This document shows, piece after piece, positions 1 to 64,000 of a stretch of DNA of 64,000 nt (position 1 is the stretch's first letter; every line of letters begins with the position of its first letter). The stretch comes from Erwinia mallotivora. GTDB lineage: Bacteria > Pseudomonadota > Gammaproteobacteria > Enterobacterales > Enterobacteriaceae. The notes beneath the pieces were generated by a model. That model saw only the letters and a list, made by a program, of their open reading frames with translations. It made no database searches and was not told the DNA's origin. Where the stretch lies: positions 62,001-126,000 of the forward strand of contig NZ_JFHN01000074.1 in the NCBI RefSeq assembly GCF_000590885.1. Reading direction: 5' to 3'. The position numbers and the translations under genes were made by a program.

Positions 1-221
1 ACCTGATAAAACGTTGCCACATCAGTGGCAGCACCAACGTGGTCCAGATGGCCATGTGTCAGCAAAATCTGCACCACGGAAACCCCCTGTTTTGCAACCG
101 CAGCCTGGATTTTGTCCATATCACCGCCAGGATCAACCACCGCAGCCTGTAAGGTTGTAGTGCACCAGATCAAAGAGCAGTTCTGCGAAAAAGCTGTAAC
201 AGGGATAATTTGATAGTCCAT
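1..221 (-). CDS. gloC: Hydroxyacylglutathione hydrolase GloC (YcbL), N-terminal part
   Basis: The gene starts at 221 and runs off the left edge, so only the first 73 codons are present. They begin [19 protein letters not shown], matching the start of E. coli YcbL/GloC, a type II glyoxalase of the metallo-beta-lactamase fold that hydrolyses S-lactoylglutathione in the cytosol. The metal-binding motif THGHLDH is visible at residues 55-61 (His56, His58, Asp60, His61). The adjacent mepK and ldtD downstream match the E. coli order. Identity is secure; the C-terminal half cannot be judged. Confidence 0.95.
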
Positions 222-252
222 AATTTTCCATAGCGCCAGGCCGGGTTTTCCG

Positions 253-801
253 TTACCAGTGCCGCACCGGCCCGGTATCAATATGTACAAAATTGCTGCT
301 CGGGTAATACCCCACCCCTCCGGCCTTCATTGACAACGCCGCCTTGCGGACATTGCTCAGTGAGATCCCTTCAATGTGAAAATCCATTGCCTGACCCAGC
401 GTATGATAGCTGTGTTTTGCCACGCCTCTGGTACGTTCACGCATTAGATTATTGGTTGCCACCGAACGATAGCCCGAAATCAGCTGAACCGGTTTACGGG
501 TGTCAAGCAATGCCTGTAGACGATAAAGCTGATCGAAGAGATGAGGATCGATATTGCGGGTCTGATTTGCCCGATAATCACGAAAAAAATGGTTAAGCCG
601 CGACAGCTCTTTTTTATCGTAACTTTTTCCGTTAAAAAATTCGGTCTTAAGGCTCTCACCCGTATTGAGGTTATTCAGCGTTAAAACACGGGGACGGGAG
701 GTAGAAAGTGAAGCGAATGCCTGAGCTGGAAGCAACGTCAAACCTAACGCAGCACCGCCCAGAGCCAGTATTTTACGGCGTTGAGGGTTGAAATTATCCA
801 T
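253..801 (-). CDS. mepK: Tat-exported murein endopeptidase MepK (YcbK)
   Basis: A 182-residue protein, the same length as E. coli YcbK/MepK. The N-terminus carries a twin-arginine signal ([10 protein letters not shown], then a hydrophobic stretch ending near PAQAFA, residues about 7-30), so it should be exported folded by Tat. The rest is a peptidase M15/DUF882 domain with the metal-ligand pattern [12 protein letters not shown] and the closing FVHIDTG. E. coli MepK hydrolyses murein cross-links, including the 3-3 type made by L,D-transpeptidases. Its neighbour ldtD makes exactly that bond. A separate hairpin and the ldtD terminator lie upstream, so it probably has its own promoter in 802-900. 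Confidence 0.95.
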
Positions 802-903
802 CAGTCAGTATTGCCCGGTATTAATGTTCAGAAAGGATGAAAAACAGTCACAATTCCGAACCATAACCGGGGGAAATTGCTGAGTCAACCTCTGACGCCT
901 GAA

Positions 904-937
904 GGGTGCGACAATTTACACAATCAGTGTCGCACCC
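904..937. other. Perfect 10-bp inverted repeat between ldtD and mepK
   Basis: GGGTGCGACA (904-913) pairs exactly with TGTCGCACCC (928-937) across a 14-nt loop. No run of U follows on either strand, so it does not look like a normal intrinsic terminator. It lies about 100 bp upstream of mepK and could be an mRNA-processing hairpin or an operator. Nothing else stands out in 802-961. Confidence 0.5.
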
Positions 938-960
938 GGTCGTCAGATCGCCAGTGCCGG

Positions 961-988
961 AGAAAATTAAACCCTGAGTAATCAGGGT
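961..988 (-). terminator. Intrinsic terminator touching the ldtD stop codon
   Basis: On the minus strand ACCCTGA-TTAC-TCAGGGT forms a 7-bp stem with a 4-nt loop, followed by TTAATTTTCT. The stem begins inside the TGA stop codon of ldtD (988-990), so there is essentially no 3' untranslated spacer. Confidence 0.75.
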
Positions 989-2799
989 CACAGCATTAAT
1001 TGCCCCGCTGCCGCCAGCACCTGCACACCCGAACGTGCCGTCATATCATAATTGTAAATATCTGTACGATATTGCGGCTTACCGTCATCAGCAACCCAGG
1101 CAGTAAGATAATAGAGATTAACCGGAATACGGTGCCTGATCGGAATATAACGGGTATTGCCCTCTTTCAACGTGCTGGAAATGCGGGTGTCGTTCCAACC
1201 TGCATCCTGCAACAGCAGATTAGCCAGATCGGAAGCCTTATTCACTCTGACGCAACCCGAACTCAGCGCACGTATGTCTTTTTGAAACAGATTATGGTTC
1301 GGGGTGTCGTGCAGATAAATGGCATCCGAACTGGGCATATTGAATTTATACCGGCCCAGCGAGTTCGTTGCGCCAGGAGCCTGACGAACACGATAAGGAA
1401 AAGACGCCGCAGACACCATTTGCCAGTCTATCATCGTGGGATCGATCACCTCTGCGTCACTGCTCCAGCCAGACAGCAGAGTGTAGTTGTGCTTGTAGAG
1501 GTAGGCAGGGTCCTGTTTCACTTTTGGAATAATATCCTGGCGAACCAGCGTGGTTGGCACATTCCATGGTGGATTCAGCACCACGTTATTAAGCGCACTA
1601 CGCATCAACGGTGTTTTACGATCCGGTCGGCCAACAATTACTCGCGAAGCGAGGATTTGATTGCCATTGAGGTAGTAAATCAACGAATAGTTCGGAATGT
1701 TAACCATAATGCCGTTGTGCATGTCGTCCGGCAGTAAACGCAGACGCTGAATATTCAGCGCTAACAAGGAGGCGCGGACCTGCGGCGAAGCATTCAGCCA
1801 TTCGCGGGTGCGAGCGCCAATCGCCGCATCTGCTTCCAGTCCCTGCCAGCGCTGAAAGCGTTTTACTGCGTCAACCAGATCGCTGGAATAGATATGGGTG
1901 GGGTCGGCAGGCACAGAAGTACCCTCTACCAGGCCAGCAGGTTGTGGTGTGTTGGCACTGTCATTTTCAGCAACCGCCGCCGCAGACGGACTGACCACCG
2001 CGTCTTCATCAACTACAGCAGCCGGCACGCTGGTAGTGGGTACAGCATCATCAATGGGACGTGGCGCATCGCTGCCTGGGGTCATCATCCCGGTACGCTG
2101 GAGGATCTCCCTCAATGCGGGAACATCATCACTCAACTGGCCCGGACGCAGCGTTTTGCCTGCTTTCAGTTGCGGCCAGGGACGATTATCAGCCAGCAGG
2201 GCTTTTAAAGCCTGATGCATCAACGCATATTGCGGATGTTGTGGTGCCAGTGAATTAATAAAAGCACCACTGCTACCCTGTTCAACGGCACGCTGCCATT
2301 GATTAACTACCGCCACTGAGGGCAGCTCCAGTTTGTAGGGCACATTGCTGTACAGCCAGGTTTCACCTTTCGCCGGGACTGAAGAAACAAATTGCAGATA
2401 GCCGAGCATCGCATCGGAAAGCACCACATCACGGGCCAGACCGGTAACCGCAGGATCGGTCAGCATTTTTATCCATTGTCTGAATTGCGGCTGTACACCG
2501 GACATCGCCACTTCGGCCAGTTGCTGCTGAAACTGCTGCACAGCCTGACGATCCTGCCACATGGGTTGCATATCATGCGAAGCATACAGCGATGCCAGTC
2601 CATTAAGAAAAAAAGGCCGGTAGCCGTTATGAAAAGCAGAAAGCAGCTGGTTTTGCGCCTGCGAAACCGTATACGTCGGGTTAGCGGGGGCAGATACCGG
2701 AGGAATACCGGCAACTGCGGGTAATATCTGTCCTGGGATCAGCGCCAGGCAACTGCCTGTCAGTATTAATCTTACAAGTCGTGATTTTGTCAGCAACAT
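988..2799 (-). CDS. ldtD: Murein L,D-transpeptidase LdtD (YcbB)
   Basis: A 603-residue periplasmic enzyme that forms meso-DAP to meso-DAP (3-3) peptidoglycan cross-links; E. coli LdtD has 615. The start at 2799 is chosen because an AGGAGG lies 7 nt upstream; an in-frame start at 2847 would lack this. The N-terminal hydrophobic segment (about residues 8-31) is a signal peptide or anchor. A peptidoglycan-binding module follows (around [20 protein letters not shown]), then the YkuD catalytic domain with [12 protein letters not shown] and the nucleophile motif [14 protein letters not shown]. The segment between about residues 250 and 300 is Ala/Val/Pro-rich and differs from E. coli, as expected of a linker. 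It lies between the mukB terminator and its own terminator. Confidence 0.96.
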
Positions 2800-2864
2800 C
2801 CCTTGCCTCCTGTGAAATGTCTTAAGAGACGATAACCATCTGGTCATTAGCCATAGTTATAAGT

Positions 2865-2911
2865 ATAGAAAAAAGAAAACGGCATTTGTTATAAAAAGCG
2901 CAAATGCCGTT
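2865..2911 (-). terminator. Intrinsic terminator of the muk operon
   Basis: AACGGCATTTG (2878-2888) pairs perfectly with CAAATGCCGTT (2901-2911), an 11-bp stem with a 12-nt loop. On the minus strand it is followed by TTCTTTTTTC. It lies about 65 nt past the mukB stop. Confidence 0.92.
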
Positions 2912-2976
2912 GCTAAGATTAATGCGCTGACATCTTTTTTACTATATCTGCCAGCGTATTATTTCAATCATAACAT

Positions 2977-5900
2977 TCAACCCGCAACACTCTGGCCGTC
3001 TGCTATGTCATCAGAACTGATGGTTGAAGGTTCAGCCGCAAAACCACGCAGGCCAACAACATGCACATGCTCGGTATTATTAATGACCTTACGTACCAGC
3101 TTATAGGTAGTACCTTTTTCCGGACTGATATTTTCTGGCGCAGCAATAATCAGCTGCATCTCCAGCCTGTCGCAAAGCTCAAACAACGTGGCGATAGATT
3201 TCGCATCCAGACGGGCAGCTTCATCAAGAAACAACAAACGACAGGGAGAAATATCCTTGCCCCGCAGACGGCGTGACTCTTCTTCCCAGCTTTGCACCAC
3301 CATCACCAGAATCGACATTCCGGTACCTATCGCTTCACCGGTCGACAGCGCGCCGCTCTCCGCCCGCAGCCAGCCATCAGAACCACGGTTGACCTCTACT
3401 TCCATATCGAGATAGTTGCGATAATCCAGCAGTTCCTCACCGATGGTTTGCGGCATCCGCTGGCCCATATCGATCTGCGGATTAAGGCGCTGATAGAGTT
3501 TCGCCAGCGCTTCCGAGAAGGTCAGCCGGTTACTGTTGAACAGATCCTGATGCTGCTCATGCTGTTCAGATAAGACATCCAGCAGCATGGCATGAGATTC
3601 GCGCACGTTAACATTGAGACGCACACTGTGCACCTGACCAAAGCTGACGCTTTGCAGACCCTGATTCAACTGCCGGATACGATTCTGCTCACGCTGGATA
3701 GTTTTGCGAATAATATTTGAAACGCTGCGTGAACTGATAGCGAGCATCTGTTCGCGGGCGGTCAGCTCCTCGGTGAGACGCCCCAGTTCAATTTCCATCT
3801 GCTCAATGGCTTCGACCGGATCGTCAGTGCGAATAATATCCTGGCGGATACGCTCACGCAGGTGCTGATAAACCGCAATAAAGAACTGGATCTTGCGTTC
3901 CGGGCGCTTTGGATCTTCTGACAGGCGCAGCACATCACGCAGATGCTCGTTATCCGCCACCGCCAGACGCAATGCGCCAAGCGCTTTATCCGACATCGAA
4001 CGCAGTTCGTCGCCCCCCAGATAGGCGAGTTCACGACGATGCAATCGCCGCTCGACGCCATTATCTTTCACCATCCGTAATACAGCGACCCAGCCCGCTT
4101 TAGCACTGACTACCTGCTCACGGTTCTGATGATAATCCCGCTCCACACGTTTCAGTTTTTTCTGCAACGCATCCATTTCAGCTTCACAGAAGGTCAGCTG
4201 TTTCTCCAGCTGATTACGGCGGGCGCGGTTGTTACTCAATGCGCTGTACAGCTCGTCGCGACGCAGACGGGCGCGTTCTTCCGCACTGGCATCGGCCTGT
4301 ACGCCAATGTCCTGCATCTCCTGCTGTAACTCTTTCAGCATGTCCTGCTTCGCATCGAAAGAGCTTTTCAGCGATGCCAGCACCTGTGAATACTGCGTTA
4401 GCTGTGCCTGATGAGTTCGCAGCTGTTCCCGCGCCCGGGCGCGCTCAGACTCCACCTGCTCAAGACGGTGGCGCAGTTTCTCATTCAGATCGCTGTTGCC
4501 ATCCAGCATGCCGGCTGAATCGACGTAACTGAAATGCGCACGACGCTGCACCACTTCGGTGACGGCAAAAGCCTGCTGACGTGCATCACGCTGAATAAGC
4601 TGTGCCTGCTGATAATCCTGTTTCAACTGGTCGTGCTGCTCCGGATCGTTCTGCAAAACCGCGACTATCGGTTCCAGCTTCGCCAGATGCTGACCATGCT
4701 GTTGCAGAAAACGTGCGGCTTCCTGCGCTTCATCCAACCGCTCCAGGATCTCTTCGTAGCGATCCTGTAACGTTTCATCCAGCAACAGACTGACGCGCGG
4801 CATCAGCCGGTTAAGTTGTGCGACACCCTCTTTTGCCTGGTCAAATTGCTGACGCTGCTGCTGATTTTCACTTTCGTGCGCGCTGAGCGCCCGCTCCAGC
4901 TCTCCACGACGGCTGTTAAGGATGCGAATTTGTGCTTCCGGATCCGGCTCAAAAGCCACAGCCAGATGGCTGCCAATAAAGCGGCTGAACGACTGATGAA
5001 GGCGCTGCGTTTTCTGTACGTCGAATGACAGCGTGGCAAAACGTTCTGCCAGGGTTTCCCGTTCAGCATGCAGCCGTTCAAGCTGGTTTTCACGGGCGGC
5101 GCGACCAAACAGCGGTACTTTGGGAAAACGGGAATAGCGCCACTGGCGATCGCCTGCTTTTACCACCACCGCTTTTTGCAGTTCTTCAACGCTAAACACA
5201 CTGTCATCGAATGACTGAGGATCGCCCTCAATCAGATAGAGATCTTCCGGACAGTCTTCCAGACCGTCCAGCAGGTCACGCACCAACGACAAATCCGGCA
5301 CCACAATAGCATAGCGGGCTGGGCCATAGAGGGCTGAGAAATAGGGCGCATCGTCAATGGTGACATCATCATAGATTTCAGACAGCAGCACGCCGCCAAA
5401 ACGCTCAGCCAGATTATTCAGTCGGCCATCTTCCGCCCCGCCGGGCTGGCTGAGGCGTTCAATCTGTTTTTCAACGTCCCGCTTACGGCTGGAGACTTCA
5501 TCGCGCTCGACGGTAGTTTCACGCTCGCGCTCCAACAGTTGCTGCATAAATTCGGTAACCTGCTGGCTGCTTTCCAGCGACTGCCCGGTTTGCTCACTGA
5601 GCTGGGTAAGAATATCCTGCGCGGCCAGCCATTGTGGTGCCAGCCTGGTCAGACGGGCAATCTGCTCGCGAACCTGATCCAGCTCCTGACGCAGGTTCAT
5701 GCGTTTCTCACCGGCTTCAGAGACACTCTCAGAGAGCAGTTCGATTTGCGCTTCCAGTTCGTGTTGCAGCGCTTCCAGTTCCTGAGGATGGTACTGCTGA
5801 CCATGACGTTTACTGAACTCATTCAGCAGACGTTCAGCGTCCTGTTGCTCACGCAGACGCTGTTCCAGCTCGGACAATCGTGCCCGCAACGATTGCAATT

Positions 5901-7440
5901 GCTCCGCATGGTAGCGTTGATTACTGGCATCACGCAGCAGGTCACGGCCTGTCTGCCAGGCGTCGCTACGGCTGACCGGCCCGGCTATGCGGGTAACCAG
6001 ATCGAAAGCCTGAGCGAACTGACCGTGTGCGGCATCCGCCACGCTCATTTTCTGCTCCAGCATCAGCAGTTTGTCCGTTGCCTCCTGCTCTTTCGCGCGG
6101 AAAGTTTCCTGCCAGCTTTCCGCATTATCCACGTTCAAATCGGGGATCTGACATACCTGTTGCGCGCGCTGTAAGGCAGCAAGCGCCTGCTGATACTGGA
6201 TAGCACGGGTTTGCTGCACGTCCAGCGCCTGCTGGTAATCTGCCAGCTGGCTTTTTAATTCATCAACTTCCAGTTCGGCTGCTTCAGCACGGGCCTCGTT
6301 CTCCTCCTGCACTTCCCGCGCTTCGGCCACCACCTCATTCTGCTCTTCCAGTCGATAAGTCAGCTCATCGATGTCGCCTTCATAACGTTCGATTTTTTCC
6401 TGCTGCCGCATCGCTGTCTGCACCAGATTCAGGTGGTCACTGGCGCTTTGATAATCCGTTTCCAGATCGCTTTCGGCACCGTTATGTTCACCCAGCTCAC
6501 GCGCCATTTCCACATGTCGGTACTGCTCGGTAGCCAGCTGACGTCGGCTGCCAAACAGCTCGCCCCGCTGTTGCAACGCGCCATCAAGATGAATGCGTCG
6601 CTCATTGGCATGGCGCATGTAGTCAGCGGCAACGTAGCTGGTGGCTTCAGAAATTAAATGTTTAAACAGATCGCGGTCGGACTGGGTGACGCGAATAGCT
6701 TCCAGCGTCATGCGGTTTTCACGCAGCGCGGCTTCCATATCCTGAAAGGCTTTGCGCACGCCGCTATTTTCCGGCAGCAGATAATCACGCAGCGAACGGG
6801 TAATGGCGCTGGAAATACCACCATACAGTGAGGCCTCGATCAGCCGGTAATATTTGCTACGGTCAGCCGCAGAACGCAGCCGACGGGCCACGATGCCCAG
6901 ATCAAACATCAGCGAATGGTAATCGGTGATCGAGTTAAACTGTCTGAACTGCACGCTTTCCATCGCTTCAAACTTTTCTTTCAGTTCACTGAGCGGCAGC
7001 ACGCGAGCCTGGCGGGCGTTGACGGTTTCAGTCAGCACTTCTGTCGGATTGAGCGAAGTGGGCAGACCATGAATACTAAAGGGTTTGATATCGACTTTGC
7101 GATCGCGGCCCGCAACCTGTTGCAGACGCACGCCAACGATAACGCGCTGGTGCACAGAGTTGATGACATCCAGCGCCGCATAGCAGACGCCGGGACGCAA
7201 TTTACCGTGCAGGCCCTTGTCACGCGAGCCCGATGTGGCACCGGCTTCCGTTGTGTTACGAAAATGCAGCAATGTGAGGTCGGGAATTAATGCCGTGATA
7301 AACGCCGCCATGGTGGTGGACTTACCGGCTCCATTCCCCCCTGACAGCGTGGTGACCAGCTCATCAAGGTCAAAGGTGCGGGCAAAGAAGCCGTTCCAGT
7401 TAATCAGCGTCAGAGAGCGAAATTTACCACGTTCAATCAT
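2977..7440 (-). CDS. mukB: Chromosome condensin subunit MukB
   Basis: A 1487-residue SMC-like protein (E. coli 1486) that loops and compacts DNA with MukE and MukF and helps segregate sister chromosomes. Start ATG at 7440 gives [18 protein letters not shown] as in E. coli. The N-terminal head has the Walker [10 protein letters not shown] at residues 34-42. Long coiled coils rich in Glu, Gln, Arg and Leu follow, with the central hinge around [20 protein letters not shown]. The C-terminal head has the ABC signature [11 protein letters not shown] and Walker B LLFLDEA. The first codons overlap the end of mukE by 8 nt, so translation is probably coupled. It is the last gene of cmoM-mukFEB. Confidence 0.98.
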
Positions 7441-8149
7441 TGTCATTCTCCGCGTTGTCGGACGTTGCACCGTCCTCATCGCTTTCATCATTCAGGGCCA
7501 GACCACCGTCTATCGGCATGGCTTCGCCATCTCTGATCATTCTCAACTGGGCTTCGCGGGCATCATCACCGCTGCGCACATCCGCACCAAAGCGGAACAC
7601 CGACTCCGTAATGCGAAATTTGCTGCTGTCATTACCCATAAACCACACCATCCCCAGACGACGCAGGCGATTTAATGACGCGCGCATTTTCTCCTGCAAT
7701 TTCTGGCGATCGAGATCCGAACCGGTAGAGCGCTGATTAACCAGCTTCAGCAGCTTACTTTCATCCGCCAGCGACAACAGTTCGTCATAGAGCTCCTGCT
7801 GAGTGAAAATCCCCTCATTGGCCAGCCTTTCCGGACTGAGATAGAGATAGCAGAGGATTTTTCCAACCATCATATCCAGTTCAGAGAGGACTGAACGTGG
7901 GATCAGCGTGGTGGATCGGGGGCGCAGGTAGAAGAATCCCTCTGGCGCACGGATCAGTTCAACGTTGTAGCGCGCGTAGAACTCTTCCAGATACTCCTGG
8001 TAATCCATCAGAAAAGCGTGATTATCCAGCTCTTCAATACCAATATGACGGCCAGCGCGTAGCTGGCTGTCCAGCGCAGGAAAAAGCGAATTTGCCAACG
8101 CCTGGGCCAGTTTAACCGGCATCACTTGTTCAATATTTATCGATGACAT
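7433..8149 (-). CDS. mukE: Condensin accessory subunit MukE
   Basis: A 238-residue protein (E. coli 234) that binds the MukF middle region and the MukB heads and is needed for DNA loading. Start ATG at 8149 gives [20 protein letters not shown], matching E. coli; the longer in-frame extension to 8227 lies inside mukF and is rejected. The winged-helix core ([20 protein letters not shown] through [18 protein letters not shown]) is conserved, while the acidic C-terminal tail ([18 protein letters not shown]) is variable in the family. It overlaps mukF by 20 nt and mukB by 8 nt. Confidence 0.97.
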
Positions 8150-9452
8150 GCGCCTGTACCTTGGCTCCGTAATCATTAATGGTCTGCCACTCTGCGGGCA
8201 GGCCGGAGAAATCAGCTTCAGCCACACCTAAACGTACAGCCTGGTCGACCACAATTCTTGCCACATCAAAATGACGGGCGCGGGGATACTGCGTCAGGTA
8301 TTCGCGCATCACCACCCCCAGATTGAGTGGCTTCTGCTGCGCTTTATAAAATGCCAGCGCTTCTTCAATCATCGCTGCCAGCTGTTCACGAATTTCATTG
8401 AATTCTTCGTATTCAAGCTCGGAGGGAAGCTCTCCGGTCACTTCTTCGTTACGCAACGTCAGTTCTTCATCGCGCACATCGAACAGGCGGTCAGCATTGG
8501 CAAACGTTAACGCCCAGGGCGCATCGAAATAGCTTTGTACCGACTGACGCAGACGCTGAGCAAACACGCGGTTTTTATCCATATCAATGGCGGTACGGAT
8601 AAACTTATGTACGTGGCGGTCATAGCCAATCCACAGATCAATCGCCTGCTGGCCCCAGCTGATAATACGGTCAAGTTTGTTTTGCAGGTCAAAGACCAGT
8701 TTGTCGATAAATCCGAGGTCCGGGCTGCTCAGGGTGGCATCCTGGATACGCAGCAGATTAGCCTGTAATTTATCTCCCGCCGCTTCCAGCGTGTCCTGTA
8801 ATTCGCGCAGCGTGCCCGATGTTTCACTCAGCAACAGTTCACAACTGGAGATGGCCGCCCGCCAGTCTTTGTTCAGCAGTTGAGCAATATCGTCTTTCAC
8901 CGACTGCTGCTGCTCATCCATGATGCGCTGGGAAATATCGATACTGTCGAAGATTTCAGCCACGGAATATTTGAGCGGCGCAAAGACGTTACGGTGCCAG
9001 TGAAACTCATCGCCATCCTCATCTGCCGCATCGGCAGCACGCTTGAGTTCACCCGCGACTATGGACAGCTGCATAGAGAGCCGCAGCGTGGAAAATTCAC
9101 GCTGACGGATGTAGTAGTCAGTGATACCAATCGCCAGCGGCGTCAGGCGATAGATGGCGTTGCCTTCTGCCTGCTCACTGGTAAATCGGTTGAGCAACCG
9201 CTGCCGCACCATATCGTTGATAGCATTATTGGCCCGCACGGCAATGGTTTCACTGGTTTGTTCAAAGCCTTCACTGACATGACGAAACGCGTCGGTCAGT
9301 TCACCTTCGCTCATTTCACCATCCATGCGCTCCCCGTTGAGGGTGGCTATTGCCAGTAAAAACGCCAGACGTTCGGTGGGCAAAGTGACGGAAAAATCAT
9401 TTTTTCGCGCCCAGGCAACCAGTTCCGGTACCGTCTGGGAAAATTCGCTCAT
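8130..9452 (-). CDS. mukF: Condensin kleisin subunit MukF
   Basis: A 440-residue kleisin, the same length as in E. coli, bridging the two MukB heads and binding MukE. Start ATG at 9452 ([20 protein letters not shown]). The N-terminal winged-helix dimerisation domain is followed by helices such as [20 protein letters not shown], and the C-terminus [20 protein letters not shown] is nearly invariant. It overlaps the cmoM stop in an ATGA junction (9449-9452) and the mukE start by 20 nt, so the four genes are tightly coupled. Confidence 0.98.
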
Positions 9453-10234
9453 GGTTGTTCCTGTAATAATGGTTTCCGTGCTGTAACGTGGATATAACGG
9501 CCCAGGCTCAGGAATGGCTCCTGACGGCAAAAGCGCTTTTCCAGCGCCAGAATTTCGTCAAAACGTTCGGTCTGCTTGTGCCTGTCGCGCATGTAGTCGT
9601 GGAAAACGCGAATACCGGTTTTGCTTTCAAGGTGGAATCCCGCCTCTTCCAGCCAGTGATAAACCTGCTGCGGGTCGCGCGGATAGTCTGGCGATAAGGT
9701 TTTTCGCTTTCTTTTACGCAAACCGGCCTGCATATAGCCAAAATTGCCCAATACCAGCGTCTGCATCATCAACCCGTTGATGTTGTAAAACATCAACGAT
9801 AAGACACCTCCGGGAGCCAGCGTGTCATGTAAGGCTGCCAGCACCGCTTCAGGTTCAGCCACCCATTCAAGCACAGCGTGAAACAATACCAGATCGGCGG
9901 GTTTATCCAAATGTTGACCAACCTGTTGAGCGCTAATTTGTTTAAATTGCATGTTATCGCTCACACCTTTCTCTGCGGCATGAACCCGGGCACGCTGCAA
10001 CATCTCTTCAGATAAATCGCAGAGCAGAACCTGATGCCCTCTGGCCGCAAGCTGACAACTGTTTTGTCCTTCGCCGCCACCGGCATCCAGCACCTGTAAA
10101 GGCCGGTCAGGCAAGGTGGTGAGGATCTCTTCCAGCGCCTGCCAGACGATAGCCTGGCGGATACGGCCTTTGGTGGTACCGTAGATGTTTTGCGAAAATT
10201 TCTCCGCGATATCATCAAAGTTGCGATCCTGCAT
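9449..10234 (-). CDS. cmoM: tRNA 5-carboxymethoxyuridine methyltransferase CmoM (SmtA)
   Basis: A 261-residue class I SAM-dependent methyltransferase, identical in length to E. coli CmoM, which methylates 5-carboxymethoxyuridine at tRNA wobble position 34. Motif I is [10 protein letters not shown] (near residue 44) and the later [13 protein letters not shown] and LSLMFYN segments are typical. It is the first gene of the muk operon and is divergent from elyC across 127 bp that should hold both promoters; I could not settle on either promoter by eye. Confidence 0.96.
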
Positions 10235-10361
10235 GGTCAGGCTCCGGCTGTGCGATGGATGAATCTGCGGCCTATTCTGGCATACACTGGCAGATAATGA
10301 ACCTTTCAGTCACTGCTTCGCTTTCGGGTGGTGTTTTTTCGGACAAAAGGAGTCTGTTTTC

Positions 10362-11144
10362 ATGCTTTTTGCACTTAAAAAAGTGATCGGCAGCCTGCTG
10401 TTACCCCTGCCGCTGCTGCTGCTGATCATGGCAGCTGGCCTTTTATTGCTCTGGTCTGGTCGCTGGCAGAAAACAGGCAAAATTATCCTCTGCTGCGCAT
10501 GGCTGCTGCTGGTGCTGCTCAGCCTGCAACCGGTTGCCGACAGCCTGCTGAGGCCGACAGAAACCCGCTATGCCACCTGGCATCAGCAGCAGAAAGTGGA
10601 TTATGTGGTAGTGCTGGGCGGCGGTTATACCTGGGATGCAAACTGGGCTCCCAGCTCGAATATGCTGAATAACAGCCTGCCGCGCCTGACAGAAGGCATC
10701 CGGTTATGGCGCGACAATCCTGGTGCGAAGATGATCTTTACCGGGGCGAAAGCACAAAATAATCCGCTCAGTTCAGCAGAAGTCACCTCACGCGTGGCAC
10801 AGTCTCTGGGGGTGCCTGCGGGCGCAATCATTACGCTGGACAGGCCCCGGGATACCCGCCAGGAAGCAGAGGAAGTGGCAAAGGTGGTGGGCGAAAAACC
10901 TTTCCTGCTGGTAACCTCAGCCTCACATCTGCCGAGAGCGATGGTCTTTTTCCACCAGCAGGGGCTGAATCCTCTTCCTGCACCCGCTAACCAGTTGGCC
11001 GTCGCTTCTCCACTAAATGTGTGGGAAAAAGCCATTCCCTCTTCTTTGTGGCTGAGTCACAGCGAGCGGGCGTTGTATGAAATGCTTGGCCGTAGCTGGC
11101 AAAAAATCTCATCTCAAGGGTCAGCTAAGCCAGGGCAGGAGTGA
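10362..11144 (+). CDS. elyC: Envelope biogenesis factor ElyC (YcbC)
   Basis: A 260-residue inner-membrane protein of the DUF218 family; E. coli ElyC has 259 residues and supports peptidoglycan synthesis and lipid-carrier metabolism at low temperature. Two hydrophobic segments (about residues 10-30 and 38-58) precede the DUF218 domain, with VVLGGGYTW, a Ser/Asn-rich stretch, IFTGAKAQNN and DTRQEAEEV. AAGGAG lies 9 nt before the ATG. Its last 24 nt overlap the convergent ycbJ. Confidence 0.95.
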   Translation: MLFALKKVIGSLLLPLPLLLLIMAAGLLLLWSGRWQKTGKIILCCAWLLLVLLSLQPVADSLLRPTETRYATWHQQQKVDYVVVLGGGYTWDANWAPSSNMLNNSLPRLTEGIRLWRDNPGAKMIFTGAKAQNNPLSSAEVTSRVAQSLGVPAGAIITLDRPRDTRQEAEEVAKVVGEKPFLLVTSASHLPRAMVFFHQQGLNPLPAPANQLAVASPLNVWEKAIPSSLWLSHSERALYEMLGRSWQKISSQGSAKPGQE

Positions 11145-12014
11145 ATGGGCAGCGCGGTCAAAACGAGGCCGGTTAAAGCGACCGGTTTGAATTAATTGCT
11201 CCATCTCATGCCACAGCGTGTAAAACCAGCGACGGGCGATAAAACCGTCATTGACCGGTGCCTGCCGGAGATAGTGGAATAACACCGTTTCCGACAGCCC
11301 TTCTTCCCCCAGACGGAAGAGTTCATATTCCCGCGGTGCCCAAAGCAGGGTTCCGGGGTTGATAAATGTCAGAAGCTCATCGCTGCCAGCGTCTTTCAGC
11401 ATATTACTCAGTGAAAGATTTCCGTGGATCAGCACGCAGCGATCGTCGAAATCCTCAAACAACGAGGCCAGATTTTGTCGACTGCGAAACAGCATCCGCC
11501 ATTCTTCCATGGTCAACCCCTGCGGACGCATAAAGCTCAGCGTCGCCCACAGCGTTTCTACCCGCTGAGCATACCAGGCAGGCCAGCGGTTTTCCTGGGT
11601 GCTGTCAACGTTCCCCGCCAGACCGTGACTGTCGGTACGGTGCCAGGCCAGCAGAGCGTCGACAATCTGTTGCTGTAACTGTAGCCAGCGTGCTGGCGTG
11701 CGGGTGGGCGCTTCTACCGGCACCCCTGGCATACGCTGAATTAACAATATTTCATGCTGAGGCTGCTGCTGGCTGACGACCAGGCCAAACACCGTTGGGA
11801 TACGGACCGTGCTGCCACGCGCCAGCATCGACAATTTATAAGCTTCCTGGGTCGCTATCCCTTTAATGTTAAAGTATTTTGCTACCAGAGGCAGTGGATG
11901 CCCCTGACCATCGTAAAGCGACCAGAGACTCCAGGGGGATTGTTCACTGATGCATTCAAGACGGCTTAGCGTCTCGCCCAATACCAGCGACAGTTCTGAA
12001 CGAAGTTGTTTCAT
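11121..12014 (-). CDS. ycbJ: YcbJ, aminoglycoside-phosphotransferase-fold protein
   Basis: A 297-residue protein of unknown function, the same length as E. coli YcbJ. The start at 12014 has AGGAG 7 nt upstream; the open frame extends to 12209 but without support. It resembles the phosphotransferase (APH/choline kinase) fold. The catalytic-loop position reads VLIHGNLSLSNML, where active family members have HGD, so the catalytic Asp appears to be Asn; E. coli also has HGN. It may be a pseudokinase. The C-terminus SLLPWLS matches E. coli. The 3' end overlaps elyC by 24 nt. Confidence 0.92.
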   Translation of the reverse strand: MKQLRSELSLVLGETLSRLECISEQSPWSLWSLYDGQGHPLPLVAKYFNIKGIATQEAYKLSMLARGSTVRIPTVFGLVVSQQQPQHEILLIQRMPGVPVEAPTRTPARWLQLQQQIVDALLAWHRTDSHGLAGNVDSTQENRWPAWYAQRVETLWATLSFMRPQGLTMEEWRMLFRSRQNLASLFEDFDDRCVLIHGNLSLSNMLKDAGSDELLTFINPGTLLWAPREYELFRLGEEGLSETVLFHYLRQAPVNDGFIARRWFYTLWHEMEQLIQTGRFNRPRFDRAAHSLLPWLS

Positions 12015-12082
12015 CTGCGACTCCTGACCACCCCGACTACGGGTTGCATTGTTATTCCTGGAGCAAAAAGTGCAGAGCAAAA

Positions 12083-12100
12083 CAGGGCCTTTCCGGCCCC
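12083..12100 (-). terminator. Weak hairpin after kdsB
   Basis: On the minus strand GGGCC-GGAAA-GGCCC is followed by TGTTTTGC, about 8 nt after the kdsB stop. Only five GC pairs and a short U run, so this is a tentative terminator for ycaR-kdsB. Confidence 0.4.
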
Positions 12101-12106
12101 AAACGG

Positions 12107-12853
12107 CTACAGCATGGCAGCACGGACCCTGATCAGGTCTTCTGGCGTATCGACACCAACACCAGGAATGGTTTTGGCGACGTCCACATGTATTTTCTCG
12201 CCGTACCACAGCACACGCAGCTGCTCCAGCAACTCTGTCTGTTCCAGCGGGCTGGGCTGCCAGGTGACATAACGGCGAATAAAACCGGCACGATAAGCAT
12301 AGATGCCAATGTGGCGCAGAAAATGATCGCCAATTGCATCGCGCGAGACGGCGAAGCGCTCACGGTCCCAGGGGATGGTTGCCCGGGAGAAATAAAGCGC
12401 ATAGCCCTGTGCATCCCGGACGACTTTCACCGCATTAGGGTTGAATGCCTCTTCTGCCGAAGAAATCGGCACGGCCAGCGTCGCCATACCTGCGGTGCTG
12501 TTTGCCAGATTGTCAGCGACCTGCCTGATGATAACCGGAGGGATCATCGGTTCGTCACCCTGTACGTTGACGATTACCCTATCATCAGCAAACTGATAGT
12601 GCCCAATCACTTCAGCCAGGCGTTCAGTGCCGGACTGATGATCGGCACGGGTCATACACACTTCGCCTCCGGCATTTTCCACCGCGCGCGCCACGTCCTG
12701 GTTGTCCGTAGCAACAATCACCCGCTCAGCACCCGATTCACGCGCACGTTCCATCACATGCACTACCATCGGCTTGCCATGAATATCAACCAGGGGTTTT
12801 CCAGGAAGTCGCGTGGATGCAAAACGAGCAGGAATGATGGCAACAAAACTCAT
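12107..12853 (-). CDS. kdsB: 3-deoxy-manno-octulosonate cytidylyltransferase KdsB
   Basis: A 248-residue cytosolic enzyme, equal in length to E. coli KdsB. It activates Kdo with CTP to CMP-Kdo for lipopolysaccharide core synthesis. Hallmarks are [15 protein letters not shown] at the N-terminus (nucleotide binding), [10 protein letters not shown] and [12 protein letters not shown] (metal/substrate), and [11 protein letters not shown]. The start overlaps the ycaR stop (TCAT at 12850-12853), indicating co-translation with ycaR. Confidence 0.98.
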
Positions 12854-13032
12854 GGATGAATCTCTTCAATACGGAGTGAGCGGGCTTCAGTTTCAAGCAG
12901 CACGGGAATGCCTTCACGTACCGGGTAAGCCAGCGCGTCTGACTTACAGATAAGCTCCTGCTGATCTTTAATGTAGTTCAGTTTGCCGTGACAAACCGGG
13001 CAGGCAACGATTTCAAGTAAGCGGTGATCCAT
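12850..13032 (-). CDS. ycaR: Small zinc-ribbon-like protein YcaR (Trm112 family)
   Basis: A 60-residue protein with a CPVC pair (residues 11-14) and the conserved [14 protein letters not shown] tail, like E. coli YcaR of the Trm112/UPF0434 family. In E. coli it is the constant upstream partner of kdsB; its biochemical role is not established. AAGGGAG lies upstream of the ATG. Confidence 0.95.
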
Positions 13033-13115
13033 AGTGTCTCCCTTGTGGAACCGATCCGACAGGCCAGCAGAATAACATAGCTCGGCAGTGGGGAGTTACT
13101 CTGCACCATCAAGTG

Positions 13116-14324
13116 TTACAGCGGCCAGTTTTTTTTCCATGCTTCCAGCATTTCGTGCGGTAACTTTTCCAGGCGCACGGATTCAGCACCCTGCCAGCGG
13201 GCAAAACGCAAAACAGCCAGACGAAGGTCATCCAGCAGTCTCTGCGTAATCTTCACGCCTTTCTCCAGCCAGAACTGTTTAACCAGCAGCGTTTTTTCTT
13301 TACGTAACATTTTTGCATCCAGTCGTCCTTTCAGCTCGCCCCTGTGCAGCACAGGCAGGACAAAGTAGCCGTACTGGCGTCTCTGCTCCGGCGTGTAACA
13401 TTCCAGCCGGTAATCAAAAGCAAACAGTTCCCGCAGACGTCTGCGATCCCAGACCAGTGGGTCGAAGGGAGAAAGTAGCGTGCTGTGAGTAGCAACGGGC
13501 ATCACCTCCAGTTCCGATATCAGAGATTGATGCAGATAACATTGCCCCAGCGTTTCAACATTAACCGGAACAACCTCCCCTGATATCACCCACTCAGCCA
13601 GCAGTTCCTTTACAGGTGCCTGCTTTAACCGGTAATAATCAGCCAGCCAGGCGGGACGAAAAACCCCGAGGCTCCTTGCACTGTTACGCAGCATCTGCCG
13701 CACGGCCTCCGTTTCATTAACGGCATCACGCGCATCATCCCAGTCCGGCATGACGTTCTGGCGCAGATCGTAGACGCGATGGAAATTCCTGCGCTCCCTT
13801 ACCATTAACTCACCTGCACTGAACAAATTTTCCAGATGCCGCTTGTGCGGTTTCCATGCCCACCAGCCTGGCTTATTTCCACCGGGCGCAGCAAAATCTG
13901 CCGATCTTACCGGTCCATTTTTTGCGATATACCCCAGTAACTCGCTGATTTCATGCTGCCAGGTTGCCATCCATTCGTGGTCATATTTCCAGTCAGGATA
14001 TTGTGGATTCAGCATACGGTGGCGAAACAGCGCATAGTCCATGATGGGAATAAAACAGGCTTCATGCGCCCAGTACTCAAACAGCTGACCTGCCGCCAGA
14101 GCGTCTTCCAGCCAGCGCTGAGGGTAATCACCCAGTCTGCTGAACAGCACAATATAAGGACTACGAGCGACCACATGGATGGTATCAATCTGCAATAAAG
14201 ACATTCGGTCAATAGCATTGAGGAGATCATCAAACTGCGCTTTTTTCCGGGCAGGACGCAGTAGCCCCTGAGCTGCTAGCTGAAGATGACGAGCATGACG
14301 GAGTGAGAGGGAAACAACAGGCAT
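13116..14324 (-). CDS. ycaQ: DNA interstrand-crosslink glycosylase YcaQ
   Basis: A 402-residue member of the AlkX/YcaQ (HTH_42) glycosylase family; E. coli YcaQ (410) unhooks alkylated bases and interstrand crosslinks. The catalytic QID motif appears in MSLLQIDTIHVVARSPY, followed by YWAHEACF, GPVRSADF, FFPTHKRHLE-like WKPHKRHLENLF, LSPFDPLVWDR and RLECYTPEQRRQYGYF. The C-terminal 60 residues diverge from E. coli. It stands alone between kdsB-ycaR and lpxK, all on the same strand. Confidence 0.95.
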   Translation of the reverse strand: MPVVSLSLRHARHLQLAAQGLLRPARKKAQFDDLLNAIDRMSLLQIDTIHVVARSPYIVLFSRLGDYPQRWLEDALAAGQLFEYWAHEACFIPIMDYALFRHRMLNPQYPDWKYDHEWMATWQHEISELLGYIAKNGPVRSADFAAPGGNKPGWWAWKPHKRHLENLFSAGELMVRERRNFHRVYDLRQNVMPDWDDARDAVNETEAVRQMLRNSARSLGVFRPAWLADYYRLKQAPVKELLAEWVISGEVVPVNVETLGQCYLHQSLISELEVMPVATHSTLLSPFDPLVWDRRRLRELFAFDYRLECYTPEQRRQYGYFVLPVLHRGELKGRLDAKMLRKEKTLLVKQFWLEKGVKITQRLLDDLRLAVLRFARWQGAESVRLEKLPHEMLEAWKKNWPL

Positions 14325-14382
14325 AGTGCACCTTCAGAAAAAAGATGCATTAAGTTTAACGGGTTTATTTGAGGCGTAAAAA

Positions 14383-15363
14383 CTATCTGCTCCGCAGCGC
14401 CATAATCCTCTCCAGCAGGGCACGGCTTTCAGATACCGGCAACTGTGCGTCAACCGGCAGATACCACCAGTTAGTCGCAGCACAGGAACGAAGTTTCACC
14501 GCATCTTTTTCTGTCATCAGCAGCACCTGGTCCTCCGTCACCAGCGAAGCCAACTGCGCCTGAGAATAGTCATGATGGTCGGCAAACGGCAGCTCCTTAA
14601 CAGGTATCAGCCCCTGCTGTCGCAGTGTGGCAAAAAAACGCGGAGGATGACCAATGCCCGCCATCGCTACGACATTTTTCAGCGCGTGTAATGGACAAAT
14701 CTCACCGCTTTGCAGATTCACAGCGTTGCCCGGCACCAACTGCATTGGCAGTTCACCTGGCTGAGGTGTTCCGCCATTAGTAATAATGGCATCCACGCTT
14801 TGCAGACGTGAGGCACGTTCACGCATCGGTCCTGCCGGCAACCACCAGCCATTGCCAAATCGCCGCTGGCCATCCACCACCACAATTTCGAAATCCCGTG
14901 CCAGCGCATAGTGCTGTAAGCCATCGTCAGTGATGATCACATCAATTTCACCACTCTCCAACAATGCCTGCACCGCATCCTTTCTCCGTGGTGAAACAGC
15001 GACGGCAGCACCGGTGCGCTGATAAATCAGTACAGGCTCATCACCGGCCTCGCGGGTGGAAGTCTGCGCGTCCAGTAACAGGGGATAGCGTGCAGCCTTA
15101 CCGCCGTAACCCCTGGACACCACACCGGGACGCAAACCCCGCTGTTGCAGCGCCTGTACCAGCCAGATAACCACAGGCGTCTTACCATTGCCGCCTGCGG
15201 TCAGGTTACCCACCACCACCACCGGGACCGGTGCCCGCCATGAGCTGCGCCATCCCGACGAATAACTGAGACGGATCAGATTAGCAATCAGCCCGTACAA
15301 CCAGCTAAATGGCAGCAATAACCGCCAGAGACCTGAGCGACCACTCCACAATTTCTCAATCAT
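14383..15363 (-). CDS. lpxK: Tetraacyldisaccharide 4'-kinase LpxK
   Basis: A 326-residue inner-membrane-associated kinase that phosphorylates the 4' position of disaccharide-1-P to make lipid IVA. Start ATG at 15363 ([20 protein letters not shown]), with a membrane-associated N-terminus. The P-loop is [12 protein letters not shown] and the substrate segment [12 protein letters not shown] is intact. It overlaps the end of msbA by 8 nt, the conserved msbA-lpxK arrangement coupling lipid A synthesis to flipping. Confidence 0.97.
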
Positions 15364-17107
15364 TGCCAAATTGCATTTTGTGCAGCTGGGCATAAGCGCC
15401 TCTCTGCGCCAGTAGCTCAGCATGGCTGCCGCGTTCAACGATATGGCCGTCCTCAACCACAACAATCTCGTCTGCATTCTCAATAGTAGAAAGACGATGG
15501 GCAATGACCAGAGAGGTTCGGTTCTTTTGCAGTTCATCCAGCGCGGCCTGGATTGCCCGCTCTGATTCAGTATCCAGCGCCGATGTCGCTTCATCCAGAA
15601 TCAGGATTGGGCAGTCACGCAGCAATGCGCGCGCAATAGCAATACGTTGACGTTGACCACCTGACAGTAACACGCCATTTTCACCAATAACGGTGTCCAG
15701 CCCATTATCCATTTTTTGGATAAAGTCCATGGCATGAGCCATCACCGCTGCTTTCTCAATGTCTTCGCGGCTGTAGTGCTCCGCACGGGCGTAAGCAATG
15801 TTATTGGCAACGGTGTCATTAAACAGATGGACATTCTGCGAAACCAGCGCCACCTGATTTCGCAGTGAACTGAGGGTGTATTCGCGCAGGTCGTGCCCGT
15901 CCATCAAAATTTCACCCTGCTGAATATCGTAAAAACGGGTCATCAGGCTGGCAATAGTCGATTTTCCTGAACCCGAACGCCCCACCAGCGCCACCGTTTT
16001 GCCTTCAGGAATAGACAGGCTGATATTATGCAACGCTGGCACATCACGGCCAGGATAGGTAAAGGTGACATTGCGAAATTCCACATCACCTTTTGCTCGC
16101 TCAATCACCCGGCTGCCTGTGTCTGTTTCCTGCTCACTGTCCAGAATAGAAAACAACGTCTGACAGGCTGCCATACCGCGCTGGAATTGAGCATTTACGT
16201 TGGTCAGGGATTTAAGTGGACGCATCAGAGCAATCATTGATGAGAAAACTACGGTAATAGTACCGGCGGTTAATGTCTGCATCACGCTGGGGAAACTGGC
16301 CGCATACAACACAAATGCCAGAGCCAGTGAAGCAATAAGCTGGATGATAGGGTCAGAAATGGAGGATGCAGAAACCAGTTTCATGCCTTGCTGGCGCATG
16401 CGGTTGCTGACCCGATTAAAACGCTCGCTTTCAATTTTCTGACCACCGAAGATCAGCACCTCTTTGTGACCTTTCAGCATCTGCTCAGCGCTGGTGGTTA
16501 CCTGCCCCATCGTATTTTGCATATTTTTGCTGATATTACGAAAGCGCTTCGAGACATACCGTATGGCGAAAGAGACAACCGGTGCCAGCACAATCAGAAT
16601 GAGTGATAACTGCCAGCTGTAGTAAAACATCATGATAAACAGGCCGGCGATCGATGCCCCTTCACGAACCACCGTCACCAGTGCACTGGAAGAAGACGAA
16701 GCAACCTGCTCAGAATCATAGGTGATGCGCGAAAGCAGTGTTCCGGTGGACTGCTGATCGAAAAAGGCTACCGGCATGCCCATCATGTGGCTGAAAAGAC
16801 GGCGGCGCATAGCCATCACCACGTTTCCGGAAACCCACGAGATACAATAGCTTGAAATATAGCTTGTTACACCACGTACCAGCATCAGCCCGATCACTGC
16901 AAGTGGCATCCACAGCAGCACAGACGAGTTTGCCTTACCAAAACCATCATCCAGCAGCGGCTTAAGCAATGACATCATTAATACATCACCCGCTGCGTTT
17001 ATCACCAGAGCCACGGAAGATACGATTATCCCTGTCTTAAATGGCTTAATCATCGGCCAGAGACGGCGGAATGTCTGCCAGGTGGAGAGGTCTTTATCCT
17101 GATGCAT
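15356..17107 (-). CDS. msbA: Lipid A flippase ATP-binding/permease MsbA
   Basis: A 583-residue ABC half-transporter (E. coli 582), acting as a homodimer that flips lipid A-core across the inner membrane. Six membrane helices fill the first 320 residues. The nucleotide-binding domain has Walker [10 protein letters not shown], signature [16 protein letters not shown] and Walker [13 protein letters not shown]. Its 3' end overlaps lpxK by 8 nt. Confidence 0.98.
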
Positions 17108-17141
17108 TATTTAACCAGTTCAATTGAAATAGCCGCTCATT

Positions 17142-19400
17142 CTACCTGGAATAACGTGGTACGCCAAACCACTGATGATACCAACGGGGCAATATTTGCT
17201 CTCTTAAACCAGACACCCGCCAGTAATTGGAGAAAAATTGTACGCTAATCTGTCCATCCCTCGCGGTATCAAACCAGCGATAGTGATTATCGTAATAGCG
17301 TTTAATAATTCGTTCAGATGGTAATTTCCACGCACTGTAACGAGCCGCTGAAGCCAGCGCCACCTCGCCTGCCACCGATCTCAAAAATGGCGGCGAAGAT
17401 GAGGTTCCACTTCCATGGTGAGGGACCTGCAACACTTCGGCTTTCAGACTGCTGCGATAGCGACTGACCATTTTCAGTTCTGCCGGTGATTCAATATCGC
17501 CAGTCAACAACACGCGCCACTTTCCATCGCTCACAGCGATAACACAGGATTGATTGTTACCAGACTCTGTGGTGCCTCGTTCTGGCCAGATTACATCGAA
17601 TGTCAACGACTGCCATTGCCACGTTACGCCACGATGGCAGGGCAAATGCCCTTCCCTGCCCGTTTCACTACGTAACAAAGCGTGTGGAAAAACCACCTGC
17701 AAACTTTCCAGACCACCGGTGTGATCAAGATGGTTATGGCTGTGGATAATCTGCTCAACCTCAAGCCCCTGCCAGCTGAGCCACGGCAGAATCTGTCGTG
17801 TGGCAGCATCGCCCCCTTCCCAACGATTTCCGGTATCATAAACAACCGCTTTGCCATCACGGGAGATCACCACTGACAGACCATGGCCGATATCCAGCAT
17901 ATCAAGCCGCCATTCAGGTACGCGAAGAGCAGAGCGCCAGAGAAAAATAGCCAGACACAGGCTCCATATTGTTACCGGAGAACTTTTCCACCATCCCAGA
18001 CGCACAATCAAGACCAGTAACCAGGCCAGTGTACTGAACCAGAGCACCGGATGACTTACCTTTAACCAGCCACCAGGCAAGGCGGCCAGAGGAACAAAAA
18101 CCCATTCAAGGCTTCTGTCGACCAGCCACCATAACAATTGGCTGACGGGAGTGAATGCATTACTTATCACGGCACAAAGGATTAACGGCACGGTAATAAA
18201 AGTGACCAGCGGCACCGCCCAGATATTAGCAACAAGCGCACTGAGACTGATTCCGTGAAAAATCACTATTTGTAATGGCATTAATAAAAGAAACATACCC
18301 AGCTGTAAATGGAAGAGCTGTAATGGCAACCAGCGTTTTTTCTTCATGAAACGTCTGGCAAGTGGAAACCATTGATACCAGAACAGCAGCCCGGCAACCG
18401 CTGTCGCTGACAACCACAAACTGTCAGAAAGGACACTTAGCGGATCAACGAACAAAATTGTGCCAAGACAAACTCGCCATACCTGCCAGTTACTACAACA
18501 CATGCCCCATAACCGCAAAATACTCCATATGCCCAACGCCAGCATGGCACGCACAGCGGGTAAACTGCCTCCTGAAAGCCAGCTATACGCCACAGCCACT
18601 GCCAGGCCAGAGATCAATGGAAAGCGGTAGCCAATCCATTGAGCAGGCAATAAGAACTGGCTGAGACGGGCCAGCAACCAGCCGAAACTGGCGGCCAGAC
18701 TGATGTGCATTCCTGAAATCGCCATCAAATGCGCCGTACCCGTCTCTCGCAATAATTGATTTACTTCAACACTGACGTCATGTCGGTCGCCAAAAGCCAG
18801 TGCAGAAATTATTGCCCGCCAGGGCAGGCTGGCATAATTTTGCTGGCTGCGTTCGATAATCTGCTGACGCCAACTGCATTCTTTTTTAACAGGTTGCAAA
18901 GCAAGCACCTTTCCTGTCAGAGGTGCACTGTTGGCTGAAACATATTTCTGAGAATCAAAACCGCCTTCATTCAGGTTGGCATGCACAGCTTTAAGCCTCA
19001 GCTTCATATTCCAGCGCTGACCGATACAAAATGAGGGGCTTTTCTCTGGCATTTTAACGCTGGCATAAACTGGTGGAAAAACCAGTCTGTCTGCCACACG
19101 AAGAATACGGATTTTTATCCGCTCAGATTGCAGCTGTTCGATTTGTATAAGGGCCTGCTGCGGACTGACAGTCAGGTTTTTTGTTTGTTGTAGCAATGTC
19201 CTTGCTGGCGAGATTGCCCAGAGAAACAGCAGCAGCACTATGGCTGTTTCCTGACATGCCTTAATTCGGCTACTGCTAAGAAGTAAAGCGCTCGCCGTAA
19301 TAAACGGGTCATATCTCTCCACCGGCAGGTTGGGAAGAAAGCAGAGAGGCAGCGTAGCGATGATTGTCCACATCGCCAGTCGGCTGAGACTGTAGGGCAT
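17142..19400 (-). CDS. ycaI: DNA internalisation channel ComEC (YcaI)
   Basis: A 752-residue polytopic membrane protein (E. coli YcaI 754) of the ComEC/Rec2 family, which moves single-stranded DNA through the inner membrane. Start ATG at 19400 has AGGAG 8 nt upstream; GTG at 19409 is too close to it. Order: N-terminal helices, a soluble OB-like region (about 60-190), the competence domain with GTAHLMAISGMHISLAASFG (about 225), many helices, then a C-terminal metallo-beta-lactamase domain with DIGHGLSVVISRDGKAVVYD, HSHNHLDHTGG and LTGDIE. All parts are intact. It is divergent in sequence from E. coli. Whether it functions in DNA uptake here is unknown. Confidence 0.93.
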   Translation of the reverse strand: MPYSLSRLAMWTIIATLPLCFLPNLPVERYDPFITASALLLSSSRIKACQETAIVLLLFLWAISPARTLLQQTKNLTVSPQQALIQIEQLQSERIKIRILRVADRLVFPPVYASVKMPEKSPSFCIGQRWNMKLRLKAVHANLNEGGFDSQKYVSANSAPLTGKVLALQPVKKECSWRQQIIERSQQNYASLPWRAIISALAFGDRHDVSVEVNQLLRETGTAHLMAISGMHISLAASFGWLLARLSQFLLPAQWIGYRFPLISGLAVAVAYSWLSGGSLPAVRAMLALGIWSILRLWGMCCSNWQVWRVCLGTILFVDPLSVLSDSLWLSATAVAGLLFWYQWFPLARRFMKKKRWLPLQLFHLQLGMFLLLMPLQIVIFHGISLSALVANIWAVPLVTFITVPLILCAVISNAFTPVSQLLWWLVDRSLEWVFVPLAALPGGWLKVSHPVLWFSTLAWLLVLIVRLGWWKSSPVTIWSLCLAIFLWRSALRVPEWRLDMLDIGHGLSVVISRDGKAVVYDTGNRWEGGDAATRQILPWLSWQGLEVEQIIHSHNHLDHTGGLESLQVVFPHALLRSETGREGHLPCHRGVTWQWQSLTFDVIWPERGTTESGNNQSCVIAVSDGKWRVLLTGDIESPAELKMVSRYRSSLKAEVLQVPHHGSGTSSSPPFLRSVAGEVALASAARYSAWKLPSERIIKRYYDNHYRWFDTARDGQISVQFFSNYWRVSGLREQILPRWYHQWFGVPRYSR

Positions 19401-19600
19401 CACAAACACTCCTGTTTTTCATTAAACAGAGTGTGCGATATTTATCCTTCAGAGACAGCCGGATGATATTGCTCTCCAGAGAGCGCTCGCAAAAAGATTG
19501 ATCCATGAAACAGAAAAAAACTTATTTATGCGTATCGGGTCCAGATTTGCCTCTCACCAGCGTTATCACTGTTGAAATACTTCAGAACTCGATAGCAGGC

Positions 19601-19632
19601 AAAAAAAAAACGACACCGGAGTGTCGTTTTTT
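19601..19632 (-). terminator. Intrinsic terminator of ihfB
   Basis: CGACAC-CGGA-GTGTCG (611-626 of the 19 kb block) is flanked by A and T runs giving a 12-bp extended stem. On the minus strand it ends in ten T residues. It lies 19 nt past the ihfB stop. The rest of 19401-19600 shows nothing I recognise. Confidence 0.93.
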
Positions 19633-19650
19633 GCTCGTAATGCGAAAGCT

Positions 19651-19935
19651 TTAGCCGTAAATATTTGCGCGATCACGCAGCTCTTTACCTGGTTTAAAGT
19701 GGGGAACATACTTTCCTTCCAGTTCCACTTTGTCACCCGTTTTAGGGTTACGACCGGTGCGGGGCGCACGGTAGTGCAAAGAAAAGCTGCCGAAACCCCG
19801 GATTTCGATGCGTTCGCCCTGCGCCAAAGTGGTCGCCATGTGCTCCAGCATCTCTTTAACCGCATCCTCAACGACTTTCGCCGGAATATGAGAGTGCTGT
19901 CCAGCAAGTCTTTCAATCAGTTCTGACTTGGTCAT
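19651..19935 (-). CDS. ihfB: Integration host factor subunit beta
   Basis: A 94-residue HU/IHF-family protein, the same length as E. coli IhfB; with IhfA it bends DNA at specific sites. The start [11 protein letters not shown], the dimer core and the beta-arm [15 protein letters not shown] with its conserved intercalating Pro are present. It follows rpsA at 86 bp, as in E. coli, where it is transcribed both from its own promoter and by read-through from rpsA. Confidence 0.98.
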
Positions 19936-19987
19936 GAATCCTCCGGTTAATTCCTGATGGAAAAAGCTCTGACAGTAACGACTGTTT

Positions 19988-20009
19988 CAGGGCAGCTAAC
20001 ACTGCCCTG
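19988..20009 (-). other. Stem-loop directly after rpsA
   Basis: CAGGGCAG (19988-19995) pairs with CTGCCCTG (20002-20009) around a 6-nt loop, 12 nt past the rpsA stop. The sequence after it on the minus strand (AAACAGTCG) has no U run, so it is more likely a leaky attenuator or RNA-stabilising hairpin than a full terminator, which fits read-through into ihfB. Confidence 0.6.
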
Positions 20010-20021
20010 ATGCAAGCGCAA

Positions 20022-21695
20022 TTACTCGCCTTTCGCTGCTTTAAATGCTTCAGCCATAGCGTTAGAGAAATTACCGTCTTCCTGTTTAGTGTTAACAGTA
20101 TTGATAGCTTCTTTCTCGTCAGCTTCGTCTTTTGCACGGACGGACAGGCTCACAACGCGGTTTTTACGGTCAACGCCGGTGAATTTAGCTTCAACGTCGT
20201 CACCCACATTCAGAACCAGAGTTGCATCTTCAACGCGGTCACGTGAAGCTTCAGAAGCACGCAGATAACCTTCAACGCCGTCAGCCAGTTCAACTGTAGC
20301 ACCTTTAGCATCAACTGCGGTTACTTTACCGTTAACGATAGCACCTTTCTTATTCAGAGAGATGTAGTTGTTAAACGGATCTTCTGCCAGCTGCTTAACG
20401 CCCAGTGAAATACGCTCACGTTCTGCGTCTACCTGCAAGACAACGGCTGCAATTTCGTCGCCTTTCTTGTATTCACGAACCGCTTCTTCTCCGGTAGCGT
20501 TCCAGGAGATATCAGACAGGTGAACCAGACCATCGATGCCACCGTCCAGGCCGATGAAGATACCGAAGTCAGTGATTGACTTGATTTTACCTTCAACACG
20601 GTCGCCCTTGTTGTGGGTTTCAGCAAACTGCTGCCATGGGTTGGATTTGCACTGCTTCAGACCCAGGGAGATACGACGACGTTCTTCGTCGATATCCAGA
20701 ACCATAACTTCAACAACATCGCCAACGTTAACAACTTTAGACGGATGAATGTTTTTGTTAGTCCAGTCCATTTCAGATACGTGTACCAGACCTTCAACGC
20801 CTTCTTCAATTTCAACGAAGCAGCCGTAATCAGTCAGATTCGTCACACGACCAGTCAGTCTGGTACCCTCAGGGTAACGCTTAGCAATAGCCACCCATGG
20901 ATCTTCGCCCAGCTGTTTCAGGCCCAGAGAAACACGGGTACGTTCGCGGTCGAATTTCAGCACTTTTACAGTGATTTCGTCGCCAACGTTCACGATTTCG
21001 CTTGGGTGTTTAACGCGTTTCCACGCCATGTCAGTGATGTGCAGCAAGCCATCAACGCCACCCAGATCAACGAATGCACCGTAGTCAGTAAGGTTTTTAA
21101 CGATACCTTTAACTTCCATGCCTTCCTGGAGGTTTTCCAGCAGCTGATCGCGCTCTGCGCTGTTTTCGGATTCGATAACCGCACGACGTGAAACCACCAC
21201 GTTGTTACGTTTCTGATCCAGCTTGATTACTTTGAATTCAAGCTCTTTGCCTTCAAGGTGCAGAGTGTCACGCACCGGACGCACATCAACCAGTGAACCT
21301 GGCAGGAACGCACGAATACCGTTCAGCTCAACAGTGAAGCCGCCCTTGACTTTGCCGTTGATAACGCCAGTAACAGTTTCAGCATCTTCGTACGCTTTTT
21401 CCAGCGTGATCCAAGCTTCATGACGTTTAGCTTTCTCACGGGACAGCAGAGTTTCACCGAAGCCGTCTTCAACTGCATCCAGCGCTACGTCAACTTCGTC
21501 GCCAACCTGGATTTCCAGTTCGCCAGCCGCGTTTTTGAACTGCTCTGCCGGGATGGCAGATTCAGACTTCAGACCCGCATCAACCAGAACGACGTCTTTG
21601 TCGATAGCGACAACAACACCACGAACAATGGAACCCGGACGGGTTTCGATTTCTTTCAGGGACTCTTCAAAGAGTTGAGCAAAAGATTCAGTCAT
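20022..21695 (-). CDS. rpsA: 30S ribosomal protein S1
   Basis: A 557-residue protein, as in E. coli, with six S1/OB repeats that bring mRNA to the 30S subunit. Start ATG at 21695 ([20 protein letters not shown]). Repeated [67 protein letters not shown] and [16 protein letters not shown] mark the domains. The 20 nt before the ATG are A/U-rich without a GGAG-type Shine-Dalgarno, the same peculiarity that underlies autoregulation by S1 in E. coli. The upstream 103 bp to cmk would hold the leader. Confidence 0.99.
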
Positions 21696-21798
21696 ATTGA
21701 TAATCTTATGATTCTTCAATTTAACGTCCACCTGACATCCTGCCGGGTGGGGTTGTTTCACATGCCCCATGACGTCCATGTCACAGGGTTAAAAATTC
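21696..21798 (-). promoter_or_regulatory. rpsA leader region lacking a Shine-Dalgarno
   Basis: On the minus strand the last bases before rpsA read GAAGAATCATAAGATTATC; the best Shine-Dalgarno match is only GAAG. In E. coli the rpsA leader is translated efficiently through folded structure and is repressed by free S1. The presence of the same SD-less design here is seen; its folding and regulation are inferred. Confidence 0.5.
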
Positions 21799-22485
21799 TT
21801 ACTGCGCCAGACCAAGCTTGTTACGGGCGTAATTGAGCGTGGTTTCAATAACCTGCTCAACGGACATACTGGTTGAATCCAATATCAGCGCATCACTTGC
21901 CGGGCGCAGTGGTGCGACGGCGCGGTTACGGTCACGCTCATCGCGCTCTTTTATCTCGGATAAAAGGCGTTCAAAGTTAACACTAAAGCCCTTCTCCTGC
22001 AACTGCCGCATACGACGATGGGCGCGTTCCTCAGAGCTGGCATCAAGAAAAACTTTTACCGGCGCGTCAGGAAAAACCACCGTACCCATATCCCGACCAT
22101 CAGCAATCAGACCCGGCAAATCGCGAAACGCTCTTTGACGACGCAGTAGTGCCTCCCGGACGCGAGGAAATGCAGCAACTTTTGAGGCAGTATTACTGAC
22201 ATCCTGTGTGCGAATTTCACCTGATACATTTTCGCCCTCCAGGATCACTTCCATCTCACCATCCGTCGAGACAAAGCGAACGTCCAGGTGAGCAGCAATA
22301 GGTACCAATGCCTCTTCTGAAGTGATATCAACCTGATGGTGTAAAGCCGCCAGCGCCAGAACGCGGTAAATTGCGCCTGAGTCAAGCAGGTGCCATTGTA
22401 ATGCCTCAGCTATTGCTCTGCATAAGGTCCCTTTACCAGCACCGCTGGGGCCATCAATGGTGATCACCGGGGCTAAAGCCGTCAT
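21799..22485 (-). CDS. cmk: Cytidylate kinase
   Basis: A 228-residue NMP kinase phosphorylating CMP and dCMP (E. coli 227). Start ATG at 22485 with AGGAG upstream. The P-loop is [25 protein letters not shown] and the lid-like [16 protein letters not shown] are typical. It precedes rpsA as in E. coli, but the ycaL protease gene that lies between aroA and cmk in E. coli is missing. Confidence 0.98.
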
Positions 22486-22659
22486 GTCATTCTCCTGTCG
22501 CTGAGGATGTCTGATTAGCCTGCTCAGACAAATATCGAGGCGCATTATACGCTGCAACAGCCACAATCGTTACCCTTTAAGCATAGACACAGTTAAATTA
22601 ATCGGTTTTTCAGAGCAGTTGGAGGGACACATTTAATTGAGAAGAGAAAGTCATTCAGC

Positions 22660-22687
22660 ACGCCACCGCGCGATTGTGCAGTGGCGT
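22660..22687 (-). terminator. GC-rich hairpin after aroA
   Basis: ACGCCAC and GTGGCGT (22660-22666 and 22681-22687) form a 7-bp stem 12 nt past the aroA stop. The following minus-strand sequence GCTGAATGACTTTCTC lacks a clean U tract, so this may be a weak or Rho-assisted terminator of serC-aroA. Confidence 0.4.
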
Positions 22688-22699
22688 AGTTCAGGACAT

Positions 22700-23986
22700 T
22701 CAGGCCATTTTGCTTAAGCCAGCCAGTCGCTCAAAGTAATCAGGAAAGGTTTTTGCGGTGCATTTTGGATCTAAGATCGTGACCGGCGTGGAAGAAAGCG
22801 CAACCAGTGAAAAACACATTGCCATGCGGTGATCGTTGTACGTGCCAATCTCTGCACTATGAAGCGTTTGGGGTGGCGTTATACGAATATAATCGTGTCC
22901 CTCTTCAACTTCTGCACCCACTTTTCGCAGTTCGGTTGCCATCGCAGCGAGACGATCGGTTTCCTTAACCCGCCAGTTATAAATATTGCGCATTATGGTG
23001 GTGCCTTCAGCGAACAACGCGGTGGTGGCAATGGTCATGGCGGCATCAGGAATATGGTTCATATCCAGATCGATGCCGTGAAGTTCTCCCCGCGTGCAGG
23101 CGATATAATCATCACCCCATTCTATGCTGGCCCCCATTTTCTCCAGCACGTCTGCAAAGCGAATGTCCCCTTGCATGCTGTTGCGCCCAATGCCCGTGAC
23201 TTTTACCGTACCGCCTTTGATTGCCGCCGCCGCAAGGAAATAAGATGCAGATGACGCATCCCCTTCAACCAGATATTCGTCCGGAGAAAGATATTGCTGA
23301 TTTCCTGCAACATGGAACTCCTGGTAATTTTGGTTGCTGACCGTTACTCCGAAGCTCTTCATCAGGTTAAGGGTAATGTCGATGTAAGGTTTTGAAACTA
23401 AATCGCCCTTAATCACAATATTTGTATCGTTCGGGGCCAATGGCGCTGCCATCAATAAAGCTGTCAGAAACTGACTGGATACGCTGCCATCGACCGAAAC
23501 CTCACCGCCAGTAAAACCTCCATGAATACGCAGCGGCGGGTAATCCTGCATTTCCAGGTAATCTACTTTTGCTCCGCCCTGACGCAATGCATCAACAAGA
23601 TGTCCAATCGGCCGCTCTTTCATTCTCGGCTCGCCGGTCAGAACAAGATCATTATCGCCAAGGCACAAGGCAGCAGTGAGCGGACGCATTGCCGTACCGG
23701 CATTGCCTAAAAAAAGTTCAAGTGGTTTGTCCGCATGCAGCGAACCGCCCTGACCAATTACTTCACATACCGTGCGATTAGCAGATAGCGTAAAGCTGAC
23801 ACCTAACGCCTGCAATGCGTTAAGCATGTAACGCACATCATCACTGTCCAGGAGATTGGTAAGGCGGGTGGTGCCTTTTGCCAGTGCTGCCAGTAACAGA
23901 GCACGGTTAGAAACGCTTTTGGAACCAGGCAAATTGACAGTGCCCTCAACCAGAGCAACAGGTTGTAACGTCAGGGATTCCTGCAT
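22700..23986 (-). CDS. aroA: 3-phosphoshikimate 1-carboxyvinyltransferase (EPSP synthase)
   Basis: A 428-residue enzyme (E. coli 427) transferring the enolpyruvyl group of PEP to shikimate 3-phosphate. Signatures [20 protein letters not shown] and [20 protein letters not shown] are both intact; [18 protein letters not shown] is the substrate-binding start. It follows serC by 81 bp, the standard serC-aroA operon linking serine/pyridoxal and aromatic synthesis. Confidence 0.98.
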
Positions 23987-24067
23987 GTATTACTTATTCT
24001 CCAAATAAAATGCACTTAAACCCCGCAAGGCTGTGAGGTTTACGTTTTTTCAGGTTACAGCTTACAT

Positions 24068-25153
24068 TTAACCATGACGACGCTCAAAATCGACCATAAA
24101 ATCGGTCAGCGCCTGCACACCTTCCAGCGGCATAGCGTTATAGACAGAAGCGCGCATACCACCCACAACACGGTGACCTTTAAGCGCATGCAATCCTGCT
24201 GCAAGAGACTCTTCCAAAAAAACCTTATCCAAAGCTGAATCTGCAAGTTGGAAAGGCACATTCATCCGCGATCGGTTCGGGCTTGCCACATCATTGCGGT
24301 AAAAATCACTCTGGTCGATAACGCCGTAAAGCAGATCTGCTTTCGCCTGATTACGTTTATCCAGCTCAGCCACACCACCTTGCTGTTTCAGCCACTTGAA
24401 TACCAGACCAGAGAGATACCAGGCAAAAGTCGGAGGTGTATTAAACATCGAATCGTTATCGCTCAGCACCTGATAATCAAGGATCGAGGGTAATGATTTA
24501 GTGGCCTGTCCGAGTAAGTCTTCACGCACCACCACCAGAGTCAGACCGGCAGGACCAATGTTCTTCTGTGCGCCAGCATAAATTACACCATAGCGATTGA
24601 TATCAATAGGTTGAGAAAGTATGGTTGATGACAAATCAGCCACTACCACTTTGTCACCAAAATCAGGCTCTTCGTGAATAGCAATACCATCGATTGTCTC
24701 GTTGGGACAATAATGAACATATGCGGCATCATCTGACAGTGCCCACTGACTCATTGGGGTAATGGCACGCAGACCATCCACTGTGGTTTTAGCATCAATA
24801 ACATTTGGTTTGCAGTATTTGGATGCTTCTTTAATTGCGCTGTGCGCCCAGTAACCACCATCAACATAGTCCGCTGATGAGCGGCCACCTAAAAGATTCA
24901 TGGGAACAGCTGCAAATTGCGCACGGGCCCCGCCATGACAGAACAATACTTTGTAGTTTTCCGGAATTTTGAGTAAATCGCGAAAATCTTTCTCTGCTTC
25001 TTCCGCAACATGAATGAACTCTTTACTACGGTGGCTAATCTCCATTACCGACGTTCCAAGCCCCTGCCAGTTGCAGAGTTCATGTTCAGCGCGTCTTAAT
25101 ACTTCCACCGGCAGCATGGCCGGTCCGGAGCTAAAATTGAAAACCTGACTCAT
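24068..25153 (-). CDS. serC: Phosphoserine aminotransferase
   Basis: A 361-residue class V PLP aminotransferase (E. coli 362) used in serine and pyridoxal phosphate synthesis. The PLP lysine lies in [29 protein letters not shown] and [12 protein letters not shown] are conserved. GAGGGG lies just before the ATG. In E. coli it is controlled by Lrp and CRP; I could not pick out those sites here. Confidence 0.98.
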
Positions 25154-25204
25154 TTCCCCTCACCACCTTCATATCAATCGTTTTTGATTCTGCTATCGGT
25201 TTTA

Positions 25205-25402
25205 TCACTGCCAACAAGGAGCTGCAATGTTTAATCCGGTAAGCCGACCAGTTCTTCGTGCTGTTACGCAACACGTTGTAAAGCTATGCATGACCTTAGC
25301 GATATTTTGTGAGGCTGCTCCAGTAAGACAAATCAGTCCCATACTCAATGACAGGAAAACTGCCAGAATAACGGTAATCAACTTCTCAGCCGCATAGCGC
25401 AT
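25205..25402 (-). CDS. Possible 65-residue single-span membrane protein (uncertain)
   Basis: Reading from ATG at 25402, the frame encodes MRYAAEKLITVILAVFLSLS and continues with MGLICLTGAAS, a convincing single transmembrane segment, then a basic, Cys-containing tail ending in PCWQ. A GGGG lies 9-10 nt before the ATG. It points the same way as serC, 51 bp upstream of it, and fills most of the serC-ycaO gap where E. coli has the unrelated, larger ycaP on the opposite strand. I recognise no family. It may be a chance frame across a promoter region. Confidence 0.3.
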   Translation of the reverse strand: MRYAAEKLITVILAVFLSLSMGLICLTGAASQNIAKVMHSFTTCCVTARRTGRLTGLNIAAPCWQ

Positions 25403-25459
25403 CAGGCTTAAACCCCGTATTATTGCGCGCTTTCGATACATATCAAACGAGTGGGCACT

Positions 25460-27217
25460 ATGACGCAAACGTATATCCCAGGCAAAGATGCCGCGTTGGA
25501 AGACTCCATCGCACGCTTTCAGCAAAAACTACAGGATTTGGGCTTTCATATAGAAGAAGCGTCCTGGCTAAACCCGGTTCCTAATGTCTGGTCGGTTCAT
25601 ATTCGCGATCGCGACTGCCCGCTGTGTTTCACCAACGGTAAAGGAGCCAGTAAAAAAGCTGCGCTTGCCTCAGCACTGGGAGAATATTTCGAACGCCTGT
25701 CAACCAACTACTTTTTCGCTGATTTCTGGCTGGGTAAATCCGTTGCCAGTAGTGACTTTGTTCACTACCCGAATGAAAAATGGTTCCCTTTGCCAGACGA
25801 TAACACCGTGCCGCAAGGTATTCTTGATACAGCCCTCAGAGCATTTTACGATCCCGAGCAGGAACTTAGGGCCAGCGATCTGATTGACTTGCAATCGGGC
25901 AATACAGAGCGTGGCATCTGTGCCCTGCCGTTCACCCGTCAGTCCGATCAACAAGTCGTCTATATTCCGATGAATATCATCGGTAACCTGTATGTATCTA
26001 ACGGCATGTCTGCCGGCAACACGCGCAATGAAGCACGCGTTCAGGGATTATCTGAAGTTTTTGAGCGCTATATCAAAAACCGTATTATTGCTGAGTCCAT
26101 CAGCCTGCCGTCAATTCCCGATGAAGTGCTGAACCGTTATCCTGCCGTTATCGAAGCCATTACCAGACTGGAAAAAGAAGGTTTCCCAATCCTTTCTTAC
26201 GATGCCTCACTCGGCGGTAAATACCCGGTTATTTGCGTGGTGTTGTTCAACCCGGCTAATGGAACCTGCTTTGCTTCTTTCGGCGCTCACCCGGATTTTG
26301 GCGTCGCTCTCGAGCGCACCGTGACAGAATTATTGCAGGGGCGCAGTCTGAAAGATCTGGATGTATTTACCCCACCAACTTTTGATGATGAAGAAGTGGC
26401 GGAGCATGCCAATCTGGAAACCCACTTTATCGATTCGAGCGGGCTGATCTCGTGGGACTTGTTTAAGGATGATGCTGACTATCCATTTGTAGACTGGAGC
26501 TTTAAAGGAAGTACGGAAGAAGAATTCGCAACTTTAATGGCAATTTTCCGTACAGAAGAGCATGAGGTTTATATTGCGGATTATCAACATCTGGACGTTT
26601 ATGCCTGCCGCATTATCGTGCCGGGCATGTCAGATATTTATCCGGTCGATGATTTGCTGCTGGCAAATAACAATATGGGGGCATATCTGCGTGAAACCTT
26701 GCTTTCTCTGCCCGAGAGTTGCTGGGAAAAAGAAGATTATCTGGCGCTGATTGAGCGTCTGGATGAAGATGGTCACGATGATTTTACCCGCGTGCGTGAA
26801 CTCCTCGGCCTGGCTACGGGTAAAGATAACGGCTGGTACACTCTGCGCATTGGTGAACTTAAAGCTATGCTGGCACTGGCCGGTGGGGATATTGATCAGG
26901 CATTGATCTGGACCGAGTGGACCATAGAGTTTAACGCTTCTGTTTTCACTCCAGCCCGGGCTAACTACTACCGTTGTCTCCAGACGTTACTCCAGTTAAG
27001 TCAGGAAGACGAAAGAGAGCCCTTAAAGTATCATCACGCCTTTGTACGTATGTATGGCGATGAAGCGGTTGAAGCCGCCTCAGCAGCGCTCAGCGGTGAA
27101 GCACCATTTTATGGCTTGCAGGCGATTGATGAGCAGCTTTTAGCACTCCCGGCACATCAGTCTTTATTGGCCGCTTACGAAAAACTTCAGCAAGCTAAGC
27201 GCCAAAACTGGCAATAA
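25460..27217 (+). CDS. ycaO: YcaO, ATP-dependent cyclodehydratase-family protein
   Basis: A 585-residue protein starting MTQTYIPGKDAALEDSIARF as in E. coli (586-587 residues); an upstream GTG at 25451 is not needed. YcaO-family enzymes use ATP to activate amide backbones. E. coli YcaO itself has no azoline product assigned and is genetically linked to methylthiolation of ribosomal protein S12 together with RimO. The YcaO domain occupies roughly residues 60-410 (TNGKGASKKAALASALGEYF, SAGNTRNEARVQGLSEVFER, ALERTVTELLQGR) and the C-terminal part is helical, TPR-like. It lies upstream of focA, as in E. coli. Confidence 0.97.
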   Translation: MTQTYIPGKDAALEDSIARFQQKLQDLGFHIEEASWLNPVPNVWSVHIRDRDCPLCFTNGKGASKKAALASALGEYFERLSTNYFFADFWLGKSVASSDFVHYPNEKWFPLPDDNTVPQGILDTALRAFYDPEQELRASDLIDLQSGNTERGICALPFTRQSDQQVVYIPMNIIGNLYVSNGMSAGNTRNEARVQGLSEVFERYIKNRIIAESISLPSIPDEVLNRYPAVIEAITRLEKEGFPILSYDASLGGKYPVICVVLFNPANGTCFASFGAHPDFGVALERTVTELLQGRSLKDLDVFTPPTFDDEEVAEHANLETHFIDSSGLISWDLFKDDADYPFVDWSFKGSTEEEFATLMAIFRTEEHEVYIADYQHLDVYACRIIVPGMSDIYPVDDLLLANNNMGAYLRETLLSLPESCWEKEDYLALIERLDEDGHDDFTRVRELLGLATGKDNGWYTLRIGELKAMLALAGGDIDQALIWTEWTIEFNASVFTPARANYYRCLQTLLQLSQEDEREPLKYHHAFVRMYGDEAVEAASAALSGEAPFYGLQAIDEQLLALPAHQSLLAAYEKLQQAKRQNWQ

Positions 27218-27225
27218 TAAGTATT

Positions 27226-27259
27226 CAGGTGGCCTGTAATAAATTAAACAGTCCACCTG
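27226..27259 (+). terminator. Stem-loop after ycaO
   Basis: CAGGTGG (27226-27232) pairs with CCACCTG (27253-27259), and an inner CTGT/ACAG adds four more pairs around a 10-nt loop. It is 8 nt past the stop. The tail CTATTTCAG is poor in U, so termination may be partial or Rho-assisted. Confidence 0.5.
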
Positions 27260-27587
27260 CTATTTCAGCGCCACTTGATAATTTATTTTTCCAAACATAT
27301 TAATTGAGTTCTTCTGAAATAAGATCCACTAATATGAAAAAATAACAATTCATTTATATTCACCTCTAATTTTTTACATTATTTTTTGTCAAATTCAGAG
27401 CACCTCAACTTTTTTTAAGTGGATTAAAAAATTTTTTATTCATATTTATCATAAAGTTAACACGAAAAACCACAACAAAAACAGGGTGTTAAATATTTCC
27501 GGATTTGCGTTATATGATCTGAATCAATTTCTAACCTATACTCCTTTGCTAGTATTTTAGCGTTGATTAATTCAGGGAGTAGTTAGT
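27260..27587 (+). promoter_or_regulatory. AT-rich focA control region with an FNR class II promoter
   Basis: ATGATCTGAATCAA at 27514-27527 matches the FNR consensus TTGAT-N4-ATCAA at 9 of 10 positions. A TGC-TAGTAT extended -10 lies at 27547-27555. A start near 27562 would put the FNR centre at -41.5, the exact class II position. GTTAAC and GTTAAAT repeats upstream (about 27457-27494) resemble ArcA half-sites but are weak. AGGGAG at 27574-27579 is the focA ribosome binding site. Confidence 0.8.
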
Positions 27588-28445
27588 GTGAAAGCTGGCA
27601 ACCCGTTCGATTTACTTTTACCGTCTGAAATGGCTAAGGTCGCTGAAGAAGCCGGTGTATATAAAGCGACAAAACGACCCTTCACGACTTTTTTCCTGGC
27701 TATTACTGCCGGGGTTTTTATTTCCATCGCTTTTGTTTTTTACATCACCGCCACTACCGGTACTGAAGGTGTTCCCTATGGACTGGCTAAGTTAGTCGGC
27801 GGAATATGCTTCTCACTTGGATTAATGTTAGTGGTGGTTTGCGGGGCCGATCTGTTCACCTCGACCGTGTTGACTATGGTAGCAAAAGCCAGTGGTCGCA
27901 TCTCATGGGGTCAACTCAGCCGCAACTGGCTCAACGTTTATATTGGTAATTTCTTCGGCGCGATCTTTTTTGTCGGGCTGATCTGGTTTGCTGGCCAGTA
28001 TATGGCGGCAAATGGTGCATGGGGGTTAAATGTTCTGCAAACGGCTGACCATAAAATGCACCATACTTTTATCGAAGCAATCTGTCTTGGCACTCTGGCG
28101 AATCTGATGGTTTGTATGGCCGTATGGATGAGCTATTCCGGTCGAAGTCTGACTGACAAGATGTTAGCAATGGTCCTGCCAGTAGCCATGTTTGTCGCCA
28201 GTGGATTTGAGCACAGCATCGCAAACATGTTTCTTATCCCAATGGCTATCGTAATCAAAGATTTCGCCTCACCTGAGTTCTGGCAGGCTACCGGCACCAC
28301 TGCGGCTCATTTTTCCAGCCTGACAGTCCGTAACTTTGTGATGGACAATCTCATCCCGGTCACTATTGGCAATATTATTGGTGGTGGATTGCTGGTAGGT
28401 CTGACGTACTGGGTCATTTATCTGCGTGACGGCGATCACCACTGA
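27588..28445 (+). CDS. focA: Formate channel FocA
   Basis: A 285-residue inner-membrane pentameric channel, as in E. coli, that exports formate made by PflB and re-imports it at low pH. It starts with GTG, 8 nt after AGGGAG. Six membrane helices; the gating residues Thr91 and His209 are both present (DLFTSTV and GFEHSIANMF). It is followed by pflB after 81 bp in a focA-pflB operon under the FNR promoter upstream. Confidence 0.98.
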   Translation: MKAGNPFDLLLPSEMAKVAEEAGVYKATKRPFTTFFLAITAGVFISIAFVFYITATTGTEGVPYGLAKLVGGICFSLGLMLVVVCGADLFTSTVLTMVAKASGRISWGQLSRNWLNVYIGNFFGAIFFVGLIWFAGQYMAANGAWGLNVLQTADHKMHHTFIEAICLGTLANLMVCMAVWMSYSGRSLTDKMLAMVLPVAMFVASGFEHSIANMFLIPMAIVIKDFASPEFWQATGTTAAHFSSLTVRNFVMDNLIPVTIGNIIGGGLLVGLTYWVIYLRDGDHH

Positions 28446-28526
28446 AAAAGACAGATTTGGCATCCGTCGCCTGCCTGTTAACGGTGGCGGAAACGCAGGA
28501 ACTCAATGTAATTAAGGTAGGTTCAA

Positions 28527-30809
<2,283 letters not shown>

Positions 30810-30828
30810 ACGCTGTTTGATCTGAGTT

Positions 30829-30857
30829 CAAAAGGCTCCTTACAGGAGCCTTTTTTC
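30829..30857 (+). terminator. Intrinsic terminator of focA-pflB
   Basis: AAAGGCTCCT-TAC-AGGAGCCTTT (30831-30853) runs into TTTTTT. It lies 21 nt past the pflB stop, so pflA needs its own promoter or read-through. Confidence 0.95.
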
Positions 30858-30974
30858 CAGTCTCGTTTGTCAGCACTCTGAATCACCTCCAGGTTGCTGA
30901 CAAAACAGACTTAACGCAGCTTAAGACTGCGTATCTGCCACCCGGCGGATTATCACCGTGGAGAATTCATCGCA

Positions 30975-31715
30975 ATGTCAGTAAAAGGCCGCATCCATTC
31001 ATTTGAATCCTGCGGGACCGTAGACGGCCCCGGTATCCGTTTCATTACCTTCTTTCAGGGCTGCCTGATGCGCTGTCTCTATTGCCACAACCGTGATACC
31101 TGGGATACACACGGCGGTAAAGAGATTACCGTTGAAGAATTGATGAAAGATGTGGTTTCTTACCGCCATTTTATGAATGCTTCCGGCGGCGGTGTTACCG
31201 CATCGGGTGGCGAGGCTATTTTGCAGGCTGAGTTTGTTCGTGACTGGTTTCGCGCCTGCCACGCGGAAGGAATTAATACCTGCCTCGACACCAATGGTTT
31301 TGTTCGCCGTTACGATCCGGTTATTGATGAGTTACTTGAGGTGACTGATTTAGTGATGCTGGATCTGAAACAAATAAATGACGACGTTCATCAGATTCTG
31401 GTAGGTGTTTCCAATCATCGCACACTTGATTTTGCCAGATACCTTGCCAAAAAAAATGTAAGAACGTGGATCCGTTATGTAGTTGTTCCCGGCTATTCCG
31501 ACGATGATGAATCAGCGCACCGTCTCGGTGAATTCACCAGAGACATGGGCAACGTTGAAAAAATCGAACTGCTTCCCTATCACGAGCTGGGTAAACACAA
31601 ATGGCTGGCAATGGGAGAGGAGTATAAGCTTGGAGACGTGCATCCCCCCAGGGCTGAGACAATGGAACGGGTAAAAAATATTCTTGCCAGTTATGGTCAC
31701 AAAGTCATGTATTAA
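30975..31715 (+). CDS. pflA: Pyruvate formate-lyase 1 activating enzyme
   Basis: A 246-residue radical-SAM enzyme, the E. coli length, which installs the glycyl radical on PflB. The [4Fe-4S] cysteines are in [15 protein letters not shown] (Cys30, Cys34, Cys37 counting Met), and the GGG-type SAM motif in [16 protein letters not shown] lies 10 nt before the ATG. It is convergent with ycaD, 29 bp apart. Confidence 0.98.
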
Positions 31716-31716
31716 T

Positions 31717-31743
31717 GAAAAAGAGCGAGCTGTCTGGCTCTTG
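31717..31743 (-). terminator. Terminator between convergent pflA and ycaD
   Basis: AAGAGC (31721-31726) pairs with GCTCTT (31737-31742). On the minus strand the stem runs into TTTTTCATT, a good ycaD terminator; on the plus strand the tail is GTTCATG, so it is weaker for pflA. Confidence 0.75.
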
Positions 31744-31744
31744 T

Positions 31745-32896
31745 TCATGCATGTGCAATTGGCGTTGCATGCTGGTCCACTTTACGTAGCAACATCATCA
31801 GATAAACGACCGCCACTGCCGCTATCATCACAAACAAAACCCGGTCGGAATAATTCTGCATCAGCATGGATGTCATGGCCGGACCCGCAAGGCTGCCGAT
31901 GGTATAGCTGAGTAACAGCGCCTGATTCATTGCCACCAACTCATGGTGATTAACTTTTTCACAGGCCCAGGACATGGCTACCGGATAAAGTGTGAATCCC
32001 GCAGCCCCAAGAACAAACAGTGCAGGTGCCATTGCAGCGTTACTCAACATGGCCAGCGCGCCAAGAATGATCCCAAAGACCTGCACACGCAATACCAGCA
32101 GACGGCCATAGCGATCGGCCAGACGTCCGACCGGCCACTGGCCGACAATTCCCGAACTGACCAGAAGAGCCATCCAGTAACCAACCGTGGCATCACTCAT
32201 CCCCTGATGTGACAGATACAACGGCATCAGTCCATACAGTGACCCCAACAAAATACCGGAAATGATGCAGCCACTGATGCCCGGTCTGGCGCTACGCAGA
32301 CGGAGCATTGGCAATAGTCTGCCCGGCGTCGTCTCTTCATTATTGTCTTTGGATGTCACTTTGGTGAAAACCAGGGGAAGGATTGCTGCTATGACCAAAC
32401 CTGTAACCCACGGTAGCACATGGAGTAACTCGGTTGACACTTTGCTGACCAGCAATTGTCCGGTTACGGTCGCAAGATAGTAAACAATCATATAAGCAGC
32501 AAGCAACTGGCCACGGTTACGTATTGTACCGCTACAAAGCAAGGCACTTTCCACAATAACCCAGATTAATGCACAACCGATGCCGGCAAAAAAACGTGAG
32601 GCTGACCACGCCCACATACCGTTCTGCAAGCCAAGCGCTATAGTGCCAAGTGCAAAAATAACCGAAGCAATGTAATAGCTGCGGTTAAAACCAAAACGTT
32701 TAATGACCCAACCAGCCAGTAAGGTACCCACCAGATTGCCGCTGTACCAGGCAGAACTGACCACCCCAACCTGCCAGGTTGGCAATAATTCATGGGTGAG
32801 CCATAACGGCACCAACGTATTAAGAACAGCAATAGAAATTGTCAGCAGTAAAAGGCCGCTCAGCAGCACAATAACAGGGCGGGACCAGGTTGACAT
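31745..32896 (-). CDS. ycaD: MFS transporter YcaD
   Basis: A 383-residue major facilitator superfamily protein, 12 membrane helices, close to E. coli YcaD (382). Start ATG at 32896 gives [20 protein letters not shown]; the frame continues upstream to 33001 without support. [20 protein letters not shown] is the MFS loop 2-3-like motif at the middle. The substrate is not known. In E. coli several genes including dmsABC separate it from serS; here serS is next. Confidence 0.95.
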
Positions 32897-33180
32897 TGTC
32901 AATAAACACCAAAACGGCGGGGAGAGTGAACGCATAATGCCAGTTAACAAACTATTGTCAACGGAGACAGATTCACCAACGCACAATTTGCCAGCCAGCA
33001 ATTTAATTTGCTTATCCGAAAGCGATTAAATCTGTGCCCGTTTCACTTAATTATTAGTTTAATCATATATAAAACAGAAAATTAAAAATTTCAGCGTGGC
33101 AATTTTCGATAAAGTATATTACTGGAAAGGTTTCTTTGTTTAAGCAGAATTTCTGAAGGAAGAGAGCGGTTTTTAATTTC
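32897..33180. other. AT-rich spacer upstream of ycaD
   Basis: No gene is visible. Bases 33040-33160 are strongly AT-rich (runs such as TTTAATCATATATAAAAC) and should contain the ycaD promoter, but I could not choose one. It is the position where E. coli carries dmsABC and other genes; I see no remnant of them. Confidence 0.6.
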
Positions 33181-33213
33181 CCTGAAAACAAACCTGCCGG
33201 CTACAGCCGGCAG
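33180..33213 (-). terminator. Intrinsic terminator of serS
   Basis: CTGCCGGC-TACA-GCCGGCAG (33194-33213) gives an 8-bp GC-rich stem. The minus-strand tail is GTTTGTTTTC. It lies 12 nt past the serS stop. Confidence 0.88.
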
Positions 33214-33225
33214 ATTCAGACAAAA

Positions 33226-34584
<1,359 letters not shown>

Positions 34585-34613
34585 TTATTGCTAACCTTAC
34601 CGCAACGACCGTG

Positions 34614-35957
34614 TCAACGATAGCGTTTTGTCGGGCTATTTTTATCCTGTTCATTAAGCCAGGCCAGCTTTTCACCAATCTTTCCTTCCAGCCCGCGAGA
34701 GGTAGGCTGATAGTAACGCGTCTGCGCCATCTGTGGCGGAAAGTAATTTTCTCCGGCTGCATAGGCATTGACTTCGTCATGTGCATAACGATACTCAGCA
34801 CCCAGCCCCATTTCCTTCATCAAGCGGGTTGGTGCATTGCGCAGATGCTCCGGCACATCATAGTCAGGGCTTTCACGTGCATCGCGCATCGCAGCCTTAA
34901 AAGCGGTATACACAGCATTACTTTTCGGCGCACAGGCAAGATAAACAATCGCCTGAGCAATGGCTCTCTCCCCTTCTGCTGGCCCCACTCTGGTGAAACA
35001 GTCCCATGCCGCAATGGCTACCTGCATACCACGAGGATCGGCGTTGCCAACATCCTCAGAAGCAATCGCCAGCAATCGACGCGCCACATAGAGAGGATCG
35101 CCGCCCGCAGTAATAATCCGGGCGTACCAGTACAAGGCTGCGTCCGGCGCAGAGCCGCGAACCGATTTATGCAATGCGGAAATCAAGTCATAATAGCGGT
35201 CGCCCTTGTTATCGAACCTGGCGCTGCGTTCTCCTGATACTTCGTTTAACAGTTGGAGACTGAGTTCACGCTGCCCTTCAGCGTTCACTTCCGCCATATC
35301 GGCCATCATTTCCAGCGTATTCAGAGCCCTTCGGGCATCGCCGTTGACAAGGCCAGCCACCATTTTCCGGGTTTGATCTGGCAGCACGATATTTTCATTA
35401 CCATAGCCGCGATCGCTGTCTCTCATTGCCTGAAGCAGAACCGTTTCGATATCGTCATCGGTGAGGGATTTCAGCAAATAAACGCGCGCTCGTGATAACA
35501 GGGCGGAATTAAGTTCGAATGAGGGATTTTCGGTGGTGGCACCAATAAACGTAATGGTGCCATCTTCGATATGGGGCAGGAAAGCGTCCTGCTGACTTTT
35601 GTTAAAGCGATGCACCTCATCAACAAACAGGATAGTCCGGTGCCCGGCATTACGGTTTTGTCGCGCACGTTCAATGGCTTCACGGATCTCCTTCACACCG
35701 GAAGTCACAGCAGAGATCCTTTCCACATCGGCCTGACCATAATGGGCAATGATTTCGGCAAGAGTGGTTTTGCCTGTTCCCGGTGGGCCCCACAGGATCA
35801 TAGAGTGCAACTGTCCGGCTTCAATCGCTCGCGGCAATGGTTTACCGGCCGCCAGAAGATGCTGCTGCCCGATATATTCTGCCAGAGTGCGAGGCCGCAT
35901 CCGGGCGGCCAGCGGCTGAAAATTATTGTGGGAGAAATCCAGTGACAGATTACTCAC
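34614..35957 (-). CDS. rarA: Replication-associated recombination protein RarA
   Basis: A 447-residue AAA+ ATPase (MgsA family), the E. coli length, acting at stalled forks. It starts with GTG at 35957, 7 nt after GAGG. Walker [17 protein letters not shown], Walker [18 protein letters not shown], sensor [14 protein letters not shown]. The C-terminal tetramerisation part ([20 protein letters not shown]) is intact. It follows lolA by 9 bp, in one transcription unit with it. Confidence 0.98.
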
Positions 35958-35966
35958 GTGCTGACC

Positions 35967-36578
35967 TCACTGACGTTGATCGTCAACCGTTACCCCTTTC
36001 GGTGGCGTAAACGTAAACCTGTCGCTGCTGACTGCGCCATTTTGCTGGCTTTTCAGCGCATAGCTACTGCGCTGACCATCCTGCTCTACCGCACTGAACT
36101 GATGAATAGTGCCGTTCGTTGAGACGTTAATGGTGAACTGCTTGAGATTACCATCAGCCGATTTTGGCGTCAGTTCAAAGCTGTCACCCTGCTGGCGGAT
36201 GTTGTACTGCTTCCAGTCACTGCTTTGATTGCGGGCAATCAGCATAAAGGGCGTATTGCTGGTGGCATCTTTCAGCCAGGTGGCACTGGCCTGCTCGACA
36301 AAGGGATTGTAAAACCATAGCGTTTTGCCGTCTGAGATAAGAATGCTTTCATCTGGTGCTGTCATGTGCCAGTTAAACAGGTCAGGACGCTTAACCCACA
36401 GTTCACCTTCACCCTCCTGGACAGACTGACCACTGCCGTCAGTCACTTTCTGAGTAAAACTGGCGTGGAAGCTGCTCACTTTATTCAGACGCTGTTGCAG
36501 ATCGGAAGAGGCATCGGCGAGCACAGTGGCCGAACTGAAAAGCGCCATCAGACAGCAGGTAAGCAATACTTTTTTCAT
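35967..36578 (-). CDS. lolA: Periplasmic lipoprotein carrier LolA
   Basis: A 203-residue protein, as in E. coli, that ferries lipoproteins from LolCDE to LolB. Start ATG at 36578 with AGGA 7 nt upstream; the GTG at 36581 would be too close. A signal peptide ([20 protein letters not shown], cleavage after Ala near 22) is clear. Core segments [37 protein letters not shown] and [19 protein letters not shown] are conserved. Confidence 0.98.
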
Positions 36579-36726
36579 CACGACATCCTTATTGAAACTG
36601 TTTATCCCCCCTGCCGACAGGGAAGTTTGAGTGAATAACTGTAGCCAGCCAGAGAAATCATCAACAGCAGATTAACCTGAATACAACCGTCACATGAGAT
36701 GTGATATGGGGGTTAAGCCCGAAAAC

Positions 36727-36753
36727 TCAACGGGCCGGATCATCCCGGCCCGT
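36727..36753 (-). terminator. Intrinsic terminator of ftsK
   Basis: ACGGGCCGG (36730-36738) pairs with CCGGCCCGT (36745-36753). The minus-strand tail is TGAGTTTTCGG. It begins 25 nt past the ftsK stop. The rest of 36579-36726 holds the lolA leader and no visible gene. Confidence 0.75.
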
Positions 36754-36777
36754 CTGAACGGAAAAATCATCTGTTTG

Positions 36778-39700
36778 TTAAATTTCGTGCGGTGGCGGTG
36801 ACAAGACTTCACGGTTGCCATTATGACCAGGTGAAGAAACGATGCCCTGTGCTTCCATCTGCTCAATAATACGTGCCGCACGGTTATAACCAATACGGAA
36901 CTGACGCTGTACGCCCGATATAGATGCCCGACGTTTTTCAACCACAAAGGCTACCGCCTGGTCGAACAGCGGGTCCAGTTCTTCATCACCATCCAGTCCT
37001 GCTGCGCCACCTTCACTCTCTTCACCAGCAGTAATGCTGTCTATGTATTGCGGACGTCCACGCGCCTTCCAGTCCTGCACCACTGCATGAACTTCCTGAT
37101 CGCGCACAAAAGCACCATGAACGCGCACCGGCATAGAAGAGTTTGGCGGCATATAAAGCATATCCCCCATACCCAACAGCGACTCAGCTCCCCCCTGATC
37201 CAGAATGGTCCGGGAGTCGATTTTACTTGATACGGTAAAGGCAATACGGGTTGGAATATTGGCTTTAATCAGGCCGGTTATCACGTCAACCGATGGCCGC
37301 TGAGTAGCCAGAACAAGGTGAATACCTGCTGCACGTGCTTTCTGTGCCAGGCGGGCAATCAGCTCTTCAACTTTTTTACCCACCGCCATCATCAGATCGG
37401 CAAATTCATCGACCAGCACAACAATATAGGGCAGTTTTTCCAGCACCGGCGGCGTGGTATCCATACTGTCGCCCGGTTTCCAGAATGGATCCGGGATGGG
37501 GCGTCCCATCGCATCTGCCTGGGCGACTTTTTCGTTATAGCCAGCGAGATTGCGCACGCCAAGAGCTGACATCAGCTTATAACGACGCTCCATTTCACCC
37601 ACACTCCAGCGCAGCGCATTGGCCGCATCTTTCATATCGGTAACTACTTCTGTCAGCAGATGCGGAATACCCTCATACACCGAAAGTTCAAGCATTTTAG
37701 GATCGATCATAATAAAGCGCACATCTTCCGGCGTGGCTTTATATAACATGCTGATGATCATCGCATTGACGCCGACTGACTTACCAGAGCCGGTAGTACC
37801 CGCCACCAGTAAATGCGGCATTTTGGCCAAATCAGCAACGACAGGCTGACCGGCAATATCCTTGCCCAACACGACAGAAAGTGGCGAAGGATTATCGCGG
37901 AATTTGTCACACTCCAGGACTTCCCGCATATAGACTGTCTGGCGGTGTTTGTTAGGCAATTCCAGGCCGACATAGGGTTTACCAGGTATCACTTCAACCA
38001 CACGCACAGCCACAGCGGAAAGTGAACGGGCAAGGTCACGCGATAAATTAGAAATACGCGCAGCCTTCACACCGGGTGCCAGATCCAGTTCGAAACGCGT
38101 GATGACCGGGCCAGGAGAGATACCAACAACCTCGGCTTTCACCCGGTAATCAGCCAGCCGCGCTTCTACCAGGCGGGCCGTCTGCTCCAGCGAAAACATA
38201 TCGACGGGTTCCGCTTCAGCAGGCGGGGCAGTAAGCAAATCCAGCGTCGGCAACGGCGTTGTCGGTTTTTCCAGAGGCTGCTCATGGCGAACCAGGAAAG
38301 GATGGAACAGGCTGTCCGCAACCGGCGAAGCAGGCTCTTCCTTCTCCACAACAACAGGCGTGGATTGTTGAACCGGTGGTTGCTGCCATGCAGGGGCGGT
38401 CGGTTGTTGCGGAGCAGCCATGGATTGCGAGACAGGTGCCGCAGTTTGCTGCTGCCAGTGAAGGTCATCCTCCTGCCCTTTTTCACCAGCCACAGGCAGC
38501 GTAAACAACGGCTCCGCAGGCCCCTCGTCGATCAGATCGTTGACCGGTAAAAAATCGAAGGCCCCTGCCGTATCAGGATGAATGACCGCGCTGTTATCCT
38601 GATCAGACGCGTGAGCATATCGTTGGTTCTGCTGCGTGGCGAACTGACGGGCAAGCGCAGCCTGTTGCAGAGCTTCTTCATCCTCGTCACTGAAGTCTTC
38701 GCCATAACGCACCTGCTGCTGTGCAAAAAATGCCTCGCGCAGTTGCGCCTGCTCTTGCGCATCACTCTCATCACCAGAAGAGGGGGTTGGCTGAGGCTCA
38801 GCACTTTGCTGCAACAGCTCCTGCTCCCTGGCTTTCTCTTCTGCCATTCGTTGTGAAGGTAATTTAATCCCCCAGGATGCCAGCTCCCGCCGGGTGGGCA
38901 ATTTAACCGGATTAGGACGCGGTAACTCTGGCCCAATCCCCTGCTTAACCTGAGAATTAGCCGGATCGCTGGTTGCAGTAAAACCTGGCATAAATGGTGC
39001 CGCGGCGGCTGTTTTAGCTGCATCAACAACGCCAGGCTGAACATTTTCAGGTTGAGAAACCGATGGCGATGAAAAATCAAACGGTGAAGAAGCAACGTCG
39101 CGCCAGTTGCCCATCTTTGGACCGTCGTCGTCTTCTTCTGACGCCACGACAGCCGCAGGCATCTCATCCGGCACGGAAAAACGATAAAGCGTTGGCGGGA
39201 CTTCTTCTGAAGGCGTCTGAGCAGTTGTGTTTCTCTGAACCTGTTGGGCTCCGCCCGGAGACTGAGAAGAATCTTCAGCAGAAGAGAATCCGGTCTGGGC
39301 GGCAGGAGGAACCGTTGTAAATTGGCTGGCAGAAGCAAGCGCAGGCGGTGAGAGAGGTGCAGAAGCTACAGCTCCAGCTTTTGCAGCTGCCACCGGGCTG
39401 TTCAGCAGTGGATCGTTCTCATCGTCATACTCTGCCCGCTGGGGTTTTTCAGGTGCAGAAAGTAACACGTCATCTTCATCAGAACGTTGAGCCGTTGCAG
39501 CTGATGAACCGGCAGGCTTTTCATGCGGTTCGTCATCATATTCGTCCTCATCATCCTGCCAGCGTTCATCCTTACGCGAACGATTGCTGGCAAAAGTGAG
39601 TACGCCCATGACCACAGCACCGATTTTTTCAGCAATCGTCAGCCAGGACCATCCCGTGTAGAGCGTGAGGCCTGCCGCCCAGATACAGAGCAGTGTCAGG

Positions 39701-40191
39701 GTTCCAACTGCGCCACTGAACCACGGTGACATGGCATTGCTCAGCAGGCTGCCAATTACGCCACCCGAGGCAAAATACCAGATATCATCTGCATTCAGCG
39801 CAGCCAGACCGCAGGTCGTCACCACCAGAGCCAGTACGCCGATGAGGCGCAGTGCCACAGCAAAATAATCGATGTAATCCTGCGCATTACGCTGCCGGAA
39901 AGCAATCCAGCAAAGACCACCAATGACGGGAGGAATGGCATACGCCATCACACCAAAAATAAAAAACAGGGTATCGGCTAACCAGGCACCGGGTCTGCCA
40001 CCCAGGTTATGGATAGGTTCGTGCCAGGCGGTTTGAGACCAACTGGGATCGGATGGATTGAAGCTTACCAACGCCGCCATCAGATAAATGGCGAACAGAG
40101 CAACAATAATCAGTAATGCTTCCAGCAGACGTCGTCCGCTGCTCAGCGGTTGTAACGAAACTTCTTTATCTTCTGTGTATTCCTGGCTCAA
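36778..40191 (-). CDS. ftsK: DNA translocase FtsK
   Basis: A 1137-residue division protein that anchors at the septum and pumps chromosome termini toward dif. I choose the TTG at 40191 ([19 protein letters not shown]), 8 nt after GGAG; the in-frame ATG at 40197 abuts that GGAG. Four N-terminal helices (about residues 23-180) are followed by a Pro/Gln/Ala-rich linker (about 190-650), shorter than in E. coli (1329 residues in total). The motor has Walker [14 protein letters not shown] and Walker [13 protein letters not shown]. The winged-helix gamma domain with [20 protein letters not shown] reads KOPS. Confidence 0.97.
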
Positions 40192-40287
40192 GCGCATCTC
40201 CAGGTGCCTGTAAACAATGAAGGCAACAGCGCCGGGATTAACCGACGCTGGACCTGTATGAATTCACAGGAGTGTACCGAAATCTTC

Positions 40288-40302
40288 CAGGTTTTGCACC
40301 TG
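40288..40302 (-). terminator. Weak hairpin after lrp
   Basis: CAGGT-TTTGC-ACCTG, five pairs, 8 nt past the lrp stop, with no good U run; an outer CACAG/CTGTG pairing (about 40266 and 40304) may extend it. Confidence 0.3.
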
Positions 40303-40309
40303 CTCTGTG

Positions 40310-40804
40310 TTACCGGGTTTTAATGACCAGACGGTTGCTTTGTTTCACCTCTTCCATCACCACATAGGTGCGCGTATCGTTCACACCCGGCAGTCGCAGC
40401 AAGGTTTCACCCAGCAACTTACGATAAGCTGACATATCTGGCACACGCGTTTTCAGCAAATAGTCAAAATCGCCTGAAACAAGATGACACTCCTGAGTTT
40501 CCTCAAGTTTTTGTACCGCAGCATTGAATTGTTCAAACACATCCGGCGCGCCACGATTCAGAGTAATCTCAACAAACACCAGCAGCGAAGCATCCAGATA
40601 GTGCGGATTTAACTGCGCAGTATAGCCGAGAATAAATCCCTGTCTTTCAAGACGGCGGACGCGTTCAAGACAAGGTGTCGGTGATAAACCTACTCGCTTG
40701 GATAACTCGACATTGGAGATACGCCCATCCTTTTGCAGTTCGTTGAGGATATTGCGATCAATTCTGTCAAGATCTTTACCGGGCCGTTTTTTATTGTCTA
40801 CCAT
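40310..40804 (-). CDS. lrp: Leucine-responsive regulatory protein Lrp
   Basis: A 164-residue global regulator, virtually identical to E. coli Lrp. Start ATG at 40804 (MVDNKKRPGKDLDRIDRNIL). The helix-turn-helix is DGRISNVELSKRVGLSPTPC, followed by the RAM effector domain (LVFVEITLNRGAPDVFEQF, CHLVSGDFDYLLKTRVPDM, RTYVVMEEVKQSNRLVIKTR). It is divergent from trxB across 528 bp, enough for a long autoregulated leader like the one known in E. coli. Confidence 0.99.
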   Translation of the reverse strand: MVDNKKRPGKDLDRIDRNILNELQKDGRISNVELSKRVGLSPTPCLERVRRLERQGFILGYTAQLNPHYLDASLLVFVEITLNRGAPDVFEQFNAAVQKLEETQECHLVSGDFDYLLKTRVPDMSAYRKLLGETLLRLPGVNDTRTYVVMEEVKQSNRLVIKTR

Positions 40805-42301
<1,497 letters not shown>

Positions 42302-42329
42302 GTTGTTAAAATCCTGCATCAATTTTTCT

Positions 42330-42358
42330 AAAGGCGACCGCCAGCGTTCGCCTTTTTC
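42330..42358 (+). terminator. Intrinsic terminator of trxB
   Basis: AAAGGCGA (42330-42337) pairs with TCGCCTTT (42348-42355), then TTTTT. It begins 28 nt past the stop. Confidence 0.93.
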
Positions 42359-42449
42359 CCTTCTGCGTTGTAACATCGTCCATCCTCTTTCCCGATAAAT
42401 TACGGGTCGTTGCAGTGACCCTGACACTTAGCATCTGGCTCACCTGGTC

Positions 42450-44216
42450 ATGAATAAATCACGACAGCAACAGTTATTACGCTGGCTAAAAAGCCAGAGC
42501 GCCCACAACACACGCTGGTTGCGCCTTTCACAACTTCTGGGCCTTTTCAGTGCGTTATTAATTCTCGTGCAGGCCTGGCTGCTGGCAGGACTATTACACT
42601 CGTTGATAGTCAGCCATCTCCCCCGCTCAGCTCTCCTGTCGCAGTTTATTCTGCTGGGTGGCTGCTTTGCTCTGCGAGCTGTGCTGCTTTGGCTACGTGA
42701 AAAAGCCGGATTTGAATATGGCAGAGTTATCCGACAACGTTTGCGCCAGACCGTTCTGGAACGGCTGGAGTCGCTTGGGCCAGCCTGGATCCAGGGTAAA
42801 CCCGCAGGGAGTTGGGCGACTTTATTGTTGGAACAGATTGAGGATATGCAGGATTACTATTCCCGCTACCGACCGCAAATGTTGCTGGCAACGCTTGTCC
42901 CCTGCTTTATTCTGCTGACACTACTCCCGGTCAACTGGGCCGCAGCGCTAATCCTGCTGGTAACAGCACCCTTAATCCCCCTTTTTATGATCCTGGTTGG
43001 CATGGGCGCGGCCGATGCCAACCGTCGAAATTTTCAGGCACTGTCCCGACTCAGCGGTCATTTTCTTGACCGGCTGCGCGGGCTGGACACGCTGCGACTG
43101 TTCTACCGTGGTGAAGCGGAAACACATCATATTCGCCAGGCCTCAACGGATTTTCGTCAGCGGACAATGGACGTTTTGCGTATTGCTTTTCTTTCCTCAG
43201 CAGTACTGGAGTTTTTCGCCTCCATTTCTATTGCCGTGGTGGCGGTTTATTTTGGCTTCTCCTACCTGGGCGAACTTAACTTCGGTCATTACAATGCGGG
43301 TGTCACGCTGTTTGCCGGCTTTCTTTCGTTGATCCTCGCACCGGAATTTTTCCTGCCGCTGAGAGATTTAGGCACTTTTTACCATGCTAAGGCCCAGGCA
43401 ACCGGCGCAGCAGACTCGCTTGAAGCTTTCCTGACGACAACAGCAGAATATCCGCGCAGGCAAGGTAACCAGCAGCCCGATTTCAGTGCCGGACTGACCC
43501 TTGTGGCTGAGGGACTGATGATACTTTCACCACAAAATACGCTGCTGGCAGGCCCGCTGGATTTCACCGTCACTCCCGGACAACGCATTGTCATTATTGG
43601 TCAAAGTGGAGCCGGAAAAACCTCCCTGCTGAATGTGCTGTTGGGTAACCTTCCCTATCAGGGGTCGCTGCGAGTTAATGAGGTGGAATTGCGTGACATC
43701 CTGCAAGAACACTGGCATCGACAACTGGCCTGGGTTGGACAGAATCCTCTTCTGCCAGCCAGTACGCTGGCGGGGAATATCGCGCTGGATGGAAGCAATC
43801 ATCCGGCAACACTCCGGCAGGTTTGCGACGCCGCTGGCGTCACAGAATTTCTCCCTTTGATGGCAGATGGCCTGTCAAGTGAAACCGGCGAGCAGGCAGC
43901 AAACCTCTCTGTCGGGCAGGCCCAGCGTATCGCCGTGGCGCGGGCGCTGTATAAGCCCTGCAAACTTCTGCTGCTGGACGAACCCGCTGCCAGTCTGGAC
44001 AGTCACAGCGAAAACCATGTCAGTCAGGCTTTGCTGGCAGCCTCCCGACAGCAAAGTACGTTGTTAGTCACCCATCAGTTACATCAGTTGCACCTGTGGG
44101 ATGAAATCTGGCTGATGCGTGAAGGAAAGCTTATTCAGCAGGGTAGCTTCCGGCAGTTATCGCAGCAAGGCAGCGCATTTGCCGAACTTATTTCACGACG
44201 TCAGGAAGCGGAATAA
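42450..44216 (+). CDS. cydD: Heterodimeric ABC exporter subunit CydD
   Basis: A 588-residue ABC half-transporter, the E. coli length. CydDC exports glutathione and cysteine to the periplasm (heme-linked transport has also been proposed) and is required for cytochrome bd assembly. Six membrane helices, then Walker A GQSGAGKTSLLN, signature NLSVGQAQRIAVARAL and Walker B LLLLDEPAASLD. Its TAA shares its last base with the ATG of cydC (TAATG at 44214-44218), so the subunits are translationally coupled. Confidence 0.97.
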   Translation: MNKSRQQQLLRWLKSQSAHNTRWLRLSQLLGLFSALLILVQAWLLAGLLHSLIVSHLPRSALLSQFILLGGCFALRAVLLWLREKAGFEYGRVIRQRLRQTVLERLESLGPAWIQGKPAGSWATLLLEQIEDMQDYYSRYRPQMLLATLVPCFILLTLLPVNWAAALILLVTAPLIPLFMILVGMGAADANRRNFQALSRLSGHFLDRLRGLDTLRLFYRGEAETHHIRQASTDFRQRTMDVLRIAFLSSAVLEFFASISIAVVAVYFGFSYLGELNFGHYNAGVTLFAGFLSLILAPEFFLPLRDLGTFYHAKAQATGAADSLEAFLTTTAEYPRRQGNQQPDFSAGLTLVAEGLMILSPQNTLLAGPLDFTVTPGQRIVIIGQSGAGKTSLLNVLLGNLPYQGSLRVNEVELRDILQEHWHRQLAWVGQNPLLPASTLAGNIALDGSNHPATLRQVCDAAGVTEFLPLMADGLSSETGEQAANLSVGQAQRIAVARALYKPCKLLLLDEPAASLDSHSENHVSQALLAASRQQSTLLVTHQLHQLHLWDEIWLMREGKLIQQGSFRQLSQQGSAFAELISRRQEAE

Positions 44217-45943
44217 TGAAAACGTTACGCCCATTCTTAGCGCTTTACCGCCGTCATTTCTGGCGTTTGTCCCTCGGAGTAATACTGGCCGTTGTCACTT
44301 TGCTGGCGAGCATTGGTTTGCTTACCCTGTCCGGTTGGTTTCTCGCGGCCTCTTCCCTTGCCGGGTGGGCTGGTTTGTACAGTTTCAACTACATGTTACC
44401 CGCCGCCGGTGTGCGGTGTGCCGCTATCAGTCGCACTGCTGCACGCTATTTTGAGCGACTGGTAAGCCATGATGGCACCTTCAGAGTGCTTGAACATCTG
44501 CGGGTTTTTACTTACAGCAAAATACTGCCTCTTTCTCCTGGCGGTCTGGCAGGTTTTCGTCGTGCCGATTTGTTGAACCGGCTGGTTGCCGACGTTGATA
44601 CGCTTGATCACCTTTATCTGCGCATTATCTCACCGTTGTTGGGTGCACTGGTCGTCATTCTGGTGGTATCTGTAGGTTTGAGCTGGCTGGACTGGCAGCT
44701 GGCGCTGATGACAGGCGTGATACTGCTGCTGACCCTGTTGATCCTGCCGCCGCTTTTTTACCAACTGGGAAGCCCTGCTGGCCACGCTTTAACCCGCTTG
44801 CGGGCACAGTATCGCGCTCAACTTACCGACTGGTTGCTGAGCCAGAATGAGCTGAAACTGTATGGTGCTGCGACGCGTTTTCGAGAGGAACTTAAGACAA
44901 CAGAGGCACAGTGGCAGGATGCCCAACGATCCCAGGCCTCGCTGGGCGGACTTTCCCAGGCTTTGTTGCTGACCATAATGGGATTCACCGTGGTACTTAT
45001 CCTGTGGCTGAGTGCTGGCGGCGTGGGTAGCGAAACTCAACCCGGCGCTCTGATTGCTCTGTTTGTGTTTTGTACGCTTGCCGCTTTTGAAGCGCTGGCT
45101 CCCGTTGGTAGTGCATTCCTGCATCTGGGCCAGGTTATCGCCTCAGCCAGACGAGTGACAGAGATAATCAATCAGCAGCCTGCGGTCATTTTTACCGGCG
45201 GCCAACAGAGCATCAGCGATCGTGCGCAACTGCAACTCGCAAAAGTAAGCTTTACCTGGCCCGGCGGCAGAAAAGCGCTGGATGGGTTTTCGCTGGATAT
45301 CGCCGCCGGTGAGCATATTGCCCTGCTGGGAGGAAGCGGGTGTGGTAAATCGACACTGTTACAACTCCTCACCCGCGCGTGGGACGCGGACAGCGGTGAA
45401 ATTCTGTTAAACGGATTGCCGCTGAAGAATTGGGACGAGGCCACACTGCGTGGGATGACCAGCGTGGTTACGCAGCGCGTTCATCTGTTTAACGGGACAT
45501 TGCGGGAAAACCTGCTGGTGGCTTCACCCGACAGCAATGATCAACAGTTAACTGCGGTGCTGCATCAGGTTGGACTGCAAGGATTATTACACGACAGTCA
45601 GGGGCTGAACGGCTGGCTGGGAGAAGGCGGACGCCAGCTTTCCGGTGGTGAGCTGCGCAGGCTGGGGCTGGCCCGCGCACTTTTGCATGGCGGTACGTTG
45701 CTGCTGCTGGATGAGCCAACTGAAGGATTGGATGCTGAAACCGAGCAGCAGATTCTTATGCTGCTACGCCAGGTAGCACGTAACAGGACGATGGTGATGG
45801 TGACTCACAGATTGCAGGGCCTGATGCATTTCGACAGAATTTGCGTTATGGAAAATGGCAGTCTGATTGAGCAGGGTGAGCATCGCGAATTAATCGCAAA
45901 ACGCGGCCGTTACTGGTATTTTCATCAGCGATATACGCTATAG
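44216..45943 (+). CDS. cydC: Heterodimeric ABC exporter subunit CydC
   Basis: A 575-residue partner of CydD (E. coli 573). Six membrane helices ([20 protein letters not shown] in the first), Walker [14 protein letters not shown], signature [17 protein letters not shown] and Walker [13 protein letters not shown]. It overlaps cydD by one base and is followed by aat after 32 bp on the same strand. Confidence 0.97.
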
Positions 45944-45975
45944 TCACAGGCTCTCGTTCGACAGAGATTATCACC

Positions 45976-46668
45976 ATGCGTCTGATCCAACTTTCCAGGG
46001 AATCAATCAATTTTCCTCCGCCAGAGATGGCGCTGCGGGAGCCTAACGGTTTGCTGGCAATGGGAGGTGATCTCAGCCCAGCGCGTCTGCTTCATGCTTA
46101 TCACCGTGGAATCTTCCCCTGGTTCTCCGTTGGTGACCCCATTCTGTGGTGGTCACCCGATCCCCGCGCCGTGCTCTATCCTGAAAAATTTCATCTCAGC
46201 AGAAGCATGAAGCGGTTTCACCAGCGCTCCCCCTATCGCGTAACCATTAATCAAAACTTTTATGGTGTGCTCGAAGGATGCGCCAGCGATCGTGCAGAAG
46301 GCACCTGGATTACTAACGAAGTTAAACGTGCCTGGTTGAAACTGTCGGAAGCCGGTCATGCACAATCGGTTGAAGTATGGCTTGATAATGAGCTGGTTGG
46401 CGGTATGTACGGGCTCTCGCTTGGAAAAATTTTCTGTGGTGAATCCATGTTCAGTTACAGAGAAAATGCCTCAAAAACAGCCCTGCTGGTATTCAGTCAG
46501 TATTTTATACAGCAGGGAGGAAAACTGATTGATTGTCAGGTGCTGAATCCTCATACCGCTTCACTGGGCGCACAGGAGATTGCCAGAGCAGACTATCTGC
46601 AACAGGTGCATACCCTGGCTCACCAGCCGCTGGCGGAAAACTGCTGGCAGCAGCAAACTCTTTTTTGA
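45976..46668 (+). CDS. aat: Leucyl/phenylalanyl-tRNA-protein transferase
   Basis: A 230-residue enzyme (E. coli 234) that adds Leu or Phe to proteins with N-terminal Arg or Lys, making substrates for ClpS-ClpAP. Conserved [47 protein letters not shown] and the C-terminal [15 protein letters not shown] region are present. The gene lies about 1 kb from clpA/clpS, the machinery that degrades its products. Confidence 0.97.
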
Positions 46669-47249
<581 letters not shown>

Positions 47250-47278
47250 CCGCTCTCTCTGCCGCTAACCCGCGCTGA

Positions 47279-47309
47279 AAAGTAAAAAGGCCGCACATTG
47301 TGCGGCCTT
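47279..47309 (-). terminator. Intrinsic terminator shared by clpA and infA
   Basis: AAGGCCGCAC-ATT-GTGCGGCCTT (47287-47309). On the minus strand it runs into TTTTTACTTTT and so ends clpA; on the plus strand the tail (GATCTC) lacks U, so infA may end less efficiently here. Confidence 0.9.
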
Positions 47310-47333
47310 GATCTCAGGCGTTATTCATCAGGA

Positions 47334-49610
47334 TTAGTGAACGGTTCCTTCAGCTTTACGCTTCTCTGAACTGAGGAAATGGTAAGTCAGCTCATTTTTT
47401 GCTTTATCCAGCGCAACTGACACTGAGCCGCCGTCCACCAGCGAACCAAACAGCAGTTCATTTGCCAGCGGTTTTTTCAGGCTTTCCTGCACGGTACGCG
47501 CCATTGGACGGGCACCCATCGCCTTGTCATACCCTTTCTCGGCAAGCCAGTCCCGGGCTTCATCGCTGACCTCCAGCGACACCCCTTTCGCATCCAGCTG
47601 CGCCTGCAACTCAACGATAAACTTATCCACCACCTGATGAATAACTTCAGTATCCAGGTGTTTAAACCAGATAATGTTATCGAGGCGGTTGCGGAACTCT
47701 GGCGTAAAGATTTTTTTGATCTCTTCCATAGCGTCGGTACTGTTGTCCTGCTGAATCAGGCCAATAGATTTGCGCTCAGTTTCCCGCACACCGGCATTGG
47801 TGGTCATCACCACGACCACGTTTCGGAAGTCGGCTTTACGGCCGTTATTATCCGTTAACATACCGTTATCCATCACCTGCAACAGCAGATTGAATACGTC
47901 GGGATGGGCTTTCTCAATCTCATCAAGCAGCACCACGGCGTGGGGATGTTTAATCACTGCATCTGTCAGCAGTCCCCCCTGATCAAAGCCGACATAGCCC
48001 GGAGGCGCACCGATCAAACGGCTGACGGTGTGTCGTTCCATGTATTCAGACATGTCGAAACGCAGCAGTTCAATGCCCAATGCTTTCGCCAGCTGGACAG
48101 TGACCTCCGTTTTTCCGACGCCGGTAGGACCAGCAAACAGGAATGAACCGACAGGTTTGCGATCCTGTCCGAGGCCCGCACGGCTCATCTTAATCGCCTC
48201 GGTCAACGCCTCAATTGCGTTGTCCTGTCCAAATACCAGCATTTTGAGGCGATCGCCCAGCGTTTTGAGCGTATCGCGGTCGGTTGCAGAAACGCTTTTT
48301 TCTGGAATGCGGGCGATACGGGCTACGACAGATTCAATATCCGATACGTTAACCGTTTTTTTACGCTTGCTTGCCGGCATCAGGCGGGCGCGAGCGCCTG
48401 CTTCGTCAATCACATCAATCGCTTTGTCAGGCAGATGACGGTCGTTGATATATTTCACCGCCAGCTCTACCGCTGCCCGGACCGCTTTCGCGGTATAACG
48501 TACGTCGTGATGCGCCTCGTACTTGGGTTTCAGACCATTGAGGATCTGCACCGTTTCCTCAACGGAAGGTTCGGTGATATCGATTTTCTGGAAACGACGG
48601 GCCAGCGCACGATCTTTCTCAAAAATGTTACTGAACTCCTGATAAGTGGTGGAGCCCATTACGCGGATTTTTCCGCCAGAGAGAAGTGGCTTAATCAGAT
48701 TGGCTGCGTCAACCTGGCCACCAGAAGCTGCACCCGCACCAATAATCGTATGAATTTCATCGATAAACAGAATACTGCTGCTATCCTGTTCAAGCTGTTT
48801 TAACAACGCTTTGAAACGTTTTTCAAAATCACCACGGTACTTGGTTCCGGCGAGTAAAGAGCCGATATCCAGTGAATAGATGGTGGCATCTTTCATCACT
48901 TCCGGCACATCACCCTGCACGATACGCCAGGCCAGGCCTTCAGCAATAGCGGTTTTACCCACGCCGGACTCACCCACCAACAGGGGATTATTTTTACGAC
49001 GACGGCAGAGGACCTGAATTGCCCGCTCAAGCTCTTTATCACGGCCAATCAGCGGGTCAATGCCGCCTACACGAGCAAGCTGGTTCAAATTGGTGGTGAA
49101 GTTTTCCATACGTTCCTCCCCGCCTGCCTGCTCTTCGTTAACTGGATTTTCCGCACCGGAAGAGGGACCAGCGTCGTCCTTCCGCGTGCCATGAGAAATA
49201 AAATTCACCACATCAAGGCGGCTGATTTCATGTTTGCGCAGCAGATAAGCGGCCTGGGATTCCTGCTCACTAAAAATAGCGACCAGCACGTTGGCCCCGG
49301 CCACTTCACTGCGTCCGGATGATTGCACGTGGAAGACAGCGCGTTGTAGTACACGTTGGAAACTGAGCGTTGGCTGAGTGTCACGCTCTTCTGTACTGAC
49401 CGGCAAGACCGGGGTGGTTTGTTCGATGAAGGCTTCAAGCTCCTGTCGCAGAGCCACGATATCAACGGTACAGGCTTCCAGTGCCTCTCTGGCCGACGGG
49501 TTACTAAGCAGAGCCAGTAACAGATGCTCGACGGTCATAAACTCATGACGGTGCTCGCGCGCTCTGGCGAAAGCCATGTTTAAACTGAGTTCCAGTTCTT
49601 GATTGAGCAT
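47334..49610 (-). CDS. clpA: ATP-dependent Clp protease ATP-binding subunit ClpA
   Basis: A 758-residue AAA+ unfoldase, the E. coli length, that feeds ClpP. Start ATG at 49610 ([20 protein letters not shown]). N-domain (about 1-145) binds ClpS; D1 has Walker [11 protein letters not shown]2 has [10 protein letters not shown]; the ClpP-docking IGL loop is in [10 protein letters not shown]. Twenty-eight bases follow clpS, so the two are co-transcribed. Confidence 0.99.
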
Positions 49611-49638
49611 AGGCACCTCCCCCAATAGATCGCCTTAT

Positions 49639-49959
49639 TCAGGCTTTTTCCAGCGTACACAGCAACGGATGCTCATTCTCCCTGGCGTACTTATTTACAT
49701 GAGCGACTTTGGTTTCTGCCACTTCGGCAGTGAAAACACCACAAATCGCCTTTCCCTGGTAGTGGACCGCAAGCATCAGTTGCGTTGCACGTTCAACATC
49801 ATAAGAAAAGAACTTTTGCAGTACGTCAATAACAAATTCCATAGGTGTATAATCGTCATTATTGAGAATAACTTTATACATCGAAGGCGGCTTGAGTCCC
49901 TCGCGAAGTTTGTCATCTGCAAGATGTTCAAAGTTAAGCCAGTCGTTAGTATTCCCCAT
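49639..49959 (-). CDS. clpS: ClpA adaptor ClpS
   Basis: A 106-residue adaptor, the E. coli length, delivering N-degron substrates to ClpAP. Start ATG at 49959 ([20 protein letters not shown]); a TTG four codons earlier is less likely. The N-degron pocket ([15 protein letters not shown], with [20 protein letters not shown]) is intact. Upstream of clpA in one operon. Confidence 0.98.
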
Positions 49960-50278
49960 ACGTATCCACAATAAGATCGTTATCTGGTTACGCCAGACTC
50001 ATTTCGTTCAGTGGTAAGTTTAACACACACTGCAAGCGGGTCAGCGCCGATGATTTTTCTGCCACGCGCTTTCACTTCGCGACCTTCATCACAAAATTTG
50101 CAATAGCGTTAACTGCTTCAAATTTTGATGATTTTTTCCCAGTCCTGAAGTTCCAATTGCTTGACGCTTTGTTCTATTTCTCTACAGTACAGCCTTAAGC
50201 TGAGTGTGTTTTAACCAGCCCAGAGGCGGCAGCCTCTTCACCTCATACAATTGAACTTCTTGCGAGGGATCCAGAAGT
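49960..50278 (+). promoter_or_regulatory. clpS-cspD divergent region with a cspD promoter
   Basis: TTGACG (50161-50166), a 16-bp spacer and TACAGT (50183-50188) form a good sigma-70 promoter for cspD, giving a leader of about 85 nt. In that leader AGAGGC-GGCA-GCCTCT (50222-50237) makes a 6-bp hairpin. GAGGG at about 50264 is the ribosome binding site. The clpS promoter on the other strand was not resolved. Confidence 0.6.
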
Positions 50279-50506
50279 ATGGAGACGGGTACTGTTAAAT
50301 GGTTCAATAATGCCAAGGGTTTTGGCTTTATCTGTCCGGTCGGCGGTGGCGATGACATCTTCGCCCACTACTCCACTATCCAGATGGATGGCTACAGAAC
50401 GCTGAAGGCCGGGCAGCAGGTCCAGTTTGATGTGCATCAGGGACCAAAGGGCAATCATGCCAGCCTCATCGTTCCAGTGGAATCAGTGATGGCAGTCAGT
50501 GCATGA
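50279..50506 (+). CDS. cspD: Cold-shock-like protein CspD
   Basis: A 75-residue CSD-family protein (E. coli 74), METGTVKWFNNAKGFGFICP onward, with RNP1 KGFGFI and RNP2 DIFAHYS. E. coli CspD is induced in stationary phase and starvation, binds single-stranded DNA and inhibits replication; it is not cold-inducible. Divergent from clpSA, as in E. coli. Confidence 0.98.
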   Translation: METGTVKWFNNAKGFGFICPVGGGDDIFAHYSTIQMDGYRTLKAGQQVQFDVHQGPKGNHASLIVPVESVMAVSA

Positions 50507-50540
50507 CCCTGTCCTTACTCATTCTGACCAACCCTTGTGT

Positions 50541-50571
50541 AAAATGCCAGCCACCCCAGCTGGCATTTTTT
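50541..50571 (+). terminator. Intrinsic terminator of cspD
   Basis: AAAATGCCAGC (50541-50551) pairs with GCTGGCATTTT (50559-50569), with T extending to 50571; 34 nt past the stop. Confidence 0.94.
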
Positions 50572-50812
50572 ACCGCTGTATTTCAATATCAGGCCGTCCC
50601 ACTGATTTTCAAGCCCGCTGTCGTTGAAATACCCCATCCGCTGGTAAATCTGATAATAACCGCCTGCAAGTCGAACGCTGTGCGGTAAATGCCCTTTATC
50701 CGGTGCGGGTAATCAGATAAAGGGCCTGCGGGTGACGCCAGTCGCTCAGCTTTACTCAGCATGAAAACTTCGTCAGGATAGTGTTTTAATTCTGTCAGGG
50801 ATGAATTTTTTC
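50572..50812. other. cspD-lysO spacer with an inverted repeat and possible coding remnant
   Basis: GCCCTTTATC (50691-50700) pairs perfectly with GATAAAGGGC (50716-50725); no U run follows. On the minus strand the frame between a TGA near 50714 and the TAA at 50515 reads naturally (LAGGYYQIYQRMGYFNDSG, then LENQWDGLILKY) but has no start codon and runs through the cspD terminator. It may be the 3' remnant of a lost gene or chance. E. coli has macAB, ybjX, ybjD and aqpZ in this interval. Confidence 0.4.
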
Positions 50813-51712
50813 ATGTATTCCGGTTTGTTGATCATTCTGTTGCCGCTGGTTATCGGCTACCTGTTGCCATTCAAAAGTATTTCCCTGCAAAAACTGGTCA
50901 ATAAGCTGCTGGGCTGGATGGTGTATATCATCCTGTTTATGATGGGCGTCAGCCTGGCCTTTCTCGATAATCTGAGTAATAACCTGCTGACGGTGTTTCA
51001 CTACTCCCTGGTGAGCGCGGTTTGTATCCTGCTTTGCAATCTGCTGGCATTGCGCCTGCTGGAGTGGCATCATCCGTGGCAGCACCGCCATCACAGAGGC
51101 CCCCTGGCCTCACGGCTGCACATGATGCTTGACTCTCTTTCTCTCTGCGGCGTGGTGGCAGGAGGATTTCTTGTCGGACTCACTCACTGGGCGGTGTTAA
51201 AAAATGCCTCCGCAGCCAGTGAGTATGCCCTGCTGTTTCTCCTGTTACTCGTCGGCCTGCAACTTCGCGGCAGCGGGATGACGCTCAGGCAAATCATGCT
51301 GAACCGCCGTGGGCTGCTGGTGGCATCAGTGGTGTTTATCAGTGCATTAGCGGGTGGGATGATAGCCGCGATACTGCTTGGGCTTTCCCTGCGCACCGGC
51401 CTTGCTCTGGCATCAGGATTCGGCTGGTACTCACTTTCCGGCATTCTTATGACGGAATCTTTCGGCCCGGTAATTGGCAGCGCAGCCTTTTTTAACGATC
51501 TGTTGCGTGAACTGCTGGCAATAACGTTGATTCCGGCGCTAATCGCCCGCCATCGCTCGACCGCTTTGGGTCTGTGCGGTGCCACGTCGATGGATTTTAC
51601 CCTGCCGGTATTACAACGCAGCGGCGGGACAGAGCTGGTTCCCGCAGCCATCGTGCATGGCTTTATCCTCAGCCTGGCGGCACCGGTTCTTATTGCCCTG
51701 TTCTCTTCCTGA
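50813..51712 (+). CDS. lysO: L-lysine exporter LysO (YbjE)
   Basis: A 299-residue inner-membrane protein, the E. coli LysO length, mediating lysine efflux. I start at ATG 50813 (MYSGLLIILLPLVIGYLLPF) because AGGGA sits 11 nt upstream; the ATG at 50801 abuts it. About eight helices, with SGFGWYSLSGILMTESFGP and the C-terminal GLCGATSMDFTLPVLQRSGG conserved. In E. coli it is controlled by ArgP and lysine; no site is obvious here. Confidence 0.95.
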   Translation: MYSGLLIILLPLVIGYLLPFKSISLQKLVNKLLGWMVYIILFMMGVSLAFLDNLSNNLLTVFHYSLVSAVCILLCNLLALRLLEWHHPWQHRHHRGPLASRLHMMLDSLSLCGVVAGGFLVGLTHWAVLKNASAASEYALLFLLLLVGLQLRGSGMTLRQIMLNRRGLLVASVVFISALAGGMIAAILLGLSLRTGLALASGFGWYSLSGILMTESFGPVIGSAAFFNDLLRELLAITLIPALIARHRSTALGLCGATSMDFTLPVLQRSGGTELVPAAIVHGFILSLAAPVLIALFSS

Positions 51713-51721
51713 TTGATCTTA

Positions 51722-51735
51722 TTGCGCCAAATCAA
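51722..51735 (+). promoter_or_regulatory. FNR-like site upstream of hcp
   Basis: TTGCGCCAAATCAA matches TTGAT-N4-ATCAA at 8 of 10 positions, with a perfect right half-site. E. coli hcp is FNR-activated. I could not place a matching -10 at the expected distance, so this is tentative. Confidence 0.35.
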
Positions 51736-51778
51736 TCCATCTGCGCTTAGCAAAGACACCGGCCTGAATCGCGACTTA

Positions 51779-51801
51779 AAGTTGCATTTTAAATGCAACT
51801 A
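51779..51801 (+). promoter_or_regulatory. NsrR operator at hcp
   Basis: AAGTTGCATTT, one T, then AAATGCAACTA form an 11-1-11 palindrome with 10 of 11 symmetric pairs, close to the enteric NsrR consensus (AAGATGCATTT-type arms). It abuts the hcp ribosome binding site AAGGAG (51801-51806). NsrR represses hcp in E. coli and releases it on nitric oxide. Confidence 0.85.
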
Positions 51802-51812
51802 AGGAGTCAGCG

Positions 51813-53453
51813 ATGTTCTGCATTCAGTGTGAGCAAACTTTGCGTTCCCGGGCCGGTGCCGGCTGCGCTTACGCCAGAGGAGTATGTGGCAAAACGGCAG
51901 AAACTTCAGATTTACAGGATTTACTGATCGCCGTATTACAGGGACTCTCTGCCTGGGCAGTGGCGGCCCGGCAACAAGGCATTACTGACCACGCCATTGA
52001 CAGCTTTGTGCCACGGGCATTTTTCGCCACCCTGACCAATGTCAATTTTGATTCTGCACGAATTATCAGTTACGCCCATCAGGCGGTTCACTACCGCCAG
52101 CAGCTAAAAACGCAGCTGGCCTGTGTAACCTCTCATCCTCACCATCCGGCGGCAGAGATCATACTCAACAGCGAAGACCCATTGCAGCTGCAACAGCAGG
52201 CAGCAGACCGGGCATTAACCCGGCGGGATGCCAGCGAAGATATTCACGGACTTCGCCTGCTGTGTTTGTATGGCCTGAAAGGCGCGGCCGCGTATATGGA
52301 ACACGCCCACACGCACGGTTACTACCAGGAAAAAATTTACCAGCAATTTCATCAGATGCTGCCGTGGCTGGGAACCTTACCTGACAGCATGGATGAACTT
52401 CTCCAGGCCGCACTGGAAGTGGGTAAAATGAACTACGCGATTATGGCAATGCTGGATGAAGCGCAAACCAGCGCGTGGGGCCATCCCCAGCCGGTCAGGG
52501 TCAATACCCGTCCCCTGAGCGGAAAAGCCATTTTAATTTCCGGCCACGATTTAAAAGATCTGCAACGGCTGCTGGATCAGACGGCTGGCAGGGGTATTCA
52601 TATTTACACCCACGGTGAAATGCTGCCCGCACATGGTTATCCCGGTCTGAAAAAGTATCCGCATCTGGCAGGAAACTACGGCGGTGGCTGGCAGGATCAA
52701 CAGCAGGAATTTGCCCACTTTCCGGGACCAATAATTATGACCTCCAACTGCCTTATTGATCCTTTCGCCCGGCACTATCAACAGCGACTCTGGACCCGAA
52801 ATGTGGTTGGCTGGCCGGGTGTCAGCCATCTTACCGGGGACGATTTTTCCGCCGTCATCGAGCAGGCACTCTCCCTGCCCGGTTTTCCCGACAGCCAACC
52901 GCCTGAAGAAATTACGGTGGGCTTTGGCCGTCAGCAATTATTACGTACCGTCGATACCCTGACTGAACTGCTGGCGCAAAATAAACTGCGCCATCTGTTT
53001 CTGATTGGCGGTTGTGATGGCAGCCGCAGCCAGCGCAGCTATTTTACCGAGCTGGCAATAAGCATTCCGCAGGATTGCCTGATCCTGACGCTGGGCTGCG
53101 GTAAATATCGTTTTAATCAGTTCGATTTTGGCACACTGTGCAGCCTGCCTCGCCTGCTGGATATTGGCCAGTGTAACGACAGCTACGCCGCCATCGTGCT
53201 GGCTGTCTCGCTGGCGGAAAAACTGGACTGTCAGGTCAACGATCTGCCGCTTACCCTGGTGCTGTCGTGGTTTGAGCAAAAAGCCATTGCGGTGTTGCTG
53301 ACCCTGCTGGCGCTGGGGGTGAAAAATATCCGCACCGGCCCGACGCCCCCGGCCTTTCTCAGTGACAACCTGCTGGCATTGCTGCACAACAAATTTGGCC
53401 TGCAATCGATCGCCACCCCCGGGGAGGACCTGAAGGCGTTTCTCGGGCAATGA
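51813..53453 (+). CDS. hcp: Hydroxylamine reductase / hybrid cluster protein Hcp
   Basis: A 546-residue protein (E. coli 550) with the class II N-terminal motif Cys3, Cys6, Cys18, Cys25 (CX2CX11CX6C) for the small iron-sulfur cluster. The hybrid-cluster ligands lie in later segments including [56 protein letters not shown] and [14 protein letters not shown]. In E. coli it is a nitric oxide reductase and S-nitrosylase. The start has AAGGAG 6 nt upstream. Its NADH-dependent reductase gene hcr, which follows hcp in E. coli, is absent: poxB begins 97 bp downstream. Confidence 0.96.
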
Positions 53454-53497
53454 AACCCGCCATCAGCTGCTTTGCTCTCACATTCCGTTTGCCTCGA

Positions 53498-53526
53498 CTA
53501 TGCTTTTTCCTGCCGTTTTAAAACGG
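53498..53526 (+). promoter_or_regulatory. Candidate sigma-S -10 and palindrome before poxB
   Basis: CTATGCTTT at 53498-53506 fits the sigma-S -10 (CTATACT-like), consistent with poxB being RpoS-dependent in E. coli. CCGTTTTAAAACGG at 53513-53526 is a perfect 14-bp palindrome that would lie at about +2 to +15. There is no clear -35. Confidence 0.5.
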
Positions 53527-53550
53527 GACTGAAGCAGATCAGGAGCAGAC

Positions 53551-55272
53551 ATGAAACAAACCGTAGCCGCGCTGGTGGCAAAAACGTTAGAAAATGCCGG
53601 GGTTGAGCGCATCTGGGGAGTCACCGGAGACTCACTTAATGGTCTCAGCGACAGCCTGAACCGCATGGGCACCATTGAATGGATGCCAACCCGCCATGAG
53701 GAAGTCGCCGCATTTGCCGCCGGAGCAGAGGCACAAATCAGCGGTAAACTGGCGGTATGTGCCGGTTCCTGCGGGCCGGGCAACCTTCACCTGATCAACG
53801 GCCTGTTTGACTGTCACCGCAACAATGTGCCGGTGCTGGCGATTGCCGCCCATATTCCCTCAGCCGAGATCGGCAGCGGTTATTTCCAGGAGACGCATCC
53901 GCAGGAGCTGTTCAGGGAGTGCAGCCACTATTGTGAAATGGTGTCCAATCCGGAACAGTTACCTCAGGTTCTCGGCATTGCCATGCGCAAAGCGATTCTC
54001 AATCGCGGGGTATCGGTAGTGGTACTCCCCGGTGATGTGGCACTGCAAGCCGCGCCGGAAGGTGCTTCCGCTGCGTGGTATACACCGCAATTGCCGGTGG
54101 TCCAACCCTCTTCCGGAGAGCTGGCAAAACTGGCCTCGCTGTTGAATGAATCGCAGAAGATCACCCTGATGTGCGGCAGCGGCTGTGCCGGTGCCCATGA
54201 TGAAGTGGTGCAACTGGCGCAAACGTTGAAAGCCCCTGTGGTTCATGCCCTGCGCGGCAAAGAGCATATCGAATACGACAACCCTTACGACGTGGGCATG
54301 ACCGGGCTGATTGGCTTCTCATCGGGTTACCACGCCATGATGAATGCCAGCACGTTGGTGCTGCTGGGTACGCGCTTTCCTTACCGGGCGTTTTATCCGG
54401 CCGACGCCAGAATTATTCAGATCGATCTCGATCCCGGCAGCTTCGGTGCACATTGCCATGTGGATATGGCGCTGACGGGTGACATCCGGGCCACGCTGAC
54501 GGCGCTGTTGCCTCTGCTGGAGGTCAAACAAGACCGGGATTTTCTCGATAAAGCGCTGGAAAATTATGTTGATGCGCGCAAAGGTCTGGATGAACTGGCT
54601 ACCGCTAACGACAGGCAGGCGATTCATCCGCAATATCTGGCTCAGCAACTCAGTCACCACGCTGACGCCGACGCGATTTTCACCTGCGATGTTGGTACGC
54701 CAACGGTGTGGGCCGCGCGTTATCTGAAAATGAACGGCAAACGACGCCTGCTGGGTTCGTTTAACCACGGGTCGATGGCAAATGCCATGCCACAGGCGTT
54801 AGGCGCTCAGTCAACTGACCGCGCGCGTCAGGTGATTGCGATGTGTGGTGACGGCGGCTTCACTATGCTGATGGGCGACTTCCTCTCTGTCGCGCAGCTG
54901 AAACTGCCGGTAAAACTGGTGGTATTCAACAACAGCGTGCTGGGCTTTGTGGCGATGGAGATGAAAGCAGGGGGCTATCTTACCGACGGCACCGCGCTGG
55001 AAAATCCGAACTTTGCTGAAATAGCCACCGCCTGTGGCGTCAGAGGATTCCGCGTGGAGAAAGCGTCAGAGCTTGACGATGTCATCCGCCAGGCGCTGGA
55101 TTATGACGGCCCGGCGCTGATTGATGTGGTCACCGCCAGTGAAGAACTGGTGATGCCGCCACAGATTAAAATGGAACAGGCCAAAGGGTTCAGCCTCTAT
55201 ATGCTGCGCGCCATTATCAATGGACGAGGCGACGAGGTGGTCGAGCTGGCAAAAACAAACTGGCTACGGTAA
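53551..55272 (+). CDS. poxB: Pyruvate dehydrogenase (quinone) / pyruvate oxidase PoxB
   Basis: A 573-residue peripheral membrane flavoprotein (E. coli 572) that decarboxylates pyruvate to acetate and CO2 and passes electrons to ubiquinone. ThDP-binding motif [21 protein letters not shown]-terminal [16 protein letters not shown] with the activating RHEE, and the C-terminal lipid-binding amphipathic helix ([20 protein letters not shown], then ELAKTNWLR) are all present. It is followed by ltaE on the same strand. Confidence 0.98.
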
Positions 55273-55333
55273 AACGGTCAGAGGTCTTACTTCAGGGCGC
55301 TTCGGCGTCCGTTTTCATCACAGGAGCGCCGCA

Positions 55334-56341
55334 GTGATCGATTTACGTAGTGACACAGTGACCCAACCCGGAGCGGCTATGCGCTCTGCAATGATGGCGG
55401 CAGAAACCGGCGATGATGTCTACGGTGATGATCCCACGGTAAACGCACTGGAGGCGAAAGCCGCCAGCCTCAGTGGTAAAGAAGCCGCCCTGTTTTTACC
55501 TACCGGCACCCAGGCTAACCTGGTTGCTCTGCTCTGTCACTGCCAACGGGGCGAAGAATATATCGTTGGCCAGCTGGCGCATAACTATAAATATGAAGCG
55601 GGTGGCGCGGCGGTACTGGGAAGTATTCAGCCGCAGCCGATTCTGGCTGCCGCTGACGGCACGCTGCCGCTGGATGTGGTGGCGCAGTTTATCAAGCCTG
55701 ATGATTTTCACTTTGCCATCACCCGGCTGCTGAGCCTGGAAAATACACATAACGGCAAAGTGTTGCCGCTGAACTATCTGCAACAGGCGTGGGCGTTCAC
55801 CCGTGAGCACAAACTGGCGCTGCATGTCGACGGTGCGCGTATTTTCAATGCCGCCGTGGCGCTGGGTGTCAGTCTGGAGGCGCTGGCGCGCTACTGCGAT
55901 ACCCTGACCATCTGTCTGTCAAAAGGCCTCGGTACGCCGGTAGGTTCACTGTTGTGCGGCAGCCACGACTATATTCAGCGCGCCCGCCGCTGGCGCAAAA
56001 TGACCGGTGGCGCAATGCGTCAGTCCGGCATCCTGGCCGCTGCCGGGCTTTATGCTCTGGAGAATAATGTGGCCCGCTTGCAGGAGGATCACGATAACGC
56101 TGCCTGGCTGGCACAGCAGCTAAAGGCCAGCGGGGTGGATGTTTCACGTCAGGACACCAATATGGTGTTCGTTCGCCTGCCCGAAAACCAGGTGACACCG
56201 CTGAAAAACTGGATGCAGGCGAAGGGGATTCGGCTCAGCACCGGGGCGGTGACGCGGCTGGTCACCCATCTGGATGTCCCTCGCCCGGCTCTGGAAACCT
56301 TAGTAGCCGAATGGCAGGCTTTCCTCGCCACACAGCCATAA
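55334..56341 (+). CDS. ltaE: Low-specificity L-threonine aldolase
   Basis: A 335-residue PLP enzyme (E. coli 333) splitting L-threonine and L-allo-threonine to glycine and acetaldehyde. It starts with GTG at 55334, 7 nt after AGGAG, giving MIDLRSDTVTQPGAAMRSAM; a longer frame into poxB is rejected. The PLP lysine is Lys197 in TICLSKGLGTPVGS; LHVDGARIFNAAVALG binds the cofactor. It lies 61 bp after poxB and probably shares its transcript. Confidence 0.96.
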   Translation: MIDLRSDTVTQPGAAMRSAMMAAETGDDVYGDDPTVNALEAKAASLSGKEAALFLPTGTQANLVALLCHCQRGEEYIVGQLAHNYKYEAGGAAVLGSIQPQPILAAADGTLPLDVVAQFIKPDDFHFAITRLLSLENTHNGKVLPLNYLQQAWAFTREHKLALHVDGARIFNAAVALGVSLEALARYCDTLTICLSKGLGTPVGSLLCGSHDYIQRARRWRKMTGGAMRQSGILAAAGLYALENNVARLQEDHDNAAWLAQQLKASGVDVSRQDTNMVFVRLPENQVTPLKNWMQAKGIRLSTGAVTRLVTHLDVPRPALETLVAEWQAFLATQP

Positions 56342-56361
56342 CAATTCCGGGCTGCCAGATT

Positions 56362-56383
56362 ACCCGGCCGTTGCCGGGTTTTT
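56362..56383 (+). terminator. Intrinsic terminator of poxB-ltaE
   Basis: ACCCGGC-CGTT-GCCGGGT (56362-56379) followed by TTTT. It lies 20 nt past ltaE and 6 nt before the convergent amiD stop. Confidence 0.92.
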
Positions 56384-56388
56384 GATCG

Positions 56389-57225
56389 TCAGACAGCAGG
56401 TGTTACGCCGCCGTATTTCTCCAGCAGCGCCCTGGCGATGGCCTCGGTTTCTGCATCCGCCAGCCCCCGGTAATCTGCCGGTCGGAAATGCATCTGGAAT
56501 GCGGCAATCACTTTTTGTTGCTGTGCAGGGGCCATCTCTGACGACACCTGGTAACCATAACGGGCCAGCAAATCCACTAACAGATTGCTGTCGGTCAGCT
56601 GTTGCGGCGCTCTGCCTGCGAGAAAAAAGTGAACGCGCGGCGCATCAGGCCAGGCCCCAATCCCCTGCTCTGCCAGCCACTGCCAGGGAAACAACGGGCC
56701 GGGATCCTGCTTGCGTTGCGGCGCAATGTCACTGTGTGCCACCACATTCTGCGGCGGGATGTGATAGCGGTTGACGATATCACGAGCCAGCGGCAGCAGC
56801 GCAGCCATCTGACCGGCGGGGAACGGAAACCAGACAACCCCATGCCGGGTACGCTGATATCCCTGATTTTCCAGCTCAATGCCAACAGACGTATCATTCA
56901 GTCGGGTTGCCCCACGCCAGAAGCTGCTGCCAGCATGCCACGCCAGCTGCGATTCCGGCACCAGACCGAACACCACCGGCTGACGTGCCTTCTCCGCCGG
57001 TCGCGCCGGGATAAGATAATGAGCGCTGACCTCGCGGTCAGTCAGTGTCGCCAGCGCAGAGGGAAAATCTTCGGCGGTATAGTGCAAAACCAGCATGCTA
57101 ATCCGGGGCCTAGCACCATATGCCGGATGGCGGGTATCAACCAGATAGCCATCATGTTTCTCAACGCCGGAAGTGGCGCAGGCACTTAGCAGAAGCACTG
57201 ACAGCACGGCAAGCAGCAGGCGCAT
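56389..57225 (-). CDS. amiD: N-acetylmuramoyl-L-alanine amidase AmiD
   Basis: A 278-residue outer-membrane lipoprotein (E. coli 276) cleaving the MurNAc to L-Ala bond, including anhydro-muropeptides. The lipobox LLSAC puts the lipidated Cys at residue 16. The zinc site is His48 in VLHYTAEDF, with AHSDIAPQRKQDPGP near the end of the amidase_2 domain; a peptidoglycan-binding-like tail follows. It overlaps the ybjQ stop by one base. The E. coli genes ybjS and ybjT between ltaE and amiD are absent. Confidence 0.95.
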   Translation of the reverse strand: MRLLLAVLSVLLLSACATSGVEKHDGYLVDTRHPAYGARPRISMLVLHYTAEDFPSALATLTDREVSAHYLIPARPAEKARQPVVFGLVPESQLAWHAGSSFWRGATRLNDTSVGIELENQGYQRTRHGVVWFPFPAGQMAALLPLARDIVNRYHIPPQNVVAHSDIAPQRKQDPGPLFPWQWLAEQGIGAWPDAPRVHFFLAGRAPQQLTDSNLLVDLLARYGYQVSSEMAPAQQQKVIAAFQMHFRPADYRGLADAETEAIARALLEKYGGVTPAV

Positions 57226-57548
57226 CAGCGACGGGTTTTCACGGCGGTGCCGCTGACGCTGACCATCAGCATGCTGCTGTCCTTGCCGACCGTTTCATAA
57301 TCAATATCAATGCCCACGACCGCATCAGCCCCCAGCGCGCTGGCCTGCGCTTCCAGTTCGGCAAAGGCAATCAGCCGCGCCTTGCGCAGCTCTTTCTCGT
57401 ATGCGCCAGAACGCCCGCCAACGATGTCGCGTATACCGGCAAAAAAATCGCGAAAAATATTGGCTCCCAGAATCGCCTCGCCAGTGACCACGCCACAATA
57501 TTCAATAATCGGCTGGCCTTCGAGGCCCGGAGTGGTTGAAAATTGCAT
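57225..57548 (-). CDS. ybjQ: UPF0145 family protein YbjQ
   Basis: A 107-residue protein nearly identical to E. coli YbjQ ([55 protein letters not shown]). The family (YbjQ/heavy-metal-binding-like) forms rings; the function is unproven. Upstream of and touching amiD in one transcription unit; divergent from ybjP. Confidence 0.95.
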
Positions 57549-57606
57549 TACGCTTTCTCCTCAATATCGTGCAGATGAAACCCGCCCTTACGGTCAAGCA
57601 GAACGG

Positions 57607-57620
57607 CTATACTCTATGCT
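57607..57620 (+). promoter_or_regulatory. Candidate sigma-S-like promoter of ybjP
   Basis: CTATACTCTATGCT at 57607-57620 contains the sigma-S-preferred -10 CTATACT without a convincing -35, and lies 43 nt before ybjP. E. coli ybjP has been listed as RpoS-dependent. Confidence 0.45.
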
Positions 57621-57655
57621 AAAAAATGCCTTCCAGAAACAATAAGGAAATCAAG

Positions 57656-58198
57656 ATGAAATTCCAGGCCATCGTCGCCCTGACTCCGCTGGCGCTGCTG
57701 CTGAGCGCCTGTACCACGGTTCAACCCGCTTATAAGGATATCGGTACCCGAATGGGTCCCTGCGCTGATGGCGGTCCGGATTCTGTCGCGCAGCAGTTCT
57801 ATGATTTGCGCACAGAGCAACCCACGGCCGGTCTGCCAGACGCACAACAACTGGCGAAATACCGCCCTTATCTGAGTGACAGGCTGTATCAAACGCTGCT
57901 TAAAGCCGGAAGCGAACCGAAAAAAGAAGCCGCCCTGTCTCAGGGTGACCTGTTTTCCAGCGTGGCAGCAGGCCCAACCTCGGCCAGCGTCGCGGATGCT
58001 TCCAGTATTCCCAACCACGATGCGCGCAATATCCCGCTGCGCGTCACTCTGAGCCGTGACGGCAACAATAAGCAGGAATGGCAGGATGAAGTGCTGATGG
58101 TTCGTGAAGGCACCTGCTGGGCAGTAGACGATGTGCGCTACCTCAGCCCGAATCCCCATCTTGATGGCGGCTCGCTCAGCCAGCGTCTGCTGAAATAA
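57656..58198 (+). CDS. ybjP: Lipoprotein YbjP
   Basis: A 180-residue lipoprotein (E. coli 171). Start ATG at 57656 has AAGGAAA 5-6 nt upstream; the earlier in-frame ATG is rejected. Signal peptide with lipobox LLSAC (Cys18). The domain (GPCADGGPDSVAQQFYDLRT, YRPYLSDRLYQTLL, NIPLRVTLSRDGNN, EVLMVREGTCWAVDDVRYL) is DUF3828-like. The central region has about ten extra residues relative to E. coli. Function unknown; envelope location inferred. Confidence 0.93.
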   Translation: MKFQAIVALTPLALLLSACTTVQPAYKDIGTRMGPCADGGPDSVAQQFYDLRTEQPTAGLPDAQQLAKYRPYLSDRLYQTLLKAGSEPKKEAALSQGDLFSSVAAGPTSASVADASSIPNHDARNIPLRVTLSRDGNNKQEWQDEVLMVREGTCWAVDDVRYLSPNPHLDGGSLSQRLLK

Positions 58199-58202
58199 TT
58201 CA

Positions 58203-58235
58203 CCGGCTGATGCCTGCCACACGGGCCTCAGCCGC
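58203..58235 (+). terminator. Possible terminator of ybjP
   Basis: CGGCTGA (58204-58210) pairs with TCAGCCG (58228-58234), enclosing a GCC/GGC inner stem. The tail CTTCTCCC is only modestly U-rich. Confidence 0.45.
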
Positions 58236-58325
58236 TTCTCCCTGCTGTTTCCAGCGTCAATCCTTACGATTTTGTGCTGATATTTTGCTTTTCAGCCATG
58301 CAATTGCTAATTTTTGAGACGATGA

Positions 58326-58376
58326 TTGCATAACCATGCCGTCAACGATAAGATTCGCAGCATCAATTGCTATTCA
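58326..58376 (+). promoter_or_regulatory. Candidate artP promoter with an ARG-box-like site
   Basis: TTGCAT (58326-58331), 17 bp, TAAGAT (58349-58354) is a modest promoter. TCAATTGCTATTCA (58363-58376) matches the ArgR half-site core TGAAT-N4-ATTCA at 9 of 10 positions and would cover the transcription start, as a repressor site should. The second box expected 21 bp upstream is degenerate. The artP ATG at 58387 has no visible Shine-Dalgarno. Confidence 0.5.
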
Positions 58377-58386
58377 CCTTTTGCGC

Positions 58387-59115
58387 ATGAGTATTCAACT
58401 TAACGCTGTCAACTGCTTTTATGGTGCCCATCAGGCGCTGTTCGATATCCAGCTGGCGTGTCCCGAAGGGGAGACGCTGGTTCTGCTTGGCCCAAGCGGT
58501 GCCGGAAAAAGTTCACTGCTGCGCGTGCTTAACCTGCTGGAGATGCCGCGTTCCGGCACGCTGGCGATTGCCGGTCACCATTTTGATTTTAGTAAGCCCC
58601 CCTCTGACGCCACCATCCGTGAGCTGCGGCAGAATGTTGGCATGGTCTTTCAGCAATATCATCTCTGGCCACATCTGACCGTGAAGCAAAACCTGATCGA
58701 AGCACCCTGTCGCGTGCTTGGATTAGACAAAGAACAGGCCCATGCAAGGGCTGACAAACTGCTCGATCGCCTGCGCCTGAGCAAATTTGCCGATCGCTTC
58801 CCGCTTCACCTTTCTGGTGGTCAGCAACAGCGCGTCGCCATCGCCAGGGCGCTGATGATGGAACCGGCGGTCCTGCTGTTTGATGAACCGACCGCCGCGC
58901 TGGACCCCGAGATCACCGCTCAAATCGTTGCAATTATTCAGGAGCTTGCCCACACGCGCATTACCCAGGTTATTGTCACCCACGAGGTCGAAGTCGCGCG
59001 TAAAACCGCCAGTCGCGTGGTGTATATGGAAAACGGGTATATCGTCGAACAGGGTGATGCCAGCTGCTTTACACAGCCGCAAACCGATGCGTTTGCCCAT
59101 TATCTGTCACATTGA
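58387..59115 (+). CDS. artP: Arginine ABC transporter ATP-binding protein ArtP
   Basis: A 242-residue ABC ATPase, the E. coli length, powering arginine uptake. Start ATG at 58387 ([20 protein letters not shown]) is chosen by homology; a longer frame starts at 58336. Walker [18 protein letters not shown], signature [17 protein letters not shown], Walker [15 protein letters not shown]-loop [10 protein letters not shown]. First gene of artP-artI-artQ-artM. Confidence 0.97.
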
Positions 59116-59129
59116 TGCAGGACATCATG

Positions 59130-59861
59130 ATGAAAAAAGTTGTATTAGCCGTACTGCTGGCCGGTTTAAGCCTGAGCGCAACTGCTGCACAGACCCTTCG
59201 TTTTGCCACCGAAGCCTCCTACCCTCCGTTTGAATTTGTTGACGCAAACAACAAGATTCAGGGCTTTGATGTGGATCTGGCTAACGCGCTGTGCCGTGAA
59301 ATGAATGCAACCTGCACTTTCACCAACCAGGCCTTTGACAGCCTGATCCCCAGCCTGAAATTTCGTCGCTTTGATGCGGTAATGGCCGGTATGGACATCA
59401 CCCCTGAGCGGGAAAAGCAGGTGCTGTTCAGCAAAGCCTATTACGACAACTCCGCCCTGTTTATCGCGCAGAAAGGTAAAATTACCTCAACAGACGCGCT
59501 GAAAGGCAAAAGCGTGGGCGTGCAAAACGGCACCACTCACCAGAAATACCTGACCGAGAAAATGACCGGCATTAAAACCGTGCCCTACGACAGCTATCAG
59601 AATGCCATCCTCGATCTGAAAAATGGCCGTATTGATGCGGTATTTGGTGACACCGCCGTGGTGAATGAGTGGCTGAAACAGAACGCAAATCTGGCAGCGG
59701 TAGGCGAAAAAGTGACAGATAAAGCCTATTTCGGCACCGGCCTGGGCATTGCCGTTCGCCAGGGCAACAGCGAGCTGCAAAACCAGTTCAACACCGCGCT
59801 GGATAAAGTCAAAGCCGATGGCACCTGGAAGAAAATCTATGACAAATGGTTCCAGCAGTAA
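59130..59861 (+). CDS. artI: Periplasmic arginine-binding protein ArtI
   Basis: A 243-residue protein, as E. coli ArtI, with a signal peptide MKKVVLAVLLAGLSLSATAA. It belongs to the family 3 solute-binding proteins: RFATEASYPPFEFVDANN at the start of the mature part, VMAGMDITPEREKQVLFSK, VGVQNGTTHQKYLTEK, IDAVFGDTAVVNEWLKQN and AYFGTGLGIAVRQ line the ligand cleft and match E. coli closely. A GCAGGA lies before the tandem ATGATG (59127/59130). It follows artP by 14 bp. Confidence 0.95.
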   Translation: MKKVVLAVLLAGLSLSATAAQTLRFATEASYPPFEFVDANNKIQGFDVDLANALCREMNATCTFTNQAFDSLIPSLKFRRFDAVMAGMDITPEREKQVLFSKAYYDNSALFIAQKGKITSTDALKGKSVGVQNGTTHQKYLTEKMTGIKTVPYDSYQNAILDLKNGRIDAVFGDTAVVNEWLKQNANLAAVGEKVTDKAYFGTGLGIAVRQGNSELQNQFNTALDKVKADGTWKKIYDKWFQQ

Positions 59862-59868
59862 TCTCTGA

Positions 59869-60585
59869 ATGAACGAACTTTATCCTCTTGCAAGCGCCGC
59901 CGGGATGACCGTCGGCCTTGCCATTTCTGCCCTTACGGTCGGACTGGTGCTGGCGATGATTTTTGCTGCCTGGGAATCGGCGCGCTGGCGACCGCTGGCC
60001 TGGATAGCCACCGGCCTGGTAACTCTGTTTCGTGGTCTGCCGGAAATTCTGGTGGTGCTGTTTGTCTATTTTGGTGCCTCGCAGCTGCTGCTGACGCTCT
60101 CAGATGGTTTCACTATCAATCTGGCCGTGGTGAAAATTCCGGTACAGCTGGCTATTCAGAACTTTGACGTCAGTCCGTTTCTCTGCGGCGTGATTGCCCT
60201 GTCAATTCTCTACGCTTCCTACGCCTCACAGACGCTGCGTGGCGCACTGAAAGCGGTGCCTGGTGGTCAGTGGGAGTCAGGCCAGGCGCTGGGCATGAAG
60301 AAGAGCACGATTTTCTTTCGCCTGATCATGCCGCAAATGTGGCGTCATGCCTTACCGGGACTGGGCAACCAGTGGCTGGTGCTGCTGAAAGATACGGCAC
60401 TGGTCTCTCTGATTAGCGTCAATGACATTATGCTTCAGACTAAAAGCATTGCCACGCGCACTCAGGAACCCTTCACCTGGTACATGATTGCCGCCGCCAT
60501 CTATTTGCTGATTACGCTGCTGAGCCAGCAAATTCTGCAACGGATTGATGCCAGAGCCACACGATTTGAGCGGGGAAGCGACTGA
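59869..60585 (+). CDS. artQ: Arginine ABC transporter permease ArtQ
   Basis: A 238-residue inner-membrane permease, the E. coli length, with about five helices and the ATPase-contact EAA loop [20 protein letters not shown]. It begins 8 nt after artI without a clear Shine-Dalgarno, suggesting coupled translation. Its TGA overlaps the artM ATG (TGATG at 60583-60587). Confidence 0.96.
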
Positions 60586-61253
60586 TGCTGGCTTATTTAC
60601 CCGATCTGTTAAAAGGGCTTCACACCAGCCTGACGCTGACCGCCGCCGCGCTGGTTCTGGCCTTGCTGTTATCACTGCTGCTCACGGTGATCCTCTCCCT
60701 GAAGCTGCCGGTGCTCAGCCTGCTGGTGCGCGGTTATATCACGCTGTTCACCGGCACACCGCTGCTGGTGCAGATCTTTTTAATTTATTATGGCCCCGGG
60801 CAGTTTCCCGCCATTCAGTCAGTGCCGTGGCTGTGGAATCTGCTTTCCCAGCCCTGGCTGTGCGCACTGCTGGCGCTGTCACTGAACAGCGCGGCCTATA
60901 CCACCCTGCTTTTTCATGGTGCGGTACGGGCAATTCCGTCCGGGCAGTGGCAATCCTGCGCAGCACTGGGGATGAACCGCAAAGACACGCTGCGCATCCT
61001 GCTTCCCTACGCCCTGAGACGCGCGCTCTCCTCCTGGTCCAATGAGGTAGTGTTGGTGTTCAAAGGCACCTCGCTGGCCTACACCATTACCCTGATGGAG
61101 GTGATGGGCAACAGTCAGCTGCTGTATGGCAGAACCTATGATGTCACGGTGTTTGCCGCCGCAGGGCTGATATATCTCTGTGTTAACGGCCTGCTGACGC
61201 TGTTGATGCGTCTGATTGAGCACCGCGCTCTGGCGTTCGAACGTCGTCACTGA
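60585..61253 (+). CDS. artM: Arginine ABC transporter permease ArtM
   Basis: A 222-residue partner of ArtQ (E. coli 222) with about five helices and the EAA loop AVRAIPSGQWQSCAALGMNR. The start overlaps the artQ stop by one base. ArtQM forms the channel used with ArtP and the binding proteins. Confidence 0.96.
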   Translation: MLAYLPDLLKGLHTSLTLTAAALVLALLLSLLLTVILSLKLPVLSLLVRGYITLFTGTPLLVQIFLIYYGPGQFPAIQSVPWLWNLLSQPWLCALLALSLNSAAYTTLLFHGAVRAIPSGQWQSCAALGMNRKDTLRILLPYALRRALSSWSNEVVLVFKGTSLAYTITLMEVMGNSQLLYGRTYDVTVFAAAGLIYLCVNGLLTLLMRLIEHRALAFERRH

Positions 61254-61258
61254 TCGAC

Positions 61259-61283
61259 ACCGGTAGTGCCTGTCATTACCGGT
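61259..61283 (+). terminator. Hairpin after artM
   Basis: ACCGGTA (61259-61265) pairs with TACCGGT (61277-61283) around 11 nt. The tail ATCTTTC is weak. It lies 5 nt past the stop; may be an attenuator between artM and the artJ-like gene. Confidence 0.45.
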
Positions 61284-61383
61284 ATCTTTCGGAAACAGCC
61301 CTTCTTTGGCGGTTAATCAACGGATAGCTCACTGCTGCCGACCGGCATAATAGCCTGTCTGTTAACCGCAAGGACGGTAAGTA

Positions 61384-62121
61384 ATGCACAAGCTTTTCCT
61401 GGCCCTGTTACTCGCCATTCTCAGTATGAGCGCGCTGGCGAACGGTTCATTACGCTTTGCCACCACCGCCGCCAATCCCCCCTTCGAATACCTCAACAAC
61501 GATAACCAGATGGTGGGATTTGATATAGATGTGGCAAAAGGATTGTGTAAGCGTATGCAGGTCGAATGTATTTTCACCAACACCGCTTTTGATCTGCTGC
61601 TGCCATCCCTCAGATTTCGTCGCTACGATGCGGTGATTGCCGGTATGGATATTACCGATGAACGCCTGAAACAGGTGGACTTTACCCGCCCCTACCTGGC
61701 TAACTCCGGCACCATTATCGCGATGAAAAACCGCTACAGCGATCTTACCCAACTAAAAGGTAAACGTGTGGGTGTGGGAGGGGACACCACGCAGCAGGCC
61801 TATCTGCAATCGGCGTGGCCGGAAATTATTCCGGTGGTGTATGACGACTACCAGAATGCGCTACTGGATATGCGCAGTAACAGACTGGATGCCATTTTTG
61901 GTGACACCCCTGCGGTACAGCAAATGCTGAAAGCCAATTCGCAGCTTGCCTCGGTGGGTAAGCCAGTTACCGACGAACGTTATTTTGGCTCGGGGCTGGG
62001 CATTGCGGTCCGCAAAGGCGACGCTCAGCTACTGGAACAGCTGAACAGCGCATTGCAGAGCCTGAAAGATGACGGCACGCTGCGCCAGCTCACCCAGCAC
62101 TGGCTGGGTGTGGCGAACTGA
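61384..62121 (+). CDS. artJ: ArtJ-like periplasmic amino-acid-binding protein
   Basis: A 245-residue family 3 solute-binding protein at the artJ position, with signal peptide MHKLFLALLLAILSMSALAN. It is clearly related to ArtI/ArtJ (DAVIAGMDITDERLKQVDFT, VYDDYQNALLDMRSNRLDA) but much more divergent than artPIQM are from their E. coli counterparts. The cleft loop seen as NGTTHQK in ArtI reads GGDTTQQA here, YPPFE reads NPPFE, and FGDTAVVNEW reads FGDTPAVQQM. Ligand preference may have shifted, though it should still dock with ArtQMP. No ARG box is seen upstream. AAGGA precedes the ATG. The stop is 3 bp from the convergent rlmC stop. Confidence 0.85.
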   Translation: MHKLFLALLLAILSMSALANGSLRFATTAANPPFEYLNNDNQMVGFDIDVAKGLCKRMQVECIFTNTAFDLLLPSLRFRRYDAVIAGMDITDERLKQVDFTRPYLANSGTIIAMKNRYSDLTQLKGKRVGVGGDTTQQAYLQSAWPEIIPVVYDDYQNALLDMRSNRLDAIFGDTPAVQQMLKANSQLASVGKPVTDERYFGSGLGIAVRKGDAQLLEQLNSALQSLKDDGTLRQLTQHWLGVAN

Positions 62122-62124
62122 CCC

Positions 62125-63252
62125 TCAGCGACGTACCAACAGGGTCAGCACTTCGCTGTGCGCCGTGTGCGGAAACATATCAAACAGCTGCACTTTTTCC
62201 AGCCGGTAATCATTCAGCAAGGCAATATCACAGGCCAGACTTTGCGCGTTGCAGCTGGAATAGAGGATCCACTGTGGCGACATCGTGCTCAGCCAGCGGC
62301 AAAGCTCCGCGCCAATTCCACGACGCGGCGGATTCACCAGCACCAGCTCGGGAGCGGCCTGTTCAGAGGTGGCAAACGCGGTGGAATCCAGCGCGGCAAA
62401 ACGCATCTGCTCCCTGCCCATCGCCGCCGCTGAACGCTGCGCACAGGCAATGGCTTCAGCGCTGATTTCAATACCGGTCAGGCGCACTTCCTGACTGGCG
62501 CAATGCAGGCCAAAACCCCCGACACCGCAGAAGAGATCCCACATACTGCTGACATCCAGCGCCCTCACCCACTGGCGGGCAGTGGCATAAAGTGAGGCCG
62601 CAACCTGTGGATTGGTTTGAAAAAAACTTCGTGGACGTATCCACAGCGGCACATCGTTCAACTGTTCGGCCAGTGCCTGATTCTCCGTCAGCGGAATCTC
62701 CTCTTCGCCTTCAAGAATGGCCATATGGACCGGCTGGATATTGGCGGAAACCACAGTGATACGGGGCAGCTGCTGTTGCAGACCCGGCAGCGCACGGGTC
62801 AACTGCGCCAGTTTTTCTTTTGAGCGCAAAACGAAACGCAGCATCAGCTCACCGCTGTGGCTGCTTTCAGTCAGCAGAATAAACTTCAGCTCGCCGCGTC
62901 TGCGCGCCACGTTATACGGCGTCAGTCCGGCCCTGGCGATAAACGGCTTAAGTTGGGCAAACACGTGGGCAAAACTTTCCGGATAGAGTGGGCAGTCACA
63001 GAGATCGACCGGTTGCCCGTCACGGTGCATCAGGCCGAGAACAGGCCGTTCAACGCTACCGCTGACCACCATCTTTGCTTTATAGCGGAACTGCTGTTGT
63101 GCAGAGGTCACCGGTGGCAGCCACTGCGCAGCCGGATGCCCGGCCAGCAGCTGGCGCAACGTATGCTGCTTCTCATCAAGCTGCCGGGGATAAGGCACAG
63201 CCAGCCACTGGCAGGAGCGACAGCGGTCAGTTTCGTAAAGGGAGCAATGCAT
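62125..63252 (-). CDS. rlmC: 23S rRNA m5U747 methyltransferase RlmC (RumB)
   Basis: A 375-residue enzyme, the E. coli length, methylating U747 of 23S rRNA. Start ATG at 63252 ([20 protein letters not shown]). Iron-sulfur ligands Cys3, Cys11, Cys14 and Cys87 are present; SAM motif [27 protein letters not shown]; catalytic Cys334 in YSSCNAQ. The extended frame to 63294 is not supported. No gap or terminator separates it from artJ. Confidence 0.97.
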
Positions 63253-63301
63253 GTGGAGGTCCGTGGTTGGTACAGCGGGCCAGGATTGTACCATTGTGTC
63301 T

Positions 63302-63781
63302 TCAGCGATGGCGAAAAAATTCCCGACTGCTGGCAGGAATAAACAGCAGACACAGCACCAGTAAATCGGGCAGCATAGCGGAAATCAGCCGGGGAAGAAG
63401 CATCCCCTGACCGCTACCGCTGATATTGAACAGTTCCGGATAGATCCAACCCATTGAAGCGACAGAGAGGTAAAACATCACCACCAGCTGTGCCAGCGCA
63501 TAACCCCAGCGCGCCCAGTTGCGGCCATGCATTACCGCCAGCGCACAGCGTAACTGAATGAAAAACAGCAGCTGGCTGGCGATAAAAATCAGCGTGGAAT
63601 CCCAGGCCTGAGCGCTGCGATGCACAAAGCGCAACAGCTCATTGATGCCCAGCTCGTGCACCTGAAGCGCAACGCCCACGCAGCGGATAGCAATGATGCT
63701 GACGCCTGCCACCAGCACCGGCACCGGAACAGATAAGGTTGATGACAGAACCGCTTTACCTTCTCTCAACACCTCTGACAT
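63302..63781 (-). CDS. ybjO: Inner membrane protein YbjO (DUF2593)
   Basis: A 159-residue protein (E. coli 162) with four predicted helices ([76 protein letters not shown]). [17 protein letters not shown] and YPELFNISG match E. coli. Function unknown. In E. coli it ends the potFGHI cluster; here it is preceded by non-coding DNA up to the right edge. Confidence 0.93.
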
Positions 63782-64000
63782 GGTTTACTCCTGCCTGACC
63801 TGCTTTTGCTCCGGCATGGTGCAACTGCGCCAGCCTGTGGTTGTCTTGTCCATTTTCCGCCACAGCGGAAAAAAAACAGGATAGTTAATTATCACTGAGT
63901 TGAAATGATATTTTTTATTTCATTACTGAAACAGCAGATGGTGGTTTTTTGCTTTTTTCCACAGCACGTTCGCTTAATTTTTCTTCCCTGGCATGATATC
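63782..64000. other. Non-coding DNA upstream of ybjO at the right edge
   Basis: No gene is visible; potI, which precedes ybjO in E. coli, is not here. TTTTCCGC-CACA-GCGGAAAA (63853-63872) is a perfect 8-bp hairpin whose flanks do not make a terminator on either strand. Bases 63880-63960 are AT-rich and should include the ybjO promoter. Confidence 0.5.

Follow-up and report, generated by a model that had tools for sequence, protein, structure and literature searches.

The window, by which we mean the whole 64,000-nucleotide stretch of DNA analysed, encodes an ArtJ whose side-chain pocket differs from that of 30 canonical ArtJ and 49 ArtI proteins, and an alignment of artJ orthologues, a check of the kind that the first-pass annotation had proposed, revealed that this change is clade-wide. 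The clade protein is a well-known protein in a form particular to one lineage and, as far as its sequence indicates, probably prefers another ligand or binds arginine weakly. The account that we favour, on a modest balance of probability, is that of an ArtJ orthologue freed of strict arginine duty, which would still bind amino acids with a shifted side-chain preference.

Gene order and identity of the window ArtJ

The order artPIQM-artJ-rlmC in the window is the same as in E. coli MG1655, and the diverged gene takes the position of artJ, 3' of artPIQM and adjoining rlmC. The features of the locus are the following:

58387..59115, + strand: artP, arginine importer ATPase (NCBIfam ArtP equivalog, 477 bits, cut-off 369; the query ORF started at 58384, one codon 5' of 58387)
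59127..59861, + strand: artI, canonical arginine/ornithine binding protein with Glu11, Tyr14 and Gln117 (PRK15007 subfamily, 460 bits, cut-off 358; under the narrow ArtI equivalog cut-off, 467 vs 522)
59869..60585, + strand: artQ, permease (NCBIfam ArtQ, 438 bits, cut-off 277)
60585..61253, + strand: artM, permease (NCBIfam ArtM, 393 bits, cut-off 248)
61254..61383, + strand: artM-artJ gap of 130 bp, without ARG boxes (two-box score 12.0, inside the shuffle range)
61294..61328, + strand: conserved block AACAGCCCTTC..TTAATCA.CGGATAGC, kept in most of the 15 upstream regions of the clade
61346..61351, + strand: candidate -10 element CATAAT (similar hexamers at the same place of the alignment)
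61384..62121, + strand: diverged artJ, 245 aa, type II substrate-binding fold (ORF, profile searches, fold model, E. coli synteny)
61474..61476, + strand: codon of Asn31, the equivalent of LAO Tyr14 (pocket alignment)
61777..61785, + strand: codons of Gly132-Gly133-Asp134, the equivalents of 117-119, Glu-Asn-Gly in canonical ArtJ (alignment)
62125..63294, - strand: rlmC, right-hand neighbour (tblastn synteny in the loci of many relatives; annotated as rlmC in E. coli)

The window ArtJ begins with a segment that, judged by eye, is signal-like. It is 52% identical to its E. coli counterpart, while the window ArtI reaches 77%, in agreement with the first-pass description of ArtI as conserved. Profile searches gave the window ArtJ 307.7 bits with the NCBIfam ArtJ equivalog (cut-off 510), a threshold that the canonical relatives G005 (491.7) and G022 (441.9) miss too and that E. 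coli ArtJ passes (535). With the arginine-binding subfamily PRK15007 (cut-off 358) it scored 285.3 bits; the clade members G016 (278), G025 (290) and G021 (239) also fall below this value, and the canonical G005 (395), G022 (363) and E. coli ArtJ (377) exceed it. The score with the lysine/arginine/ornithine binders of TIGR01096 was 233.8 bits, under the cut-off of 256.35.

An AlphaFold2 model built from a ten-sequence alignment has a mean pLDDT of 90.4, and its nearest solved structure is the arginine-specific STM4351 of Salmonella (PDB 2y7i, TM 0.87 by query), which is also the best sequence match (46% identity over the aligned part) and which, unlike the window protein, keeps Tyr14 and Glu-Asn-Gly at 117-119. 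The fold, together with Arg77, Thr121 and Asp161, places the window ArtJ among the type II amino-acid substrate-binding proteins. Besides the Art proteins, the genome encodes three ArgT/HisJ-like binders, as well as GlnH and cystine binders that score over their profile cut-offs.

Binding pocket

Pocket positions are numbered as in LAO, with the contacts taken from Table 3 of PMC5740067, and were compared in 14 intact clade ArtJ, 49 ArtI and 30 canonical ArtJ (18 from the genus, 11 from other genera and that of E. coli). The groups that hold the amino acid backbone are largely maintained in the clade, with Arg77 and Thr121 in 14/14, Asp72 in 13/14 and Asp161 in 12/14 (Glu in the other two); Phe52 is kept in all 14. 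The side-chain end of the pocket is different. Glu117, found in 30/30 canonical ArtJ, is absent from all 14 clade proteins, and Tyr14, found in 30/30 canonical ArtJ and 49/49 ArtI, remains in only two of them (G001 and G014), the other 12 having Asn14. Canonical ArtJ carry Ser/Tyr/Glu at positions 11/14/117 and ArtI Glu/Tyr/Gln, and every one of these 30 and 49 proteins has an acid at 11 or 117; none of the 14 clade proteins does. Outside the genus, Tyr14 was present at 25 of 25 loci, with Glu117 at 21 and Gln117 at 4, after two of 27 loci had been dropped because their residues fitted neither ArtJ nor ArtI, apparently having been read on the wrong strand. Rows for L003 and L005, minus-strand loci of the window's own genome that were translated from the plus strand, were left aside as well. 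By equivalence with LAO Leu117 and OccJ Gln159, Glu117 of canonical ArtJ would contact the guanidinium group.

The window protein has Thr11, Asn14, Gly117, Gly118 and Asp119, and thus lacks the Tyr14 and Glu117 of the arginine pocket. The changes around position 117 are E117G, N118G, G119D, H122Q and K124A, with Thr120, Thr121 and Gln123 conserved. All three altered cleft segments quoted by the first-pass annotation are indeed present: NPPFE for YPPFE corresponds to the change of Tyr14 to Asn, and FGDTPAVQQM for FGDTAVVNEW retains Asp161, while the pairing of GGDTTQQA with NGTTHQK was one residue out of register, the proper counterpart being ENGTTHQK. Four pocket types can be distinguished in the clade: Gly-x-Glu/Asp (8 members), Arg-Asn (3), Ala-Asp-Ala with Tyr14 and Glu161 (2) and Val-Asn-Gly (1). 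Asn14 with Gly117-x-Glu/Asp119 is common to the group of eight that includes the window, in which seven relatives have Glu119 in place of the window's Asp119. The acid at 119 may represent an acid moved by two residues that takes over from Glu117, in which case arginine binding could persist.

Sites that shifted between clade and canonical ArtJ are not significantly enriched in the contact shell (2/9 vs 12/89, p 0.61; 3/9 vs 21/89, p 0.68). Within two residues of a contact there is a weak excess (11/27 vs 13/71, p 0.034) that loses significance once the cut-off is tightened (p 0.055 and 0.20). Across the 14 clade proteins 58 mature columns are invariant, two cysteines among them.

Compared with known systems, the window ArtJ shares with the arginine-specific, ArgR-repressed ArtJ of E. 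coli its locus, its length and Arg77, Thr121, Asp72 and Asp161, and differs from it in having neither Glu117 nor Tyr14 nor ARG boxes. With LAO (ArgT) and HisJ it has in common the fold, Arg77, Thr121 and Asp161, and with LAO also Gln122, whereas LAO Asp11, Tyr14 and Ser72 correspond to Thr, Asn and Asp in the window. Alanine-scan structures of LAO exist in the PDB; our literature search showed no paper giving their affinities, and a search on artJ in Erwinia and on ArtI/ArtJ specificity returned no title or abstract on this divergence.

Distribution and selection

All 37 genomes of the genus were searched, and a diverged ArtJ was found in 15, one of the copies being frameshifted. In the tree of artP, artI, artQ and artM these 15 genomes and G009, a sixteenth clade member without artJ, are monophyletic (support 100), and the same neighbouring-gene tree unites them with a sister clade as nearest kin (support 99). 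In G009 only 26 bases, including the rlmC stop, separate the artM stop from the rlmC match, and in G035, the sister of G016, artJ is frameshifted and decayed. Outside the clade, G006 and G031 have no artJ beside artM. Pairwise identity has a median of 0.587 for ArtJ and 0.905 for ArtI in the 14 clade genomes with an intact artJ, and of 0.798 and 0.877 in the 18 canonical members of the genus.

The codon-model omega of artJ was 0.175 in 13 clade members vs 0.071 in 13 canonical members of the genus, that of artI in the same two sets was 0.052 and 0.062, and artP, artQ and artM ranged from 0.042 to 0.060. In a branch model of our own making, which compared 13 sequences of the clade with 18 of the background and took fixed relative branch lengths from the species tree, artJ omega about doubled, from 0.085 in the background to 0.175 in the clade. 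Allowing a separate clade omega, one extra parameter, raised lnL by 36.5 for artJ and by 0.9 for artI. The stem omega was elevated in both genes (artJ 0.40, artI 0.32); since it rises in artI too, this estimate is unreliable and was not used. Selection on the clade artJ is weakened yet purifying, and the gene is less constrained than its canonical relatives.

Upstream region and ArgR control

The genome has argR, whose promoter carries strong ARG boxes that score 22.0 with a spacer of 2 bp (shuffle p 0.002), and therefore an ArgR system exists here. In E. coli, artJ is ArgR-repressed and arginine is bound with a Kd of 0.4 micromolar, according to a paper on the artPIQM system of that species (PMC6640053). 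The 130 bp upstream of the window artJ contain none of TGAAT, ATTCA, TGCAT and ATGCA, as the first-pass annotation had seen for the first two, and the two-box score lies below the median of the shuffles (13.0; 99th percentile 16.0). Two-box scores upstream of artJ were 19.5-24.0 in other genera and E. coli (12/12) and 20.5-22.0 in four further members of the genus (4/4), and each of these 16 box-bearing regions gave a shuffle p of 0.010, the floor of that test. The diverged clade scored 11.0-14.5 (15/15). The sister clade, in which ArtJ is canonical, scored 12.0-15.0 (11/11 scored; four more regions, with gaps of about 31 bp, were left out of scoring), its top values of 15.0 in G003 and G004 having shuffle p of 0.040 and 0.089. 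ARG-box loss is thus spread wider than the clade-wide cleft change of the protein. The suggestion that the missing box is a sign of new function is rejected, as all 11 scorable sister-clade relatives are without a strong box and keep the canonical pocket. Because the box-poor sister and diverged clades are nearest kin, the simplest assumption is a single loss of the boxes that preceded the change of the protein. Such a loss is unsurprising in itself, since artJ is classed as a taxon-specific ArgR target in a regulon survey (PMC5343134).

Upstream of artP (window about 58300-58345) the ARG score was 15.5-18.0 in the diverged clade and 14.5 in G009, 19.0-20.5 in the sister clade, 18.5-20.5 in the rest of the genus and as low as 14.5 in other genera.

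When the upstream regions of the clade are aligned, most have in common AACAGCCCTTC..GGTTAATCA.CGGATAGC as well as an element resembling CATAAT and, ahead of the start codon, GCAAGG. The core of the block, TTTAATCA.C.GATA, also occurs in four sister-clade regions (G012, G013, G019 and G020), likewise without ARG boxes. A scan of the region upstream of artJ for consensus promoters and terminators found no site; the conservation itself suggests a live promoter of another kind, with the block as a candidate promoter or regulator region. In a genome-wide look for a regulon of this block, TTAATCANCGGATA had 11 matches with at most one mismatch, two of them exact, and the reversed control had 0.

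Origin and specificity of the clade ArtJ

A changed side-chain preference comes ahead among the explanations considered, with a plain weakening of selection as its close rival; the readings overlap, and their odds do not sum to one. Under plain weakening, ArtJ would still bind arginine, only less tightly, with Asp119 standing in for Glu117; being redundant with ArtI it would be heading to loss, with no new ligand. We hold this to be quite possible though less probable. The doubled omega agrees with it, as do the changes spread over the whole of ArtJ, the contact-shell concentration not being significant, and the decay or absence of artJ in G035 and G009 within the clade and in G006 and G031 outside it. 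It has to face an omega that is still far under 1, the invariant columns with their two cysteines, an upstream region that is partly conserved, and the fact that the replacement residues are themselves shared, Asn14 in 12/14 and Gln122 in 10/14.

The first-pass annotation had gone further and proposed a neofunctionalised binding protein feeding the same permease. A changed specificity is plausible given the altered side-chain pocket under purifying selection, but weakened constraint and partial gene loss would be a simple account of much of the divergence. True neofunctionalisation, in which the Art permease stays in use and ArtJ takes one specific new ligand, such as a polar or neutral amino acid from plants, would explain why the backbone anchors are retained while the side-chain pocket has changed, and why Asn14 and Gly117-x-Glu/Asp119 are common to the window's group of eight. 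With four pocket types in the clade there is no one new ligand that would suit them all, and artJ loss is continuing; we find this reading rather unlikely. Another basic amino acid, as had been suggested for the ligand, is not favoured, since positions 11 and 117, one of which is acidic in the basic-amino-acid binders of our comparison, are both neutral here, although Asp119 could substitute. The proposal of an opine fares worst. The structural matches include NocT and OccJ, which share the fold, but most of their published signature residues are absent: according to PMC5740067 the octopine signature is Glu-Tyr-Trp-Ser-Arg-Gln-Asn-Thr-Ala-Asn at LAO positions 11, 14, 52, 72, 77, 117, 92, 121, 122 and 161, where the residues of the window protein are Thr, Asn, Phe, Asp, Arg, Gly, Gly, Thr, Gln and Asp, so that only Arg and Thr match (2/10). 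Opine binding is rejected on this ground as extremely unlikely.

That the native artJ was displaced from its locus by a foreign copy also seems very improbable to us. Protein trees do put the clade outside other ArtJ and not beside the sister clade, but this is the placement that a long branch would give, and forcing the clade beside the sister clade costs no likelihood (44 sequences; -8326.6 with AU p 0.55 when forced, vs -8328.8 with AU p 0.45 in a fast search left free). The shared upstream core of the four sister-clade regions argues in the same direction, and so does a best outside-genus match of only 59% identity among the matches listed from a sample of 295 genomes of the family. Foreign replacement is unneeded, and vertical descent with acceleration would be the simplest account of the clade artJ.

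Returning to the changed side-chain preference, we propose that the window artJ is a vertically inherited gene of its locus, whose ArgR operator would have been lost once, by parsimony on the compared sequences, in the ancestor shared with the sister clade. Fast protein change would then have followed on the branch to the diverged clade, in which the carboxylate and amino-end groups were kept and the side-chain acid and tyrosine replaced, changes that are observed and whose roles are taken from LAO. From its locus, fold and purifying selection, the product is likely still a secreted amino-acid binder delivering to ArtQMP; it would no longer be a high-affinity arginine-only binder, and its shifted preference may differ between clade subgroups. 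Arginine uptake would be covered by ArtI and the ArgT/HisJ-like proteins, and artJ would therefore be free to drift and be lost. A bolder, speculative extension, which we put forward with the balance against it, is that the clade forms a natural series in which one binder, released from ArgR, moved through several pocket types, each with an amino acid of its own, some of these non-basic; the Art importer would in this way have gained substrates through its second binding protein alone.

The proposed order of operator loss, looser specificity and loss in some species would make this an ordered evolutionary case, with the conserved paralogue ArtI and the permease as internal controls. Ligands measured across the pocket types would show importers gaining substrates through a duplicate binding protein. 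For annotation, genes named ArtJ here may not bind arginine.

Some further observations concern the locus and the genome. An inverted repeat, ACCGGTA ... TACCGGT (61259-61283), lies 3' of the artM stop, and the scan did not class it as a T-tailed terminator; on visual inspection, several relatives (G025, G029 and G021) have repeats at the corresponding position that resemble it and could form hairpins. At the loci L093, L094 and L097 (G027, G023 and G008) and L080 (G030), the distance from artM to the start of artJ is only about 31 bp, and artJ is probably co-read with artPIQM. The neighbour of argR is presumably malate dehydrogenase, as it reads like one. Besides the true argR, L125 (1198-1731, - strand) encodes a second ArgR-family protein of 177 aa (PF01316, 47.7 bits, cut-off 27), flanked by ORFs that we take, from how they read, to be like aspartate carbamoyltransferase and a YfcC/ArcD-like transporter.
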